From NCBI GenBank assembly GCA_021772985.1, contig JAJFKX010000008.1, forward strand, positions 186,001-250,000: DNA of 64,000 bases, read 5' to 3'. The DNA comes from Gammaproteobacteria bacterium. GTDB taxonomy: Bacteria > Pseudomonadota > Gammaproteobacteria > Xanthomonadales > Wenzhouxiangellaceae. This document shows positions 1 through 64,000 of this stretch, in pieces; position 1 is the first letter of the stretch, and each line of letters begins with the position of its first letter. Position numbers and translations under genes: made by a program. The notes under the pieces are model-generated. The model was not told the DNA's origin. It did no database searches and worked only from the letters and a program-made list of their open reading frames with translations.

Positions 1-246
1 GCAATGCCAGACTGCTCAGGTACGCTGTTTCATTCGCGATTGCGTCACGAAAAATCATAGAACCCGTCATGTTATCTAACGCTGTAAGAATAGAGAAAAA
101 CACACAACGGTTTGTTTTTATTGATTGGATTGTTATATGTGATTACCATCTCGCCAAAATCCGATATCACTCAGAACAGGCTGTTCTATTGAGCGCTATT
201 CCTGATGTTCTGCTGTCATGTCCTACAGCTACCCGACTGCCTCAGT
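1..246. other. Intergenic stretch at the window edge, no supported gene
   Basis: No reading frame here has a ribosome binding site, recognisable domain or neighbour relationship. The 65-codon frame starting at 69 has no Shine-Dalgarno sequence and low-complexity content, so I leave it out. Confidence 0.4.
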
Positions 247-456
247 TCACTTTCGATGGTCCTTAGAATGTTTCAAGCTGTCTTTCCTTATGTTCATTAG
301 GAACTTAATAGACAGAATGAGCACCGCAACTAAGCCAATTAGAAACAACCCATAAACCCACAGATAACCTACCGAGTCGATGCCAGTGGTTGCATAGCTG
401 CGTATGCAGCATAGTAAAGAAAACGCGAAAACCAGTATGGTTGTGAATTGTTTCAT
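247..456 (-). CDS. Small membrane protein, unknown function
   Basis: A 69-residue protein. Residues 1-22 look like a signal peptide or first membrane segment ending in SYA. A second hydrophobic segment lies at about 33-55, followed by a very basic tail (RKDSLKHSKDHRK). This fits a small inner-membrane protein with a cytoplasmic basic tail. I recognise no family. No clear Shine-Dalgarno sequence precedes the ATG, so a chance frame is possible. It stands alone, with about 330 bp to the next gene upstream. Confidence 0.4.
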   Translation of the reverse strand: MKQFTTILVFAFSLLCCIRSYATTGIDSVGYLWVYGLFLIGLVAVLILSIKFLMNIRKDSLKHSKDHRK

Positions 457-788
457 GCTATTGATTCATAATGCCTGGTCATGTGCCGTCCGATATCTTC
501 TAGAGATAGTCAGGACAGGCACATTGCATGGATTATACTCTACACGATAGCTGATGATTTTTTGATGTCCGATTGATTAACCTGAATTTATTGGGTTTTG
601 AGTGGTTTTATTGTTTTGAATCAAGCCTGTCCTATATCTTTGCCTTTTATTGATTGATAAACCTATCGTATCGCATTACGTACCAAGTTAACCGGTGCTG
701 TACAGCGTTCGGTTTGTGGGTTTGCTGACTGCCACCTAGGGTAGTTTGTGGGTGTCTACACTTTTTCTCTTTTTCTTTTCTTGCTCAG
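457..788. other. Intergenic region, no gene seen
   Basis: About 330 AT-rich bases without a supported gene. Near 745-758 it contains TTTGTGGGTGTCTAC, which shares its GGGTGTCT core with the ~65-bp repeats found upstream of the cupin, reductase and VOC genes, but in the opposite orientation. It may be a decayed repeat end. Confidence 0.3.
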
Positions 789-1205
789 TTAGTCTGCGCG
801 CTGTTCTACCGGAACAACAAAGGGGGCATTCGGTTTGCCCACTTGAAAGACCGCAAGCTTTAAGGAGCTTGTAAGAGAAGGATTCCGTGCATCCATTTTA
901 ATTCGAGCTTTCATCTGTAGTGCGTCACCGGCTCCATAAACTTTGGTTTCCTCACCCTCCAAAGTTACTTCGAATTCTCCTTCGATAACGTATATGAAAA
1001 GGTTTCCATTGTGATAGTGATAAGGTGCTTTCCAACCCGCAGGGAAAAAGGCTTCACGAATTAAGACCTCGGAACCATCCGTCTCCGTGATACTGCTTTG
1101 GAAAAGGATGTCGTTGTACTGCGTTTCACTGTTGTCAGCATTCGTGAATATTGATGTCCCTAGCAAAAGCATCAAAAATAGCGCCTTGAAAAAGTCTACT
1201 GCCAT
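789..1205 (-). CDS. Exported cupin-domain protein
   Basis: A 138-residue protein. The chosen ATG has AAGGAG seven bases upstream; a longer frame reaches back to 1265 but enters repeat sequence. Residues 1-24 form a signal peptide (MAVDFFKALFLMLLLGTSIF). The rest is one cupin barrel: the first metal-binding motif region is GWKAPYHYHNGNLFIYVIEG, and the second is the GAGDALQMKA segment, whose His is replaced by Gln/Met-type residues. Small single-domain cupins bind a metal and may sense or modify small molecules; the substrate cannot be read. The gene is downstream of the reductase gene on the same strand, separated by a ~65-bp repeat. Confidence 0.75.
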   Translation of the reverse strand: MAVDFFKALFLMLLLGTSIFTNADNSETQYNDILFQSSITETDGSEVLIREAFFPAGWKAPYHYHNGNLFIYVIEGEFEVTLEGEETKVYGAGDALQMKARIKMDARNPSLTSSLKLAVFQVGKPNAPFVVPVEQRAD

Positions 1206-1248
1206 TTCGGTCTCCTTATAATTTTTATTTCTAAACTTACCTATTGCA

Positions 1249-1317
1249 CGAATCAATCCAGACACCCATTACTCGTAGCCAAAATCTTACAATATTTTCA
1301 GAACTAGCTGATTGTTA
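1249..1317 (-). repeat. ~65-bp intergenic repeat, copy 1
   Basis: On the minus strand it runs from ACAATCAGCTAGTTCTGAAA through TGGCTACGAGTAATGGGTGT to CTGGATTGATTCG. It matches 2049-2116 with only a few differences and 21242-21305 more loosely. It overlaps the stop codon of the reductase gene and lies upstream of the cupin gene. It does not have the paired RYYYAAC/GTTRRRY boxes of an attC site, so its type is unresolved. Confidence 0.75.
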
Positions 1318-2040
1318 TACAGCATTGTAAATCACAGGCATCTTGCCTTTCCACACATCCCACAATTCAGAGTCAATGGCTAAATTCGCCATAAAATTCG
1401 CAACGTTAATGCGACTGGATGAACCGGCGTTAAAAATTACATTTCTTGTTGGAGATTGATGGATTTCATATTCAGATACTGCCATTTCATCCGTAAGACT
1501 GTCCGGTCTGACTGCAATCCATTCAATAAATAAGTGACTTTGACCAATGCAAGTTCTAAGGAAATCAGCCGCTTGTTCGTTATCTACATGTGGTGGGAGT
1601 AGCAATCGTAAAATTGCAATTACAAATCTTTGCGATAGCGGTGGCTTTTCCGGAATATCACGATTACAGTTTCCGGTGGTATTCATCAGAATCACTTTTA
1701 CTTTCTTATCCGGCTTCAATGATTCTATTACTCGAGACATTTTTTCAATTGTATCCGTGACCAGTCGCTTGGGTTGCCCAAATATTCCCCGAAAGTTTAA
1801 ATTATGTCCCAAGCACGAGAACACAACATCACAGTCTTTAAGAAGTGGTAACAATTCATTATCAGACATCTCTGTAATGCTGGCTGAAACTTCATGATAG
1901 TTCGGATGATTTTCGAATGTGCTTTTTAGGGAACTAGTGGTTCTTACAATAGCGGTTACCTCAGTATCTCGTTTAAGCAAATCCGCAACAAGAAGTTTGC
2001 CTGTTGCACCACTTGCTCCAACTATTAATGTTTTCTTCAT
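1315..2040 (-). CDS. NAD(P)-binding atypical short-chain reductase (NmrA/NAD(P)H-binding family)
   Basis: A 241-residue Rossmann-fold protein. The N-terminus TLIVGASGATGKLLVADLL carries the GxxGxxG dinucleotide-binding loop (residues 4-22), followed by an acidic/basic turn (AIVRTTSSL) typical of NADP-binding atypical SDRs. CDVVFSCLGH matches the fourth beta strand of the family. No YxxxK active site is evident, so it is more like an NmrA/isoflavone-reductase-type sensor or reductase than a classical SDR. The ATG at 2040 is preferred over an upstream GTG at 2082, because that extension lies inside the copy 2 repeat. The gene sits in an accessory region and the substrate is unknown. Confidence 0.75.
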   Translation of the reverse strand: MKKTLIVGASGATGKLLVADLLKRDTEVTAIVRTTSSLKSTFENHPNYHEVSASITEMSDNELLPLLKDCDVVFSCLGHNLNFRGIFGQPKRLVTDTIEKMSRVIESLKPDKKVKVILMNTTGNCNRDIPEKPPLSQRFVIAILRLLLPPHVDNEQAADFLRTCIGQSHLFIEWIAVRPDSLTDEMAVSEYEIHQSPTRNVIFNAGSSSRINVANFMANLAIDSELWDVWKGKMPVIYNAV

Positions 2041-2048
2041 ACTGCTTC

Positions 2049-2116
2049 CGAATCGATCCAGACACCCATTACTCGTAGCCACAATCTTATAATATTTTCA
2101 GAACCAGCTGATGGTT
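2049..2116 (-). repeat. ~65-bp intergenic repeat, copy 2
   Basis: Read on the minus strand it is nearly identical to copy 1, including CTGGATCGATTCG at its 3' edge. It ends about nine bases before the ATG of the reductase gene, so it takes the same position relative to the downstream gene as copy 1. Confidence 0.75.
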
Positions 2117-2167
2117 CAGCTGTTTGGTATTGCATATAAGATAACTTTACCTTTTATCAAATGACTA

Positions 2168-2245
2168 CTATGCTAACGCCACGCACAACACCCCAAATAC
2201 CATTAGAGATAATACCCAGATGATTGTTGTGACTAGTTTTTGCAT
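2168..2245 (-). CDS. YnhF-like 25-residue membrane peptide
   Basis: A 25-codon frame on the minus strand encodes MQKLVTTIIWVLSLMVFGVL followed by CVALA, a single hydrophobic helix. The LVTTII block near the N-terminus followed by a short helix resembles Escherichia coli YnhF, a small inner-membrane protein of unknown role. Against it, no good Shine-Dalgarno sequence is visible upstream (GGTTAGCTGCAAC before ATG). The similarity is from memory and short, so the call is tentative. Confidence 0.4.
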   Translation of the reverse strand: MQKLVTTIIWVLSLMVFGVLCVALA

Positions 2246-2375
2246 GTTGCAGCTAACCATTGATTAAATTGCCGGTTTGCAATGACGTCGTCGTAAACCG
2301 CCAATATCATTGCAAGCACTCTTCATAGCATTAATCATCTATATCAGCTATTTTGAAACCCTTGCTAAGCAATAA

Positions 2376-2405
2376 CCGGCTTAGAGCCAGAGGCTCATAA
2401 GCCGG
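2376..2405 (-). terminator. Hairpin between the BNR protein gene and the accessory region
   Basis: CCGGCTTA at 2376-2383 pairs with TAAGCCGG at 2398-2405, and the inner GAGCC/GGCTC extends the stem. On the minus strand it follows the BNR protein stop codon and is followed by a weak T-rich stretch (TTATTGCTT). This is a plausible rho-independent terminator for that gene. Confidence 0.6.
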
Positions 2406-2422
2406 CATTTTACTATCTTATA

Positions 2423-5400
2423 TTATTCTTCGATAAAGTCCGGCACCACCACCCCAGCCTGCTCACCTTCAGCAAACGCTGTATTAAACGCCGCTATCTC
2501 ATTGCTGACTACTGCATCACGCGCTTCCATCGCTTCCCGCCATTCTGCCATCAAATCATTGGCCCGGTCTCGAATACCTTGTGTCACCGGTGGCAAGGTG
2601 TTTTCGACGGTGACGGCAAACAGCCATTGCAGGCTGAAGTCCAGTTTGCTGGGCCAGTTTAATGCATCCTGGAATGATTCCCATTCGGAGGTGAATACGG
2701 TTTTTTCCCAGTTCTCGGTAGCTTCGACGACAGCATCGGCGGCTTCGATCAGCGCCTCATTTTCGTCTTCGTCGAGCAGTTTTTTACGTGCCTTGGTTTG
2801 CTGGCTTACATTGCGGAATGCTTTGATGCTTCCGTGTAATTCATCCAGGGCATTGGCCAATTCGGTCTTAAGTGCCTCATATTCATCAATGTCAGCTTGA
2901 GCCAGTTGCAGACGCGGATCCAGCAGGACGGTCAGCGGTTGTTCCATGCTGGTGTCTTCATCTTCACCCAGTGATAATCTGACCGTATAGTTGCCCGCAG
3001 CCACGCGCGGCCCGCCAATATTTTTGCCGCCACCGGCAGCCAGTACAAACTCGTCTTGTACAGTATTTAGATGGTCGCTGGTTAAATCCCATACTGCGCG
3101 ATTCAAACCGGCATCGGCAGATAATTTATCGCCGCCTTTCTGGTCGCTGGCCAGGGTGCGGACGATATCACCGCCGGCATTGATCAGTTCTAGTTTCAAG
3201 GTGCTGTCTTCTTCAGGTTTTTCCTCCAGGCGATAGTAAATCACGGCACCATTGGGCGGGTTGGCGCCGACGTTATCGCCTCCGCCACCACTGCGCACAA
3301 TGTAGGCTTGCTCAGGTGCAAACAGGTGCGTATCGCTGTTGGTTAGGTCTTGGTTGATCTGCCGCAATGGCGAAATGTCATCCAGAATCCAGAACGCCCG
3401 ACCTTGGGTGGAAAGCACCAGATCACGGCCATGCACTTTGATATCGGTCACTGGTACCGCCGGCAGGTTGCTTTTCAGCGGTTGCCAGTCATCGCCGTCA
3501 TTAAAGGAAACAAACACGCCGGTTTCAGTGCCGGCAAACAGCAATCCCTGCCTTTCGGTATCTTCCCGCACTACCCGCACAAAAGTATCCTCCGGTATAC
3601 CGTCGGCAATCTGCGACCAGCGCTGACCATAGTTGGTAGTTTTGTAAATGTGCGGCTGGTGGTCGTTGTACTTGTAGCGGGTATAGGCCACGTATGCCGT
3701 GGCTGGATCATGCGGTGATACATCGATAGCGTTGACCATGCCATCGTCGATACCACGTGGTGTCACTTCATCCCAGGTTTGGCCGCCGTCTCTGGTCAGT
3801 TGTACCAGGCCATCGTCGGTGCCGACCCATAATACATTGGCATCGTGCGGGCTTTCTTCCAGGTACATGATGGTGTTGTAGTTTTCCGATACCTCGTTGG
3901 TGATCGGCTGACCGCCGGCTCCCTGGGTGGCCTCGTCATCACGGGTCAGGTCCGGACTGATAGCCGTCCAGGAGTTGCCCCGGTCGGTGGATTTAAACAC
4001 CATATTACCGGCGTGATAGATAACCTCGGGGTTGTGGCTTGAGACAACAATCGGGGCGTTCCAGTTAAACCGGTATTTACGTTCTTTGGGTGGTACGCCA
4101 GGTAACAATTCCGGATAAACCCGGATATCACGTTGGGCATTGTTTTGATTATCAAATTCGCTGATCAGACCCAAATAGCAACCGGCATACACCAGTTGTG
4201 GGTTATCAGGGTCAAAGCCTATATGGCCGCTTTCGCAACCGCCTACGGATTTGAAATCTTCACGTCCGATAAAGCCATCGTCCGCACGGCTTAAGATGGC
4301 AACAGTGGAATTATCCTGCTGCCCACCGTAAACCCGGTAGTTGAACAAATTGTCTGCATTGACCCGGTAGAACTGCGCGGTTGGCTGGTTATCTTCTCTT
4401 GACCAGGTTTTGCCGCCATCAAAAGTGATGGTAGCGCCGCCGTCGTTGCCGTTGATCATATTGGCAGAGTTATCGGGGTTGATCCACAACTCATGGTGAT
4501 CACCGTGCGGGGTGCGAATGCCACTGAAACTTTTGCCTCCATCGATGGATTTTACAAACGGCGCATTCAAAACATACACAGTATTTTCGTTTTGCGGATC
4601 GGCAAACACATGCATGTAATACCAGGAACGCGCATGTAAACGACGGTCACCATTAACGTGGCTCCAGCTTTTACCGCTGTCGCTGGAGCGGTACAGGCCA
4701 CCTTTTTCTTTAGCCTCAACCACAGCCCAAACCAGATCCGGATTGGCGCCTGAAGGTGCAATGCCGATTTTGCCCATCAGCTCAGGTAAACCCTTTGTCA
4801 TTTTCTCCCAGGTTTGCCCGCCATCGGTAGATTTATGGATGCCCGAGCCGGGACCGCCGGAACGGATTTCCCACGGTTCACGGTCATGGTCCCACATCGC
4901 AGCAAACAAAATACGTGGATTGGTGGGATGAATGGTGAGATCGACAGCGCCGGTATTTTCATCAACAAACAATACTTGATCCCAGGTTTTACCGCCGTCG
5001 GTGGACTGATAGACACCGCGGTCATCGGTCGGCGCCCATGGGCTGCCCTGTGCCGCCACCCAGATAATGTCAGGATTGTTGGGGTGAATAACCACTTCGG
5101 AAATTTGACGGGTGTTTTCCAGTCCGGCGTGCGTCCAGTTACGACCGGCGTCGGTGGAAATGTAAACCCCGTCACCATGTGAAGAAGCTACGCCCCGAAA
5201 CGGTGACTCACCCATACCTACCACAACCATATTCGGGTCAGATGGGGCTACTGCAATCGCACCTACCGAACCAGTATTAAAGAACTTGTCGGAAATATTG
5301 GTCCAGGTATTGCCCGCATTGGTGGTTTTCCACACCCCGCCACCGGTGCTGCCCATGTAATACACCAAAGGGTCTTGTAATACGCCGGCTACTGCTACTG

Positions 5401-5542
5401 AGCGTCCGCCGCGGGTAGGGCCTATATTCCGGTACTTCAGCCCAGCCAGCGCCGATTCGTCAGAAGAGTCGGCATAAGTGACGCTAGTCAACAGACCGGT
5501 TAATAGCACACTGATCAGTACGGTGGTCAGCCATCGTTGCAT
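2423..5542 (-). CDS. Secreted BNR/sortilin-like beta-propeller protein
   Basis: About 1039 residues. The ATG at 5542 has GGAGAAC just upstream, and residues 1-24 are a signal peptide (QRWLTTVLISVLLTGLLTSV, then TYA). The body holds many Asp-box/BNR turns of the form S-x-D-x-G-x-x-W, for example STDAGRNW, STDGGKTWDQV, SSDSGKSW, STDRGNSW, TRDGGQTWDEV. These are typical of sialidase-fold or VPS10/sortilin-like propellers. The last ~150 residues are helical and charged. Such proteins are often annotated as glycosyl hydrolases, but the catalytic sialidase residues cannot be confirmed here, so I call only the fold. It is probably periplasmic or extracellular, transcribed alone, with a hairpin after the stop. 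Confidence 0.85.
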   Translation of the reverse strand: MQRWLTTVLISVLLTGLLTSVTYADSSDESALAGLKYRNIGPTRGGRSVAVAGVLQDPLVYYMGSTGGGVWKTTNAGNTWTNISDKFFNTGSVGAIAVAPSDPNMVVVGMGESPFRGVASSHGDGVYISTDAGRNWTHAGLENTRQISEVVIHPNNPDIIWVAAQGSPWAPTDDRGVYQSTDGGKTWDQVLFVDENTGAVDLTIHPTNPRILFAAMWDHDREPWEIRSGGPGSGIHKSTDGGQTWEKMTKGLPELMGKIGIAPSGANPDLVWAVVEAKEKGGLYRSSDSGKSWSHVNGDRRLHARSWYYMHVFADPQNENTVYVLNAPFVKSIDGGKSFSGIRTPHGDHHELWINPDNSANMINGNDGGATITFDGGKTWSREDNQPTAQFYRVNADNLFNYRVYGGQQDNSTVAILSRADDGFIGREDFKSVGGCESGHIGFDPDNPQLVYAGCYLGLISEFDNQNNAQRDIRVYPELLPGVPPKERKYRFNWNAPIVVSSHNPEVIYHAGNMVFKSTDRGNSWTAISPDLTRDDEATQGAGGQPITNEVSENYNTIMYLEESPHDANVLWVGTDDGLVQLTRDGGQTWDEVTPRGIDDGMVNAIDVSPHDPATAYVAYTRYKYNDHQPHIYKTTNYGQRWSQIADGIPEDTFVRVVREDTERQGLLFAGTETGVFVSFNDGDDWQPLKSNLPAVPVTDIKVHGRDLVLSTQGRAFWILDDISPLRQINQDLTNSDTHLFAPEQAYIVRSGGGGDNVGANPPNGAVIYYRLEEKPEEDSTLKLELINAGGDIVRTLASDQKGGDKLSADAGLNRAVWDLTSDHLNTVQDEFVLAAGGGKNIGGPRVAAGNYTVRLSLGEDEDTSMEQPLTVLLDPRLQLAQADIDEYEALKTELANALDELHGSIKAFRNVSQQTKARKKLLDEDENEALIEAADAVVEATENWEKTVFTSEWESFQDALNWPSKLDFSLQWLFAVTVENTLPPVTQGIRDRANDLMAEWREAMEARDAVVSNEIAAFNTAFAEGEQAGVVVPDFIEE

Positions 5543-5698
5543 GTTGTTCTCCAACTTGGGGTAGTAAGAAATGTTTGCGTGTTGCGTTATCGAATACTAT
5601 CTTAGCGTTTGCCGGATACCATAGCACGGCTACCAACGGCGGTTGAACGGTTGTTGGATACATTTAAGCGTATTAATAAAAAGTAGAAGCTAATTATT

Positions 5699-6301
5699 AT
5701 GAAGTCAATCAGCGGTCAAATGACAAACCGGATTATGGCCATCAGCGCCATCCTGATTTCTGCAGCATCGTTTTATGTTGCGGTATTGCAAACCAGGGCA
5801 ACCCAGCAGCAGGTCAAGGCAGAAACCTGGCCGTATCTGCAGATCGATACCGGCAATTATGATGAAGATTCGGGTAATACACTGATCAATTACACGCTGG
5901 TAAATGCCGGTGTTGGGCCTGCGCGGGTGGAGAGCATGCAGATTTTTTATCAGGATCAACCAATGGGCGGATTTTACGAATTGGCACGTGAGTGTTGCCT
6001 GGAGGATTTAGCCATACCAGCAGAAGAAAGCATTATTGGTAGCGCGTTGATTGGCACGCCGACTACCAGCAGTGCTTCACCAAAGATTTTACCCAGTGAA
6101 AATGAAGTCAATTTATTTCGGTTACTGCGCACGGAAACCAACGAAGTATTTTGGAATAGGATTGATAAGCTGCGTTTTCAATTAAGAGCAGAAGCCTGCT
6201 ATTGCTCAGTGTTGGATGAATGCTGGATCACCAATTTCAGCGATCAGCCGCAACCAGTGAACAGTTGCCGTGCTGACCGAGAACAGGATTACCGGGGTTA
6301 G
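5699..6301 (+). CDS. Membrane-anchored protein with periplasmic domain, unknown function
   Basis: A 200-residue protein. One membrane segment lies at about residues 12-30 (IMAISAILISAASFYVAVLQ), followed by a Gln-rich linker (TRATQQQVKAE) and a predicted beta-rich domain containing LVNAGVGPARVESMQIFY. That motif (N-x-G-x-G-x-A-x-x-V) also occurs in two cassette proteins at 22.9 and 23.7 kb. Cysteines occur at the end of the domain (ECC, ACYCSVLDEC). No family is recognised. It is divergent from the BNR protein gene, with about 150 bp between them. Confidence 0.65.
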   Translation: MKSISGQMTNRIMAISAILISAASFYVAVLQTRATQQQVKAETWPYLQIDTGNYDEDSGNTLINYTLVNAGVGPARVESMQIFYQDQPMGGFYELARECCLEDLAIPAEESIIGSALIGTPTTSSASPKILPSENEVNLFRLLRTETNEVFWNRIDKLRFQLRAEACYCSVLDECWITNFSDQPQPVNSCRADREQDYRG

Positions 6302-6325
6302 GTTGTTTCCTAATAATCATGCAGG

Positions 6326-6357
6326 GTAGGTTGTAATAAGCGCAGCGCATTGCACCA
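6326..6357. repeat. REP-like palindrome (GTAG-headed)
   Basis: GTAGGTTGTAATAAGCGCAG, continuing with CGCATTGCACC, is an imperfect palindrome (GGTTG..AAT..GCGC/GCGC..ATT..CACC). It has the GTAG head common in REP elements and lies in a 240-bp gap between convergent genes. Confidence 0.5.
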
Positions 6358-6505
6358 AAAACCAGTAGAGCCTGCTCCACCCTAGACCAACCGGTGCCGT
6401 CATTGCAGTGTAAGCTGAAGTCATTTTCAATAATTCGATTGTCTGCTTGATTGGCGTAATGCATCGCGCTTCATACCCGACGAATTGGCTACCTGTGACA
6501 TTGGG

Positions 6506-6527
6506 TCGCAGCCAAGGCAGCTCCTAC
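6506..6527 (-). repeat. REP-like palindrome (GTAGGAGCTGCC type)
   Basis: On the minus strand it reads GTAGGAGCTGCCTTGGCTGC followed by GA: a GTAG head followed by a GAGCTGCC/GGCTGC hairpin. It differs in sequence from the REPs around the transposase at 15 kb but has the same organisation. Confidence 0.55.
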
Positions 6528-6541
6528 ATTCTCATTATGAT

Positions 6542-7228
6542 TTAGATTTTGATCCAGTAGCCTGAACCACGGGCAGTTTTTAAAAACTTTGGCTGGGTCG
6601 GATCTGTTTCCAGTTTGCGGCGCAATTCGGCCATGTGGGTATCCACGGTGCGGGTGGCGATATCAGCCTGGTGTCCCCAGACTTTACGCAACAGTTGCTG
6701 GCGGGTCTGGACTTTGTTGGGTCGCTCAACCAGCGCCAGCAACAGTTCATATTCCTTGGGCGTCAGCGGTACCGGGTTGTCATGCAAGCGCACCTGATGG
6801 ATATCACGGTTCAGGGTAACCCCTGGAAATAACAGTACAGGTTCATCTAATGCCGGTTGCATGCCTGCCGCACGGCGCAGCAGTGCTTCAACCCGTGCCA
6901 GTAATTCCATTAAGCCAAATGGTTTGGTCAGATAATCATCAGCGCCACCACGTAAAGCCCGAACTTTATCGGTTTCTTCACCACGCGCGGTAAGCATCAG
7001 AATAGGTAGCCTGGTGCGGTGTTGGCGGATTTCTTTGAGCAATTGAAAGCCATCTTTATTGGGCAGCATGATATCCAGAACAACCAGGTCGGGCTGCCAT
7101 TTCAACATAACATCCAGGGCTTTATTGCCGTCTGCACATATCTGGATATCATGGCCCTCTAATTTCAGATTGGCGCCCAGACCGGCTGCCAGATCCGGGT
7201 TATCTTCGACAATTAATATCAGTGCCAT
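6542..7228 (-). CDS. OmpR/PhoB-family response regulator
   Basis: A 228-residue protein. The receiver domain spans residues 1-115, with the acidic pair ED at 8-9, phospho-acceptor Asp52 in LVVLDIMLP, and the conserved Lys in DYLTKPFG. A winged-helix DNA-binding domain (about 130-227) ends with RTVDTHMAELRRKL and GSGYWIK. It is encoded ten bases after the sensor kinase stop and is surely its partner. The signal and target genes are not evident; no recognisable regulated gene is directly attached. Confidence 0.93.
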   Translation of the reverse strand: MALILIVEDNPDLAAGLGANLKLEGHDIQICADGNKALDVMLKWQPDLVVLDIMLPNKDGFQLLKEIRQHRTRLPILMLTARGEETDKVRALRGGADDYLTKPFGLMELLARVEALLRRAAGMQPALDEPVLLFPGVTLNRDIHQVRLHDNPVPLTPKEYELLLALVERPNKVQTRQQLLRKVWGHQADIATRTVDTHMAELRRKLETDPTQPKFLKTARGSGYWIKI

Positions 7229-7238
7229 CAGCGGATTA

Positions 7239-8846
7239 TTATTCAGTTAAGGTTAAACAAAAACGGCTGCCACCGGCAGCTACGATTTCGATCTGCAAGG
7301 CGCCACCCAGCTGACCGGCTAATTCTGATGCTACCGACAGACCTATGCCGGTACCGGCGATGGCGCGCTCTGTTTCCCGTTCCAGCCGAAAGTATGGTTG
7401 AAATATCTGCTTGTGAAATCGGGCCGGAATACCGGGGCCCTGGTCGGTTATGCAAATACGGATTTTGGTGTCTGTTGCACTGGCCTGTAGCGAAATGATC
7501 TGGCCAACAGGCCCATACTTGAGTGCATTATCGGTCAGGTTGCCGAGTATTTGCTGCAGGCTTTCACGGTGACAACGGGTAGTAATGCTTGGCTCGCAGT
7601 CAATATCCAGGGTGGCATTACGGGCGGTCAGCATGGGCAGGAAATCTTCATGCAGGTGCTCCAGCATTTCCAGAAGCCTATAGGGTGAGTTTTCCGGAAG
7701 ATGTTGTTGCCCATTACCACCGGAAAAACGCAATACGTTTTCTACCAGATGGCTCAAGCGCTGGGTTTCCCGATGGATAACCTGTAAAGCCTTTGTCTGC
7801 TGTGCTTTTTCCGGCAATCTATCCAGCAATATAGATTCCGCATACATACGAATCTGGGTCAGCGGGGTGCGCAATTCATGCGAAACCCTGGCGACAAAAT
7901 CTTTTCGCATGGCGATCAGCCTGCGTTCCCTGCGTAACAACAAAAGCGCTGAACAGCCCATAATTAAAGTCATGCCCATCAGGATCACAATACTGTTTAA
8001 ATCGGTACGTGCATGTTGACCGATGGCCAACAGGCTGGCGGCCTGTCGTTCAACGCTGGCGGTAATGCTGTAGCCGGCAAACAATCCTGCATAGTCATCA
8101 TGGATGACACTGCTGGCGGTATTGTAGCGATCACGATAGCCGGAAGTGCTGAATAAAACATACTGATCGGGGTCTTCTACCTGAATGTGAACAAAGGGTC
8201 GGATGGCATCGGAATCGGCCAGCGCTTCCGGTAACAACTGATAGGTGCTCATATCGATACCAATCAGCTGGTTGAGCGTTGCCGGATTTAATAACAGCCC
8301 AAAAATATCACTGCCGCTGGTGGCGGGAATCAACACCAGGCTTTGTGATACGTCATTCATATTCCAATGCAGGATTTGAAAAGGCTGGGAAAACCCTTCT
8401 TCACGAGTATTCCACCATAGCCGGCTTCGGGTGTCTGCGTCACTGCCACTTGCATCACCGGGCCCACCGGACAACCAAACACTTGGCCCGTCGTCATCGG
8501 GAAAGCGAAACACCGCCAGTAGTGGATAGTTGATATTTTTCATAGCAATGTTATTGGCTTGATCATCCGGCCATTGCTGCGTACCGCTTTGTAACAAGCC
8601 AGCCTGGCCCAGGTCTCGAACCAATGGGTAAACATGTTCGAAGCCGACTCGGGAGATCAGTGAACGGCCATAGTTGTCTGATATCAGTTGCGCATAATCA
8701 CTCAGCAGATGATTAATGCCCTGTTCCTGACTGCTGGCAATGTCATAACCCTGTCTGGCCAGGGCGATGCTGAGCAGCATCAAACCTGCCAGCAGCAGCA
8801 TGATCCATCTATTCAGATAAGTGTGTGGGCGACTATTGATACGCAT
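7239..8846 (-). CDS. Membrane sensor histidine kinase
   Basis: 535 residues from the chosen ATG (MRINSRPHTYL). A longer frame to 8951 adds residues that do not look like a signal. The first membrane helix is at about 14-30, followed by a ~255-residue periplasmic sensor region and a second helix at about 286-304. There is no obvious HAMP domain between the second helix and the HisKA domain, whose phospho-acceptor is His323 in VSHELRTPLTQ. The catalytic ATPase shows DNALKYGP, DQGPGIP and GTGIGLSVA. It forms an operon with the response regulator downstream. The sensor region resembles no domain I can name. Confidence 0.92.
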   Translation of the reverse strand: MRINSRPHTYLNRWIMLLLAGLMLLSIALARQGYDIASSQEQGINHLLSDYAQLISDNYGRSLISRVGFEHVYPLVRDLGQAGLLQSGTQQWPDDQANNIAMKNINYPLLAVFRFPDDDGPSVWLSGGPGDASGSDADTRSRLWWNTREEGFSQPFQILHWNMNDVSQSLVLIPATSGSDIFGLLLNPATLNQLIGIDMSTYQLLPEALADSDAIRPFVHIQVEDPDQYVLFSTSGYRDRYNTASSVIHDDYAGLFAGYSITASVERQAASLLAIGQHARTDLNSIVILMGMTLIMGCSALLLLRRERRLIAMRKDFVARVSHELRTPLTQIRMYAESILLDRLPEKAQQTKALQVIHRETQRLSHLVENVLRFSGGNGQQHLPENSPYRLLEMLEHLHEDFLPMLTARNATLDIDCEPSITTRCHRESLQQILGNLTDNALKYGPVGQIISLQASATDTKIRICITDQGPGIPARFHKQIFQPYFRLERETERAIAGTGIGLSVASELAGQLGGALQIEIVAAGGSRFCLTLTE

Positions 8847-9026
8847 AATGTCAGCCCATTTTGTCGATGGGCAATTCAGCCTGCAAGTTAAATAGCCTGG
8901 ATATTGTAGATATCCAGGCATAAACCTGCATTTTTGACATAACCCGGACATATCCCAGACCGAACAGGAACCTTTACGCCGCTATTCATTGTTAGTTTGA
9001 TACCTGGCTATTTTGAGGAGAATGAT

Positions 9027-9752
9027 GTGCGAGTTTTGTTGCTGCTGATTTTTAGCGTTGTCTGGCTGCCATCGCTGCAGGCTGCAGATATTTTTGAGAA
9101 CCCCCAAAACCTGAAAGTGTTACCGGAAGATATTTCACCACGCGAGTTGGGTAACACCATGAAGGGTTTTGCGCTGGCAACAGGATCGCGCTGTTCTACA
9201 TGCCATGTGGGTGAAGAGCGTCAGCCGTTGGATACTTATGATTTTGCCAGTGATGACAAAGAGTTGAAAGGCAAGGCCCGGGTGATGCTGAAAATGGTCA
9301 GCAACATTAATGCCACACTCAGCAAAGAACTTGGTGAGGCACATGTTCAAGTGACATGTGTCACTTGCCATCATGGCATTTCCAAACCAAAAACACTGGG
9401 TATGGCGTTGGCTGAAGCAGCTGATAAAGACGGAATTAAAGGGATGCAGGATGAGTATGCAAAATTGCGTGACAGGTATTATGGCACTCACAGTTATGAT
9501 TTCAGCGAATTTACCCTGACCGAATTTGCTCAGACACAAGCATTGGGAGGTCATCCAGATCAGGCCTATGCGATTCTGGATATAGTACTGGCGGAAAATT
9601 CTGAATCATTCCAGGGGCATTTCCTGTATGGCGAGTTAGCTTTGATGCAAGGCAAAAAAGAGCTGGCCCAGGGTCATTTTGAAAAAGCCATAAAGATCAA
9701 TCCACAGGCTGCTGGTTTCGTGCAACCGAGACTGGATCAGGCGAAACAATAA
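9027..9752 (+). CDS. Exported di-haem cytochrome c with TPR-like tail
   Basis: 241 residues from a GTG start, chosen because GAGGAG lies seven bases before it and it gives a clean signal peptide (VRVLLLLIFSVVWLPSLQAA). Two covalent haem sites are visible: CSTCH at residues 56-60 and CVTCH at 111-115. The segment MKGFALATGSRCSTCH resembles small cytochromes related to the photosynthetic reaction-centre cytochrome subunit family. The C-terminal ~70 residues (AQTQALGGHPDQAYAILDIV and GHFEKAIKINPQA) look like TPR units. It probably acts as a periplasmic electron carrier with a docking tail. It is transcribed alone, divergent from the sensor kinase. Confidence 0.82.
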   Translation: MRVLLLLIFSVVWLPSLQAADIFENPQNLKVLPEDISPRELGNTMKGFALATGSRCSTCHVGEERQPLDTYDFASDDKELKGKARVMLKMVSNINATLSKELGEAHVQVTCVTCHHGISKPKTLGMALAEAADKDGIKGMQDEYAKLRDRYYGTHSYDFSEFTLTEFAQTQALGGHPDQAYAILDIVLAENSESFQGHFLYGELALMQGKKELAQGHFEKAIKINPQAAGFVQPRLDQAKQ

Positions 9753-10142
9753 ACATTGTCTAATAAATCGCTGAAGTTGTGTAATAGCGATTGATCAGAG
9801 ATGAGTGATTCTCAAATCCCGTGGTGGGGGTGGTAGTGGCTTATCTCGTTGCAGGAGTGGGTTTTAAAAGTAGTGAATCTATATGCTGGTTTTCTCAGTT
9901 GGCTTATCACGCTGACTCCAGTTAAGGAGCCTCTAATTTAATCAGCGGTTCCCTGAGTTGAAATTCACTCCTGCAGATCTTTTTTAATTAGGACATTGTA
10001 TTAAAAGTGAGTGCTTAAAAGATAGCAAACCTGTCTTAGAATGTTTGCCGATGATGCACAATTCCTCCAGGAGCTTGTGTATCGCAAAATGCGGGAGCCA
10101 GTCGATCCGGCTCCCGCGACCTCTCCCTAATCAGTGCGATAT
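9753..10142. other. 390-bp intergenic region with a long-range inverted repeat
   Basis: No gene is supported. TGCAGGAGTG at 9850-9859 is exactly complementary to CACTCCTGCA at 9966-9975, a ten-base inverted repeat about 106 bases apart. A separate GC-rich hairpin near the right edge is listed as a terminator. Confidence 0.4.
10091..10117 (-). terminator. Hairpin after the Spy/CpxP-like gene
   Basis: GCGGGAGCC (10091-10099) pairs perfectly with GGCTCCCGC (10109-10117) around a nine-base loop. On the minus strand ATTTTGCG follows, a weak T tract. It lies 26 bases beyond the stop of the chaperone-like gene. Confidence 0.6.
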
Positions 10143-10532
10143 TCAAGCACTGCAATCTACCGGGGAATGGCCCCTGCCTGCTGCGCCGGAACGACGTGCC
10201 GGACGTTCATGCGGTTTAGGCATGGCTTCAAAAGCTGCCAGTTGTTGATCATTTAAAATCCCGGCCAGCTGAGTGTGGGTGTCTGCACGGATGGCGCAGA
10301 CATCATCTTTACTGGCTTCACGTTGTTGCTGATGCAGAGCCCGAATTTGTTGATGCTGGCTGTGTAGAATTTCGTGTACCTGTTCGGCTTGCAGCTGATC
10401 CAGGCCGAGTTCATTCATTAAGTGGTTAAGCCTAGCCTGTGGGTTATGTTTATCAGCCTGACCGGGGGCGGCCAGGGCCGACATGGATAGCAGGCACAAT
10501 GCCAGGGTGGTGTTGGTTAAATATGACTTCAT
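10143..10532 (-). CDS. Spy/CpxP-family periplasmic chaperone-like protein
   Basis: A 129-residue protein. Residues 1-22 are a signal peptide (KSYLTNTTLALCLLSMSALA). The mature part is helical and rich in Gln and His, with LTxxQ-like motifs: LGLDQLQAEQVHEIL and LAGILNDQQLAAFEAM. That matches the Spy/CpxP family, which binds unfolded proteins and is induced by envelope stress or metal. It is divergent from a BaeSR-like pair; in E. coli BaeSR controls spy, so the context supports the assignment. The His-rich helices (HSQHQQIRALHQQ) and a Cys (DDVCA) could also bind metal. Confidence 0.82.
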   Translation of the reverse strand: MKSYLTNTTLALCLLSMSALAAPGQADKHNPQARLNHLMNELGLDQLQAEQVHEILHSQHQQIRALHQQQREASKDDVCAIRADTHTQLAGILNDQQLAAFEAMPKPHERPARRSGAAGRGHSPVDCSA

Positions 10533-10692
10533 GGAAATCTCCTGTTCAGATATCAGTGTTGTTTTCGATGCTGCCTACTCTGAACCGTTAATTTGATGAA
10601 AATATGAAGAGAATAAGAAGATTGATTGTGAAGTCTTGTCTGCCTGTGGGTGATAGTGCAGGATGAGCGTCAACAGTTTTGTATGAAACCCA

Positions 10693-12171
10693 ATGAAGGT
10701 TCGCCTTTTTCACAAAATTCTGCTGTCAATATTCACTGCCAGCCTGGTAGCGATGCTGAGTATCATGCTGTTTACCCATATCAGCTTCAAATGGGAATTT
10801 CTGGATTATCTGGCGGAACGGGAACAGGAGCAGCTGCAGCAATTAATGCCGATGCTGGTTTCACATTACCAGGAATATGGTCATTGGAATGTGTTTGTTC
10901 GTGATCGTCGGGAGTGGCATGAGTTGTTAAGGCGCAGCCGGGTTGATCGGCCGGGGGGGCGCCCTCGACCAGCCGGACCTGACAGCAGGCCGCGCCCGGG
11001 ACCTCCCGGCTTCAATAACCGCCCGCCAAGAAGGCCACCACCACCGGGTAATGACCCAATGCAGCTTGGAGCAAGAATATATCTACTGGACCAGCAACGG
11101 CAAATCGTCGCCGGTGGCCGAAATCTGGATTTATCTGATGCGCAGAGTGAGTTACCGATCCTGGTGAATGATCAGCCGGTTGGCTGGTTGGGGGTGTTGC
11201 CGTTAACGGAAATTACCACCCCGGAAGAGCAGGCACTGTTGCGCAGCCGGCTCCGGACGTTGCTGATTGCCGGTTCGGTCAGCCTGGTAATCATTGTCGC
11301 ACTGGCGCTGCTGTTGGCTCGTCATTTGAGTTTGCCGATCAGGCAATTGGCGGAGGCGACCAGACGAATTACCCGAGGTCAGTTACAGACCCGGGTGCCG
11401 GCACTGGGTGCAGATGAACTGGGTGAGCTGGCCACTGGTTTTAATGAGATGGCAGCAGCCTTGCAATACCACGATGAAGAACGCCAGCGCTGGGTTAGTG
11501 ATATTGCCCATGAGTTGCGCACCCCGTTGGCGGTGTTGCGTGGTGAAATCGAAGCGATGCAGGATAACGTCCGTAGTTTGGATCAGGATGCGTTGGGATC
11601 ATTGCATGCAGAAGTCCAGCAATTGTCGGCATTGGTGATGGATCTGAGCACCCTGGCGCAAAGTGACAGTGGCAGTTTGTCATATCGGATGCAGCCTTTA
11701 TCTTTGCAAGCACTGTTACACGGCGTGGTAGAAGGGTTTCAGGCCAGGTTTGCTGAGCAGCAGATAAGTTTACAGCTCAATTATTGTTCCGATTCTGAGG
11801 CTTACCGTATACAAGGCGACGAAATACGCTTGCGTCAGTTAATCCATAATCTGCTGGAGAACACGCTGCGTTATACAGATGCAGGTGGCTGTGCTGAAAT
11901 TCATCTGCAACGGGTACAGGATCAGGTGAAGTTGAGTATTAATGACTCTGCACCGGGTGTGCCTGCCGCCAGTTTGCCGAAACTGTTTGAGCGGTTATAT
12001 CGCGCCGAGAACAGTCGTAATCGTGAAACGGGTGGTTCTGGATTAGGCTTAGCTATAGCCCGAAGTATTGTGCAAGCGCATCAGGGTGAAATCAGTGCGC
12101 AAGCCAGTCAGTTGGGTGGTTTGAGGATAGTGGTGAGTTTTCCGTCAGTTCGGGAGAATAACGATGAATGA
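10693..12171 (+). CDS. BaeS-like envelope-stress sensor histidine kinase
   Basis: A 492-residue kinase. Membrane helices lie at about residues 9-29 and 189-208, then a HAMP domain (about 209-262) and a HisKA domain with His273 in SDIAHELRTPLA. The catalytic domain shows NLLENTLRYTD and GGSGLGLAIA. The periplasmic domain holds an unusual Pro/Arg/Gly-rich stretch at about 86-119 (RPGGRPRPAGPDSRPRPGPP, then FNNRPPRRPPPPG), which I do not know from E. coli BaeS. The gene overlaps the regulator gene by eight bases and is divergent from a Spy/CpxP-like gene, so envelope-stress sensing is the likely role. Confidence 0.88.
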   Translation: MKVRLFHKILLSIFTASLVAMLSIMLFTHISFKWEFLDYLAEREQEQLQQLMPMLVSHYQEYGHWNVFVRDRREWHELLRRSRVDRPGGRPRPAGPDSRPRPGPPGFNNRPPRRPPPPGNDPMQLGARIYLLDQQRQIVAGGRNLDLSDAQSELPILVNDQPVGWLGVLPLTEITTPEEQALLRSRLRTLLIAGSVSLVIIVALALLLARHLSLPIRQLAEATRRITRGQLQTRVPALGADELGELATGFNEMAAALQYHDEERQRWVSDIAHELRTPLAVLRGEIEAMQDNVRSLDQDALGSLHAEVQQLSALVMDLSTLAQSDSGSLSYRMQPLSLQALLHGVVEGFQARFAEQQISLQLNYCSDSEAYRIQGDEIRLRQLIHNLLENTLRYTDAGGCAEIHLQRVQDQVKLSINDSAPGVPAASLPKLFERLYRAENSRNRETGGSGLGLAIARSIVQAHQGEISAQASQLGGLRIVVSFPSVRENNDE

Positions 12172-12847
12172 CTCCGCAAAATTGGTTCTGGTGGTCGAAG
12201 ATGAGCATAAGATTGCCAATCTGATCTGTGATTATCTGCGTTCGATAGGTGGGTATCGCAGCCATCATCTTGATCGGGGAGATGTGGTGGTTGACTGGGT
12301 GCGCAGCAGTGCACCGGATTTGATTCTGCTGGATTGGATGTTGCCGGGTACCGATGGCATTGAATTATGTAAACAAATCCGCGCATTCAGCCAGGTGCCT
12401 ATCATTATGGTAACAGCCAGGGTTGAAGAGATTGACCGCTTGCTTGGTTTGGAGCTGGGTGCAGATGATTACATCTGCAAACCCTTTAGTCCACGGGAGG
12501 TGGTTGCCAGGGTCAAAGCCCAATTGCGGCGCAGCGAAATGCACCTGAAGCCACCTGAAAACCATCAATTGCAGATTGACCCGGTTAAATTCCAGGCCAG
12601 CATTCACGGCGAAGTATTAAAATTAACGCCAGTGGAATTCAGCTTGTTGCACTGTTTATCTGAGCATCCAGGCCGGGTATTTTCCCGTGAGCAATTGATG
12701 AATGAAATTTACAATGATTACCGCATTGTCAGTGATCGGACGGTTGACACGCACATCAAAAATCTGCGTAAAAAACTGGCTGATGCGGCACGGGGCAATG
12801 AATTTATCGAATCGGTTTATGGTGTGGGTTATCGTTTTACATATTAA
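12164..12847 (+). CDS. BaeR-like OmpR-family response regulator
   Basis: A 227-residue protein. The receiver has acidic residues VVEDE (10-14), phospho-acceptor Asp57 in LILLDWMLPG, and Lys in DYICKPFSP. The winged-helix domain ends with RTVDTHIKNLRKKL and VYGVGYRFTY. The length and the ICKPFSPREVVARVKA block are close to BaeR. It is translated from a start codon overlapping the kinase gene end (coupled translation). Likely targets include the divergent Spy/CpxP-like gene; this is inferred from E. coli BaeR. Confidence 0.9.
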   Translation: MNDSAKLVLVVEDEHKIANLICDYLRSIGGYRSHHLDRGDVVVDWVRSSAPDLILLDWMLPGTDGIELCKQIRAFSQVPIIMVTARVEEIDRLLGLELGADDYICKPFSPREVVARVKAQLRRSEMHLKPPENHQLQIDPVKFQASIHGEVLKLTPVEFSLLHCLSEHPGRVFSREQLMNEIYNDYRIVSDRTVDTHIKNLRKKLADAARGNEFIESVYGVGYRFTY

Positions 12848-12973
12848 TAATGGCTTATTAACCTGTCTTTAACCGACCTTCACAATATCTTCTATTTCCA
12901 ACCATAACTGCTCCACAGTACTGCTCTAGTCTGGGTTTGAAATAACCAGCACCACCATAAATGAGAGCAGAGA

Positions 12974-14749
12974 ATGATGACTAAGCGATTATTAATTTCT
13001 TCACTGCTGGTTGCTTTGACCAGCCAGTATTCAACCACTTGGGCCCAGGATGGCGAACAGCCGAATACTACAGCTGAGTCCATTCTGGAACAAGCCGATG
13101 CCAGTGCAGTTGATCCAGATGTTTCCCCGGTCAGGCGCATTCAGCGACCGCCGTTTGATGGGAACAATACTAGACCCGGTAACCGGCCGCCTTCACCTAT
13201 TGATGAAATCCGAAGTATCGACGGTAGTGGCAATAATCCCAATATTCCGGAATTAAATGCTGCTGAAACCAACCTGGCACGGCTTACTGATAGTGATTAC
13301 CAGGATGGTATTTCATCATTGGCAGGCGCTGACCGACCATCAGCCAGGGCGATCAGTAACCTGGTGAATGCCCAGGAAGAATCCCACCCCAACAGCCGTG
13401 GTACTACCGATTACCTTTGGCAGTGGGGGCAGTTTCTGGATCATGACGTGGATTTAACCGATGGTGCTGATCCGGCCGAACCGATGGAGATTGCAGTGCC
13501 GGCAGGTGATGCATTTTTTGACCCTGATAATAACGGCGATGCAGTCATTGGTTTCAACCGATCTATCTGGAACCCGGATAGCGGCACCGACACTGATAAT
13601 CCCCGCCAGCAATTAAATGAAATCAGCGGTTGGGTGGATGCTTCCAATGTGTATGGCTCTGATGAGGTACGTGCTGAGGAACTGCGCACCTTGGATGGAA
13701 CCGGCAAACTCAAGACCAGCGACGGCAACTTGCTGCCTTTCAATGAGGCCGGTCTGCCCAATGCCGGTGGCTCCAGTAATGAATTATTTCTGGGTGGTGA
13801 TGTACGCGCCAACGAGCAATTGGGCTTAACTGCCATGCATACCCTGTTTATGCGTGAGCACAATCGGCTGGCCGAAGCATTGGCGGTAGAACACCCGAAC
13901 TGGGATGGTGAGCAGATTTACCAGCAGGCTAGAGTGATTGTGGCCGGGCAGATACAGGTGATTACCTACAACGAGTTCCTGCCTGCTCTACTGGGTAACA
14001 ATGCCTTATCCCGTTACCGTGGATATCGGTTGGATGTTGATGCGCGCCTGGTTAATGAGTTTTCCACTGCAGCTTACCGTCTGGGCCACAGCATGCTGAA
14101 TGGGCAGATATTGCGCCTGGATGCTGATGGCAACGAAATTGAAGCTGGCCATCTGGCTTTGCGGGATGCATTTTTCAGACCTGATCGTTTAATAACAGAA
14201 GGTGGAATCGATCCAATGCTGCGCGGTTTAGCGAAACAGCGCAGCCAGGACATTGATGTGCGGATAATTGACGATGTGAGAAATTTCCTGTTTGGTGAGC
14301 CAGGTGAGGGTGGTTTCGATCTTGCCTCTTTGAATATCCAGCGTGGACGTGACCATGGTCTGCCGGGTTATAACGATGTGCGAGAAGCTCTGGGATTACC
14401 CCGGGTCAATAACTTTAACCAGATCAGTGATTCACCGGAAGTCCGCCAACGGCTACGAGCCGCGTATGACAATGTGGATCAGATTGACTTATGGGTTGGC
14501 GGTCTGGCTGAAGATCATGTTCGTGGGGCCATGGTTGGCCGGACATTTTTCAGTATATTGAAGCATCAATTTGAAGTGTTAAGAGATGGTGACCGGTTCT
14601 GGTACACCCGCACCCTCAGCCGCCAACAAGCCAGAGCACTGGAGCGCACCCGGCTGTCGGACATCATCCGTCGTAATACCGATATTGGCAATGAGTTACA
14701 AAATAACGTGTTCTTCATGCGAGGAAATCCGAATTCAGATAACCAATAA
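12974..14749 (+). CDS. Exported animal-type haem peroxidase (peroxinectin-like)
   Basis: A 591-residue protein with a signal peptide (residues 1-24, ending TTWA). The animal haem peroxidase domain (PF03098 type) spans about residues 77-580. The distal His157 lies in WGQFLDHDVDLT, next to Asp158, which in this family can be ester-linked to haem. The proximal His372 is in AAYRLGHSML. The conserved SLNIQRGRDHGLPGYN segment and the GWVDASNVYGSD motif are intact. Such enzymes use peroxide to oxidise halides or organic substrates outside the cytoplasm. A second in-frame ATG follows the first. It lies 126 bp after the BaeR-like gene and may be under its control, but no operator is visible. A strong terminator follows. 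Confidence 0.92.
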   Translation: MMTKRLLISSLLVALTSQYSTTWAQDGEQPNTTAESILEQADASAVDPDVSPVRRIQRPPFDGNNTRPGNRPPSPIDEIRSIDGSGNNPNIPELNAAETNLARLTDSDYQDGISSLAGADRPSARAISNLVNAQEESHPNSRGTTDYLWQWGQFLDHDVDLTDGADPAEPMEIAVPAGDAFFDPDNNGDAVIGFNRSIWNPDSGTDTDNPRQQLNEISGWVDASNVYGSDEVRAEELRTLDGTGKLKTSDGNLLPFNEAGLPNAGGSSNELFLGGDVRANEQLGLTAMHTLFMREHNRLAEALAVEHPNWDGEQIYQQARVIVAGQIQVITYNEFLPALLGNNALSRYRGYRLDVDARLVNEFSTAAYRLGHSMLNGQILRLDADGNEIEAGHLALRDAFFRPDRLITEGGIDPMLRGLAKQRSQDIDVRIIDDVRNFLFGEPGEGGFDLASLNIQRGRDHGLPGYNDVREALGLPRVNNFNQISDSPEVRQRLRAAYDNVDQIDLWVGGLAEDHVRGAMVGRTFFSILKHQFEVLRDGDRFWYTRTLSRQQARALERTRLSDIIRRNTDIGNELQNNVFFMRGNPNSDNQ

Positions 14750-14815
14750 CAGTAAACAATAACGTGAAAGCCACACGTTAGCTAAAAAACTTCAGAGTTA
14801 AACAACAATCGCACT

Positions 14816-14848
14816 GCGGGTACGGCATGAGCTGTACCCGCTTTTTTT
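14816..14848 (+). terminator. Rho-independent terminator of the peroxidase gene
   Basis: GCGGGTAC (14816-14823) pairs perfectly with GTACCCGC (14834-14841) around a ten-base loop, and seven T residues follow directly. This is a textbook terminator 67 bases after the stop codon. Confidence 0.9.
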
Positions 14849-14899
14849 ATGCGGCGTCTATATAAATAGCATTAAGGCACCCGTGATATCCCCCGCATC

Positions 14900-15004
14900 G
14901 TAGGAGCGGATTGTATCCGCGATATCCCGCGCATTGTAGGAGCGGATTGTATCCGCGATTCCCTGATTCGAAGTTAGTTTTTCGCGGATACAATCCGCTC
15001 CTAC
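14900..15004. repeat. REP cluster: two direct copies and one inverted copy (BIME-like)
   Basis: Copies at 14900-14923 and 14936-14959 share GTAGGAGCGGATTGTATCCG followed by CGAT. An inverted copy occupies 14982-15004. Each has a GTAG head followed by an imperfect hairpin (GGAGCGGAT/ATCCGC). Direct and inverted copies together make a BIME-like unit. The inverted copy overlaps the stop codon of the neighbouring transposase gene. Confidence 0.88.
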
Positions 15005-15510
15005 AGGGGGTGGTTGTATCCACGATCATCCTCAGGCAACCAATAAGCATCCCAATAGGGGTAAGCGCTTATTGACTCAACAATTCCTGCTCTAACCGGG
15101 TTATGAATAATATAAGCAGCAAGTTGATGCAAACCTTCATCGTTACGAACAGCATGATCATGGAAACATGCTTGCCAACGTAATTCATCAATGGATTTAG
15201 AAGAATGACGCTTAATTGAAGCAATGACCTGGCTGAGGCTTTTACGCTTTCCTAACAGGAAAAGCCAATGCAAATGATCGGGCATAATGACAAAACATAT
15301 ACTCTCTACCCAGTTATGTTGATGTGCGTAAAATAATGTTTTCGTTAATGCACGTGCAAAATACATCTGTTTGAACACACTTTTTCGGTAAGCGGTGACT
15401 GTGGTTATATGATAGATATTACCCGCTATAGACCGGCGACCTTTTCTGAGTGCATATCCATGATGTTTCACTACTGAACATTTGTTTGAACAGGTATTTA
15501 ATGCTGGCAC
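15001..15510 (-). CDS. REP-associated tyrosine transposase (RAYT, Y1/TnpA_REP family)
   Basis: Up to 169 residues from GTG at 15510; a second GTG at 15471 (VKHHGYALRKGRR) is an equally good start and no Shine-Dalgarno sequence decides. The YHITTVTAYRKSVF block, the HUH motif in VIMPDHLHWLF, and the presumed catalytic Tyr in LAAYIIHNPVRAG are the hallmarks of single-stranded DNA transposases of the Y1 class. RAYTs act on REP palindromes and are usually single-copy, domesticated genes. REPs of one family lie on both sides (14900-15004 and 15576-15599). The stop codon TAG is inside a REP copy. The element looks intact. Confidence 0.92.
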   Translation of the reverse strand: MPALNTCSNKCSVVKHHGYALRKGRRSIAGNIYHITTVTAYRKSVFKQMYFARALTKTLFYAHQHNWVESICFVIMPDHLHWLFLLGKRKSLSQVIASIKRHSSKSIDELRWQACFHDHAVRNDEGLHQLAAYIIHNPVRAGIVESISAYPYWDAYWLPEDDRGYNHPL

Positions 15511-15575
15511 AAATATTGATGCGTGTGCATCAGCTAATAGCTGTTGAAATAGGTAAGAATATAATTCTAATTATT

Positions 15576-15616
15576 GTAGGAGCGGATTGCATCCGCGATC
15601 AATTGGAGCGGATTGA
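15576..15616. repeat. REP copy and partial REP upstream of the RAYT gene
   Basis: GTAGGAGCGGATTGCATCCG plus CGAT at 15576-15599 matches the 14.9-kb copies with one T-to-C change. A truncated copy, GGAGCGGATTG, follows at about 15605-15615. The acetyltransferase reading frame ends inside this sequence. Confidence 0.85.
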
Positions 15617-16126
15617 AGCAAAAATCAGATCCAGCTGCCGGTCCTCACCCAGATAAAAGGCGTGATCACCCACCTTTTTAAATCCCCACTTCCGGTAGAA
15701 CGAGATCGCCCGTGGATTGTGCTCCCAGACACCAAGCCAGGCTACCTCACTTCCCCGTGAATCGACGCGATGGAGAACTTCGGTCATCAATTCCCGGGCA
15801 ACATTCTTTCCATGCCATGGAGTATCTACATAGAATCGGCGGATTTCAGCAGGGTTTGTTGATTGCACACAGTCAGATGCAGAGCCCCAGTGGAGTTGCA
15901 CATAAGCTATCAACTCATCTGCATCCTGGACAACCAGCGTTTCAATCTTCGGGTCGGTGATTTCAGCATGTTGCAACTCTTCACTATATGAAGCAGCACA
16001 ATGTAAATTCATATTCTCAGCGGTGTTCAGGGTTTTGAAGGCAGCGCGAAAAGTCCGCTCGGCGAGTTGGGCCAGTATTGCTGCATCATCAGCGGTGGCA
16101 TTTCGGATGGTGTATAGGCTATTCAT
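15599..16126 (-). CDS. GNAT-family N-acetyltransferase
   Basis: About 175 residues from ATG at 16126 (MNSLYTIRNATADDAAILAQ); an upstream ATG at 16150 adds eight residues derived from REP-like DNA. The GNAT fold is shown by the N-terminal IRNATADDAAILAQLAERTF, a central beta strand AYVQLHW, IRRFYVDTPWHGKNVARELM (acetyl-CoA pyrophosphate-binding loop, here W-H-G-K-N-V-A), and LGVWEHNPRAISFYRKWGF near the C-terminus. The C-terminal residues (ASIRSN) are encoded by a partial REP, suggesting REP insertion altered the original end. The substrate is unknown. Confidence 0.88.
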   Translation of the reverse strand: MNSLYTIRNATADDAAILAQLAERTFRAAFKTLNTAENMNLHCAASYSEELQHAEITDPKIETLVVQDADELIAYVQLHWGSASDCVQSTNPAEIRRFYVDTPWHGKNVARELMTEVLHRVDSRGSEVAWLGVWEHNPRAISFYRKWGFKKVGDHAFYLGEDRQLDLIFASIRSN

Positions 16127-16213
16127 GTTGGCGTTTGAGCGGATTGACATAAGCCGGTATTTTGAAAGTTCGATTTGTGGGTATCTATACCCAAAAATAC
16201 CCAGATCATCAAC

Positions 16214-17146
16214 TTATACCTTTAGCTTTAACGATTGCGGAATGATGCTGAAGGTTGCTGGTAGTCGGCCGGGGTTTTCACCGTCAACATCCAATAAGAC
16301 GATGTCATCACTGGTGGCAAATAAATGCCGGGTGCTCCCGGTTTGGGTGCGTTTGTTTTTAATGTGGCTGCCCTTGTAGAGCTGGTGTTGCAAAAAAATA
16401 AAGTCCTTTAAATCAAAACCTGACCAAATGGTTGTTTCCAGTCGGCCGTCATCTATTTTGGCCGAGGGTGCCACTTGCATGCCGCCACCAAAATATTTGG
16501 CATTGCAGACCGCATAGTTGGTAATGGCAAGGGTTTGCGTTTCCTGTCCATCTGCGGTTACTTCCACAGCCTGATCCTGATACTTAATCAATGTCTTGAA
16601 AGTGGCCAGGGCAAAAGACAATCGGGGCCCCAGCTTCTTATTGGATAATTTCACTGCTTTTGCAACGGCGCCACCGCAGCCGAAAGAGGCTACATTGATA
16701 AAAACCCGCTGCGCGTCATTGCCCTGATGGTCCACAAAGGTAACATGCCCGACATCAATGGTTTTATAGCTGTCATCGGCAAGCCGTTCACAGGCCTGAG
16801 CCCAGTTATTATCCATCCCCAGGGTTCGTCCGAAATCCGACCCAGTTCCCTGTGGAATCAAACCCAGACAGGCATGCGGGAATAAGGCTGTTTTGCCCTC
16901 AAAAAAGCCACCCGCGACTTCTCCAAAAGTACCATCGCCGCCAACTGCAACAACCATGCTATAACCATTTTGCAAGGCATCGCGGGCCAGTGATGTTGCG
17001 TGGCCCGGATATTCGGTAAACACTGCATCACAAACACCTAATGACTTATGCAGTGCCTGTTGAATACGCTCCCAGCATTGCTTTGTCCTGCCGGCCGCTG
17101 AAGCGGGATTGACAATGGCCATGGTTTTAACTTTGCGGGTATCCAT
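16214..17146 (-). CDS. Diacylglycerol/sphingosine kinase-like lipid kinase (YegS/DagK family)
   Basis: A 310-residue protein. The DAGK catalytic domain occupies the N-terminal half: IVNPASAAG, then VAVGGDGTFGEVAGGF with the nucleotide-binding GGDGT, and LIPQGTGSDFGRTLGM. The C-terminal beta-sandwich includes FINVASFGCGGAV and DDGRLETTIWSGF. This family phosphorylates diacylglycerol or related lipids with ATP at the inner face of the membrane, in lipid recycling. GAAGG lies just before the ATG. The gene starts 11 bases after the SnoaL-like gene and probably shares its transcript. Confidence 0.9.
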   Translation of the reverse strand: MDTRKVKTMAIVNPASAAGRTKQCWERIQQALHKSLGVCDAVFTEYPGHATSLARDALQNGYSMVVAVGGDGTFGEVAGGFFEGKTALFPHACLGLIPQGTGSDFGRTLGMDNNWAQACERLADDSYKTIDVGHVTFVDHQGNDAQRVFINVASFGCGGAVAKAVKLSNKKLGPRLSFALATFKTLIKYQDQAVEVTADGQETQTLAITNYAVCNAKYFGGGMQVAPSAKIDDGRLETTIWSGFDLKDFIFLQHQLYKGSHIKNKRTQTGSTRHLFATSDDIVLLDVDGENPGRLPATFSIIPQSLKLKV

Positions 17147-17157
17147 ATGCCTTCAAA

Positions 17158-17529
17158 TTATGGATTAGTAGGCGTGCCCTGGTGAAAGCGCAGTTGCCAG
17201 CCGGCTTTGTTTTGCACCCATAAGGAAGATCTTAATGTGTGCCTGTATGGTTCTCCAACACTGTCTATATGGGCAGATTGGTAGGTGAGTAAAGCGACAT
17301 CGTGAGTGATGACAGTTATGGAGTAGTTGGTTGCTCGAACAGGCGGCAGTTCCTCTTCTTCTGAGATTTCCGACATTATCGCAGTCCTGTCATAGTGGCG
17401 ACCGGACCGGCCAATTTCTTCAAATTCCGGATGAAATAATTCGTTTAGCCGCTGTGGGTTGCAACGTGTTTCATTGCGGTGCAGTTGTTCTTCTAATGCT
17501 CGAAGCTTGTTTAAGAGTTTGTCAGTCAT
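17158..17529 (-). CDS. SnoaL/NTF2-like protein (DUF4440 type)
   Basis: A 123-residue protein. The pattern of an N-terminal helix (LNKLRALEEQLHRNETRCNP), LHPEFEEIGRSG, YDRTAIMSEI, then strands (SITVITHDVALLTYQSAHID, HTLRSSLWVQNKAGWQLRFH) and a closing QGTP is characteristic of DUF4440 proteins with a cystatin/NTF2 fold. They form cone-shaped barrels that bind small ligands; no enzyme activity can be assigned. It sits between an integral membrane protein and the lipid kinase on the same strand. Confidence 0.8.
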   Translation of the reverse strand: MTDKLLNKLRALEEQLHRNETRCNPQRLNELFHPEFEEIGRSGRHYDRTAIMSEISEEEELPPVRATNYSITVITHDVALLTYQSAHIDSVGEPYRHTLRSSLWVQNKAGWQLRFHQGTPTNP

Positions 17530-17565
17530 TTGGGAAGGTAAGTTGTTAATAGCAATCGTTATTGT

Positions 17566-18075
17566 TTATGCATCATCTCGGTTGTCTTTGTTCGCTTTTT
17601 CCAAATACAGCAGCATTGTGTCGAAAATATCATTGGTCGAGCCTTTGATGCCAGACAGGTTTAAATTAACAGGCGCAAAGCCAAGGGCTACATTTGCCGT
17701 AACCAACTTGCGTTTGACAGGTGAAAGGTTTGAGAGATACTTTTCATTAGCATCTTCATCCATTTCAAGGCAAATAAAATCGTTTTTATGTACAGATTGA
17801 ATGCTTAAGCCGTGAATATCTTTCCAATCGATCATTCCAATGCCAAGGGTGCTATCGATAACGCCATCATCACTTAAGATCAGGCGTGGTTTAAGGTCGA
17901 AAATCTGCCGTAAAAATATCGGGATACCCAGAGCGAAAAATCCACCGCAAAGCCATCCCATTAAAACCTCTTCGCCACTGATAACCATCAATGCGCCGAT
18001 GGCAACAAAAGTAGTGGATATCAGTAAAAGCCCTATGAATTTTAGCTTTGAATTGTAGTATTTGGTTTGCTTCAT
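17566..18075 (-). CDS. Two-helix membrane protein, STM3941-like
   Basis: A 169-residue protein. Two membrane helices at about residues 12-30 and 37-54 (FIGLLLISTTFVAIGALMVI and GWLCGGFFALGIPIFL) are followed by a soluble domain with LILSDDGVIDSTLGIGMIDW and INL-type repeats ending in LNLSGIKGSTNDIFDTMLLYL. This layout (two helices plus a PH-like domain with a final LNLSG segment) resembles the STM3941 family of unknown function. The assignment rests on recall of the family pattern and is tentative. Confidence 0.6.
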   Translation of the reverse strand: MKQTKYYNSKLKFIGLLLISTTFVAIGALMVISGEEVLMGWLCGGFFALGIPIFLRQIFDLKPRLILSDDGVIDSTLGIGMIDWKDIHGLSIQSVHKNDFICLEMDEDANEKYLSNLSPVKRKLVTANVALGFAPVNLNLSGIKGSTNDIFDTMLLYLEKANKDNRDDA

Positions 18076-18161
18076 AAAATATCGATACTTAAGTCCTTTC
18101 TTCGACGAAACACATAGCGATCCATAATGCTCGTCTATAGAGTAGCTGCGAAATTGCTCAT

Positions 18162-18491
18162 TTACTTACAACATAAACTATAGGATTCTTTGAGCCACTT
18201 TTCCCATACTGTCTTTGGAATAGGGTTTTCTGCAGTAAAGCGAACGGTAGCCCAACCCGCTGAAGAACCCATCTGATAACGATCAGGCTCTTTTGTGGCT
18301 AACTCCCGGGCTTGTGGTGCAGATTTATCTAATTTGAACATGGCCTTGTAGCCTTGTCCTTTTGCGCCAGGACCAATAAATAGAAAACTACTTTTTGCTA
18401 TTTTGAAAGAGGCTTGATTGCATGACATTCCCTCAACTACGTCAGGGAATGTCATTGCTTTCTCGCGAATCGGTTCGGTTGGGTCATTCAT
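18162..18491 (-). CDS. MmcQ/YjbR-family protein
   Basis: A 109-residue protein from ATG at 18491, chosen because GAGG lies upstream (GAGGCGAAGAGC-ATG). The N-terminus IREKAMTFPDVVEGMSCNQA, the central FKLDK segment and GWATVRFTAENPIPKTVWEKWLKESY follow the MmcQ/YjbR pattern (double-wing fold proposed to bind DNA). It is a singleton gene. Its true role is unknown even in E. coli. Upstream DNA (TAAGATTATTGGGTATCCC on the minus strand) resembles the end of the ~65-bp repeat and may be a decayed copy. Confidence 0.75.
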   Translation of the reverse strand: MNDPTEPIREKAMTFPDVVEGMSCNQASFKIAKSSFLFIGPGAKGQGYKAMFKLDKSAPQARELATKEPDRYQMGSSAGWATVRFTAENPIPKTVWEKWLKESYSLCCK

Positions 18492-18741
18492 GCTCTTCGC
18501 CTCTAGTAACTGACAGGTAGTTGGGATACCCAATAATCTTAAATGAATAACAGGCTGGATGAAATATAATGGATATCCTGGCTGTTTGCTCTATATGTCT
18601 TAAACGTCTTGATCACAAACTACCAGCCATACACTCGAGCAATGTAAATTCCCATGCGATTAACCGGCCTGTTGCATCCGATAGTTTAGTATAAGATTGA
18701 CCGGGTCAATGCCTGAAATAACCCATCAGCGAGGTGCTAAA

Positions 18742-19674
18742 ATGTTTAATCATCGCAATCTATTTGCATTCGTTACGGTATTGTTTTGCTTATCTTCCAG
18801 CGTATTTGCACAACAAAACGTGACACTGCTTTTCGACAACACCGGAGCCGAAATAGGCGTTACCACGCCCGGTACCACCAGCTTTAGTTTTATGGGTTCC
18901 AGCTGGTCAGGCGGTATTGTGGAAACCGTAGGTTCACCCCCGTTGTACGCTTCCGGCGCGTATTCTTATGAAGTGCAGGGTGGATCGGCAATGGTGGTTT
19001 TTGACCCACCGGTTACCAACGTCAACTTTTTCTATGTGCATGGTAATGGTTTTCCGCCTGGCACAGCGACTGCCAGAGCAACCAATGGAACCATTGTGGA
19101 CACAGGTGACAGTGATCAGGTAACAACCTTTGGCGATCCTGATCATTTTCTGGATTTTGACGAAGATTTGCCGATCGCATCCATTACTTTTACCGGTGGG
19201 GTCATCGATAACTTTAGCTACACCACCACTGCAGGCCCGGCGGAATTTAATTTCAATATGGCTGAGGGTGCGTGGCTGAATCGGGATACTGATGGCGAAG
19301 GCATTTTGTTTGATTTCGGGCCCAGTCTAAACCTGCTGTTTGGCGCCTGGTTTACCTTTACCCTGCAACCAGCCGACCCCGGTAACCCGCCACCGATGGA
19401 CATTGGTTTTAATGGTCAACGCTGGATGACTTCATTGATGGCCATCAATGGCAATACCGCTTCCGGCCCGCTGCGTGCACGCCAGGGTGGCGAATTTGAT
19501 TCACCTCCTACTGCATCTGAAACTGGTGTGGTGGTCGGCCAAATCAGCGTCGAGTTTTTGCTATGCGATCTGGCACAGGTTGACTATATGATCGATTCAG
19601 CCGGTGTCAGCGGAAGCTTCCAGATTGAGCCATTGGAAAAAGTTGTCAACCCCAATGGCTTCAGCTGCATCTGA
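18742..19674 (+). CDS. Secreted protein with C-terminal GAWLN/AWFTF domain
   Basis: 310 residues from the ATG with GAGGTG just upstream; an ATG 45 bases earlier lacks one. Residues 1-24 are a signal peptide (ending SVFA). Residues 25-180 form a predicted beta-sandwich (YSYEVQGGSAMVVFDPPVTN, FTGGVIDNFSY) resembling extracellular PEP-CTERM-type beta-sandwich modules. The C-terminal part has GAWLNRDTDGEGILFDF and LLFGAWFTFTLQ, a pattern common in exported proteins of Xanthomonadales-related bacteria. There is no PEP-CTERM or autotransporter tail. Function unknown. It is the only plus-strand gene in this accessory stretch. Confidence 0.72.
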   Translation: MFNHRNLFAFVTVLFCLSSSVFAQQNVTLLFDNTGAEIGVTTPGTTSFSFMGSSWSGGIVETVGSPPLYASGAYSYEVQGGSAMVVFDPPVTNVNFFYVHGNGFPPGTATARATNGTIVDTGDSDQVTTFGDPDHFLDFDEDLPIASITFTGGVIDNFSYTTTAGPAEFNFNMAEGAWLNRDTDGEGILFDFGPSLNLLFGAWFTFTLQPADPGNPPPMDIGFNGQRWMTSLMAINGNTASGPLRARQGGEFDSPPTASETGVVVGQISVEFLLCDLAQVDYMIDSAGVSGSFQIEPLEKVVNPNGFSCI

Positions 19675-19833
19675 AACAGGCTTTAATCGCTGCCAACAAT
19701 CGAAATGAAGTATTCAGGTGAAACCAAAGATGGTAGCAGCATCCAAAATCTTAGTTGAATAACAGACAGGACGGGATATAGGTTGAGGCATACTTAGTAT
19801 GCCTATCCTATTTATTACTTATGTTTGGTCGTT

Positions 19834-20376
19834 CTAACAAGGCGAATTAGCCAGACAAGTACTGATTTCATCCTGAGTGCAAGCATTATTAAGAATGCCT
19901 CTTGCTTCGGATTCAGCTGTTTCAGCAGCACTGGTATCCTGTTGTTTCCCATTCCAAATGAGAGTTGCTGTTAACAGTGCTGCAGCAAGTGCTAAAGTTA
20001 CTGTGCCACCGAGAATAGCAACGGCAACTCCACCCGCTAACAAGGCAGCCGCAACGGCAGCAGGGATACCAAATTCAGCGAACAAAGCAGCCAGTGCTGC
20101 AGCGCCAATTAGTGCGACTACAATTGAAACAGTACCTGCACCAACCGCTGTAACTAATTGAGTAAACAGATCGACACGCTCTTTAGCATCTGCTTCTGCA
20201 CGCTCAGCATCACATAGCTCTGACTTTCTTGCCTGCCACTGAATGCAAGCCTGATCACACTCGTCTGATCCTCTATTGTCTCCAGGCCTTACAGGGTCCG
20301 AGTTGCCGGAATTTCCAAGGTAGATACCTATCCCTATTGCAATAATTACTACAGCTAATACGATTAATTCAATCAT
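19834..20376 (-). CDS. Membrane protein with Cys-rich linker and Ala/Gly-rich hydrophobic core
   Basis: A 180-residue protein preceded by AGGAG nine bases before the ATG. The first membrane helix (residues 3-22, IELIVLAVVIIAIGIGIYLG) is followed by an acidic Cys-containing segment (DECDQACIQWQARKSELCDA), then two long Ala/Gly/Val-rich helices at about 73-143. The C-terminus carries three more cysteines (NACTQDEISTCLANSPC). Six cysteines on one side of the membrane suggest disulfides. The small-residue helices resemble pore-forming peptides and holin-like proteins in composition only. No family is recognised. Confidence 0.6.
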   Translation of the reverse strand: MIELIVLAVVIIAIGIGIYLGNSGNSDPVRPGDNRGSDECDQACIQWQARKSELCDAERAEADAKERVDLFTQLVTAVGAGTVSIVVALIGAAALAALFAEFGIPAAVAAALLAGGVAVAILGGTVTLALAAALLTATLIWNGKQQDTSAAETAESEARGILNNACTQDEISTCLANSPC

Positions 20377-20817
20377 GGTAAATATTCTCCTTTTTATGGT
20401 TTACTAACACCAATCTCGATGATCGAGTCCATGATCAAATATATCTGCAAGGCAAGATATTCCTTCAAATTTCAAAACAACTGTTGGTTTTTATTTCATT
20501 TTTTTGGATTGGCAAGATTTTTTATTATTATCTCAAGCTCGTAAGTGTTTCCATTGCATAGACGAGCACCTATGCCAGCGATAATCGCTGTTCGTTGCGT
20601 GGCAGTTATAGTTATTTTTGTCGCATCGATACTAGATAGGCGACATAGACGACCAGTTTTCAACAAGGGGTAATTGTGCGCCCCTTAATCTTGCCTTGAC
20701 TGTGCGTAGTATGAATAACTGGGCTGAGAGTTCTACTTGCTAGCTGGCGGATGTTAATCCCATGAGTCCAGACATCCAAAATTTATTAATCTGCAATATG
20801 CTTGTCATCTGTGCTAA
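20377..20817. other. 440-bp intergenic region, no gene seen
   Basis: No convincing open frame or strong hairpin. It is AT-rich next to the membrane protein gene and ordinary elsewhere. Near 20760 it contains GAGTCCAGACATCC, weakly like the GTCTGGAT edge of the ~65-bp repeat. Confidence 0.3.
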
Positions 20818-21195
20818 TCATGTGTTTCCATCGGGCTTTTCTGCGAAGTGCAGCAAAACACCAGCTGGATCCCAAACATGGGTAATCAACAAGCCCCATG
20901 GCATCAGCTCGGGTGGCGCGACCTTAGTGCCTTTAAATTTTTCCACTAGCTGTACGTGTTTGAAGTGGTCATACCATTCTTGCGCAGAGTTAACCATGAA
21001 ATGAAGCATTAGACTGTGAGCGTAATTATTGTGGTTTTTTGGTAATAGTAAAAATCGATAGCCAAAGTTAGTATCAATTTCGCAGACCTCTTCACTATCC
21101 CAGTTTAGCGTGAAACCCATACATTCATAGAATGCCTTCGAAACAGCGTAATCATTAGATGGAACAAATGGCTTGAAATCATTTATTTTGCGCAT
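20818..21195 (-). CDS. VOC (glyoxalase/bleomycin-resistance) family protein
   Basis: A 125-residue protein from ATG at 21195 with AAGGAG nine bases upstream; the longer frame to 21255 enters repeat DNA. A single vicinal-oxygen-chelate fold is indicated by FKPFVPSNDYAVSKAFYECM at the N-terminus and HVWDPAGVLLHFAEKP at the C-terminus. Members bind a divalent metal and include glyoxalases, dioxygenases and drug-binding proteins. It has the size and isolation of a mobile accessory gene and is preceded by copy 3 of the ~65-bp repeat. Confidence 0.85.
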   Translation of the reverse strand: MRKINDFKPFVPSNDYAVSKAFYECMGFTLNWDSEEVCEIDTNFGYRFLLLPKNHNNYAHSLMLHFMVNSAQEWYDHFKHVQLVEKFKGTKVAPPELMPWGLLITHVWDPAGVLLHFAEKPDGNT

Positions 21196-21241
21196 GCGAG
21201 ATGACTCCTTTACACATAAAGATGGAGCTGACTTATTGTAA

Positions 21242-21305
21242 ATCCAGGTGCCCATTATTCATAGGCCACAATCTTACAATATTTTCAGAATCTGCTGATG
21301 GTTAA
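21242..21305 (-). repeat. ~65-bp intergenic repeat, copy 3
   Basis: On the minus strand it shares AACCATCAGC, TTCTGAAAATATTGTAAGAT, TGTGGC and TAATGGGC..CTGGAT with copies 1 and 2. Its GCCCATTATTC (21250-21260) is also repeated in inverse form at about 21307-21317 (GAATAATGGGC), giving an 11-base inverted repeat. A compressed inverted relative (GTTCTGAAAATTTAATGGGT) lies at about 21381-21400. Confidence 0.7.
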
Positions 21306-21421
21306 AGAGAATAATGGGCGTCTATATCCGGGTCTATGATCATTTAACCCTTAAATCTGATACCGGATTTTTAGCAGTTAGTTCTGAAAATTTAATGGGT
21401 GTCTAGGTTCTTTCTTTTTTG

Positions 21422-22795
21422 TTAGCCAGTTTTTCGCCAAGCAGATGCGGACCCTTTTCTTTCAGGTATTGGCTCGAGTAACTTCTTACCCTTGAGACGT
21501 AGAAAGACATTTTTCATAGTATTCTCGCTTTTGATTCCGGTGAGATCGCGCGCTACTCGATTTGTTATCTCATCATGGGTATTGAGGTAGTCCATAACCA
21601 ATTCTTCAGGAGAAGCTAAGGGTTCGTGTGGAATTACAACCAATACTGACGTTTCGCGTTCACTGATGCGAGGCGGCTTGAGCCGCAAAGCCTCCATTGC
21701 GCCGAAGGCTGTATTGAGACCCTCGCCAACATCTTGGTTCGGTGGGTTCGGGAATTTGTTTATAAGTCGCACCAACGCTGGATTGCGAGCACTTTGGGTA
21801 TCGAGAATGTTAGCGGCAGTTACATGTCCGGGTAGTCGACCTGGGCTTTCCACTTCTACTCGATTATCGAAAACTCTAACTTGAACATCCGCTGCGACAC
21901 TATAGTCACGGTGGAGTACGGCATTAGTGATTATCTCGTGTAAGGTTTCATCTGGATAGCTAATACCTTCCAGGCCTTTTTCTCCCAACCTTTGAATACC
22001 CTCAATCACCTGTTTTGTTTTAGCGACAGCAGAATAGATTGTTGTGTACGAATCCCCCTCTATTGTGTCTGGAACTCCGTCTAAGAATTCCCGTCCAATA
22101 TCTTCGTCTTTGGTCTTGTACCGCATAACTTTTACACTACATCTTTTCGGTAGATATATTGCAGGCTCATCGCAGAAAAGCAGCACACCTGTGACTTTGC
22201 ATCGATTTTCCTCGAGCAATTCTTGATTATTTAGGTATGTGAGGGGTTCAGTGTTTGGAATCACGTTAATAAGAAAGTTCAGGATCGCAAGACTGTTTTC
22301 AACTTTTGTGACATCAACTTCAACCCATTCGTCTTCGAATGTGACAACGCCTTTATCAAACTCTAGTTGCTTTAACCTATCACCTTCTATTCTAGCTTTA
22401 CCCGCATTGATGCGAACGAAAACGTCTCCATTAGAAGAATGAACCAGTTCCTTAACTTTTTTGATTGTTATGTGAAGAATAAGACCTTCAAAAGACTCGC
22501 AGCTCAGGAACTCAAAGTTGACATGGTTACCAAATGGGTGCGCGTTAAAAAGTGTTTGGGTTACTCCATTTGCTTCTTCTTGGTCTTCGAAACCCCTCCA
22601 AGACCTGATTTTCGACTTTCCTTTTTCATCAATTCCTATGTATATGTCACCTCCCCCTGAATTCGCAAATGCAGACACAGTTTCAGAGAGCTTTGCAGGT
22701 TTGATTTCTTTCGCTTTGACATCAATAAGAAAATTCTCAGGCACATTTACTATTCTGCTAGCTTGCTCGTCATCAATTTTGTATGTGGGGTACAC
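21422..22795 (-). CDS. AlbA_2/Schlafen-type ATP-binding protein with HATPase domain (COG2865-like)
   Basis: 457 residues from a GTG start (GAGGAAA six bases upstream); the longer frame to 22846 runs into the attC site. The N-terminal AlbA_2 (Schlafen) domain spans about 15-130: FLIDVKAKEI, FANSGGGDIYIGID and HITIKKVKE. A GHKL-type ATPase region at about 290-400 has LHEIITNAVLHRDYSV and VESPGRLPGHVTAANI, with GEGLNTAFGAM. A winged-helix-like segment ends the protein. Such proteins are called transcriptional regulators or ATP-binding proteins, and some AlbA_2 proteins occur in defence loci. It appears to be a cassette gene. Its stop lies in CTGGCTAAC, but no clear attC stem follows. Confidence 0.85.
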   Translation of the reverse strand: MYPTYKIDDEQASRIVNVPENFLIDVKAKEIKPAKLSETVSAFANSGGGDIYIGIDEKGKSKIRSWRGFEDQEEANGVTQTLFNAHPFGNHVNFEFLSCESFEGLILHITIKKVKELVHSSNGDVFVRINAGKARIEGDRLKQLEFDKGVVTFEDEWVEVDVTKVENSLAILNFLINVIPNTEPLTYLNNQELLEENRCKVTGVLLFCDEPAIYLPKRCSVKVMRYKTKDEDIGREFLDGVPDTIEGDSYTTIYSAVAKTKQVIEGIQRLGEKGLEGISYPDETLHEIITNAVLHRDYSVAADVQVRVFDNRVEVESPGRLPGHVTAANILDTQSARNPALVRLINKFPNPPNQDVGEGLNTAFGAMEALRLKPPRISERETSVLVVIPHEPLASPEELVMDYLNTHDEITNRVARDLTGIKSENTMKNVFLRLKGKKLLEPIPERKGSASAWRKTG

Positions 22796-22815
22796 GGCTA
22801 TTTCCTCGCGGTGGT

Positions 22816-22890
22816 GACTAACGTCGCAATAACCGGTGTGAGGCACAAGCGTACGGCACCAAAGGCGCGAAGTTAATTGCCTTGTTAGAA
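22816..22890 (-). other. attC-like integron recombination site B
   Basis: Read on the minus strand: R'' TTCTAAC (22884-22890) overlapping the stop codon of the preceding gene, R' GTTAGTC (22816-22822). The inner arms GGCAATTAAC and GGTTATTGCGAC are complementary except for one extra T in the 5' arm. That extra base in the 5' arm is the polarity mark of attC sites and agrees with minus-strand cassettes. Length about 75 bp. Confidence 0.72.
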
Positions 22891-23589
22891 GCGGAAAAAA
22901 GGAATAACTCCATTTGCTACCTCCTTAATAATATTCAGTCCTAGCTCTGCTAATGACTTACGAAGCTGTTCATTATTATATATAACTATTCCAATAGCCC
23001 ACAGAATGACTAAACCTAAACCAATACCTAAAATTATTAGCGGTGTTTGGAACACTTGAAATCGAGACCATGGTTCTACCTGATAAATATTACTCACTGA
23101 AGTTGCCGCTCTTCCATTTGAGAATACTTGAATATCAGGGGTACCTTGCGCATTTCTTTCGTAAGCAACCTCGAAATCGAGAACCTGGCTTATAGCGAGG
23201 TCTACTACCGAGAATTGTAATAGCTCAGGGTTGCTGCTTATATCTAAGTCAGGGAGGTTCACCCATATTGGCTTACTTTTATAGCTTGGCTGAAATTCGG
23301 CTGAAAGCATTTTTCCATCTACTTCAAATGAAACTTTCACTTCCTTTGCTTCCGCATTACCTTGATTAATTAGTTGAAACTTCACGGTATCAGTTGGAAT
23401 TTTGTTATCAGACAATATTTTTCTAACCTTATTTTTGTCCATAGAATCGGGTATCTGGATACCCGATTCGACTTGTGAAAAATAAACGTCAGCCGCGCTT
23501 TTATTTAATGAGAGGAAAGGAGGAATAGAAGACACAACCGATACGATCAGCGCAAGAATCGCCACAAAAGACGTTGAAGTATGCTTCAT
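22885..23589 (-). CDS. Cassette protein with two membrane segments and periplasmic beta domain
   Basis: 234 residues from the ATG at 23589, which has GGAG six bases upstream; ATG at 23622 is an alternative. An N-terminal hydrophobic segment (FVAILALIVSVVSSIPPFLS) and a second helix near the C-terminus (PLIILGIGLGLVILWAIGIVI) flank a soluble domain. That domain contains KFQLINQGNAEAKEVKVSFE, an Ig-like pattern with N-x-G-x-A. The stop codon TAA lies in the R'' box of attC site B, as expected for an integron cassette. No known family. It may work with the neighbouring AlbA_2-type protein or be independent, as cassettes often are. Confidence 0.65.
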   Translation of the reverse strand: MKHTSTSFVAILALIVSVVSSIPPFLSLNKSAADVYFSQVESGIQIPDSMDKNKVRKILSDNKIPTDTVKFQLINQGNAEAKEVKVSFEVDGKMLSAEFQPSYKSKPIWVNLPDLDISSNPELLQFSVVDLAISQVLDFEVAYERNAQGTPDIQVFSNGRAATSVSNIYQVEPWSRFQVFQTPLIILGIGLGLVILWAIGIVIYNNEQLRKSLAELGLNIIKEVANGVIPFFRF

Positions 23590-23628
23590 CGTTTCTCCAT
23601 CTGTATTGTTACTATCGCTCATAGAGCG

Positions 23629-23728
23629 TTCTAACACCGAGTTGAGTGGAGTTTAACGAGCAGGTGAGCGCGTGACAGCACGAACGGCTGACTGTCAATA
23701 TGTCGTCCACTCCAACTATTGGTTAGAC
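23629..23728 (-). other. attC-like integron recombination site A
   Basis: Minus strand: R'' GTCTAAC (23722-23728), R' GTTAGAA (23629-23635). The inner arms AGTTGGAGTGG (23707-23717) and the complement of GAGTTGAGTGG (23639-23649) pair except for one extra G in the 5' arm. This is the classical attC layout with an extrahelical base. The stop codon TAG of the upstream cassette gene lies inside the site. Length about 100 bp. Confidence 0.82.
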
Positions 23729-24348
23729 GGGATCTTGTCTTGAGTCTTGATGATCTCTCCAATCTTAGCTCCGATATTGGCAAGTTCTTTCTGGATACTT
23801 TGAAGTGTGGTGGTGTTTGAGCCCATCAGTGCTTCAACAATAGCTTGCTCAGCACTGTACCTTGTGGGCATGTGTTTTATATGCGAGATGTCTAGAACAC
23901 AAATTTCTTTTCTCTTGCGCTTGATACCAATGGGGTTTTTGTAGCTGTAAGTGACTAGAATTTCTAGCGGCTCTTCAATTTTTTCAGTAAGCCCACCAAA
24001 CTGCCCTCCATCAAACACAAAGCGTTGCCCAACCGCAATGGCCGGTAGGCCGTCACTTAGTATGTCCTTACCACTCCCATCAGATTTCTCAATGCCAAAG
24101 TACTTGACCGGTAATGGTTTGGAAAATTTGACGTCTCTCGCCAATCCGTTCCCGAGATTTTCGATTACTAGGTCGATCATAGTCTGAATATCTGGATTGG
24201 GTCGATATTGGATGAGAATCTGGGGACGAGATTGTTTTACTAGCGCTATATACGCTACAGATACAGCCAATAACGTTACTAGAGGACTGACTACGTAGAA
24301 AGCTGTTTGAAAAAGATATAAGAGACTTTGGTCGATACTGAATTCCAT
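23716..24348 (-). CDS. Cassette protein with N-terminal membrane anchor, unknown function
   Basis: A 210-residue protein. A hydrophobic stretch at about residues 8-36 (LLYLFQTAFYVVSPLVTLLA and onward) anchors it. A beta-rich domain follows with IDLVIENLGNGLARDVKFSK, the same N-x-G-x-G-x-A-x-x-V pattern as the protein at 5699, and YSYKNPIGIKRKRKEICVLD. The C-terminus (STTLQSIQKELANIGAKIGE-like region, here TTTLQSIQKELANIGAKI) is helical, possibly coiled coil. Its last codons and stop lie in attC site A. A perfect GTTAGAC box sits ten bases before the ATG. No family recognised. Confidence 0.68.
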   Translation of the reverse strand: MEFSIDQSLLYLFQTAFYVVSPLVTLLAVSVAYIALVKQSRPQILIQYRPNPDIQTMIDLVIENLGNGLARDVKFSKPLPVKYFGIEKSDGSGKDILSDGLPAIAVGQRFVFDGGQFGGLTEKIEEPLEILVTYSYKNPIGIKRKRKEICVLDISHIKHMPTRYSAEQAIVEALMGSNTTTLQSIQKELANIGAKIGEIIKTQDKIPSNQ

Positions 24349-24357
24349 CGTCTAGCC

Positions 24358-24364
24358 GTCTAAC
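24358..24364 (-). other. GTTAGAC box at the outer cassette boundary
   Basis: On the minus strand GTTAGAC fits the GTTRRRY core exactly and lies just before the first cassette gene. No matching RYYYAAC arm is found further upstream, so it could be the remnant of an attI or of a truncated attC. A single heptamer could also be chance. Confidence 0.4.
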
Positions 24365-24805
24365 TATAAATTTACAGACAAACGACTATTATCGCAGGAA
24401 CCTACCAATCCCCACCATCTAAACGCGCTTATATTGCTGATATACATAATAATTATCATTAGTCTTAACATCTGATAACAGCGATTATTCTTTGTTAATT
24501 GTGTTAACAGAGATTGATCCGTATATGTATGATAAGGATTCGAATTCAACGAAATACCTCCCTTAGCCCTCTGGTCTTTAATGGCATGCAAACCATTACA
24601 CCCTATTGTTAACATGGATTTTCTGTATTAACTAAGCAATATCATACAACCATCCTCAATAAAATTTCTAGTGAGTAGCAGTTCAATCTTCACAGCACTG
24701 TTATAGCCACATGACAATTGTCACCCCAAATTCCTTATATCCCACACTAACAACTCCACAGACATCCTGGCAAATTAGTACACAAGCAAAAACGTGCAGG
24801 CAGTT
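24365..24805. other. 440-bp intergenic region between cassette array and ABC operon
   Basis: No integrase or other gene. An 83-codon frame on the minus strand (24364-24615) lacks a start signal and any domain and ends at the cassette boundary. I treat it as chance. The right part should hold the promoter of the ABC exporter operon and contains a perfect palindrome listed separately. Confidence 0.4.
24712..24723. promoter_or_regulatory. Perfect palindrome upstream of the ABC/DesKR-like operon
   Basis: TGACAATTGTCA is a perfect 12-base palindrome 83 bases before the first gene of the operon. It is a reasonable operator for the LuxR/NarL-type regulator encoded at the end of the operon, but the link is inference. 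Confidence 0.45.
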
Positions 24806-25789
24806 ATGTCGCAACAACAACATTTACAACAAGTATCCACGCCGGCAACCGGCAGCTTATTGGCTGAAGTAACCGGGGTTAGTCATGCCTTTGACAAGTT
24901 AAAGGCGCTGAACGGAGTAGATTTGCAGGTCAAAGCCGGGCAGGTACTGGCCATCCTCGGTCCAAATGGAGCAGGCAAGACCACTTTGATCAATATGCTG
25001 CTGGGTATTTATACGCCGGATGCAGGTCAGATTCATCTGTTTGGTCAGACTCCGGGTGATTTATCTGTTCGACAGCGTATTGGTGTGATGCTGCAACAGG
25101 CGGAGCTGGCGGAAACCTTGAAAGTGCGTGAACTGATCCGTCAATTCGCTACTTATTATCAAAACCCGCTGTCACAGCAGCAACTGTTGCAGATGGCCGG
25201 CCTGGAAGACAAGGCAGACACCCGTTATGGAAAATTATCCGGTGGTGAAAAGCGCCGGGTGCAGTTTGCTATTGCACTGGCCGGTGAGCCGGATATTTTG
25301 TTTCTGGATGAACCCACCACCGGTCTGGATGTGCAGGCACGACGGAGCTTGTGGGCCAATATCAAAAATTATGCAGAACGGGGTGCGGGCATCATTCTGA
25401 CCACCCATTATCTGGAAGAAGCCGATGCACTGGCCGATCAGATTATGGTGCTTGATCACGGGCGGATTGTTGCTGCCGGAACACCTTCGCAAATCAAACA
25501 GCGGGTCAGTTTGAAGCAGGTGCATTGTCGTACCGGCATCCCGGTAGAACAGCTGCATCTGCATCCGTTGATCGAAAAAGTGGAGGTTGAAAAGCACGCC
25601 AGTCACAGCGATGACAAACTGACCCAATGCACACTATTAACCCATCAGGCAGAAGGCTTATTGCGGGATTTGCTGCAGACTGATTCGGATTTGACCGATC
25701 TACAGGTCACTGGTGCCGGGCTGGAAGAGGCATTTCTGGCACTGACCGAAAACAATCCAACCACCGATAACAGGGAGCAGGCCGCATGA
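24806..25789 (+). CDS. ABC-2 type exporter, ATP-binding subunit
   Basis: 327 residues from ATG at 24806. Walker A is GPNGAGKTT (near residue 52), the signature is LSGGEKRRVQ, Walker B is DILFLDEPTTGLD, and the switch His is in LTTHYLEEADALADQI. The C-terminal ~90 residues are the variable tail of CcmA/DrrA-type exporters. It powers export of an unknown substrate (lipid, antibiotic or peptide) with the permease whose start overlaps its end by four bases. The gene order ATPase-permease-kinase-regulator parallels Bacillus yvfRSTU. Confidence 0.93.
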   Translation: MSQQQHLQQVSTPATGSLLAEVTGVSHAFDKLKALNGVDLQVKAGQVLAILGPNGAGKTTLINMLLGIYTPDAGQIHLFGQTPGDLSVRQRIGVMLQQAELAETLKVRELIRQFATYYQNPLSQQQLLQMAGLEDKADTRYGKLSGGEKRRVQFAIALAGEPDILFLDEPTTGLDVQARRSLWANIKNYAERGAGIILTTHYLEEADALADQIMVLDHGRIVAAGTPSQIKQRVSLKQVHCRTGIPVEQLHLHPLIEKVEVEKHASHSDDKLTQCTLLTHQAEGLLRDLLQTDSDLTDLQVTGAGLEEAFLALTENNPTTDNREQAA

Positions 25790-26544
25790 GCAGTTTAAGT
25801 CTTTCACATGCATGGAAAATCCACCTCCAGGAAACCTGGAGCGAATGGCTGAAGTTAACCCGGATGCCGATGTTTGTTTTACCGACCTTATTGTTTCCCT
25901 GGATGTTTTATTTGTTTTTCGGGGTGATGTTTGGCCGCGGTGCCGGCAATGCTGAATACCTGATGGTCAGTTATGGCACCTTTGGTGTGATCGGCCCGGC
26001 ATTGTTTGGTTTTGGCGTTGGTGTGGCCAGTGACCGGCAGCAGGGTTTATTACAACTGAAACGGGTACTGCCGATGCCGATGAGTGCTTACTTTATCGCC
26101 AAAATTGGTATCAGTTTGATGTTTTCAATCGTGATATTGCTTGGGCTGGCGACTATAGCCGTATTGTTCGGTGGAGTACGGCTGGGATTGACGCAGTGGA
26201 TATCATTGTTTGCGATATTGCTGGTAGGGACTTTACCGTTTTGTGCGATGGGTGTGTTTATCGGTATCCGCAGCAATGCGCAAAGCGCACCAGCGGTTAT
26301 CAATCTGTTGTATTTACCAATGGCGTTTTTATCCGGCTTGTGGATTCCAATTTTTATACTGCCGGCAATACTGCAGAAAATAGCGGTGATTTTTCCGGCT
26401 TATCATCTGGCCCAACTGGCGTTTTCGGTGCTTGACAAGCACCAGGGTCAATCGTTGATGGGGCACTTGTTGGTGCTGTTGCTGTTCACTGCAGTGTTTC
26501 TGATGCTTGCCGGATTTGGCTGGCGTGCACTGCGTGATCGTTAG
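25786..26544 (+). CDS. ABC-2 type exporter, permease subunit
   Basis: A 252-residue protein with about six membrane helices (for example MFVLPTLLFPWMFYLFFGVM, SLMFSIVILLGLATIAVLFG, FLMLAGFGWRAL at the end). The family-typical cytoplasmic segment GVGVASDRQQGLLQLKRVLP and the later IRSNAQSAPAVINLLYLPMA are present. It forms the membrane channel with the ATPase encoded directly upstream; the ATGA overlap shows translational coupling. Confidence 0.92.
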   Translation: MSSLSLSHAWKIHLQETWSEWLKLTRMPMFVLPTLLFPWMFYLFFGVMFGRGAGNAEYLMVSYGTFGVIGPALFGFGVGVASDRQQGLLQLKRVLPMPMSAYFIAKIGISLMFSIVILLGLATIAVLFGGVRLGLTQWISLFAILLVGTLPFCAMGVFIGIRSNAQSAPAVINLLYLPMAFLSGLWIPIFILPAILQKIAVIFPAYHLAQLAFSVLDKHQGQSLMGHLLVLLLFTAVFLMLAGFGWRALRDR

Positions 26545-26568
26545 GCATTACTTACTGTTGGGAGACTA

Positions 26569-28449
26569 ATGATGAAAAGCGAATGGAATAAACAGCAGGG
26601 CAAAACATTTACTGCGGTACTGACGGGGTTGCTGATGCTTGCATTGGCGGCAAGCATTTATTGGATGATGCCTGAAGAGTCAACTGAAACGGCAAGCAAC
26701 AATAATGCTTCCGCAGAAGTGGTTCCGGAGAACAGTTTTGCGATTGAAAACGTGCGTATTTTTGACGGCGAACAGGTGCACCAGAAGCAAACAGTATTGG
26801 TGACCGATGGGTTGATTACTGAGGTGCTTGAAAACCTGCAGGTTCCAGAGGGAATCGAAAGCATTGATGGTAGCGGCAAAACTTTATTGCCCGGATTGAT
26901 TGATGCGCATGTACACACTTTTGAGATGGCACAGCAGGATGCCCTGCGGTTTGGGGTGACCACTGCCATCGATTTATTCAGTGATCACAATCTATTGGCG
27001 GGTAACCGGACATTGCGTGAGCAGATCGGCCAGCAGGATCAGGCAGATGTGTACTCGGCCGGTACCCTGATTACCGCACCCGGTGGCCATGGCACCCAGT
27101 TTGGTATGACAATTCCGACCCTCAGCAATGCAGCCGATGCTGATGAATTTGTAGCAGCCAGACAAGCCGAAGGATCAGATTTCATCAAAGTGGTGTATGA
27201 AAACGGCAGCGAATACAACGGAAATATCCCCACCCTGGATCAGCAAACCCTGAAAGCGGTTATTGATGCGGCCAAGACCAGAGGCATGTTAACCATTGTG
27301 CATGTATCAACCTTGGAATTTGCCAAACATGCATTACAGGTGGGTGCTGATGGCCTGGCGCATATGTTTTCAGATAGCCCGGCAGATCAGGAATTGATCG
27401 AATTGGCACAGCAAAATAATGCCTTCATAGTGGCCACACTGGCGGTGCAGGCCAGTATCAGTGGGCAGTCACAAATCGATCGCTGGATGGAATTGCCGGA
27501 GGTTGCCGGTCGGCTGAGCCAAATGCAGCAGAATAATCTCAGCAATGCTTTTTTCAGCATCCAAAGCGGGGCGCTCAATAATGCCCAGCAAAGCCTGGCA
27601 AGCCTGCATGCTGCCGGTGTTAGGATTCTGGCAGGCAGCGATGCACCTAATCCGGGTACTGCACATGGTATCGGCTTGCATCAGGAACTCTGGTGGCTGA
27701 CTGAGGCAGGTTTAACACCCTTGCAGGCTTTGCAGGCAGCCACAGCACATACAGCCGATGTTTTTGGGCTGACTGATCGAGGCCGCATAGCCAAAGGTTT
27801 GCGGGCTGATCTGCTATTGGTGGAGGGCAACCCATTAACAGATATCGATGCAACGCTGAATACTGTCCGGGTGTGGAAAGATGGTTTTCCGGTAAACCGG
27901 GAACTGGTCAGTCTGCCGGATGAAGTGCCGACTGAAGTACTGGCTGGAATTACTGCTGGAATGTTGTCAGATTTTGAAGGTCCTGCAGCTGATGTTGTTG
28001 AGACCCGTTGGCAGGTGACCACCGACAGTATGCTGGGTGGGCAATCCAGCGCGGAGATCGAACAACACAGTGATACTCAACAGCAAGCGAATCAGTATTT
28101 GCATATTAGCGGGGAAGTTAAAACCGGGAGTATGTTTCCGTGGGCCGGGGTAAGCACATTTGTCAGTGATCAACCAATGGCGCCCGCTGATGCCGGCAGC
28201 ATTCAGCATTTACGGTTTCGTGCTCGTGGTATGCCGGGTGAGTATCAGCTGATGGTGTTCAGTGGTAGCCAAAACAACGCCATGCCGGCCATTCAGCCAA
28301 TAACGCTGAGCACTGACTGGCAACAGTATGAATTTGAACTGGCAGCTATTGCCGGGGTTGATTTAAGTTTGCTGCGCGGTTTTGCCTGGACCGCCGGAAA
28401 TGGGCATAGCCGGTTTGAATTTGACCTGGATGATGTGGAATTGCAGTAA
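26569..28449 (+). CDS. Exported amidohydrolase with C-terminal CIA30 domain
   Basis: A 626-residue protein. An N-terminal membrane segment (residues 16-33) is followed by the amidohydrolase TIM barrel. Metal-site motifs are visible: LIDAHVHTF (HxH), FIKVVYE with the bridging Lys, IVHVST and GLAHMFSD for the next two His, and ILAGSDAPN with the catalytic Asp. This matches imidazolonepropionase/prolidase-like metal hydrolases. About 160 C-terminal residues (DFEGPAADVVETRWQVTTDS onward) form a CIA30-like galactose-binding-type domain. It is placed between the exporter and its sensor kinase, so it may process the exported or sensed compound. The substrate is unknown. Confidence 0.88.
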   Translation: MMKSEWNKQQGKTFTAVLTGLLMLALAASIYWMMPEESTETASNNNASAEVVPENSFAIENVRIFDGEQVHQKQTVLVTDGLITEVLENLQVPEGIESIDGSGKTLLPGLIDAHVHTFEMAQQDALRFGVTTAIDLFSDHNLLAGNRTLREQIGQQDQADVYSAGTLITAPGGHGTQFGMTIPTLSNAADADEFVAARQAEGSDFIKVVYENGSEYNGNIPTLDQQTLKAVIDAAKTRGMLTIVHVSTLEFAKHALQVGADGLAHMFSDSPADQELIELAQQNNAFIVATLAVQASISGQSQIDRWMELPEVAGRLSQMQQNNLSNAFFSIQSGALNNAQQSLASLHAAGVRILAGSDAPNPGTAHGIGLHQELWWLTEAGLTPLQALQAATAHTADVFGLTDRGRIAKGLRADLLLVEGNPLTDIDATLNTVRVWKDGFPVNRELVSLPDEVPTEVLAGITAGMLSDFEGPAADVVETRWQVTTDSMLGGQSSAEIEQHSDTQQQANQYLHISGEVKTGSMFPWAGVSTFVSDQPMAPADAGSIQHLRFRARGMPGEYQLMVFSGSQNNAMPAIQPITLSTDWQQYEFELAAIAGVDLSLLRGFAWTAGNGHSRFEFDLDDVELQ

Positions 28450-28458
28450 GCTATCAGC

Positions 28459-29661
28459 ATGAGCACCACCAGCAAGCTTCGGCAATTACATCGCCGCTTA
28501 TTACCGATTAACGCTGATATCGGGTATGCACCCTATTTATGGCTGTTTTATTTGTTTTTTCTACTGCCCGGTTTGTATTTTGAACAATGGTCAGCGTTGA
28601 GTATCTGGGCAACCCTGGTTAGCGTGGTGGTTTTTTTGCCGTTGTACTTTTATGGCTTCAGGCTGAGTAACAGTGGTGAGCAGATACGTAATAACCTGCT
28701 TATTGGCTTGCTTGGAATATTGTTGTTGCCGATTAACTCCAGCGCCGGTGTGTATTTTATTTATGCTGCGGCAGGTTGCGGATTTATTCGAAACATTCGG
28801 GTTGCATTGGCCATTATCATCGGTTTGGCCGTAGTGCTGGTGCTGCAATCCTGGTTGCTTGGTTATCCAATTTTCGCGATCATCATGCCGGCCGCGATTT
28901 TGCTGATAGTTGCCTGTGCCAATTTATTTCAGGCTGAGATCATGCGCAAAAACCGCACCCTGCGGCGTAGCCAGGCGGAAGTCTCACACCTGGCCACCGT
29001 TGCCGAGCGCGAACGTATCAGCCGGGATTTGCATGATTTGCTTGGTCATAGCTTATCGCTGATCACCCTAAAAGCTGAGCTGGCCGGCAAGCTGCTGGCA
29101 CGCGATGATAGCGACCGTGCCCGGCAGGAAGTTGCCGATTTGGAGCGGATATCCCGGGCTGCATTGAGTGAGGTGCGTGAGGCGGTGACCGGTTATCGCC
29201 AGGCTGGACTGGAGGATGAATTGCGGCATGCCGCCGAGGCGCTGCAATCAGCCGATATTAAACTGGAATTACAAACAGAATTGCAAACATTGCCGGCTGC
29301 TTATGACAACACCCTGGCGATGTGCGTACGCGAAGCGGTGACCAATGTGATCCGGCATGCTGATGCGGGCTTGTGCCGGATCGAGTTGAGTCAACACGAT
29401 AACCAGATACGCTTGACCATCAGTGATGATGGTAAGCCAAATCAACACCAACGGTCCGGTGATATTGTCATGGGCAGTGGTTTGCAGGGCATGCGAGACC
29501 GGCTTGCCGGATTGGATGGGCGCTTGCGGATTGTGCAGGAAAACGGTTTACGTCTGGAAATTGAATTGCCGCTGACAACCGATTCCCGGCCGCAAAGCTG
29601 TGAACAGCCAGATACGGATCATCCAGGCTGGAAGCCGTTGGTCACTCGGCCAAGCTCATGA
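28459..29661 (+). CDS. DesK/NarX-type sensor histidine kinase
   Basis: A 400-residue protein. Five or so membrane helices fill residues 25-155 without a sizeable periplasmic domain, as in DesK-like sensors of membrane state or antibiotics. HisKA_3 has the phospho-acceptor His192 in ERISRDLHDLLGHSLSLI. The ATPase domain shows VREAVTNVIRHA and GSGLQGMRDRL. It overlaps the regulator gene by four bases. With the ABC exporter upstream, the set resembles antibiotic- or lipid-responsive export modules. Confidence 0.92.
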   Translation: MSTTSKLRQLHRRLLPINADIGYAPYLWLFYLFFLLPGLYFEQWSALSIWATLVSVVVFLPLYFYGFRLSNSGEQIRNNLLIGLLGILLLPINSSAGVYFIYAAAGCGFIRNIRVALAIIIGLAVVLVLQSWLLGYPIFAIIMPAAILLIVACANLFQAEIMRKNRTLRRSQAEVSHLATVAERERISRDLHDLLGHSLSLITLKAELAGKLLARDDSDRARQEVADLERISRAALSEVREAVTGYRQAGLEDELRHAAEALQSADIKLELQTELQTLPAAYDNTLAMCVREAVTNVIRHADAGLCRIELSQHDNQIRLTISDDGKPNQHQRSGDIVMGSGLQGMRDRLAGLDGRLRIVQENGLRLEIELPLTTDSRPQSCEQPDTDHPGWKPLVTRPSS

Positions 29662-30272
29662 TCAGGGTTTTGCTGGTTGAGGATCAAAGTATGCTGTGTG
29701 GTGCACTGGCGGCATTGCTGGAGCTGGAAGATGACCTGCAGATTGTAGCCAGTGCAGCTGATGGCCGGCAGGCATTGGGGTTGCTGAGTCAGCACAGTAT
29801 CGATGTGGTGGTCACCGACATTGAAATGCCGCATATGACCGGTCTGGAACTGGCGCAGGCCATTCATCAGCAAACAGATACTAACCAGCCAAAACCAAAG
29901 GTTATCATATTGACCACATTCGCCCGCACCGGTTATCTGCGTCGGGCGATGGATGCCGGAGTGCGTGGTTACCTGTTGAAAGATTCACCGGCGGAGCAGC
30001 TGGCAGGTGCGATTCGCCAGATTCATTCCGGGGGCAAGGTGATCGCGCCCGAACTGGCTGCGGCAGCCTGGGGTGAGCAGGATTTGCTTAGTGACCGGGA
30101 ACGACAGATCCTGCGATTGGCAGGTGAGGGGTTGAGCACCAGTGCGATTGCGGGGCAAGTGCACCTGGCGGATGGCACGGTACGCAATTACTTATCCGAA
30201 GCGATCAGCAAGCTGGGTGCCGCCAACCGGGTTGAAGCGGCCCGGTTAGCGCGTCAGAAAGGCTGGTTGTAA
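29658..30272 (+). CDS. DesR-like NarL/FixJ-family response regulator
   Basis: A 204-residue protein. The receiver has phospho-acceptor Asp54 in DVVVTDIEMPHM and Lys in GYLLKDSPAEQL. The C-terminal LuxR helix-turn-helix has LSDRERQILRLAGEGLSTSA and VRNYLSEAISKLGAANRVEA. It pairs with the kinase gene just upstream. The likely target is its own operon; the palindrome at 24712-24723 is a candidate site. Confidence 0.93.
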   Translation: MIRVLLVEDQSMLCGALAALLELEDDLQIVASAADGRQALGLLSQHSIDVVVTDIEMPHMTGLELAQAIHQQTDTNQPKPKVIILTTFARTGYLRRAMDAGVRGYLLKDSPAEQLAGAIRQIHSGGKVIAPELAAAAWGEQDLLSDRERQILRLAGEGLSTSAIAGQVHLADGTVRNYLSEAISKLGAANRVEAARLARQKGWL

Positions 30273-30452
30273 GTTTAATCGGGTTGATCACCCATCCAGC
30301 CAGTTAAAAAACAGCTTTAAGGCCGGGCAGGCCTGGTAATAATCAAACAGCCTTGATTGGCAGGCAGTTTATCTATGCCGGTGGAAAATTGCCGGTGTCC
30401 TGTAATCCATGTTTTCTACGTAATAACAACTATAAAACGTAGAGGTGAGACT

Positions 30453-32816
30453 ATGCCGCGAATACTCCTGTTGCTGACCCTGGCCGTGGGTGCTGTATGT
30501 TGCCCGATGCTGTGGGCCGCCACGTTTACTGTGGAAAACCTGTTTGATGATGCCAATGCTGAAGATGCCACGCCTGGTGATGGCGTATGCGCTGATGGTT
30601 TTGGCACTTGCACCCTGCGTGCAGCAATGATGGAGGCCAACGCACTGGGTAGTGATGATGCGATTGAATTCAGCATTAGCGGAACCATTACCATCAGTTC
30701 CGTTCTGGGGCCATTGCCGGCGATCACCGACTTCCTGATTCTGGATGGACAGACGGCACCGGGTTTTAACAGCGGCACCACGGTATTGCTGGATGCGCCG
30801 CCGGTTATTATTATCAACGGGAATCAGCTTTCAAGTGCGCTTCATGATGGCTTACGACTGAGTGGCGCAGCTGCGGCTGATACACAAATACTGTCAGTTG
30901 GGATTATCAATTTCCCAGATAACGGCATTGAAATTCTTACCGATACCGATGGTGTGGTGATACAGGGGTGTATCTTGAGTGGCAATGGTGGCTCGGGTCT
31001 GTTCGCGGTGAATCCCGATTTTATGGTGATTGGCCAGTTGTATGGAATATTCACCCAGGAGTTTCTTGGCCTGGGGAACCTGATCAGCAGCAATGGCGAG
31101 GCGGGCTTATCACTGGTTTCCAGTGACAGCAATACCATTTTCAGTAATTTTATCGGGATGTTGGCCGATGGTGTGACATCAGCGGGTAATTCAGGTGCCG
31201 GGATCAGCCTGCTCGGCAGCAATAGCCTGATCGGATTGTCTGATGCGGATGAACGCGGCGGCAATATTATTGCCAATAATGGCGGCAATGGCATCAATTT
31301 GTTGGGTAATAACAACTTGATAGCCGCCAACCGTATCGGCCTGGGCACGATCGACGGTTTTTTCGGAAATGTCGGCAACGGTATTGATGTTTCTGGTTCT
31401 AATAACCGTATTGGTGGAACCGGCTCGAATGCACACAACGATATCGCCAACAATCTGGTCGGTATTCGGGTAGGCAACACCGGTGGTGCAGCTGGAGCAG
31501 GAACCATTATTGAAAATAATTGGATCGGCGTGGTAACCGGTGCTTTGGGCAATGCCGACGATGGCATTCGGGTTGAAGTCGGTGACAATGTTCAGATACT
31601 CGATAACCGTGTTATCAACAATATCGGTCATGGCATTTTATCGATGGGCGACGATACGGTTATCCGGGGAAACTCGGTCGGTGTGGTCGGTTCCAGTCGT
31701 TTCGGCAATGCTGAACATGGCATTTTTCTGTTTGATGCAGAACGCGCACTGATCGGCGGCGCCAATGCTGGAGAGGGCAACATTATTGGCGATAACGGTG
31801 CAAATAGCCCGCCGTTTTTTCATGGTTTGCAGCTGCAGGGCGCCGATCATCAAATTATTGGTAATTACATTGGTGTTACGCCGAATAGAACGGATGTTGG
31901 CCAACCGGCTACCGGGCTGAATATAGCGGGGACGGGATATATTGTCGAAGACAATGTGATTGGTTTTAACAGCTCGGGTATTTCCCTGGGTGGCCATTCA
32001 CACAATGTGAGGGAAAATTTCATCGGTACCAATCGCTCGGGTGCCAACATCGGTAATGCATTTGATGGCTTGCGTTTGCCCGGGAATACATCCGGATTTA
32101 ATAACTTTATCGGTTTCAACAATGTGATTGCCTATAACGGCCGGTTTGGTATTTTCGGCAATGCCGTGGCCGGGCAGACGGCACGCTACAACATAATCGG
32201 CAACGATATTATTCAAAATGAGAATGCCGGCATGGCATTGCCCTTTACCGGTGAAAATGGCAGTTACCTGGTGCAGTTTAATCAGGTCGCATTCAACGGT
32301 AATAACGGTATTTTTGTGTTCGGTGGTGATACCGCAACCACCATGATCGCCAACACCATCTATGGCAACAACGGCATTGCCATTGATGTAGGCGGCGGTG
32401 GACAGGATGCCAATGATCCGGGTGATCCGGACAGTGGCCCGAATCGGCGAATGAACTGGCCGGAAATTCTGACTGCGGTATTTATACCCGGCAGCCCGGC
32501 TATGGTCAGTGTTGATTTCACTGTGGATGCAACCGCTGCCAATGCTGCTTATCCGTTGACGGTGCAGGCATTCTGGACCGACCGGGAAGAACCGATGCAG
32601 GGTCGGTTTTTTCTGACCAGCGTGGAATACCCTACGCCACAAGCTGTTCAAAATGCAGTCTACAATTTGCCTGCATTTGCTCGGACCGGCGGTAAAATTT
32701 CATTGATGGTTACCGATGACGACGGCAACAGCTCAGAGTTATCACCAGCGGTTACTTTTGGACAGATCGAGTTGTTGCTCAGAGACGGTTTCGAAACCTT
32801 CAATGCTGACTTTTAG
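30453..32816 (+). CDS. Secreted CSLREA-like right-handed beta-helix protein
   Basis: 787 residues from ATG at 30453 (GAGGTGAGACT upstream). The signal peptide ends at MLWA. A CSLREA-type N-terminal motif follows: FTVENLFDDANAEDATPGDG and TCTLRAAMMEANAL. Most of the protein is a parallel beta-helix with many N-G-x-G-I/N-x-I-G turns (for example NGGNGINLLGNNNLIAANRI, GNAEHGIFLFDAE, LIGGANAGEGNIIGDNG). The C-terminus ends LLLRDGFETFNADF, a tail like the DGFE endings of secreted proteins in Xanthomonadales-type bacteria, perhaps a sorting signal. It is probably surface-exposed or secreted; binding partner unknown. Confidence 0.85.
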   Translation: MPRILLLLTLAVGAVCCPMLWAATFTVENLFDDANAEDATPGDGVCADGFGTCTLRAAMMEANALGSDDAIEFSISGTITISSVLGPLPAITDFLILDGQTAPGFNSGTTVLLDAPPVIIINGNQLSSALHDGLRLSGAAAADTQILSVGIINFPDNGIEILTDTDGVVIQGCILSGNGGSGLFAVNPDFMVIGQLYGIFTQEFLGLGNLISSNGEAGLSLVSSDSNTIFSNFIGMLADGVTSAGNSGAGISLLGSNSLIGLSDADERGGNIIANNGGNGINLLGNNNLIAANRIGLGTIDGFFGNVGNGIDVSGSNNRIGGTGSNAHNDIANNLVGIRVGNTGGAAGAGTIIENNWIGVVTGALGNADDGIRVEVGDNVQILDNRVINNIGHGILSMGDDTVIRGNSVGVVGSSRFGNAEHGIFLFDAERALIGGANAGEGNIIGDNGANSPPFFHGLQLQGADHQIIGNYIGVTPNRTDVGQPATGLNIAGTGYIVEDNVIGFNSSGISLGGHSHNVRENFIGTNRSGANIGNAFDGLRLPGNTSGFNNFIGFNNVIAYNGRFGIFGNAVAGQTARYNIIGNDIIQNENAGMALPFTGENGSYLVQFNQVAFNGNNGIFVFGGDTATTMIANTIYGNNGIAIDVGGGGQDANDPGDPDSGPNRRMNWPEILTAVFIPGSPAMVSVDFTVDATAANAAYPLTVQAFWTDREEPMQGRFFLTSVEYPTPQAVQNAVYNLPAFARTGGKISLMVTDDDGNSSELSPAVTFGQIELLLRDGFETFNADF

Positions 32817-32835
32817 ATAGCTGCTGGCCGGATCA

Positions 32836-32858
32836 GCAGGCTGTCGCTGGCAGCCTGC
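32836..32858. terminator. Hairpin between convergent genes
   Basis: GCAGGCTG (32836-32843) pairs perfectly with CAGCCTGC (32851-32858) between the stop codons of the convergent beta-helix and peptidase genes. There is no T tract on either side, so it may be a weak bidirectional terminator. Confidence 0.4.
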
Positions 32859-32877
32859 CGGTATTAATTAAGCTTAT

Positions 32878-34254
32878 TCAGTCACCGAAACTGCCGGCCG
32901 GCCCGGGAAATACGACCGGGCTTTCCGCCCCATTTTCAGCCACCGAAGCAACTCCAAAGTAATAATTATCAATCACCACGTTGTCCAGTGTAAAAGAGCC
33001 AACATCGCCTACCCAGCGGCTGTAAGTCCATTGTGGTGCATCGGTTAATCGCCAGTAAATCCGGTAACCAGCCAGGTTCTCAGCGGCACTACCAGTGGGG
33101 CGATCCCAGGATAACGTGGTGCTGGGTTGTACCGCGCCCTGGATTTGCACATTCGCCGGAAACGCCGGTGCGGCCGCCATGCTGGCCAGGCTGACGGCAT
33201 TCAGGGCGGTCAGTTTGGCTGCATAATCAAAATCCACCGCTTCCAGCACGTCGCCGTATTCAATTCCGTCTTCGCTGCGCAGGTCCTGATGCTGCTGAGT
33301 ATAGTTTTCATGGGTTTCCATGATGCGTATACCGGGCATGCCTTTGTCATTAAACGGGCGGTGGTGGCCGCCGCGGCCGAATCGGTCCAGACGGTAAATC
33401 ATCATCACGTCCAGGTTGGTGATGTACTGATCTGCCATCCGGTCGACATAACGTGCAAGATTGCGTGAAGGGCTATCCACTTCACCACCGGTAAAGCGCC
33501 GGATACGTGCTTCTTCCGGTGTTTCGGTGGCGCGTGTACCTTCCGAGAATACCCGTGCGGTGCTGTTGTCGATGACCCCATCCACACCTTTGATATTGCC
33601 GATCATGTCATTGTTCAATACCGCTTTGATCCGCCAGCCTTGCGCCAGCGCATGATCAGCCAGAATAGCGCCGCCGAACAGGCCTTGTTCTTCCCCTGAT
33701 AAGGCTGCGTAGACAATACTGCCGGCAAATTGGTATTTCGATAAAACCCGTGCAGCTTCCAGGGTACCGGCTACACCGGAGGCATTATCATTGGCGCCGG
33801 GAGAGTCAGACGTACCATTCAGTGGATCGCTGACCCGGCTGTCGATATCTCCACTCATCAAGACCATCCGGTGCGGGTCCTGGAGGCCACGCTGGATGGC
33901 AATCACATTAACAATTTCAGTCCGATTGGGGATGCGTGTTTGACCTTCAACAAAATCTGCAACGGTGAATACTTCCAGGCAATTTCCGCAGTCTGCAGAA
34001 ATTCGATTGAACTCTGCTTCAATCCAACGCCGCGCTGCACCGATGCCGCGGGTATCACTTTGTGTTTCAGAAAGGGTGTGACGTGTTCCGAAGCTAACCA
34101 GCCTGGCAATGTCAGCCTCAATCCGGTCAGCGGAAACAGCGGCTGCTATTTGATGGGGTGGGGTATAAGTTCCAGGGCTGCCATCAGCAGTTTGTGCGGT
34201 GGCTGCAAAGCTTAGTGCAGATAGTAATATTAATATCAGGTAACAGCGCATCAA
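32878..34254 (-). CDS. Exported M28-family metallopeptidase with C-terminal FN3-like domain
   Basis: A 458-residue protein. The signal peptide covers residues 1-20 (ending FAATA). The M28 domain shows SPGANDNASGVAGTLEAARV (zinc-bridging Asp), ALSGEEQGLFGG (catalytic and ligand Glu), NNDMIGN (Asp ligand) and GHHRPFNDKGMPGIRIMETH (His ligand). The position that is usually GHxDS reads MSGDIDSRVSD, so the first His ligand appears to be Asp. The last ~90 residues (FPANVQIQGAVQPSTTLSWD onward) form a fibronectin-III-like domain. Likely a periplasmic or secreted aminopeptidase. It is divergent from the PqqB-like gene across a MITE-like element. Confidence 0.88.
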   Translation of the reverse strand: MMRCYLILILLSALSFAATAQTADGSPGTYTPPHQIAAAVSADRIEADIARLVSFGTRHTLSETQSDTRGIGAARRWIEAEFNRISADCGNCLEVFTVADFVEGQTRIPNRTEIVNVIAIQRGLQDPHRMVLMSGDIDSRVSDPLNGTSDSPGANDNASGVAGTLEAARVLSKYQFAGSIVYAALSGEEQGLFGGAILADHALAQGWRIKAVLNNDMIGNIKGVDGVIDNSTARVFSEGTRATETPEEARIRRFTGGEVDSPSRNLARYVDRMADQYITNLDVMMIYRLDRFGRGGHHRPFNDKGMPGIRIMETHENYTQQHQDLRSEDGIEYGDVLEAVDFDYAAKLTALNAVSLASMAAAPAFPANVQIQGAVQPSTTLSWDRPTGSAAENLAGYRIYWRLTDAPQWTYSRWVGDVGSFTLDNVVIDNYYFGVASVAENGAESPVVFPGPAGSFGD

Positions 34255-34311
34255 GTTCTCCAGGTGATCAACCAGATAGACAATAAAAACGGCGATACAG
34301 CATATACTTTA

Positions 34312-34508
34312 GTACTCTATTATTCTAACAATGACAGGTGCAGCGTTGTTGTGCTGTTTCACAACAGCAGCGCCCTTCGGGTGGATTTGTCAGCACTCAT
34401 GGACTGCGTTGTGATGCTTGGTAAGGGCTTACCATTACCGGCGAATCGCGCCTTGCCATGAGCACTGACAAACCCACTGCATCAGCCAGTATTAGAATAA
34501 TAGAGTAC
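34312..34508. mobile_element. MITE-like element with 17-bp terminal inverted repeats
   Basis: GTACTCTATTATTCTAA at 34312-34328 is exactly inverted at 34492-34508. Inside, GTGGATTTGTCAGCACTCAT (34381-34400) is nearly inverted at 34456-34477. The element is about 197 bp, has no coding potential, and lies between divergent genes. TACTT on the left flank and AAGTA on the right extend the similarity with a small gap. No target duplication is obvious. Confidence 0.7.
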
Positions 34509-34545
34509 AAGTAGTTTGTATTGGCAAAAAGATATCGAGGAAATC

Positions 34546-35508
34546 ATGCGATATACAGCATTATGGGTTTTGCTTAGCAGTCTGATAACAGCTGGGCTTG
34601 CTGCAGCACAGGTTGATGATCAACAGCAAGCCAGTTGTGAGGTTAGTGTGCTGGTCCTGGGGGTGGCGCAGGATGGAGGCAAGCCACAGCTTGGCAACTC
34701 CAATGATCCGGCGTGGCAGAATCAGGCATTGCAGCGATTGGCCAGTTCCATCGCGCTGATTGATCAACGCAGTAATCAAACCCAACGCTGGTTGTTCGAT
34801 GCCACCCCGGACCTTAAACAGCAATTACAACGTCTGGATCGATTTGCACCGGTACGCAGGTCAATCGGACTGGATGGAATATTCCTGACCCATGCGCATA
34901 TCGGACATTACACCGGACTGATGCTGCTGGGACATGAGTCAGTTGGTGCCAATGGCATTCCGGTGTATGCGATGCCCAAGATGCAGAACTTTTTGTCCAG
35001 CAATGGGCCATGGGATCAGTTGATTCGTTATCAAAATATTTCGTTGCAAAACCTGCAAGCGGGGCAACCCGTCAGGTTGGCTGGAAGTTTATCGGTAACC
35101 GCCTTTCTGGTGCCGCACCGTCAGGAGTATTCAGAGGTGGTTGGTTTTCAGATTCAGGGGCCTGACCGGTCGCTGGTTTATTTGCCGGATATTGACAGTT
35201 GGGAGCAGTGGGACGATTGGGGTATCCGAATCGAACAACTGATCGCCGCCAACGAGATTGTTTTATTGGATGGCTCTTTTTATGCCAATGGAGAAATTCC
35301 GGGCAGGGATATGAGCGGCTTCCCACATCCATTTGTTACCCATTCGATGCAACGCTTTGCAGGTTTGTCGATTGCTGAAAAAGCCAAAATTCATTTTATT
35401 CATATGAACCATACCAATCCATTACATGATCCCGACAGTGTTGAATTGAAACAGGTGATTGCCCAGGGTTTTGCCGTTAGCAATGAAGGCCAACAGCACT
35501 GTTTATGA
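34546..35508 (+). CDS. PqqB-like metallo-beta-lactamase-fold hydrolase
   Basis: 320 residues from ATG at 34546 (GAGGAAATC upstream). Residues 1-19 are a signal peptide. CEVSVLVLGVAQDGGKPQLG and the THAHIGHYTG motif identify the PqqB branch of the metallo-beta-lactamase fold. The metal motif has Gly where HxHxDH enzymes have Asp. Further ligands are likely in LVPHRQEYSEVVGF, VYLPDIDSW and HMNHTNPL. PqqB works in pyrroloquinoline-quinone synthesis, but no pqqA, C, D or E lies nearby and this copy is exported. It is more likely a stand-alone periplasmic hydrolase. Confidence 0.82.
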   Translation: MRYTALWVLLSSLITAGLAAAQVDDQQQASCEVSVLVLGVAQDGGKPQLGNSNDPAWQNQALQRLASSIALIDQRSNQTQRWLFDATPDLKQQLQRLDRFAPVRRSIGLDGIFLTHAHIGHYTGLMLLGHESVGANGIPVYAMPKMQNFLSSNGPWDQLIRYQNISLQNLQAGQPVRLAGSLSVTAFLVPHRQEYSEVVGFQIQGPDRSLVYLPDIDSWEQWDDWGIRIEQLIAANEIVLLDGSFYANGEIPGRDMSGFPHPFVTHSMQRFAGLSIAEKAKIHFIHMNHTNPLHDPDSVELKQVIAQGFAVSNEGQQHCL

Positions 35509-35623
35509 GCTGATATCAGAATAATCGTTGTTTAAGGTCGGCCTGGCGCTATCGGGACATGATTATGCCAAGTTGCCTAAATGGTTGTATTATCATGGGA
35601 AGTCTCGACAAAACGGAGGCACT

Positions 35624-36052
35624 ATGCGCAGCGTCAGGCAGATTTTGGCAAGTAAGCAACAGCGTATCATCAGCGTACAACCGGAACTGCCGGTATTGGA
35701 GGTGATACGAAAAATGGCAGAACATGCCATCGGATCAGTATTGGTTATGCAAGGTGATGATCTGATTGGCATTGCCACCGAACGGGATTATGCCCGCAAG
35801 GTTATTCTCAAGCAGCGTTCATCCTCGGATACGCCGGTCAGTACCATTATGTCCGCGCCGGTGTTTACCGTAGCTTCCGATCAGCGTGCCAATCACTGTA
35901 TGCAGATCATGACTGATAAGCATATCCGGCATTTGCCGGTGAAAGATGGCAATACCGTGATCGGTGTATTGTCTATCGGTGACCTGCTCAAGGTTGTGAT
36001 TGAAGAACAACAACACGAAATCGAACAGCTGCAGCAGTATATTGCCAGCTGA
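35624..36052 (+). CDS. Two-CBS-domain protein
   Basis: 142 residues from ATG at 35624, with GGAGG upstream. Two CBS motifs fill the protein: residues 12-65 (ISVQPELPVLEVIRKMAEHA, DLIGIATERDYARKVI) and 78-130 (VFTVASDQRANHCMQIMTDK, HLPVKDGNTVIGVLSIGDLL). The C-terminus is a short Gln/Glu-rich helix. Paired CBS domains bind adenine nucleotides and sense energy state. The partner is unknown. It converges with the AsmA gene. Confidence 0.9.
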   Translation: MRSVRQILASKQQRIISVQPELPVLEVIRKMAEHAIGSVLVMQGDDLIGIATERDYARKVILKQRSSSDTPVSTIMSAPVFTVASDQRANHCMQIMTDKHIRHLPVKDGNTVIGVLSIGDLLKVVIEEQQHEIEQLQQYIAS

Positions 36053-36087
36053 TTCAGACTTTTAGTTTGACCTCAATTTGTGTGTGA

Positions 36088-38394
36088 TCAAAGATTACCG
36101 TCTTCTTCGTCGTCGTCGGTCGTTTCAGCATCATCCTGTTTGGGTCGATTAAACAGGCTGTTCAAAAGTGCGCCGCCGATCTGTTCTTCAACACTGGGTT
36201 CGTCCGCTGAGGTTTGTTCAGCCGGGTTTGCTGTCTGTTGGTCAGATGATGAATCGTCAGTGGAATCAGCATTTTCAGTGCTTGCCTGATTTTCCTCCCG
36301 GGTTTTACTGCCAAGTGCGTTACTGAGGACATTGTCCAGCAGGCCTGTAGCAGCACTGTCATCACCACCCAGTTTTTCACCGATACGTTCCAGCAGCTGA
36401 TCTTTTTGTTGTTGCACCCGTTCACCGGCCAGAATTTGCAGTATCGCACGTGGATCGACACTGTAAGCAGGTGCATCCAGTGTGCCGGTGATATGGATAG
36501 GAATTTGTTTGCCGGTCAGTTGTTCCAATCCGGCGCCGCCCTGGCCTTGCAATGATTGCACCAGCGCAGCAGTGATGCGGTAATCGATGGTGTTATTGGG
36601 CAGGTCCAGCATGCCTTCTCCCTGGACCCGCAGCAGTGGTGATAATAATCGCAGATCATTGTTTCTGATAATCCCATTATCGGCCACAAACCGACCTGAG
36701 AGGCTGGCAAAATCAGTTTGACCACCACCTTGTAAAAATTCCTCGCTGGCAGCCGCTCCGGCGGACAGGTTGTTGGCTACGCTGAAACCTTTGCGCAACA
36801 GCTCGGCAACATTAATACCTTTGATAGCGCCATCGCGGATGTCGAAACTGACTTCACCGGTAAGGGTTTCAGTAGGGCGGTTCAGATCAGCATTCAAATT
36901 GGTATCAAGCAATGCCAGTCCGTCCAGGAATTCGGTGCCCAGCATATCCGAAAGCATTGCCTGAGCAACCACCTGATTCAGGTTATCATCAGCTCGCAAT
37001 ACCGGTGAGTCACCAGTGGCATCAATAGCGATACTGCCGTTGAAGCGGCCCTCATAAAAATCAGCAGTTAATGGATCAAACCGCCAGCCATTACGATCAG
37101 CCTGCATTTGTATCGAGATATTACGGGCATTCAGTTTATTAACAGTGATACTGCCGACACTAAAGCTGCCGTTGGCATCAATTGCCCGAAAGGTTTCCAC
37201 TGGAATACCGCCGACGGTGGTATCACTGGTTGTGGTGGTACCGGTTGTCACCACCGGCCGAGGCATATACCGATCCAGGTTAATCTGGTCAATGTTAAGC
37301 GCAAACCGATAGTCAGGACGATCACCCAGGGTGATACTGAAGTCACCCGCTAAAGTGCTATCATCTAAACTGGCTTGCAACTCTGAAATCTGAATACGTT
37401 GAGGGGTTGCGGTCAGTTGCAAGTGACCGGAGAAACGTTGCATCACATCACTATCGGCCAGCGCCGGCAGCTCAGCACCAAATGCAGTTGCAACCGAACC
37501 GGGGTTAAACGGCGCCAGCTCAAATGCACCAATTAACTCGGCGTCACTTAAAACTTTTCGGCCTGTAATGTTACCGGCAAGGTTTAAATCATCAACGGTA
37601 AGTGTCAGCTCAGGCAGGTTCAATACTTCTGTTTGGCTATTAAATTCGCCGTTGAGCGACAGTTTGAGCGAAGGCAAAGGATCAGCAGACTGATCCACGA
37701 TTGTCAGTTGTGTATCTTCCAGATTCAATTGGCCGGTTGCCTGATTGAAAAGGACCTCACCAGCCATAGCCAGCTGATAACGGCTGGCCGTGTTGGGCAT
37801 GGCCAGCAATAATCCGCCATCAATCGAAAATGGTTTTCCGGAACTGATGCCTCGCGCGCTCAAATTAAAATCAGACACTTCAAGCCGCTGCCCGGATTGA
37901 GCATTATCCATGGTCAGCGCTCCATTGCTGATATCAATGGTGGCAATGCTGAGCGAGCGCACACCAGCAGTATCAGCGGTGTCCGGTGCAGATGAATTAC
38001 CCAAATCTGACCAGTTGTTGGTGCCATCAGTATTAACCTTCAGGGTGGCATTCAACCCATCCAGTAGAATTCGGTCTATCTCAATATTCTTACCGATCAA
38101 GGGTAACAATTTTACTGCAGCGCCGGCATTGTTGATGCTGGCAAACTCGCCTGAAAACCCGGGCGGGTTGCCGATAGTGACACGGCCCAGCTCTATACCC
38201 AGCCAGGGGAAAACAGACAGTGATAAATCTCCATCAATGGTAATCTCGCGACCGGCCGATTTACTGGCCTGGGCGGCTATTTGTTCGCGATAGTCATTCG
38301 GGTCAATAAAAAACTTTAATGCCACCACAGTCAATACCAGTAAACCGATGACACCAACGACGAGGTAGATTAGAAATTTGAGTAACTTTTTCAT
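36088..38394 (-). CDS. AsmA-family envelope protein
   Basis: A 768-residue protein. An N-terminal membrane helix (KFLIYLVVGVIGLLVLTVVA) precedes DPNDYREQIAAQASKSAGRE and LSLSVFPWLGIELGRVTIGN, the AsmA signature. The C-terminal AsmA_2 region has DFASLSGRFVADNGIIRNND and NTIDYRITAALVQSLQG. AsmA-like proteins form a periplasmic bridge thought to carry phospholipids towards the outer membrane. The last ~80 residues are acidic, low-complexity and Ser/Asp/Glu-rich. It is a monocistronic gene. Confidence 0.92.
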   Translation of the reverse strand: MKKLLKFLIYLVVGVIGLLVLTVVALKFFIDPNDYREQIAAQASKSAGREITIDGDLSLSVFPWLGIELGRVTIGNPPGFSGEFASINNAGAAVKLLPLIGKNIEIDRILLDGLNATLKVNTDGTNNWSDLGNSSAPDTADTAGVRSLSIATIDISNGALTMDNAQSGQRLEVSDFNLSARGISSGKPFSIDGGLLLAMPNTASRYQLAMAGEVLFNQATGQLNLEDTQLTIVDQSADPLPSLKLSLNGEFNSQTEVLNLPELTLTVDDLNLAGNITGRKVLSDAELIGAFELAPFNPGSVATAFGAELPALADSDVMQRFSGHLQLTATPQRIQISELQASLDDSTLAGDFSITLGDRPDYRFALNIDQINLDRYMPRPVVTTGTTTTSDTTVGGIPVETFRAIDANGSFSVGSITVNKLNARNISIQMQADRNGWRFDPLTADFYEGRFNGSIAIDATGDSPVLRADDNLNQVVAQAMLSDMLGTEFLDGLALLDTNLNADLNRPTETLTGEVSFDIRDGAIKGINVAELLRKGFSVANNLSAGAAASEEFLQGGGQTDFASLSGRFVADNGIIRNNDLRLLSPLLRVQGEGMLDLPNNTIDYRITAALVQSLQGQGGAGLEQLTGKQIPIHITGTLDAPAYSVDPRAILQILAGERVQQQKDQLLERIGEKLGGDDSAATGLLDNVLSNALGSKTREENQASTENADSTDDSSSDQQTANPAEQTSADEPSVEEQIGGALLNSLFNRPKQDDAETTDDDEEDGNL

Positions 38395-38628
38395 GCACTG
38401 TGGAGGTCTGGGGAAACAGCATTAGTATCGCAGAATAATCGCTAGTGAAGGGTTAAAAATGGTTAAACCTGAGAAAACCCAAAAACAACGGCAGTTACCA
38501 ACAGTGCTTATGTTCGGCTAGAGGTCCTCAAACCGTAATGGCTTGGGAAGCAGACAATCAAAATCAAAATTGAGAAGTCTGTCAGTATGGTTTATGCAAA
38601 ACCTGTAAAAGTGTAAAAATCAGCTTGC

Positions 38629-40047
38629 TCAACTGTTCTGATCGGCAGGCTGACGCATAATCTGTTTTCGAATAGCGGCCAATTCAGCCTGGTTATTCAA
38701 ACGTACCCGGCCCGAGCGTTGCCTAACACCCAGGTCGGTCAAGACTTGTTCAACCGCAGGGAATTCGCTGGAACGGGTATGCTGTTGATATACCCGCATA
38801 AAAATATCTGTACCGGTTATGGCATCCATTCGGCGCATCATGTCGCGCGCGCGCCAGACCTTACTGACATCCATACAGCAATCAGCAATGCCGGCTAACG
38901 CAGTGTCCAGTGTATGTTGGCCATCAGTACGTTTGCGCAATTCCACATCTGCGAGAAATAACATCGCAGCACCACTCCAGTAGACTCGTTTATAAGAGCC
39001 ATTACGGCTCATGCCACTGGCCTCTTCGGCCAGCGTTCGGTTGGAAGTGACATCACGACGACCACGCTCAAAGCCGGCCAGCAATTTATCCCAGGCTTCA
39101 CGCTCACTCAGACGGCCGTCGCGGGCACGCATAATATTTTGATAATAGGAGGCCAGACCTTCAGATAGCCAGGCATCCTGTCGATTGATATACGGCAGTA
39201 ATAAATGACTGAACTCATGGGTTGGTACCCAGTCATCACTGTATTCGCTTAAGCGCCGTTTAGGGTCGATAAAAAACTGCAGCCCAATCCCTCCGCCACG
39301 TAAAACGCGACCAAACGGGATCGCATTATTCTGGCTTCCGACCGGCATGACCAATACCTGTGGATGTGTTTGGGGCAAATTTCCGTGGGCGTTTAGTACA
39401 GCCTGTGCAGATTCTTGTACCCACTTACGGGTGGTGGACATGTTGGGCGCCGGGCTTGCAGGCAGCACTGCCAGTCTTAAATAGGTATCGTCAATGGGCA
39501 GGGTCTGGATTTTGAAATAACCAAAGGCCACATTGGAATTCCAGTGCGGATTGGTCACACTCAACCGAAACCATTGTTGTTGATTGTCGCTGACATTATC
39601 CACCAGCGGCCAGGGGTGTGACACTGAGACCCCGCTGGGTACAACAAAACGGGCAATGGCGTTGCTGCCTTCAGGTGGGGCCAACAGCCAGTGCTTGGGG
39701 TCGGTCAGGGTGTATTTTTTAGAGGTATAACCCCAGCGTTCACCACTATCCGACAGGCCGGCCTGATAATTCAGACAACCTTGTCGTTGTTGGCGGCCGA
39801 CTGCAACAGGTCCCCAGTTTTTGAGCTTGGGTAACGCCAGATTATCCCACTTTAACTGTTTAACAGCAGCACGTGCCTTGCTGTTGATATACAACTCTCG
39901 TGGGTGTGGATCATCCGGATCGCCTGAAAAGCAGGCAGTGACATCAACCGATTTTAAGTCATCAGCGATTTTGATTGTGTACTCAATGGCAGCGGATGCA
40001 GATTGAACCACAGCATAAGTAATCAGCAGACAACAGATATAACGCAT
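38629..40047 (-). CDS. Exported gluzincin-type metallopeptidase (M1/M61-like)
   Basis: 472 residues from ATG at 40047, giving a good signal peptide (MRYICCLLITYAVVQSASA); an ATG at 40071 is possible. The zinc site is His277-Glu278-x-x-His281 in WVPTHEFSHLLLPYI, with Glu296 in DAWLSEGLASYY fifteen residues later, the HExxH...E spacing of gluzincins. The N-terminal half is beta-rich. Proteins like this resemble M61 glycyl aminopeptidases but lack an obvious PDZ domain. It precedes the sulfotransferase-like gene's end by about 100 bp on the same strand. Confidence 0.82.
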   Translation of the reverse strand: MRYICCLLITYAVVQSASAAIEYTIKIADDLKSVDVTACFSGDPDDPHPRELYINSKARAAVKQLKWDNLALPKLKNWGPVAVGRQQRQGCLNYQAGLSDSGERWGYTSKKYTLTDPKHWLLAPPEGSNAIARFVVPSGVSVSHPWPLVDNVSDNQQQWFRLSVTNPHWNSNVAFGYFKIQTLPIDDTYLRLAVLPASPAPNMSTTRKWVQESAQAVLNAHGNLPQTHPQVLVMPVGSQNNAIPFGRVLRGGGIGLQFFIDPKRRLSEYSDDWVPTHEFSHLLLPYINRQDAWLSEGLASYYQNIMRARDGRLSEREAWDKLLAGFERGRRDVTSNRTLAEEASGMSRNGSYKRVYWSGAAMLFLADVELRKRTDGQHTLDTALAGIADCCMDVSKVWRARDMMRRMDAITGTDIFMRVYQQHTRSSEFPAVEQVLTDLGVRQRSGRVRLNNQAELAAIRKQIMRQPADQNS

Positions 40048-40145
40048 AACGGTAACTACCATAACATCCAACTGACCATTTCGATGGTGGATGCCTGCGC
40101 TGGTTCAATGAATGAGATGAACGCACTAGCTGACGCGGGCAAACG

Positions 40146-41189
40146 CTATAACCACTCCATCAATGCAGGGTAATCACGGGAACATTGGTGTAACAAAGTT
40201 TGCACCCATTCGTGGGTTATCTTGATTTGAGCTGCATGCTGTTGTCTGGATTGCTGCAGACTACGTTGGCGATGCTGGGGTGAATAAGGCTGTTCCGGTG
40301 CTTTGGAATAACGTTTGAGCCATTGGTCGAGGGTCGATGAGGTGACTGGTTGGCTACCAAGCTTGTTGGTAATTTCGGCCGTCTGTTCAAGCGGATTATC
40401 CAGCCAGGTTTCAAAATCCATTAACAGGATTTGCGACGGAAAACGCTCGGCAGCATCCAGAAAAGCCAGCATGTGAGTTAACCAGGTAACCGCTATTTTT
40501 TTAGGTCGGTCAAGATCAGGGATACGGATTGGCAGATCTGGAATACGTTCCAGCAAATCCTGCATATGCGCCTGAATCAAGCCATCAATGTCGAGCATGT
40601 GCTGATCACTGCGCAGCATGGTGGCCAGGTATACCGGCAATTTGACGCTCAACAGCAATAGCCGTTGTTGTCCAGGCAATGTCAGCACCGACTTGATCAG
40701 ATTATTGCAGTGGCTGGTAGCCTTCAGTACTACCTGATTTTGTTGGGGTTCTGCCGGTCGCCCGAGGTAAGTTATGCAGGTGGTAAACCATTGTTGCCAC
40801 TGGTCATTGTTAATACGATGCCAGCGCAGATCGGTCTGCCGCTTTAAATCTGCCAGGGTGCGCAATACCTGTGGTTCCCGCAGAGCGTTGGTTTGTGGGT
40901 TATCGCCTAGAATTTGGGCCAGCAAAGTTGAACCGCAGTGCCCGGCATGAAAAATCCATTGGCAATCAGGCACCTGGGAAGTTTGTTCAGCCAGTGAAGT
41001 AAGCGGTGTTCCCAGCCTTTTGAAATCACCAGCGAGTAAACGCTGGTCCATAAATGGCAACTGTCTGCGCTGCTGTGAGGGAATATGCAACCATTGACTC
41101 TGTGATCTGAGCAGGTTGATATCAAACAATAACCAATCAGGATTGGTCAAAGGGTTATCGCTTGCTGTTATTGATCTCACTGTAACCAT
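40146..41189 (-). CDS. Sulfotransferase-family protein
   Basis: A 347-residue protein. WIFHAGHCGSTLLAQILGDN forms the 5'-PSB loop that binds the phosphosulfate donor, with ALREPQVLRTLADL following, as in bacterial Stf0/sulfotransferase-like proteins. VVLKATSHCNNLI matches the 3'-phosphate-binding region. The acceptor is unknown; it could be a carbohydrate, lipid or peptide. It lies upstream of the gluzincin peptidase gene on the same strand, which may form a loose unit. Confidence 0.78.
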   Translation of the reverse strand: MVTVRSITASDNPLTNPDWLLFDINLLRSQSQWLHIPSQQRRQLPFMDQRLLAGDFKRLGTPLTSLAEQTSQVPDCQWIFHAGHCGSTLLAQILGDNPQTNALREPQVLRTLADLKRQTDLRWHRINNDQWQQWFTTCITYLGRPAEPQQNQVVLKATSHCNNLIKSVLTLPGQQRLLLLSVKLPVYLATMLRSDQHMLDIDGLIQAHMQDLLERIPDLPIRIPDLDRPKKIAVTWLTHMLAFLDAAERFPSQILLMDFETWLDNPLEQTAEITNKLGSQPVTSSTLDQWLKRYSKAPEQPYSPQHRQRSLQQSRQQHAAQIKITHEWVQTLLHQCSRDYPALMEWL

Positions 41190-41431
41190 CGGTCATTAAA
41201 CTCTTTATCCACGCAATAAATGCGGCTTATTTATTCATTTCTCAGGTCAGCGTAACTGATCCATTAATGCGGTTACACTGCCAAAAGTTGGGTTGCAAAA
41301 ACTATTTTTATCAGGGCCTGCACACAGCTAGCGCATGATCAGGCTCTAACTACTGAGATGCCGGAATGATGGAAAAAGTTGCGTATCTACGATGAACGGT
41401 GTAATCGGTAAGATTAATCCAGGTGGTACAG

Positions 41432-43072
41432 TCAGCGGGTTGTCAAAAAAGCAACTACAGCGCCCAGCCAGGATGCCAGACTGAGGATGGGTAAGTCGAA
41501 AATATCTGGTCCAACGGGGTGCACCAGCAATACGGTTCCGCAGATCAACAGGCTGCCTGCCAATACTCCACCAGTAATACTGCGGCGCAGTTGACGCAGG
41601 TTTTCCGGCAGTTGCTCGAGCGCCGGGTGCTGCAGCTGTGTAGTAAGTTCTCCAGCAGCAGCTTTTTTAAGTGTGCGATGAATCAGTTCCGGCATATCGG
41701 GCGTGCGTTCCAGCAGCAACGGCAGGCGTTTGCGAATGGCTTTGAAGGTTGCAACCGGGCTGCGTTTGCTACGAACGATGCTTTCCAGTTCTGGTTTAGC
41801 AACGGCCCAAAGATCCAAATCAGGGTATAAATCCCGGCCCAGTCCTTCAATATTCAGCAATGTTTTTTGCAGCATAATCAGCTGAGGCTGAATGGTGAGC
41901 TTGAACCGCCTTGCAGCCTGGAACAGTTTCATCAACATTTCACCAAATGAAATTTCACTCAGTGGACGGGTAAAACTGGATTCACAGACAGTGCGAATAC
42001 TGGCTTCCATTTCATCCAGGCGTGTGTCAGCGGGGACCCAGCCGGCTTCAACGTGCAGTTCGGCGACACGGCGATATTGCTGGCTGAAAATAGCCAGAAA
42101 GTTTTCACCAATATAATATAAATCCTTATTAGATAGCGAAGCGACAATACCGAAGTCCAAAGCGATGACCTGTGGGTCGTCAGGATTGTCTTTTGCTACC
42201 AGAATATTGCCTGGATGCATGTCTGCATGAAACAGGTTATCGCGGAAAACCTGGGTATAGAACAAACGAACGCAGCGTATCGCCAGTCGCTCCAGATTGA
42301 CACCATGTTTGACCAGAGCGGGCTTGTCCTTGATCGGGATACCATAAACGCGCTCCATCACCAACACCCGTTGCTTGCAATAGCTCCAGTACACTTCCGG
42401 AATATATACATCACGTGAGTTTTGGTGGTAACGACGCAGCAGGCTTGCATTGGCAGCTTCACGCTGCATATCCAACTCATCAAAAATATAGGTTTCAAAC
42501 TCCTGCACCACATCCACTGGACGGATACGCCGGCCTTCCGGGTGATAACGTTGTGCCAGTCTGGCCAGCGTTTTCAAAAGAGCAACATCACGGCTGATGC
42601 TCTGCTCAATGGCCGGACGTACAACTTTGACAACAACCGATTTGCCATCTTTGAGTTCGGCTGCATGGACTTGTGCAATTGAGGCTGATGCCAGTGGCTG
42701 TTCTTCAAAATTCAAAAAAACATCGTCAATGTCTTGCTGTAGTTCGGCCTCAATAATTGCTCTGGCTTGAGTGCCTGGAAAGGGTGCTACCGCATCTTGT
42801 AATTTGGCCAGTTCATCAGCAATGTCGGATGGCAGCAAATCCCGTCGAGTAGAAAGGACCTGACCAAATTTAACAAACACCGGCCCCAATTCCTGCAGTG
42901 CCAGGCGCAGGCGCTGTCCACGCGCTAAGGAACGGTTGTCACGGCGTCCGGGTATCAGCCAGATCAGCGGTCTGAACCAGGAAGAAATGTTGACCAGTTG
43001 ATCCAGCCGATAGCGTCTGAGCGTAGTGCTGATGGTCAGCAATCGCCAACCGTGGCGTAGCGGGTTATTCAT
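41432..43072 (-). CDS. ubiB: UbiB, ubiquinone biosynthesis atypical kinase/ATPase
   Basis: A 546-residue protein of the ABC1/ADCK/UbiB family. LGPVFVKFGQVLSTRRDLLP is the KxGQ signature; PLASASIAQVHAAELKDGKS carries the Ala-rich nucleotide loop; VVVKVVRP holds the ATP Lys; HADMHPGNILV and ALDFGIV are the kinase-like catalytic motifs. Two membrane helices close the C-terminus. UbiB helps extract lipid-soluble ubiquinone intermediates. Its ATG overlaps the ubiJ stop (4 bp), as in the usual ubiE-ubiJ-ubiB operon. Confidence 0.97.
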   Translation of the reverse strand: MNNPLRHGWRLLTISTTLRRYRLDQLVNISSWFRPLIWLIPGRRDNRSLARGQRLRLALQELGPVFVKFGQVLSTRRDLLPSDIADELAKLQDAVAPFPGTQARAIIEAELQQDIDDVFLNFEEQPLASASIAQVHAAELKDGKSVVVKVVRPAIEQSISRDVALLKTLARLAQRYHPEGRRIRPVDVVQEFETYIFDELDMQREAANASLLRRYHQNSRDVYIPEVYWSYCKQRVLVMERVYGIPIKDKPALVKHGVNLERLAIRCVRLFYTQVFRDNLFHADMHPGNILVAKDNPDDPQVIALDFGIVASLSNKDLYYIGENFLAIFSQQYRRVAELHVEAGWVPADTRLDEMEASIRTVCESSFTRPLSEISFGEMLMKLFQAARRFKLTIQPQLIMLQKTLLNIEGLGRDLYPDLDLWAVAKPELESIVRSKRSPVATFKAIRKRLPLLLERTPDMPELIHRTLKKAAAGELTTQLQHPALEQLPENLRQLRRSITGGVLAGSLLICGTVLLVHPVGPDIFDLPILSLASWLGAVVAFLTTR

Positions 43073-43665
43073 TTTGCTGCCTGGGTGGCGATCAGTCGAT
43101 CGACCCGCTCGGCGAGATCATCGACGGCATCCAGAAAATGTTGCATTTCTGCATGTGGTATCAGTAGTCGTGACTCCTCCTGCAGATATTCACTGATCAT
43201 TTCGGCGGTATGCAGATAATTGGTTTGCACAGTGCCCAGCAGTTGTTGCAGCCCATTGGCTATTTGATAGCCTAACACCGGACCCAAACGTTGGCTTAAA
43301 CCTTGTTCCCAATCCGGCTTGAAAGCGGCGAAATATTGCTGCCAGCGTTGCGCCAGGCTGGCATCACCGCTGATTTCTATACGCCCGCCAGGATTACCGT
43401 TTGCTGCTTGTAATGCCAGGCTTGCGGGAGTAGCACAAATAACAGTTACAGCCTGTGGTTCCGGCAAACTGGTGACCGAAACATCAGTATTGTTATCGGC
43501 TGCAAATTCCAGGCTGAAACCCAGACCCTGCAACTTAACGGCAAATGGTTCAGCTGGGATGCGAGGTAATTTGCCGGTGTGCAACTGCCGGGCGCGACCA
43601 AGGGTGGACTGAATCAGCCTGGCTGCCAGACGTGGTATAGGGGTTACAAAGCTGCGGCTGGTCAT
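43069..43665 (-). CDS. ubiJ: UbiJ, ubiquinone biosynthesis accessory factor (SCP2 domain)
   Basis: A 198-residue protein. The SCP2-like lipid-binding domain spans about 30-115, with GRIEISGDASLAQRWQQYF typical of UbiJ. The C-terminal helical part (YLQEESRLLIPHAEMQHFLD and DDLAERVDRLIA) matches the UbiK-interacting region. It holds ubiquinone intermediates in the soluble Ubi complex. Start and stop codons overlap the neighbours, so the operon is translationally coupled. Confidence 0.95.
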   Translation of the reverse strand: MTSRSFVTPIPRLAARLIQSTLGRARQLHTGKLPRIPAEPFAVKLQGLGFSLEFAADNNTDVSVTSLPEPQAVTVICATPASLALQAANGNPGGRIEISGDASLAQRWQQYFAAFKPDWEQGLSQRLGPVLGYQIANGLQQLLGTVQTNYLHTAEMISEYLQEESRLLIPHAEMQHFLDAVDDLAERVDRLIATQAAK

Positions 43666-44423
43666 TAAGCAGTAACGCCACGATGAATAGCAACCATGCC
43701 GCCACTGAGATTGCGGTAATCGGCTGCTGCAAAGCCAGCGCCCATAAACATGCTTTTAAGTGCTTCCTGTGGCGGGTGTTTGCGGATGGATTCGGCCAGG
43801 TATTGATAACTGTCGGCATCATCCGCTATTGCAGCGCCCAACTTGGGCAAAACATTAAATGAATACCAGTCGTAAAATTTACGAGGCAATTCATCCCTGA
43901 CTTGAGAGAACTCCAACACCAATGCTTTGCCGCCGGGTTTTAAAACGCGTTGCATTTCCCGTAGTGCAGCAGGTTTATCGGTAACATTGCGTAACCCGAA
44001 AGCAATAGTTACCGCATCAAAATAGCGGTCTGGAAAAGGTAATTGTTCAGCATTAACCTGGGCATATTCAATGCCGCCGACCAGCCCCCGGTTGTGCAGA
44101 CGGTTACGGCCTACACCCAGCATGTCGGCATTGATGTCGGCCAGTATTATTTGCCCACGGCCACGCATACGGCGATGCAGCAGAGTCGCGATATCGCCAG
44201 TGCCGCCGGCAAGATCCAGTACCTTTGCTTCAGGGCGAATACCACTGGTCATTACAAAATGCCGCTTCCATAGGCGATGTACTCCCAGTGACATCATGTC
44301 ATTCATCACATCATAGCGTTGTGCAACGGAGCTGAATACCTGGTCAACCATGAGTCGCTTTTGGGTGACAGGCACATCTTTAAATCCAAAATGTGTTGTT
44401 GCTTGTTGTTTAGGTGCGGTCAT
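43665..44423 (-). CDS. ubiE: UbiE, 2-octaprenyl-6-methoxy-1,4-benzoquinone/demethylmenaquinone C-methyltransferase
   Basis: 252 residues from ATG at 44423 ([20 protein letters not shown]), which matches the usual UbiE length of about 251; a longer frame reaches 44492. The SAM-binding motif is [15 protein letters not shown], and UbiE signatures [18 protein letters not shown] and [17 protein letters not shown] are intact. It carries out the C-methylation of ubiquinone precursors and is first in the ubiE-ubiJ-ubiB operon. Confidence 0.97.
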
Positions 44424-44492
44424 AAATGAATGCAGTGTTGGGGTCACATCAGTTAATGGGTGATATTTTCGCATGCCTGAGAGAAAAAACAT

Positions 44493-44831
44493 AACCGTGC
44501 ATTCCTTTGGCAGGCAATTTTAGGCGTCGAAGTTATGCTGGTAAGTTGTGTTTACAGGCACAATAATTGGGTCACTGTTTGTTGACAGGCATTTGACACA
44601 ATTTGTATCAATTTAGGCTATTGCTTTTTTACAGGTATAAGCCTATCGCCGTAACTGCGCATCCCGAAGGAATGCGCTAGGCGCTGGTGTTGATCTGGGA
44701 GATGCCGGTAGAGACAACCGGTATGGGCGAACAACTCCAGTTGCTCTGCTGATAAAGGATTATCTGGCAGGTTAACGCCATGTCACATGTGACAATCAAG
44801 TCACCTGGCTCTAGATGTAAAGGAGTACATT
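44493..44831. other. Intergenic leader with several hairpins
   Basis: No gene. The 5' side of the next plus-strand gene has a run of potential hairpins: GCGCAT/ATGCGC (44657-44677), CCGGT/ACCGG (44705-44721), CAACT/AGTTG (44732-44743) and GATAA/TTATC (44751-44764). The spacing suggests a structured 5' leader, but I could not match it to a known riboswitch class. Confidence 0.35.
44781..44794. promoter_or_regulatory. Perfect 14-bp palindrome TGTCACATGTGACA
   Basis: A perfect palindrome 37 bases before the ATG at 44832. It resembles a regulator operator (a CRP/FNR-like half-site TGTCA...TGACA). The cognate regulator is unknown. Confidence 0.45.
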
Positions 44832-45571
44832 ATGAGAGCATTTAAATACTCAAAAGTTGTAATTTCTTGTTGTGCCAAGCGTTTATCACGGCACAGTATT
44901 TTCTATTCAGTCTTGACTGCTTTGTATTGCTGTTCAGCGACTCTGCACATGGGTTGTCAGAGGATGCTGAGCATCGGCACTTCACCCCAACTCCATCGAT
45001 TTCCGTGCGAGGTGATTCCAGTTTCGGGCCATTTGCAAACAACGCCAATGGTGTTGGTTTGAATTTATCCGGGACGGTCAAAGTTGAATCTGGAATATTG
45101 AGCAGTATGGCAAATTTTGATCAGCCAACATTTACGGTAACAGGCGTTGGTGAAGCCGAAAATACCTATTTACAGCTAGTGCTTTTCGATAGCCCGGGAG
45201 CTGGCACGTTCACTCAGGCTGACTGGGTAGCCTCTGAATCGGTTAACTGTGGTGCTTTGGAAGTTAACGCTGTCACCACCATTATCAATGGTGAAGTAAT
45301 CATTGATAATAATATTATCGTGCTGCCACAAAACCCTTTACCCAATACCATTATTGACCTCGCACCTATGGGTTGGCCGGGGACTGTTATTATTCTTAAT
45401 GAGCAAATCATTACCGGTGATTATCAGAGCAAGTTGAATGTGCTCACCAATGCGATGCATGTGGTGTTTGATATATTCGATTTTAATGTCGAGTTGACTG
45501 GAGGGGTTATTTTTGGCAGAAGCCAGGCTGCAATTACTGGTTGCAGGAACCCGGTCAGCGAAAATTTATAG
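44832..45571 (+). pseudogene. Secreted-protein gene, probably frameshifted after the signal peptide
   Basis: The ATG at 44832 has AAAGGAG at the right distance and encodes a signal-peptide-like start (HSIFYSVLTALYCCSA), but that frame then becomes Cys/Pro-rich nonsense and stops at 45062. A different frame carries a plausible mature protein from about 44940 to 45571 (GLSEDAEHRHFTPTPSISVR, then LNLSGTVKVESGIL, ENTYLQLVLFDSPGAG, GGVIFGRSQAAITGCRNP), ending with a Cys residue. A single base lost near 44930-44950 would join the two. Either it is a real frameshift mutation or a sequence error. No family recognised. Confidence 0.55.
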
Positions 45572-45665
45572 CTAAACCAAAGTGTAACAACTACCCAGGT
45601 TAGGCCTGGGAACCGCTAGTTTACACTTTCGAGGTGAACAAGAATGATCCTGAAAGCGTACTCTG

Positions 45666-45818
45666 GTGATTACCGGCGCAATACCTGCAATGTTGGACAT
45701 CAGTGCGGTCGCAGATCAGCATTACTCAGATTTTGCAGCAAATCTTGGTATTGTTGAGTTGCTGGTCATCAATCTGGATGGTCGTGAGCGTGCTCCACAG
45801 TTGATCTTCAGCAGTTAA
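45666..45818 (+). pseudogene. C-terminal coding remnant, unknown family
   Basis: From GTG at 45666 the frame reads VITGAIPAMLDISAVADQHY, SDFAANLGIVELLVINLDGR, ERAPQLIFSS and a stop. The composition is protein-like (VELLVINLDGRERAPQL), but there is no start signal and a stop lies just upstream at 45651. It may be the broken end of the preceding secreted-protein gene or of a lost gene. Confidence 0.4.
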
Positions 45819-45825
45819 AGAGGAA

Positions 45826-45850
45826 GATGCCCGGATTCTAGCCGGGCATC
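45826..45850. terminator. Strong hairpin, probable terminator
   Basis: GATGCCCGG (45826-45834) pairs perfectly with CCGGGCATC (45842-45850) around a seven-base loop, eight bases after the remnant's stop. No run of T follows on the plus strand. It may end transcripts from either side. Confidence 0.55.
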
Positions 45851-45973
45851 TAATAACGACATGCTGTCCATCACTGTTGATACTAGTAATAACAGCGCCC
45901 TGAAAAGCGATAGTTCAGCGAGCCGTCGCTACCTGAATTCGATCGATTCAATTAGCGCGAGATAAACCCCGGT

Positions 45974-47311
45974 TTATAGAATATACCGGCTTAAATCCTG
46001 ATCCTCAGCAACATCACTCAAACGTTGATTGACGTACTCGGCATCCACATTAATAACGTCATCTTGTTGATCCGGCGCAGAATAGGATAATTCATCCAGT
46101 AACCGCTCCATCACCGTATGCAGGCGTCGTGCACCAATATTCTCGGTGTTTTCATTAACCTGTGCGGCAATTTCCGCCAGCCGGGTTACTGCATCATCTG
46201 TGAAGCTCAAGGTAACGCCTTCAGTAGCCATCAAGGCAGTGTACTGACGGGTCAGTGATGCTTCCGGCTCGGTCAGGATACGGGCAAACTCATGTGCACC
46301 CAGCGCGGATAATTCCACCCGGATGGGTAATCGGCCCTGCAGTTCCGGAATCAGGTCGGATGGTCTGGACATGTGAAATGCACCGGACGCGATAAACAAT
46401 ATGTGGTCGGTGCGAATCATGCCGTGCCGAGTGGAAACAGTGCTGCCTTCAACCAATGGCAGCAGATCACGTTGTACGCCTTCGCGGGAGACATCCGAAC
46501 CACTGTATTCGGTGCGGCGCACCACTTTATCCATCTCATCGATAAACACAATGCCATTTTGCTCGGCATTGTTCATCGCCTGCTGTTTTACTTCCTCCTC
46601 GTTAATCATTTCACCGGCGGCTTCTTCTGTAAGTACCGGAATAGCGTCCTTGATCCGCATGCGTCGTTTGTGTTTGCGGTCACCGCTAAACTGTTTGAAC
46701 ATGCTTTGTAATTGCCCAGCCATTTCTTCCATGCCGGGCGGAGTCATGATTTCCACGCCGATGTTGCTTGAAACCTCCAGTTCAATCTCACGGTCATCCA
46801 ATTCGCCATCCAGCAGTTTACGGCGCATTTTTTGCCGGGTGCTTTGTTCAGATGGCGCTGGTTCCTGCGGTTCATTTTCGAATGCAGGCGTTTGCCGCTG
46901 AGGCAACAGAATATCCAGAACCCGATCCAGTGCTGCATCATGGGCACGTGGTTCTACCTTGGTAATCGCCTGTTCACGGGTCATTTTCAAGGATACATCA
47001 GCCAAATCACGGACAATGGATTCGACATCTTTGCCCACATAACCCACTTCAGTGAATTTGGTGGCCTCAATTTTAATAAACGGGGCATTGGCCAGTTGTG
47101 CCAGGCGACGTGCAATTTCCGTTTTACCTACACCGGTTGGGCCAATCATCAAAATATTTTTAGGTGTGATTTCATTGCGCAGAGGTTCAGCTGTCTGCAT
47201 CCTTCGCCAGCGATTTCGCAGCGCAATGGCCACGGCTCTTTTCGCGTCTTTCTGTCCGATGATGTATTTATCCAGTTCCTGAACTATTTCGCGGGGTGTC
47301 ATGTTTGACAT
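45974..47311 (-). CDS. hslU: HslU, ATPase subunit of the HslUV protease
   Basis: 445 residues from ATG at 47311 ([20 protein letters not shown]), matching the usual MSEMTPREIV start; upstream ATGs exist. Walker A is [14 protein letters not shown], Walker [13 protein letters not shown], and the inserted I-domain and sensor region ([13 protein letters not shown]) are present. The C-terminus SRYIL is the conserved tail that inserts into HslV. HslU unfolds substrates for HslV. In many bacteria hslV lies immediately upstream; here the next gene upstream is the divergent bufferin operon. Confidence 0.97.
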
Positions 47312-47586
47312 GGGCATTAAGCTATAACCATTGAAGTTCCTGTTATGGTGCTTGTAATTGACCGATGCAAGGCCGTATAAGCTATACAAAGCGTATTATC
47401 TTGCTTGCTATATAATGTGTCATGTTTTCATGGGAGGCTGACCTTGGATGCATTATCTGCATATTTGTGGGCAGCAATTTGAAAGCAAAATTTGATAATG
47501 CCGGTTGTATGCATGAGATCAAATTTGATCAATCCAGATTGATGCGTTATCAATCTATAAGCTGAAACATCTAGGAGATATGTGTT

Positions 47587-48045
47587 ATGAAACAAGCCAT
47601 CGTACCTGTACTATCAGGCGTTGCTCTGGCAATGGCTGCAGCTGGCTGTGCCAGTAATGGTGCCGATGCTGTCGGTTCGACTGCGAGTAACGTTGACAGC
47701 ACCGACTTAGTCCATTGTTATGGCGTCAATGTTTGTGGTGGTCACAACGATTGTGCAACTGCCGACCATGCATGCGCTGGCCAGGGTTCCTGCAAAGCTA
47801 CCGGTTTTGTTGGGATGCCATCTAAAGCTTGCGCGGATGTTGGTGGAGAAATCAGTGATGAATGGCGCGGTACTATCGCCAAGGCTGATCTGGTTCACTG
47901 TTATGGCGTCAATGTTTGTGGTGGTCATAACGATTGCAGCACAGCTGAACACGCTTGCGCCGGTCAAGGTTCATGTAAAGGTACCGGTTTTGTCGGCATG
48001 CCTGAGAAAGCCTGCGGTGATATCGGCGGTAAAGTCGGCCCATAA
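47587..48045 (+). CDS. bufA: Bufferin precursor with two tandem six-Cys modules (BufA2/DUF2282 type)
   Basis: A 152-residue protein preceded by TAGGAGA. The N-terminus ([20 protein letters not shown]) is a signal, possibly a lipobox ending at Cys21. Two modules, residues 40-86 and 101-147, have Cys at 44, 50, 56, 63, 69, 82 and again at 105, 111, 117, 124, 130, 143, each shifted by exactly 61 residues. The module [17 protein letters not shown] is identical in both. Bufferins are copper-binding, ribosomally made peptides whose Cys are converted to thiooxazoles by an MNIO enzyme. The duplication is recent, since the DNA of the core is nearly identical. bufB and bufC follow. Confidence 0.9.
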
Positions 48046-48070
48046 TAATACTGGTTGATAGCGGACGCTT

Positions 48071-48952
48071 GTGGCTGCAACAGCAGGTTCTTCAATTAAG
48101 CGCCCGTGTCTCGGTTTTGGATTGGGATTGCGGACGGTACATTTCCAGCACGTACTGGAACACCACCCGAAAGTTGACTGGTTTGAAGTAATTTCCGAGA
48201 ACTTTATGGTGGCGGGCGGCAAGCCTCGCCACTATCTCAGTGCAATACGCGAACATTACCCAATGGTGATGCATGGCGTTTCCTTATCCGTAGGTAGTAC
48301 CGATCCACTGGATTGGGATTATCTGAAACAACTTAAAACCCTGGCCAACGAAGTCCAGCCCGAATGGATTTCCGATCACCTGTGCTTCACCATGGCAGGT
48401 GGTGTAAACAGTCATGATCTGCTGCCGTTGCCATATGACGAGCAAACCATTCGGCATGTGGTGGATCGGGTGAATCAGGTACAGGACTTCCTGGGCCGCC
48501 GGCTGCTGCTGGAGAATGTCTCCAGTTATTTGACCTACCAGCAATCGGTATTAAGCGAATGGGCGTTTTACCGTGAAGTAGTCGAGCGTGCTGATGCATT
48601 GATGCTATTTGACATTAATAACGTTTATGTCAGTGCCCGCAATCATGATTTTGAGCCGCTTGAATACCTGGATGGTATCGATCCCGGTCGGGTTCAACAG
48701 TTTCATCTGGCCGGGCATACCGATCATGGCGACTATGTGGTGGATACCCATGACCATGATGTGCCTGATCCGGTCTGGGATTTGTATGTGCAGGCGCTGC
48801 GCCGATTCGGTCCTGTCAGCACCATGATTGAGCGCGATGATGACATTCCCGAATTTGATGATCTATACGCTGAACTGCAGCATGCCAAGCAACTGGCGGT
48901 AGCGGTTTTTCCAGATATGAATGATCGCTCAACTGCTACGCGGGCAGCATGA
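48071..48952 (+). CDS. bufB: BufB, MNIO-family (DUF692) bufferin-modifying oxidase
   Basis: 293 residues from GTG at 48071. The MNIO/DUF692 TIM-barrel motifs are visible: HYPMVMHGVSLSVGS, WISDHLCF, LLENVSSYL, FDINNVYVSARNH, FHLAGHTDHGDYVVDTHDHD and IERDDDIPEFDDL. These carry the multinuclear iron ligands. The enzyme oxidises bufferin Cys residues to 5-thiooxazoles. It is 25 bases after bufA and its product acts with the BufC partner. The direct link to a duplicated substrate suggests one enzyme modifies both modules. Confidence 0.93.
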   Translation: MAATAGSSIKRPCLGFGLGLRTVHFQHVLEHHPKVDWFEVISENFMVAGGKPRHYLSAIREHYPMVMHGVSLSVGSTDPLDWDYLKQLKTLANEVQPEWISDHLCFTMAGGVNSHDLLPLPYDEQTIRHVVDRVNQVQDFLGRRLLLENVSSYLTYQQSVLSEWAFYREVVERADALMLFDINNVYVSARNHDFEPLEYLDGIDPGRVQQFHLAGHTDHGDYVVDTHDHDVPDPVWDLYVQALRRFGPVSTMIERDDDIPEFDDLYAELQHAKQLAVAVFPDMNDRSTATRAA

Positions 48953-48968
48953 CCGGCGTGAATTAGCC

Positions 48969-49787
48969 ATGGCAGAACCTTTGCCCTTAAAGGAATTGCA
49001 GCACCGGTTCCTGGATTATTTGCAACAACAGCAATTGGACCAGCCGCATTCGTTGGCTCAGCAGGTTGTTGAGCAGGGCAAAATCAATGCCGCACAAAGG
49101 CTGGGAATTTACGGCAATGCTTATCGTGTCAGGCTGCAAAAAGTTATCGAAACCGATCATCCCGTTTTGTGTGCTTATCTGGGGGATGATTTATTTGCTG
49201 AATTATTAACAGGCTATCTGCAGGCACATCCGTCACAGGTTAGATCTCTGCGTTATTTTTGCCAGCGTTTACCGGAATATCTGCAAGTCACAAAACCGTT
49301 TTCACAACATCCGGTATTAGCCGAGATTGCGATGTTTGAAAATTTGCTGCTGGATAGTTTTGATGCGCCTGACCGGCAACGCAAAGATTTCGCAGAAGTT
49401 CAGGCATTACCTCCGGAACAATGGCCTGCTATGCATTTGCGCTTGCATCCCAGTGTGCAGTTTTTTATTGCCCGCTGGAATAGTGTAGAAAGCTGGCAGG
49501 CGATTAAGGCGGAAAATAAGCCACCTGTCGCTGAAAAAATACCCTCAGATTCAAATCACCAGGCGATGTTGCCATGGTTGGTATGGCGAAACGAACAGCA
49601 ATTGACACAATTCCGTTCGCTTGACGGTGCAGAATATGAATTGCTGACCGAAATAGTCAAAGGTCAGGGTTTTGCCAGTTTATGTGAATTGTTGATAGCC
49701 TGGTATTCAGAGGAAGAAATTGGACAGCGGGTGGTGAGCTATATGCAACGATGGTTTACCGACGCGATTATCGTTGGGATACATTGA
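48969..49787 (+). CDS. bufC: BufC, DUF2063 partner of the bufferin MNIO
   Basis: 272 residues from ATG at 48969; an ATG at 48921 would overlap bufB. The DUF2063 signature is present: RFLDYLQQQQ, AAQRLGIYGNAYRVRLQKVI, DHPVLCAYLGDDLF, YLQAHPSQVRSLRYFCQRLP and ELAxxExx-like IAMFENLLLDSFDA. BufC-type proteins bind the precursor and present it to BufB. Its stop abuts the stop of the convergent C13 peptidase gene with no space. Confidence 0.9.
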   Translation: MAEPLPLKELQHRFLDYLQQQQLDQPHSLAQQVVEQGKINAAQRLGIYGNAYRVRLQKVIETDHPVLCAYLGDDLFAELLTGYLQAHPSQVRSLRYFCQRLPEYLQVTKPFSQHPVLAEIAMFENLLLDSFDAPDRQRKDFAEVQALPPEQWPAMHLRLHPSVQFFIARWNSVESWQAIKAENKPPVAEKIPSDSNHQAMLPWLVWRNEQQLTQFRSLDGAEYELLTEIVKGQGFASLCELLIAWYSEEEIGQRVVSYMQRWFTDAIIVGIH

Positions 49788-51149
49788 TTACAAGCTGCTT
49801 AATTCTGAAGCCCATTTTACTAACTTATTTAATAATTCCGGCGCATTGCTGATTTGTGGCTCGGAGGCGGGATAACCCTGTTCGTTTTCCCATTCACTGA
49901 GATGCTGTTTGGCGATTTCAAACGCATCGGTAAAAGACTTTGTTTCAGCTAAGCCAATTTGAAAAAAAGCCCGGCCAAAATAGGTCATGTCGGTATCATC
50001 ACTGCAACCGAAAGAGTGCCGGTCATCCCGTGCAGCAGTGATAATCAGGCTGTTATTGTCCTGCAAAGGTTCTATAAAACCACCGGAAAAGCACGCCGAG
50101 ACCACCACTACTTTTGAGCGTATGCCAGATTCCTTAATCAAAGTAGCCAGGTAATCTGCTGATAAATTATTTAGCGGCAGGTTATAAAGTGAGAACGATA
50201 GCCAATGGTTTTTCGAACCATGACTGGTAATGAACAAAAATAAAATATCCTCTTCCAAGTCCATCACACCAGCCAAGCCGTTCAGTGCAGTTTTGAGATT
50301 GCTGACGGTGGCCAACGGATGGCTGTCGATAACTTCCGGGTTATTGATTAATGTGATTTGTCTGCCCTCGGCAGCGAAAGTGTCAGCAAACAACTGTTCG
50401 GTGAAAAGCGCTTCTTTCATGAACACATCCTGTTCGCCGTAGCCGGCGACGTGAACCGTATACATATCGGTAACTTCAGGACGTTGCGGTGATAATCCAG
50501 CGATTATGTTGTCCAGCATAGCCGCCTGCCGGAACAAAACTCTTTCGGTATTGAAGTTGGGCGTTGATTCAGCAGTTTCAGCATTTTTGTAATATTCTGA
50601 ATAGTCGGTTTGCCAGAAATCCGCCAACAGCAGCTGGCTGGCCAGCAGGTAAACGATGATCGGGTGACTGATGGCGGGTAATATCTGTCGGCGCCGGTAT
50701 TGCCATGGCTGCAAGCTGCGCAAGGCTGTAATGACCGGGATCGCGAGCCAGATGATGGAACCATACCAAAGCCATTGATACACCTGCCAGGGTGTTTCAG
50801 GGGCGTGGATCAGCCAGTTATATACCGGTAGCAGCAGCAGGTTGCGGACAATGTCTGCACTCAGCAGCAATACCGGCAGTTGCCATATTAATGATGGTTG
50901 TCTGCACCAACGGGCGGCCAGCATGCCGATCGACAGCAATACCAGCAAAAATACCGCCCAGGTTTGCAAGGCATTAAGATCAAACAAACGTGGTGGTAAC
51001 ACTGCAGCGAAATCAAAAGCTAATTCGGTCAGCAGGCTGAGCATGGCCAGCGCCCAAAACCAGCCGGCAGTCAACTGCAATCTGTTAACTTTGGGATGCC
51101 AGCCAAGCAACAATTGACAGCCGGCCAGTAATAGTTTGATCAAATGCAT
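49788..51149 (-). CDS. Membrane-bound C13 (legumain/caspase-like) peptidase
   Basis: About 453 residues from ATG at 51149; the frame begins earlier with a non-ATG codon. Five or so membrane helices occupy the N-terminal ~180 residues. The soluble C-terminal half is a C13-type domain with catalytic His310 in LFITSHGSKNHW and Cys353 in VVVSACFSGGF, the clan CD dyad. Bacterial C13 proteins with membrane anchors are known but little studied. It is convergent with bufC at zero distance, so a regulatory link is possible but not shown. Confidence 0.85.
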   Translation of the reverse strand: MHLIKLLLAGCQLLLGWHPKVNRLQLTAGWFWALAMLSLLTELAFDFAAVLPPRLFDLNALQTWAVFLLVLLSIGMLAARWCRQPSLIWQLPVLLLSADIVRNLLLLPVYNWLIHAPETPWQVYQWLWYGSIIWLAIPVITALRSLQPWQYRRRQILPAISHPIIVYLLASQLLLADFWQTDYSEYYKNAETAESTPNFNTERVLFRQAAMLDNIIAGLSPQRPEVTDMYTVHVAGYGEQDVFMKEALFTEQLFADTFAAEGRQITLINNPEVIDSHPLATVSNLKTALNGLAGVMDLEEDILFLFITSHGSKNHWLSFSLYNLPLNNLSADYLATLIKESGIRSKVVVVSACFSGGFIEPLQDNNSLIITAARDDRHSFGCSDDTDMTYFGRAFFQIGLAETKSFTDAFEIAKQHLSEWENEQGYPASEPQISNAPELLNKLVKWASELSSL

Positions 51150-51458
51150 GGGGTATAAGCTGCACTGCAAGTTGGCATCATAGTAGCAGTCTGGTTATGG
51201 ATATATGCTGGATGCAGATTCGCACTCAAGCATAGGCGTCCTCAATCCAGTCCGATACATTACTGATCACGGTCACAGCTATTGACGACCAGATTACGCT
51301 CAGCGATTTCTTGCTGGGTTTGACCGTCTTTAATCACCAACGTGGCAAATACATTGTAGTGCGGCTGAGCTGTTGGCTAAGTACGCGTAATCAACTGATA
51401 TTACATTGGCTTTTTTTGACCGGTTGATCCCTGCATGATGGAGGTGTTTAATGCTGTC

Positions 51459-52745
51459 ATGGCTACACCAGAACCACTGCGCGAACTGTTTATCGATTTC
51501 GATGCCTGGTTTGCCTCGGTAGAGCAAGCCCTGGAGCCGAGCCTGAGAGGCAAACCAGTGGGGGTAGTGCCGGTGATGACCGATCGTACCTGTTGTATCG
51601 CTACCAGCTACGAAGCCAAACGCCTGGGTATTAAAACCGGCATGGCTGTTTGGGATGCTAAAAAGATATGCCCGGATGTCCGGCTGGTGTTGTCGGATAC
51701 GGCTCGTTATGTGCATTACCACCAGCAAATGGTAAAAGCCGTAGAAAGTTGTATCCCGGTAGACAAAGTGGTGTCTATTGATGAAATGGCATGCACACTG
51801 ACCGGACGCTGGCGGCAACCGGATGTTGCCGTGAAGATTGCCCGGCAAATAAAACAGGCGACCAGTGACGTATTGCCGGTTACCTGTTCAATTGGCATAG
51901 CACCCAATCGATTTTTGGCCAAAATGGCCTCCAAACTGGATAAGCCGGATGCTATCAGGGTGTTGGCGGCAACTGATTTGCCTGCAGCATTTGAGTATTT
52001 GGAATTGGAGGATTTAACTGGAATCGGGCGGGGTATGTGGCGACGATTGAAACACGCCGGGATTCACTCAATCACCCAGCTATATGCAGCCAGAAGTGAT
52101 GTTTTGCGCAGTATCTGGGGAGGTATCGAGGGCCAGCGTGTGTATGCTGAATTGCGCGGATGCTCAACCTATCGCCCACCATCAAAGCGGCGCAGTGTGG
52201 GGCATTCACATGTGTTGCCGCCGGAGATGCGCAGGCCCGATAAAGCATTGGCGATATTGCACAAAATGCTGCAGAAGGCAGCCTTCCGGATGCGGGAGAT
52301 GAACTATCATGCCAGTGGCATGAGTTTGAGCTTGTGGCTGGCGACTGACAGCCAAACCGGAAAACGTGGGAGCTGGGGAGAGTATGCTCAATTCGCGCCG
52401 CTGAACGACACCCGGGATTTAAGCTGGGTACTTAAAGAATTGTGGGAGCGTCGACCCAAAGGCAAAAAGATACAGTCGCTAGGCGTGCAGCTGTATGATT
52501 TAATTCCCGACACAGATGTCAGTGGTGAATTATTCCCGCGCCGCGATCATCACCCGGATCTGGCGGAAGGCAATTTAAGTCTGGTTGCAGATAAGATCAA
52601 CAAACGATTTGGATCCCAGATGGCGTTTTTTGGTGGTGCCAAGGAAGGTCTTGAAGGCGCGCCCATGCGGATCGCTTTTACCCAGATTCCGAACCCGGCA
52701 CTGGAAAGTGATCGACCAGAGCAAAGCAGGCGCATACATAAATGA
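51459..52745 (+). CDS. Y-family DNA polymerase (DinB/UmuC-like)
   Basis: About 428 residues from ATG at 51459 (MATPEPLRELFIDFDAWF); ATG at 51435 adds eight residues, and neither has an ideal Shine-Dalgarno distance. The catalytic carboxylates are in LFIDFDAWFASVEQ and VVSIDEMACTL. SYEAKRLGIKTGMAVWDAKK and CSIGIAPNRFLAKMASKLDK are family motifs, and LTGIGRGMWRRLKHAGI is the helix-hairpin-helix. A little-finger domain follows. It performs error-prone translesion synthesis. No LexA box was recognised upstream, and no beta-clamp motif was confirmed. Confidence 0.92.
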   Translation: MATPEPLRELFIDFDAWFASVEQALEPSLRGKPVGVVPVMTDRTCCIATSYEAKRLGIKTGMAVWDAKKICPDVRLVLSDTARYVHYHQQMVKAVESCIPVDKVVSIDEMACTLTGRWRQPDVAVKIARQIKQATSDVLPVTCSIGIAPNRFLAKMASKLDKPDAIRVLAATDLPAAFEYLELEDLTGIGRGMWRRLKHAGIHSITQLYAARSDVLRSIWGGIEGQRVYAELRGCSTYRPPSKRRSVGHSHVLPPEMRRPDKALAILHKMLQKAAFRMREMNYHASGMSLSLWLATDSQTGKRGSWGEYAQFAPLNDTRDLSWVLKELWERRPKGKKIQSLGVQLYDLIPDTDVSGELFPRRDHHPDLAEGNLSLVADKINKRFGSQMAFFGGAKEGLEGAPMRIAFTQIPNPALESDRPEQSRRIHK

Positions 52746-52746
52746 A

Positions 52747-53490
52747 TTATTTCCGAGCTATCGCAATCAATCGTTCAGCCTCAATATCATAATCCCCTGC
52801 ATCCCAATCTCCATATAACACCACTTCGGAAAAACCGGCGTCATGTAATCGATCAGCCAATTCCACCCCGGAATAAATGGCGTGGCTGAATTCTGTGCGT
52901 TTAACCTGCTCTCCGTCGATCAGTAACCATTCAATACTTACGCGTGTCATATTGTCGTTCAGTAACGGCCGCTCAATCAGGATTCTGCCGTCTGGATAGT
53001 CACGGGCATGTACAGGCTGGATGTTGCGCGCCAGGTATTCCTTGCCAACCGTATCGATCAGCAAGGTGCCGGCCTGGTTAAGATTTTTATAGCATTGTTC
53101 CAATAATGCCAGATTGTCCTGTTCATCCTCAAAATAACCAAAAGAAGTCCACATCGATGTAATCAAATCAAAATGGCCGGGTTTGGAATACTCACGCATA
53201 TCGGATTGCTGGATGTTGAGTTTAATCGAAGACCTGGCAGCCTCAGCGCGCAATTTATCCAATAAATAGCTGCTGCTGTCCAAAGCGGTAACCCGGCAAC
53301 CACGTTGTGCCAAGGGGATGGCATGCCGGCCCGGACCACAGCCCAGGTCTAATATTCTGTCTGGAATACAACCGATATAGGCAAATAAAGGATCAACTTG
53401 TTGTGCGGCACGCTGAAAGTCTTCGGCGGAGAACATACAATCATAAAAGTCCTGCCATAGTTGATCATCGAAAAACCAGTTGTCATTCAT
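52747..53490 (-). CDS. Class I SAM-dependent methyltransferase
   Basis: 247 residues from ATG at 53490 (MNDNWFFDDQLWQDFYDCMF). Motif I is RILDLGCGPGRHAIPLA, followed by VTALDSSSYLL and DLITSMWTSFGYFEDEQD. Small-molecule methyltransferases of this type have varied substrates, and none can be named. Its start codon overlaps the start of the plus-strand peptidase gene (53489-53491) by two bases, an extreme head-to-head arrangement. Confidence 0.87.
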   Translation of the reverse strand: MNDNWFFDDQLWQDFYDCMFSAEDFQRAAQQVDPLFAYIGCIPDRILDLGCGPGRHAIPLAQRGCRVTALDSSSYLLDKLRAEAARSSIKLNIQQSDMREYSKPGHFDLITSMWTSFGYFEDEQDNLALLEQCYKNLNQAGTLLIDTVGKEYLARNIQPVHARDYPDGRILIERPLLNDNMTRVSIEWLLIDGEQVKRTEFSHAIYSGVELADRLHDAGFSEVVLYGDWDAGDYDIEAERLIAIARK

Positions 53491-54628
53491 GCGCCGCCTA
53501 CCAATTCTGAAAAGTGCCCTATTGTTAGTCATTGCAATAACGATGGCTACTGCATTGTGTTTCGTGATACCCGGATGTACTTCAGTGCGCTGGACATTTC
53601 AGGCGGTAGAAGGGCATTTTGATTTGCTCTCCCGGCGGGAACCAATCATTGAGCTGGTCAATGATCCGTCGACCTCACCAGTGCTGCGACACAAGCTGGA
53701 GTTAGCGCTGAATTTACGCAATTATGCAAGCGCTGAGCTGGGCCTGCCGGACAATCAGAGTTATCGCCATTATGCAGATTTACAGCGCAGTGCAGTTGTT
53801 TGGAATGTGATTGCAACACCTGAGAATTCATTGGAAGCTCAAACCTGGTGTTATCCATTTGCCGGTTGTTTAGCGTATCGAGGTTGGTATCAGCGCAGTG
53901 CTGCTGTTACCGAGGCACAACGTTTACATGCGAAACAGCGAGATGTGATGGTCAGTCCGGCAACCGCTTATTCGACACTTGGCTGGTTTGATGACCCGGT
54001 GTTGAATACCATGCTGGCATATTCGGATGCTTATCAGGAACCAGTGTTGGCCAGCCTGATTTTTCACGAGTTGGCGCATCAGCAATTGTTTGTCGCGGGC
54101 GCTACCGGTTTTAATGAATCGTTTGCTGAAACAGTTGCCAATGAGGGAGTACGGCGGTGGTTAGCGCTGAAAGGTGATCCACAGTTAAGCCGTCGCTGGG
54201 GTGCCTGGCAGCAAGCCAATACTGAAGTTAATGCCTTGCTTGCCGCTGCCCGGCAACAGTTACAAACTACTTATACAAACATACTGGATGAAGAAATAGT
54301 GCTGCGCAAAAAACAACAGGTATTTATTGATTTACGTAAGAACTATTTGGCTAAGCTTGATGCAACAGTGGCTGATAATGAGCTGCATAGCGCATTGCTG
54401 GCCTGGCGCGAGTGGTTTGCACAACCGTTGAATAATGCTCACCTGGCATTGCATGCAACCTATCAACAGGGTGTGCAGGTGCTGCAAAAGTTGTTGGCTT
54501 GCAATCAGTACGATCTGGTCAGATTTTATCAAGTTGCTGCGATAATTGGTGAGTGGCCGGCCGAACAGCGCCGCTCCTGGTTGGAGGGAACATTTGCAAC
54601 ACCTGCGAATGTATGTGCAGGTAGCTGA
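53489..54628 (+). CDS. Putative aminopeptidase (PF10023-type zinc metallopeptidase lipoprotein)
   Basis: 379 residues from ATG at 53489. A hydrophobic N-terminus ending VIPGC suggests a lipoprotein with Cys30, though Pro at -2 is unusual. The metal site is His193-Glu-x-x-His197 in LIFHELAHQQLFVAG, with a distal Glu in FNESFAETVANEGV, typical of the PF10023 predicted aminopeptidases. YRGWYQRSAAVTEA precedes it. The family's biological role is unclear. It is followed closely by lptD on the same strand, so it may share that operon. Confidence 0.85.
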   Translation: MRRLPILKSALLLVIAITMATALCFVIPGCTSVRWTFQAVEGHFDLLSRREPIIELVNDPSTSPVLRHKLELALNLRNYASAELGLPDNQSYRHYADLQRSAVVWNVIATPENSLEAQTWCYPFAGCLAYRGWYQRSAAVTEAQRLHAKQRDVMVSPATAYSTLGWFDDPVLNTMLAYSDAYQEPVLASLIFHELAHQQLFVAGATGFNESFAETVANEGVRRWLALKGDPQLSRRWGAWQQANTEVNALLAAARQQLQTTYTNILDEEIVLRKKQQVFIDLRKNYLAKLDATVADNELHSALLAWREWFAQPLNNAHLALHATYQQGVQVLQKLLACNQYDLVRFYQVAAIIGEWPAEQRRSWLEGTFATPANVCAGS

Positions 54629-54670
54629 AACTGAGCTTACAATACACATTGTTTGTAATGGAAATGAAAG

Positions 54671-56899
54671 TTGCCCGTTAGCTGTCGCTCATCCAAAGTC
54701 AGCCTGATGTTCTTGTGCCTGGCCTGTGCTGGTGCTCATGCGCAGTTCAGTGGTATTAATCAAGGCAACGGTGATAGTTCCGCGGTAGCGGAGATGTGTA
54801 CTGCAGATGTGCGCACCACTCGCCAGGGACCAACGCCGAATCGTACATTGGCACCGGTTTATGTGAATGCCGAGCAAATTGACCTGGAACGATTCGGGCA
54901 ATCTGAGTTTGTTGGTAGAGTGTTGCTGGAGCGTGCTGATCAACAGGTAGAGACTGGTCGTTTGTTGTACGATCGCAGTATTGGTGAAGTGGTATTGCCT
55001 GAAGCACTGCGTTACAGCGACCAGGATTATGAAGTACAGGCACAAAGTGCTTCGTATTTGATTACAGACGGCAGCGCCAATTTTGATCAGGTTGAATTTC
55101 AGGTGGTTGGTAGTACTGCAAACGGCCGTGCGCAAAGTGTGTTCCTGGAAAACGACGGTATTGCCCGATTAACCAGTATAGATTTCACCACCTGTCCTGG
55201 CGACGAGCCGGCATGGGAATTGTCTGCAGCTCGCCTCAAACTGGATCGCGATGCCGGAGTGGGTACCGCACGAAATGCAACCCTGCGTTTTCAGGGAGTG
55301 CCATTATTGTATTTGCCCTGGATCAGTTTTCCGATAGACGATCGGCGTAAAACCGGTTTTCTATATCCTACCTTCAGTACAACTTCTGATAACGGTGTGG
55401 CTTTTTCCTGGCCGTTTTATTGGAATATTGCGCCGAATATGGATGCTACTGTAATTCCAAGGTTTTTTTCCGGCCGCGGGCCTGCCCTGGGTGCTGAATA
55501 TAGATTCTTGTCAGAGCGTGCCAGTGCTGTACTGGATGGTGATTATTTACCCGGGGATGATGAATTTGCCGGGCTTGATCGTTACCGTTACCGGGCCAGA
55601 GCAAATTATCAGTTTGGCCGTGGCATTTCGTCACGACTGAATATCCACCGGGTTAGTGATGAGGATTACTTTTTGAGTTTCGGTGGAGATATCAACGAAA
55701 CCACCATCTCATTTTTGCGCAGCGATTTTGGTTTTTATGCCAGCGGACGAGGTTGGAATACAGCCTTGGTATTCGACGATTTTCAGGAATTGGACAGGAG
55801 TATTCCTGATACCAGTGAACCTTATTCCAGGCTGCCTCGTTTAACAGCCGATTGGCGTTATCCAATTCATGGGAATCTGGATTTTGTTGTGGATACGGAA
55901 GCCGTTTATTTTGAACGCGATGTAGGTCCCAATGGTGGCCGGTTGGATATATATCCAGCTATCGAGTGGCGTTACCAGCGTCCCGGGTGGTATATCGCGC
56001 CGCGAGCAGGGTTTCGTTATACCGCGTATACATTGAATAGTTTGGATGAGTCGGTGGTGCCCCTGGTCGACCAAAGCCCTTCCAGAGCACTGCCTATTAT
56101 CAGTGTAGACGGGGGTTTGATTTTTGAACGTGATCTGCTCAGTGGCGATCGAGTCACATTGGAGCCACGATTTTTTTATGCCTATGTCCCGTTTGAACAA
56201 CAAGATGATCTGCCTGACTTTGATACTGCAGAGTTGACCTTCGGTGTCAGCCAGCTCTTTAATACCAACCGGTTTACGGGCGCTGACCGACAAGCCGAGG
56301 CAAATCAATTGTCCTGGGCGGTGACCTCCCGGTTGATTGATGGTAATAGTGGCCGGCAATATCTGGATGTGACCGTTGGACAAACGCTCTATTTTCGTGA
56401 TCAGAATGTCCAGTTGCCCAATAGCGCAGCAACCAGCTTTGAAAGCTCAGCAATTTTGGCCGAAGTTAACTATCGACCATTTTCCAACTGGGCGATAACT
56501 GCTGGTGTCCAATATGATCCGGAGGATACCCAGCTTGATGTTGGCCTGTTAGGACTTAGTTATATTGGTGATGATGGGCTGAGGGTGCAGACGGGATACC
56601 GCTTCCGGGACCAACAGGTGGACCAGGTTGATTTGCGGGTACGTTATCCGATTTCCGATTCGTGGAATTTACTGGGACGATGGAATTACTCGTTCCTGGA
56701 AGATACCAGCCTGGAAGCTGTGCTTGGATTTGAGTACGAAAGTTGTTGCTGGGCATTGCAACTCATCGCAAGAGAATTTGTCAATGGACGTGATGGCAGC
56801 GATCAAATCGGTGTGTTCATAGAATTACACTTGAAAGGCCTGGGTAGTCTGGGGCGCCAACCCTACGATTTGTTTGGAATTAATCAACGCAACTACTAG
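54671..56899 (+). CDS. lptD: LptD, LPS-assembly outer-membrane protein
   Basis: 742 residues from TTG at 54671 (a signal peptide follows: SLMFLCLACAGAHA); the first ATG, at 54707, would cut into that signal. The LptA-like N-terminal domain (YVNAEQIDLERFGQSEFVGR onward) is followed by the large beta-barrel with AWELSAARLKLDRDAGVGTA, PWISFPIDDRRKTGFLYPTF and many aromatic strands to the C-terminus. LptD with LptE inserts lipopolysaccharide into the outer membrane. It starts the lptD-surA-pdxA-rsmA-apaH unit. Confidence 0.96.
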   Translation: MPVSCRSSKVSLMFLCLACAGAHAQFSGINQGNGDSSAVAEMCTADVRTTRQGPTPNRTLAPVYVNAEQIDLERFGQSEFVGRVLLERADQQVETGRLLYDRSIGEVVLPEALRYSDQDYEVQAQSASYLITDGSANFDQVEFQVVGSTANGRAQSVFLENDGIARLTSIDFTTCPGDEPAWELSAARLKLDRDAGVGTARNATLRFQGVPLLYLPWISFPIDDRRKTGFLYPTFSTTSDNGVAFSWPFYWNIAPNMDATVIPRFFSGRGPALGAEYRFLSERASAVLDGDYLPGDDEFAGLDRYRYRARANYQFGRGISSRLNIHRVSDEDYFLSFGGDINETTISFLRSDFGFYASGRGWNTALVFDDFQELDRSIPDTSEPYSRLPRLTADWRYPIHGNLDFVVDTEAVYFERDVGPNGGRLDIYPAIEWRYQRPGWYIAPRAGFRYTAYTLNSLDESVVPLVDQSPSRALPIISVDGGLIFERDLLSGDRVTLEPRFFYAYVPFEQQDDLPDFDTAELTFGVSQLFNTNRFTGADRQAEANQLSWAVTSRLIDGNSGRQYLDVTVGQTLYFRDQNVQLPNSAATSFESSAILAEVNYRPFSNWAITAGVQYDPEDTQLDVGLLGLSYIGDDGLRVQTGYRFRDQQVDQVDLRVRYPISDSWNLLGRWNYSFLEDTSLEAVLGFEYESCCWALQLIAREFVNGRDGSDQIGVFIELHLKGLGSLGRQPYDLFGINQRNY

Positions 56900-56976
56900 A
56901 TCTGCGTTGCGCACTGTTAACAGTGATCAACAGGGTACGGGTCTATACTGACTAACTGAATTTTTGGAGTTTAGTG

Positions 56977-58422
56977 ATGATGAGATTATTAGCTGGTTTG
57001 ATAACGATGTTGCCGGCCTTGGTGGTATTGGCTCAGTCCAACAGCGGAGAGCCTGCAAGCGATTTCATTCGTGCCCGTGACAATGGCGCCCCCGCCGCGC
57101 CAGTGATTGCACCAGCAACTGCTGAAAATCAGGTCAGCCTACAAGAAATCGCGGCAGGTGCCGCTGGTGAAGAACCGGCTGAAGATAATACCAAGCGCGC
57201 TATATTACCGGTATCTGCCACAAGCTTTGATCGGATTGTGGCGGTGGCTGAGGAGGATGTAATTCTGGAAACCGAGTTGCAGTTAAGCATTCAGGGTGTG
57301 CGTGATCAGGTGCAGGCCCGGGGCGGTTCTATGCCGCCGATGAATTTATTACAGCAGCAGGTGCTGGAACGGATGGTACTTAACAAGCTGCAGGTGCAAC
57401 GTGCCACCGGCACCGGAATCCGGGTAAGCGATACTGATGTGGATCAGGCGTTGGGTAGAGTCGCCCAGCAAAACAACATCACGATTTTGCAATTACGCCA
57501 AACATTGGAAGCCGATGGTTTTAACTTCGCAGATTTTCGTGATGAGCTGCGCGATGAGTTATTAATCAGCCGGTTGCGGGACCGGGTTGGTGATTCAATT
57601 CCAGAAATCACTGATACTGAAATTGAAATTCTGCTGGCATCAGAGCGATTTGGCGGAAGCCAATACAGTCTTTCGCATATATTGATCAGCGTGAATGATG
57701 GTGCTACGCCAGCGCAAGTACAAGCAGCGCAAGATGAGGTGAGTGATGTCTATCAGCGCTTGCAAAATGGTCTGGAGTTTACCGCAGCAGCAATCAGTTA
57801 TTCCGATGCGCAGGATGCATTGGATGGTGGTGTACTTGGCTGGCGTGAATTGAACAGCATGCCAACTGTATTTGCGAGTGCCGTTGAAGACCTTAGTGCG
57901 GGTGAGTTCAGTCAGCCTATTCGCAGCCCTGCCGGCTATCACATTTTACGCTTGAATGAAGTGCGAAATGATGCCGTAGTGATGATCGAGGAAGCCAGAG
58001 TCCTGCATTTGATGGTTGCAGCCAATGAGTTGGTCAGCTCGGATGAGGCGCATGCACACATTATGCAGATGAAAGGAGAATTGGAGCAAGGTGCTGATTT
58101 CGGTGAGATGGCTAAAGAACATTCAGATGATAATGTTACAGCCAATCTAGGTGGTGAAATGGGTTGGATTCAGCCGGAGCAATATGGGCCACGTTTCAAA
58201 CAGATCATTGATAGTCTTGATAACGGACAGATCAGTGAGCCTTTTCAAGACCAGGCTGGCTGGCACCTGGTGTTATTGGAAGACGAGCGTGAGTCTGATG
58301 TAACCGAGTTGGCTATACGGACCCGGGCGAGAGATACAATTCGTTCACAAAAGGCGGAAGAAGAATATGATCGATTCTTGCGTCAATTGCGAGACGAATC
58401 TTATGTAGATATTCGCCTGTAG
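56977..58422 (+). CDS. surA: SurA, periplasmic chaperone and peptidyl-prolyl isomerase
   Basis: 481 residues from ATG at 56977 (GGAG seven bases upstream). The signal peptide ends at VLAQ, followed by an unusual ~55-residue low-complexity linker rich in Ala, Pro and Glu (GAPAAPVIAPATAENQ and so on). The SurA N domain begins at FDRIVAVAEEDVILETELQL. Two parvulin domains follow (SQYSLSHILISVNDGATPAQ; EARVLHLMVAANELVSSDEA through GGEMGWIQPEQYGP). It folds outer-membrane proteins such as LptD. Confidence 0.95.
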   Translation: MMRLLAGLITMLPALVVLAQSNSGEPASDFIRARDNGAPAAPVIAPATAENQVSLQEIAAGAAGEEPAEDNTKRAILPVSATSFDRIVAVAEEDVILETELQLSIQGVRDQVQARGGSMPPMNLLQQQVLERMVLNKLQVQRATGTGIRVSDTDVDQALGRVAQQNNITILQLRQTLEADGFNFADFRDELRDELLISRLRDRVGDSIPEITDTEIEILLASERFGGSQYSLSHILISVNDGATPAQVQAAQDEVSDVYQRLQNGLEFTAAAISYSDAQDALDGGVLGWRELNSMPTVFASAVEDLSAGEFSQPIRSPAGYHILRLNEVRNDAVVMIEEARVLHLMVAANELVSSDEAHAHIMQMKGELEQGADFGEMAKEHSDDNVTANLGGEMGWIQPEQYGPRFKQIIDSLDNGQISEPFQDQAGWHLVLLEDERESDVTELAIRTRARDTIRSQKAEEEYDRFLRQLRDESYVDIRL

Positions 58423-58463
58423 GCAAGGTTTTCAGGCCGGGAACGCTGTCGTCGGGGGCTGTA

Positions 58464-59492
58464 ATGGACAGCAGTCTGCCGCATTTACTGTTGACCCCAG
58501 GTGAACCGGCAGGGGTGGGGCCGGAGTTGGTGCTGCGGATGGCTTGTCGGCCATTGGCTGCACGAATAACAGCTGTGGCCGACCGGGAATGGCTGCAACA
58601 ATTGGCCGAGCATTTGCAGATTCCAGTCACTCTGACTGAAGCACAGTCAAATCAACCGATCAGTCACCAGCCAGGTGTATTACCGGTGCAACATGTGCCT
58701 TTGGCGCAACTGCCTGTTCCTGGCGAGCTCAATACCGCGAATGCCCGATATGTGCTCAGTTGTCTGGATGTTGCAATCGACTGGTGTGCTACGCATGCCA
58801 ACTGCGCTTTAGTCACAGCACCGGTGCATAAAGGTGTGATTAATGATGCCGGTATCGTTTTTACTGGTCATACAGAATATCTGGCCCGGCGTTTGGGTAT
58901 TAAACAGGTGGTAATGATGCTTGCTGATCAGAACCTGCGAGTGGCGCTGGTAACCACGCATCTACCACTTAAAGAAGTAGCAGATGCAGTGACCCGGGAG
59001 CGATTACGGGGTTGCATTGAAATTATTCACCGGGATTTGCAAAAGCGGTTTGGTTTGGCACAGCCCAGAATTATGGTGCTGGGTTTGAATCCACATGCGG
59101 GTGAACAGGGTCATATGGGCCTGGAAGAGCAAACTATCATCGAGCCGCTGTTAACCGAGCTGAGAGCAACGGGAATGCAGATTGCCGGCCCGGTACCTGC
59201 AGATACGGCATTTGTTGATAGCCGATTGGATAATTGTGATGTGGTGCTGGCGATGTATCACGATCAGGGCCTGGGTCCATTGAAGGCCCGCAGTTTTGGG
59301 CAGATCGCAAATATTACCCTGGGTTTGCCGATAATCCGTACTTCAGTTGATCATGGTACTGCTCTGGATCTGGCTGGCTTGCCGGTTGCAGCAGCCAGCC
59401 AGGATCGCGCACGAATAGATAGCCTGGTTTTTGCTTGTCAGCAGGCAATAGAAATGTCCGAAAAAGCCTCAGTGGGTTCATCGGTGCTTTGA
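58464..59492 (+). CDS. pdxA: PdxA, 4-hydroxythreonine-4-phosphate dehydrogenase
   Basis: A 342-residue protein. LLTPGEPAGVGPELVLRMA at the N-terminus, TAPVHKGVINDAGIVFTGHT, VLGLNPHAGEQGHMGLEE and AMYHDQGLGPLKARSF are PdxA signatures, including metal-binding His residues. The reaction is NAD-dependent oxidation in pyridoxal-phosphate synthesis. Its TGA overlaps the rsmA ATG by one base. Confidence 0.96.
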   Translation: MDSSLPHLLLTPGEPAGVGPELVLRMACRPLAARITAVADREWLQQLAEHLQIPVTLTEAQSNQPISHQPGVLPVQHVPLAQLPVPGELNTANARYVLSCLDVAIDWCATHANCALVTAPVHKGVINDAGIVFTGHTEYLARRLGIKQVVMMLADQNLRVALVTTHLPLKEVADAVTRERLRGCIEIIHRDLQKRFGLAQPRIMVLGLNPHAGEQGHMGLEEQTIIEPLLTELRATGMQIAGPVPADTAFVDSRLDNCDVVLAMYHDQGLGPLKARSFGQIANITLGLPIIRTSVDHGTALDLAGLPVAAASQDRARIDSLVFACQQAIEMSEKASVGSSVL

Positions 59493-60277
59493 TGGCTGGT
59501 CAGCATCAAGCACGCCGGCGTTTTGGTCAGAACTTTCTGCAGGATGATCGTGTTATTCAACAAATTATTGCTGTAACAGGGGTTTTGCCAAACGATACGG
59601 TAGTAGAGATTGGCCCAGGGCAAGGTGCGCTTACCAGAGAATTGATCCCGTTGTGTCAGCGCTTGATTGTGATCGAACTGGACCGCGATCTGGCAGCGAC
59701 ACTTCGCACTGAGTTGGGTAATCAATTGCAGCTGATTGAGGACGATGCGTTGCGAGTTGATTTGAGCGACCTTGCGGATCAGGGTTATCGATTGTTGGGG
59801 AATTTGCCTTATAACATCTCCACTCCGTTGCTGTTTCATTTTTTTGCGCACCTGTCGGCCTGGCGGGATGCGCATGTGATGTTGCAAAAAGAAGTTGCGC
59901 AACGCATCACTGCCCCTGTCGGCAGCAGCAATTACAGTCGTTTAACAGTAATGACGCAGTTCTATGTCAATGCAGAGCTGTTGTTAGAGGTGCCGCCAGA
60001 GTCATTTTATCCGGCACCTAAGGTCACTTCCGCTGTCGTTCGTTTGACGCCAAGGCAATTGCTTTTGGAGCAACCTTTGCAACAGCAGGAATTTGCTGCA
60101 TTAGTTAAAACAGCGTTTGCACAACGCCGTAAAACGCTGGCAAATAATTTACGAGGAGTGTTAACGCGCGCAGCCATTGAGCAAGCGGGTATTGACCCTG
60201 GTAGGCGCCCTCAGACATTAAGCGTGGAAGATTTTGTAAGTCTGTTGAACGTGAAACATGCCGGCTGCAGTGAGTAA
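59492..60277 (+). CDS. rsmA: RsmA (KsgA), 16S rRNA (adenine1518/1519-N6)-dimethyltransferase
   Basis: 261 residues from ATG at 59492, overlapping pdxA. RRRFGQNFLQDDRVIQQII is the family N-terminus, VVEIGPGQGALTREL the SAM motif, GNLPYNISTPLLFHF the catalytic NLPY motif, and FAQRRKTLANNLRG the C-terminal signature. It dimethylates the two adenines near the 3' end of 16S rRNA. Confidence 0.97.
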   Translation: MAGQHQARRRFGQNFLQDDRVIQQIIAVTGVLPNDTVVEIGPGQGALTRELIPLCQRLIVIELDRDLAATLRTELGNQLQLIEDDALRVDLSDLADQGYRLLGNLPYNISTPLLFHFFAHLSAWRDAHVMLQKEVAQRITAPVGSSNYSRLTVMTQFYVNAELLLEVPPESFYPAPKVTSAVVRLTPRQLLLEQPLQQQEFAALVKTAFAQRRKTLANNLRGVLTRAAIEQAGIDPGRRPQTLSVEDFVSLLNVKHAGCSE

Positions 60278-60393
60278 TGAAACACAGTATGCTAGGCGGC
60301 TGATCAGCAAGGACAAAAGTGGCTGTGGTTCAGGAATGTGGTAACCACTGCATTAATAGCAAAAAAACCGTCAGCGCCAGCTAAAAACACAAC

Positions 60394-61212
60394 ATGAGTA
60401 CTTATGCCATCGGTGATATTCAAGGCTGTTACAGCTCGTTTTGCCGATTATTGGAAAAGATCAAATTCGATCCGGGTGCCGACCGCTTATGGCTGGTGGG
60501 TGATTTGGTCAATCGTGGCGGAAAGTCATTGCAGGTACTGCGCATGGTTTATGAGTTGCGTGACTCGGTTACTTGCGTACTGGGTAATCATGATTTGCAC
60601 CTGCTTGCCGCCAGGGAGGTTCAAAATGGTAAACATAAGAATGCCGAATTTGTCAAAATTTTCCGTGCTGTGGACAGTGATGAATTACTGGAGTGGTTAA
60701 GATCGCGGCCCTTGATAGCCGTGGATGAGGTAACACGTTTAATTATGGTGCATGCCGGCATTGCGCCTGGCTGGACCTTTAAAAAGACGCTTCAGTTGGC
60801 CGGCAAGGTAAGCAAAAGGCTGGTTGGGAAAGCCAAACCATGTAGACGATTTTTCACCAATATGTATGGCAACAGGCCTGTGGTGTGGCGACCAGGACTA
60901 GGCCCAGACGAAGAATTGCGGGTGATTGCCAATACCTTTACCCGGATGCGCTATTGCCAAGCTGATGGTGTTATGTCGTTTGCCGAGAGCGGTCAGCCAG
61001 GCACTCAGGAAAAAAAGTATCAGCCTTGGTTTATGCATCCCAGGCGGGTTAATGGGTATACCATCTTATTCGGTCACTGGTCTACGCTGGGATTGTATTT
61101 TGGCCATCAGGTGATGTGTTTAGACAGCGGTTGTGTATGGGGCGGTAAGTTGACTGCTGTGCGGTTGGCTCAGGAGTTCGATGTGATTCAAGTGAAGGGT
61201 CAAACCGGCTGA
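60394..61212 (+). CDS. apaH: ApaH, symmetrical diadenosine tetraphosphatase
   Basis: A 272-residue protein. The start MSTYAIGDIQGCYSSFCRLL and LVGDLVNRGGKSLQVLRMV contain the metallophosphatase GDxxG and GDxxxRG motifs (here GDLVNRG), and VLGNHDLHLLA supplies GNHD. It hydrolyses Ap4A to two ADP. No apaG gene lies between rsmA and apaH, where E. coli has one. The 116-bp gap holds no frame. Confidence 0.95.
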   Translation: MSTYAIGDIQGCYSSFCRLLEKIKFDPGADRLWLVGDLVNRGGKSLQVLRMVYELRDSVTCVLGNHDLHLLAAREVQNGKHKNAEFVKIFRAVDSDELLEWLRSRPLIAVDEVTRLIMVHAGIAPGWTFKKTLQLAGKVSKRLVGKAKPCRRFFTNMYGNRPVVWRPGLGPDEELRVIANTFTRMRYCQADGVMSFAESGQPGTQEKKYQPWFMHPRRVNGYTILFGHWSTLGLYFGHQVMCLDSGCVWGGKLTAVRLAQEFDVIQVKGQTG

Positions 61213-61259
61213 CCGCGTTCAGCGGTGTAGCTGAAGTATTTGTCGTTGCCGGGTGTCGG

Positions 61260-61568
61260 TTATTCACTCGCCACCAGCACTGTCCATATTTTACCGTCTA
61301 CTCGCTTTTTAGCCAGGTAAAATACGTTGAATACAAAAAACAGCAGCCATAACAGAAACATTGTCATTAATTTAGTAGCAGGAAAGCCCATTGAAAACAC
61401 CAGAATAATCAGCATGAAGCTGGTGCTGTCTTGACGTCCCAGGTTAAACGCAGCCCCGATAATTGAGAAAGATTGCATATCCTGGGTCAACTGATAATTG
61501 GTGAAGGCCGGCACCAGCAGTTCGGCCAGCAACCGAGCACCGGCGAACATCAGTGTGCCGAGGACCAA
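61260..61568 (-). CDS. PqiA-like membrane protein, probably truncated
   Basis: About 102 residues from TTG at 61568; a stop codon lies just upstream. Hydrophobic segments (VLGTLMFAGARLLAELLVPA; SFMLIILVFSMGFPATKLMT and onward) with the GFPATKL/FLLW pattern resemble the N-terminal half of PqiA-domain proteins. The protein then ends abruptly (GKIWTVLVASE) where family members continue with two more helices. No Shine-Dalgarno sequence is seen. It is either a short family member or a remnant. It sits between convergent apaH and rpe, on the rpe strand. Confidence 0.55.
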   Translation of the reverse strand: MVLGTLMFAGARLLAELLVPAFTNYQLTQDMQSFSIIGAAFNLGRQDSTSFMLIILVFSMGFPATKLMTMFLLWLLFFVFNVFYLAKKRVDGKIWTVLVASE

Positions 61569-61624
61569 TAATCGATATTTCTAAGCTGCCTATAATCATG
61601 CGCAGATGCATAACCCGGGTTTAT

Positions 61625-62293
61625 TCAGCCCTGTAATGCAGTACGCATGGCATTAATGGTGTCGGTATAATTTTCAGTATTGAAAATGGCTGAACCGGCG
61701 ACGAAGGTGTCAGCGCCCGCTGCGGCTATTTCGGCGATATTATTGATTTTGACACCGCCATCAACTTCCAGTCGAATTTTCCTGCCGCTGGCATCAATCC
61801 GTTGACGTACACGTTGAATCCGGTCGAGTACTTGTGCAATAAAAGTCTGGCCGCCAAAACCAGGGTTGACTGACATCATAAGCACCAGGTCCAGTTGATC
61901 CAGGGTGTCGTCCAACCAATTCAAGGGAGTAGCCGGATTCAACACCAGGCCTGCCTGACAACCACTTGCATGAATCTGTTGAATGCTGCGATTTACATGC
62001 TTGCTGGCCTCCGGGTGGAAGCTGATGAGGCTGGCTCCCGCATCCGCAAAATCAGGAATCAAAGCATCCACGGGTTCAACCATTAAATGCACATCAATGG
62101 GCGCAGTGATACCAAAATCCCGCAATGCCCGGCAAACCATGGGGCCGATCGTCAGGTTGGGGACATAATGGTTATCCATTACATCAAAGTGAACCCAGTC
62201 TGCACCGGCATCCAGAACCGCCCGGGTATCTTCCCCCAGCCGGGCAAAATCTGCAGACAGTATGGACGGAGCAATGACATAGGATTGTTTCAT
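61625..62293 (-). CDS. rpe: Rpe, ribulose-phosphate 3-epimerase
   Basis: 222 residues from ATG at 62293 ([20 protein letters not shown]); a longer frame is ignored. [20 protein letters not shown] carries catalytic Asp and metal His, [16 protein letters not shown] and [17 protein letters not shown] the other motifs, and [20 protein letters not shown] the second catalytic Asp and phosphate loop. It interconverts ribulose-5-P and xylulose-5-P. It is encoded just after the djlA-like gene. Confidence 0.96.
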
Positions 62294-62309
62294 GGTGTTG
62301 TTCTCAGTA

Positions 62310-63080
62310 TTAGCGGAAATTTCGCTGTTGGCGGATTTGATCGTATGCGGCACGTACTTCCCGAACCTTATCATGTGCGTATTCGCGCATTTTGACAGGT
62401 ACCTGCTGGCCTGCCATTTTGTCCGGATGATAACGCGACATCAAACGCCGATAGGCTTTTTTGATTTCAGATTCACTGGCATCAGCAGCAATGCCCAGAA
62501 CTCGGTAAGGGTCTGGTTGTGAACCTGTGGTTGGTGTCTGCCGGTATCTGTTGCGTTGACGAATCAATTGGTCCAGCTGATCGGCTGACATGCCCAATGT
62601 TAGCGCGACCCGTTCAAGAATCTGACGTTCAGAATGACTGATCATGCCATCAGCGAGTGCGCCATTGAGCAGTATTTCAACAAACATTCGGCGTAAATGA
62701 GGCTGGTTACGGGTTAATACCTTGAATGAATTGAGCTCGTTTTCCAACGGGTATTTACTGCTTTTACCCAATCGAAAATTACTGATTGCTTCTTCGCGCT
62801 GGCGTTTATTCAGGTGCAATTGCGCCATCACCTGTTCCGCTACGGCAATTTCGTGTTGGGTAACGCGCCCATCCGCTTTTGCCAGATGACCGAGGGTACC
62901 AAACAGCGCGCGCTGAAATATAACCTGGGCCTGGCCACCACCGCTGAAGATGTTGAAACCTTCACCAGCCATTATCCGGCTGATGTTCCGGTCCAGCCAC
63001 CAACCAGCCCACATACCTAACGCAGCGCCCAGAGGGCCTTTAAACAGCAGGCCGACTGCCAGCCCAATCCATTTCCACAC
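62310..63080 (-). CDS. djlA: DjlA-like membrane co-chaperone (TerB plus DnaJ domain)
   Basis: A 256-residue protein. The N-terminal membrane/Gly motif region ([20 protein letters not shown]) resembles DjlA transmembrane sequences. A TerB-like helical domain spans about residues 50-175, and the C-terminal J domain has YHPDK with the HPD motif ([20 protein letters not shown]). DjlA stimulates DnaK at the inner membrane. It is on the same strand as rpe, with only about 16 bases between them. Confidence 0.93.
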
Positions 63081-63188
63081 AGTGATCAGTTAATAGCCAA
63101 AGAAAAGCCATTGTCGCAGATTCTATTGCTTGCGGCAGCCCAGAACCCAGGTAAAATTAAAACCTGGTTCATATCTGAAGCGATCATC

Positions 63189-64000
63189 TTGGACTCGCAA
63201 CGTTCTATTCAAGCCTTATCACTTGTTCATCGTGGCAAAGTACGCGATGTCTATGCGATTGATGATCACCGTTTATTGATGGTGGCCAGTGATCGATTAT
63301 CAGCATTTGACGTGATTTTGCCGGATGCTATTCCCGGCAAAGGCGAAATTCTGACCCAGCTTTCCAATTACTGGTTTGAGCAAACTGCCGGTATTGTGGC
63401 CAATCATTTAACAGGTGTGCCATTACACGATGTTCTAACGGCAGCTGATGCAGCGCTGTTACAGCGTCGTGCGATTGTGGTCAAACGGCTTAAACCTGTT
63501 CCAGCGGAAGCCATAGTACGAGGTTATATCATCGGTTCAGGGTGGAAGGATTATCAGGCGACCGGCAGCCTGTGTAATATCAAATTGCCGGCTGGTTTGC
63601 GCCAAGCGGAACAATTGCCAGAGCCGATTTTTACACCTTCCAGTAAAGCTGTCGTGGGCGATCACGATGAGAACATAAGCTTTGCTGCGCTGGTGGGTAT
63701 GATCGGCATCGAGTTGGCTGAACAAATTCGGACGATAAGCCTCAAGCTTTATCAATACGCAGCAGCACATGCCTCAAAATGTGGCATCATCATTGCAGAT
63801 ACCAAATTCGAGTTTGGTTTGGATGTTGATAATAACCTGGTGCTGATGGATGAAATATTTACACCGGATTCGTCACGTTTTTGGCCTACGTCTGAATATT
63901 TACCCGGGACCAGCCCTGTCAGCTATGACAAGCAGTTTGTACGTGATTACCTGGAAACCCTGGACTGGGACAAAACCAGCCCCGGGCCGAATTTGCCGAA
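63189..64000 (+). CDS. purC: PurC, SAICAR synthetase (3' end outside the window)
   Basis: The frame opens at TTG 63189 (GAAG upstream) and is still open at the window edge, about 270 codons. [40 protein letters not shown] and [20 protein letters not shown] are PurC motifs, and IADTKFEFG continues the ATP-grasp fold. It condenses CAIR with aspartate in purine synthesis. This is the longer type of about 290-300 residues. No ATG precedes the TTG in frame. Confidence 0.95.

Follow-up and report, generated by a model that had tools for sequence, protein, structure and literature searches.

Bufferins are modified peptides that protect against copper; the family is large and was described only recently. 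Among its criteria are an RRE-type domain in BufC, a Cys-derived modification with a 4-H loss and absorbance near 305 nm, and copper binding with protection from copper. A copper function has been described for Buf1 and there are preliminary data for a Caulobacter Buf2; in Buf2 operons the gene order is bufABC, and the precursor carries a Sec or lipoprotein signal (PMC12452194). Antoine et al. (2025) reported 12 Cys in about 10% of Buf2 (Buf_6/12Cys), corresponding to duplicated six-Cys domains; the Buf2 modification was not identified in that work, with preliminary results for one Buf2 giving the same mass loss per Cys and a similar absorbance (PMC12452194). The 12-Cys example modelled there is from Cognaticolwellia aestuarii, which is also the species of one locus in our set (L058) (PMC12452194). 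In the accessible parts of two other reports, the EGKCG captophorins (fontiphorin, oxazolin and bulbicupramide) acquire thiooxazoles through an MNIO enzyme and a DUF2063 partner, on a short repeated motif that is unlike the six-Cys modules considered here (PMC13097082, PMC12538549). The accessible text on MmrA describes three cassettes in one precursor with one leader, all of them modified (PMC12538549).

The window, that is, the whole stretch of 64,000 nucleotides that was analysed, contains a two-module bufferin locus (Table 1). The architecture has already been published, and the window protein is a well-supported member of a known subclass. In common with the 12-Cys Buf2 subclass (NF050166), it has two six-Cys modules, the bufABC order and a putative Sec/lipoprotein signal, whereas its lineage has Lys after just two of the eight central Cys and a lipobox without Leu. 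Single-module Buf2 proteins have the same six-Cys spacing and maturation genes, but only one module. The precursor ORF (152 codons and a stop) is preceded by AGGAG at 47573-47577, which reads as ribosome-binding-site-like, and its product matches the BufA2 model NF050166 with 128.9 bits against a cut-off of 60, the match being split in two stretches; a Pfam search of the precursor gave no match. The bufB product scores 373.2 bits with NF050167 (cut-off 310) and 370.8 bits with PF05114. The bufC product scores 67.7 bits with PF09836 (DUF2063, cut-off 27.2) and, at 42.9 bits, lies under the cut-off of 142 of the HvfC model NF050145; the bufB and bufC ORFs overlap. These scores bear out the preliminary description, which had named a bufferin precursor followed by bufB and bufC.

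Table 1. Coordinates of the features of the two-module bufferin locus in the window
Feature	Position	Strand	Basis
bufA2, 12+1 Cys bufferin precursor with two modules, 152 aa	47587..48045	+	NF050166
Signal peptide region, ending in lipobox-like AAAG-C	47587..47649	+	pattern match
Cys21 codon, predicted lipidated residue, Ala at +2	47647-47649	+	pattern match
Module 1, C1-C6, residues 44-82, spacing 6-6-7-6-13	47716..47832	+	Cys positions
Val85 codon, D[VI]GG of module 1, partner of Ile146 (reciprocal V/I site)	47839..47841	+	sequence, alignment
Inter-module linker, 17 residues (88-104), W-x-G	47848..47898	+	conservation and predicted strand
Module 2, C1-C6, residues 105-143, spacing as in module 1	47899..48015	+	Cys positions
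Ile146 codon, D[VI]GG of module 2	48022..48024	+	sequence, alignment
bufB, MNIO maturase, GTG start, ERDDDIP from residue 254	48071..48952	+	NF050167, PF05114
bufC, DUF2063 partner protein; alternative start ATG at 48969	48921..49787	+	PF09836

As for the surroundings of the operon, a promoter scan at the locus found five candidates where 4.9 were expected, and a clear operator was not seen by eye in an upstream alignment with the congener. A Peptidase_C13 gene (legumain/caspase-like, 460 aa) lies at 49788-51170 on the minus strand, convergent with bufC, and its product has membrane-like segments by eye. At 44867-45571 on the plus strand there is a gene for a choice-of-anchor P family protein, at 28.5 bits barely over the NCBIfam cut-off of 27.

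The Cys residues of the first module are at positions 44, 50, 56, 63, 69 and 82, and those of the second at 105, 111, 117, 124, 130 and 143, so that the spacing is equal and the offset is exactly 61 residues. The duplication had been called exact, which stands for the residue offset and fails for the DNA, where a repeat search gave 77% identity across 144 nt and the longest run of identical letters is 29 nt. This identity mostly reflects conserved protein: synonymous codons are the same in 18 of 35 comparable places, where 14.4 would be expected on the basis of non-homologous codons within the gene (z 1.4, a weak excess), and the window modules are therefore not fresh copies. The second module does not lack recognition residues, as the Cys are identical in both modules and the flanks almost so. 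Beyond the window, the offset is 61 in 67 of 70 distinct two-module proteins and 62 in the other three, and since the same spacing recurs throughout this set, the pattern is not due to chance. A W-x-G motif is found in the linker of 65 of the 70. In L053 an identical one-residue insertion is present in both modules, although in L169 and L170 an insertion is confined to module 1.

The two-module form had been taken as unusual in the preliminary description, which was correct on the architecture, and also in taking one module as typical of the family, and was made unaware of the earlier report; at about 10% of Buf2 (PMC12452194), two modules are common enough to remove most of that claim. Our own samples, in both of which the window's precursor is itself counted, agree with the published proportion in order of magnitude: two-module precursors account for 2 of 90 frames over the family cut-off in the class (369 genomes; leaving out a further double match in G442, which is an inner Cys expansion) and for 4 of 33 in the phylum (398 genomes). 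Searching with the two-module alignment (E up to 1e-25) gave matches in 25 of 394 genomes of G784's order, 24 of them nearly full length and one partial with an internal stop, and in 12 of 390 genomes of G637's order. A scan of genome contigs gave 48 loci, and a two-module gene is present in all except L062-L065. One scan of viral contigs found no relative. In the source genome, nothing scored over the cut-off for DUF2282 (Buf1).

The best explanation of the data as a whole, and one we consider very probable, is that the window protein is a probably lipid-anchored 12-Cys Buf2 bufferin acting uncleaved as a two-domain periplasmic copper chelator. The data show its sequence, architecture, operon and conservation, the within-protein match of the cores and the single BufB group; its modification, lipidation, copper binding and uncleaved state are what we infer. 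The lipobox was assigned with a PROSITE-style pattern. By this pattern Cys21, the 13th Cys of the precursor, follows a hydrophobic N-terminus and closes the lipobox-like AAAG-C, which is without the usual Leu. A lipobox-like Cys is present in 43 of 70 two-module proteins compared to 9 of 68 single-module proteins, and in 23 of 32 compared to 6 of 47 after thinning. An AF2 model of the precursor (39 sequences) is of modest confidence (mean pLDDT 66, pTM 0.57); the linker is a confident predicted strand (residues 88-98, block pLDDT 85-92) and the Cys-loop blocks are poor (pLDDT 48-61). A fold search with the precursor gave no match among solved structures, and a sequence search of solved structures gave two chance-level hits (E near 1), neither of them credible.

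Based on the results presented above, the following course of events may be proposed. The precursor would be synthesised in the cytoplasm and the Cys of both modules modified there by BufB and its partner BufC, probably to thiooxazoles as in characterised relatives. The modified precursor would then be exported by Sec, and Cys21 would probably be lipidated, holding the protein at the periplasmic face of a membrane. Finally, the two modules, joined in one chain by the conserved linker, would chelate excess copper, and a copper capacity twice that of a one-module protein is plausible. The two modules probably go back to a single, old event; the cores would then have changed together through the shared enzyme and probably some gene conversion, and the flanking positions would have stayed module-specific since the duplication. 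The two-module form offers a natural test of the way in which one enzyme pair deals with two substrate domains in a single chain. The points added here to the published subclass, namely one BufB group, module co-evolution, the V/I site and the loss of Cys-Lys motifs, are modest and mostly inferential.

The age of the duplication was approached through a BufB tree of 51 rows, comprising 26 of the 70 two-module loci, 6 of 14 loci with tandem bufA2 genes and 19 rows from part of the single-module loci (18 distinct, two rows being one genome). The 26 two-module loci lie on one side of a starred branch (96), although the loci were gathered by similarity to the window protein or the family model and distant two-module precursors may be missed. 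As the two-module BufBs form one group, the event is old and probably single. The six tandem-gene loci, of the Methylophaga/Cycloclasticus type (L062-L065, L173, L181), form a group of their own (99) that is joined to the two-module loci (90), apart from the single-module rows, and they are the nearest BufB relatives among the 51 rows. Like the window, these loci have two or more modules before bufB, but spread over two or three genes, and in four of the six (L063, L064, L065 and L173) the 3' gene codes for 10 Cys.

This relationship raises the alternative that the two-module precursor is a fused tandem pair, made of a lipoprotein-type and a secreted single-module gene, rather than an intragenic duplication. 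In the six loci a lipobox-like Cys occurs together with V at D[VI]GG in the 5' gene, or in both 5' genes in the case of L064, and the 3' gene is without such a Cys and carries I at this site; V before I is also the commonest order in the fused proteins. However, the six are one clade and were picked for their HNDC-type modules from 14 distinct loci with at least two bufA2 genes, and the pattern is absent in the other eight (L111, L115, L116, L118, L171, L172, L174 and L175), two of which (L172 and L174) carry the lipobox gene downstream. A module tree built from 74 rows and 48 columns, with a single starred branch and 12 single modules (those having NDC and the closing GG), joins both modules of the two-module proteins with five of the six 5'-type modules, whereas the 3'-type stays with the single modules (90, open). 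HMM score differences fail to assign the tandem modules to module 1 or module 2, and the co-evolution of the two modules, described below, blurs the test. The module tree and the HMM comparison do not decide between fusion and intragenic duplication; the tandem loci without the pattern count against fusion, and we hold it to be rather unlikely. Two other expansions were seen in these tandem loci. In L063, L064, L065 and L173 the 10 Cys of the 3' gene come from a two-Cys unit of 13 residues that is repeated internally, which is another route to an enlarged metal site. In L174 a single module, encoded by a frame around 2974 on the plus strand, is expanded to 13 Cys with repeated SCKGK..CK units, and two smaller bufA2 genes lie next to it.

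Within one protein, the two modules resemble each other more than modules of different proteins do. Among 46 proteins, core identity is 0.872 within a protein compared to 0.797 between proteins, and in a shuffle test with 23 thinned proteins none of 5000 shuffles reached the observed value, though shuffling leaves relatedness in and common descent may account for some of the core match. A coupling scan of all 67 proteins with offset 61 placed the homologous core positions 19, 21, 23, 25 and 29 among the strongest inter-module pairs; in the scan of 25 thinned proteins, 21, 23 and 25 are still near the top, 19 is lower and the pair 29-29 falls outside the top 30. The flanks, on the other hand, remain specific to their module: T prevails at position -4 in module 1 (33/46) and A in module 2 (41/46), and at position 36 module 1 has S or T (43/46) and module 2 has A (39/46). 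In 23 thinned genes the same synonymous codon is used in 432 of 749 places, compared to 394.3 expected (z about 3.2), and this modest excess is located in the core and not in the tail (35/67 compared to 33.0, z 0.6). This pattern in the sequences suggests that some gene conversion has acted on the core, and a shared maturase would also explain the core match at the protein level. A larger excess, obtained against locus-average codon usage (968 compared to 730 of 1676), was discounted as inflated by gene-specific bias. No paper covering module co-evolution in MNIO precursors was recognised among the literature matches listed, in a search covering few subscription journals.

The residue before the closing Gly-Gly (D[VI]GG) is a reciprocal site. 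In modules 1 and 2 of the 67 proteins it is V/I in 48, I/V in 12 and another combination in seven (II in three; VV, AI, VL and VM in one each), so that V/I or I/V occurs in 60 of 67, and in 19 of 25 after thinning. The window has V/I (residues 85 and 146) and its congener I/V. On the best BufB tree, covering 66 of the 67 loci, there are seven changes between V/I and I/V, of which window and congener are one. A conservative independent-pairs test, with five pairs on starred branches (nine on all branches), was not significant (median p 0.125), four pairs going the same way and one showing no difference in 167 of 200 pairings; a previous run on 46 of 47 loci gave three pairs and a median p of 0.25. 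The V/I pair (42-42) ranks seventh in the coupling scan of 67 proteins and falls outside the top 30 in the 25 thinned ones. The V/I site may thus be taken as a lead for an inter-module contact, not as proof.

A more far-reaching reading is that the modules make up one folded, co-evolving unit from a single ancient event, often lipid-anchored and with its own BufB lineage, and that the shared enzyme and gene conversion keep the cores similar. The V/I pair would then be a packing contact, and the two modules a tethered pair, possibly with cooperative copper binding. The thinned scan counts against this paired unit, and we offer it only tentatively, as possible rather than probable.

The preliminary description had also suggested that the protein might be cleaved into two units. 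Such a polyprotein-like precursor, cut in the linker to release two independent one-module bufferins, would fit the Gly-Gly that occurs shortly after the sixth Cys in all 140 modules of the 70 two-module proteins, and single-module bufferins do occur as separate genes, tandem pairs included. The same Gly-Gly, however, is found in 54 of 68 single modules, which have no partner that could be cut off, and the linker has a fixed length with its conserved W-x-G. The coupling between the modules and the reciprocal V/I site count in the same direction; moreover, an NCBIfam/Pfam profile scan found no peptidase among the three buf genes, and the adjacent Peptidase_C13 gene lies on the opposite strand. 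Cleavage is therefore argued against, and we consider it improbable. A recent duplication restricted to this organism's lineage, for which the 29-nt identical run and the grouping of the window's modules with those of the congener (module tree of 48 columns; 92, open fork) might be cited, is the most improbable reading of all and was rejected on the distribution of the architecture (70 distinct proteins, many genera), the single BufB group of the 26 two-module loci (provided that it was not created by the choice of loci) and the near-expected synonymous codons of the window, and the residues diagnostic of module 1 and module 2 are also common to several genera.

The two-module bufferin of the window is peculiar in the residues next to its Cys. 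Lys after the modified Cys marks the Cys-Lys group of captophorins. Among 68 single modules, 48 have Lys after each of the four central Cys, in a count where three of the 68 (the inner-expanded 3' genes of L063, L064 and L065) are read in the wrong module register. In the window protein and its congener Lys follows the fifth Cys only, in each module, and the resulting two of eight is the lowest value of the 70 two-module proteins (the next is L031 with three, and 60 have five or more). In the accessible part of PMC13097082, it is proposed from a model that the Lys after Cys meets an Asp of BufB2. The window BufB has an Asp at this proposed contact site (ERDDDIP), as matched by motif to the position given in that part of the source. 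After ERD, 19 of 46 two-module BufBs have Ala or Gly; of 53 single-module BufBs, three have Ala and one has Ser at this place, the Ser being in an EWD motif. The loss of Lys need not mean a loss of modification, since FonBC, which serves a different motif, introduced one modification each into NVCGG and LVHCY and left HNDCK unprocessed, as far as the accessible text goes (PMC13097082). With Lys after only two of eight central Cys, the number of modified sites may be lower in the window lineage. Having lost most Cys-Lys motifs in both modules, the genus of the window provides a natural test of the proposed BufB recognition rule.

The source genome has two further MNIO genes (PF05114). At the second MNIO locus (L131, G000:C4:23500-28500), the precursor at 2809-3159 on the minus strand (116 aa) has an apparent signal peptide and EGSCG repeats, in which Ser stands where EGKCG has Lys; two ORFs located downstream read as partner-like and DoxX-like, respectively. 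Both signal-bearing precursors seen in this genome are mostly without Lys beside Cys. At the third (L130, G000:C12:464500-469000), the ORF at 2373-3020 on the minus strand (215 aa) is Cys-rich and has no obvious signal peptide, the MNIO protein has EWDGNIP in place of ERD, with a partner-like ORF alongside, and upstream there is a 474-aa ORF that is ferritin-like in appearance.
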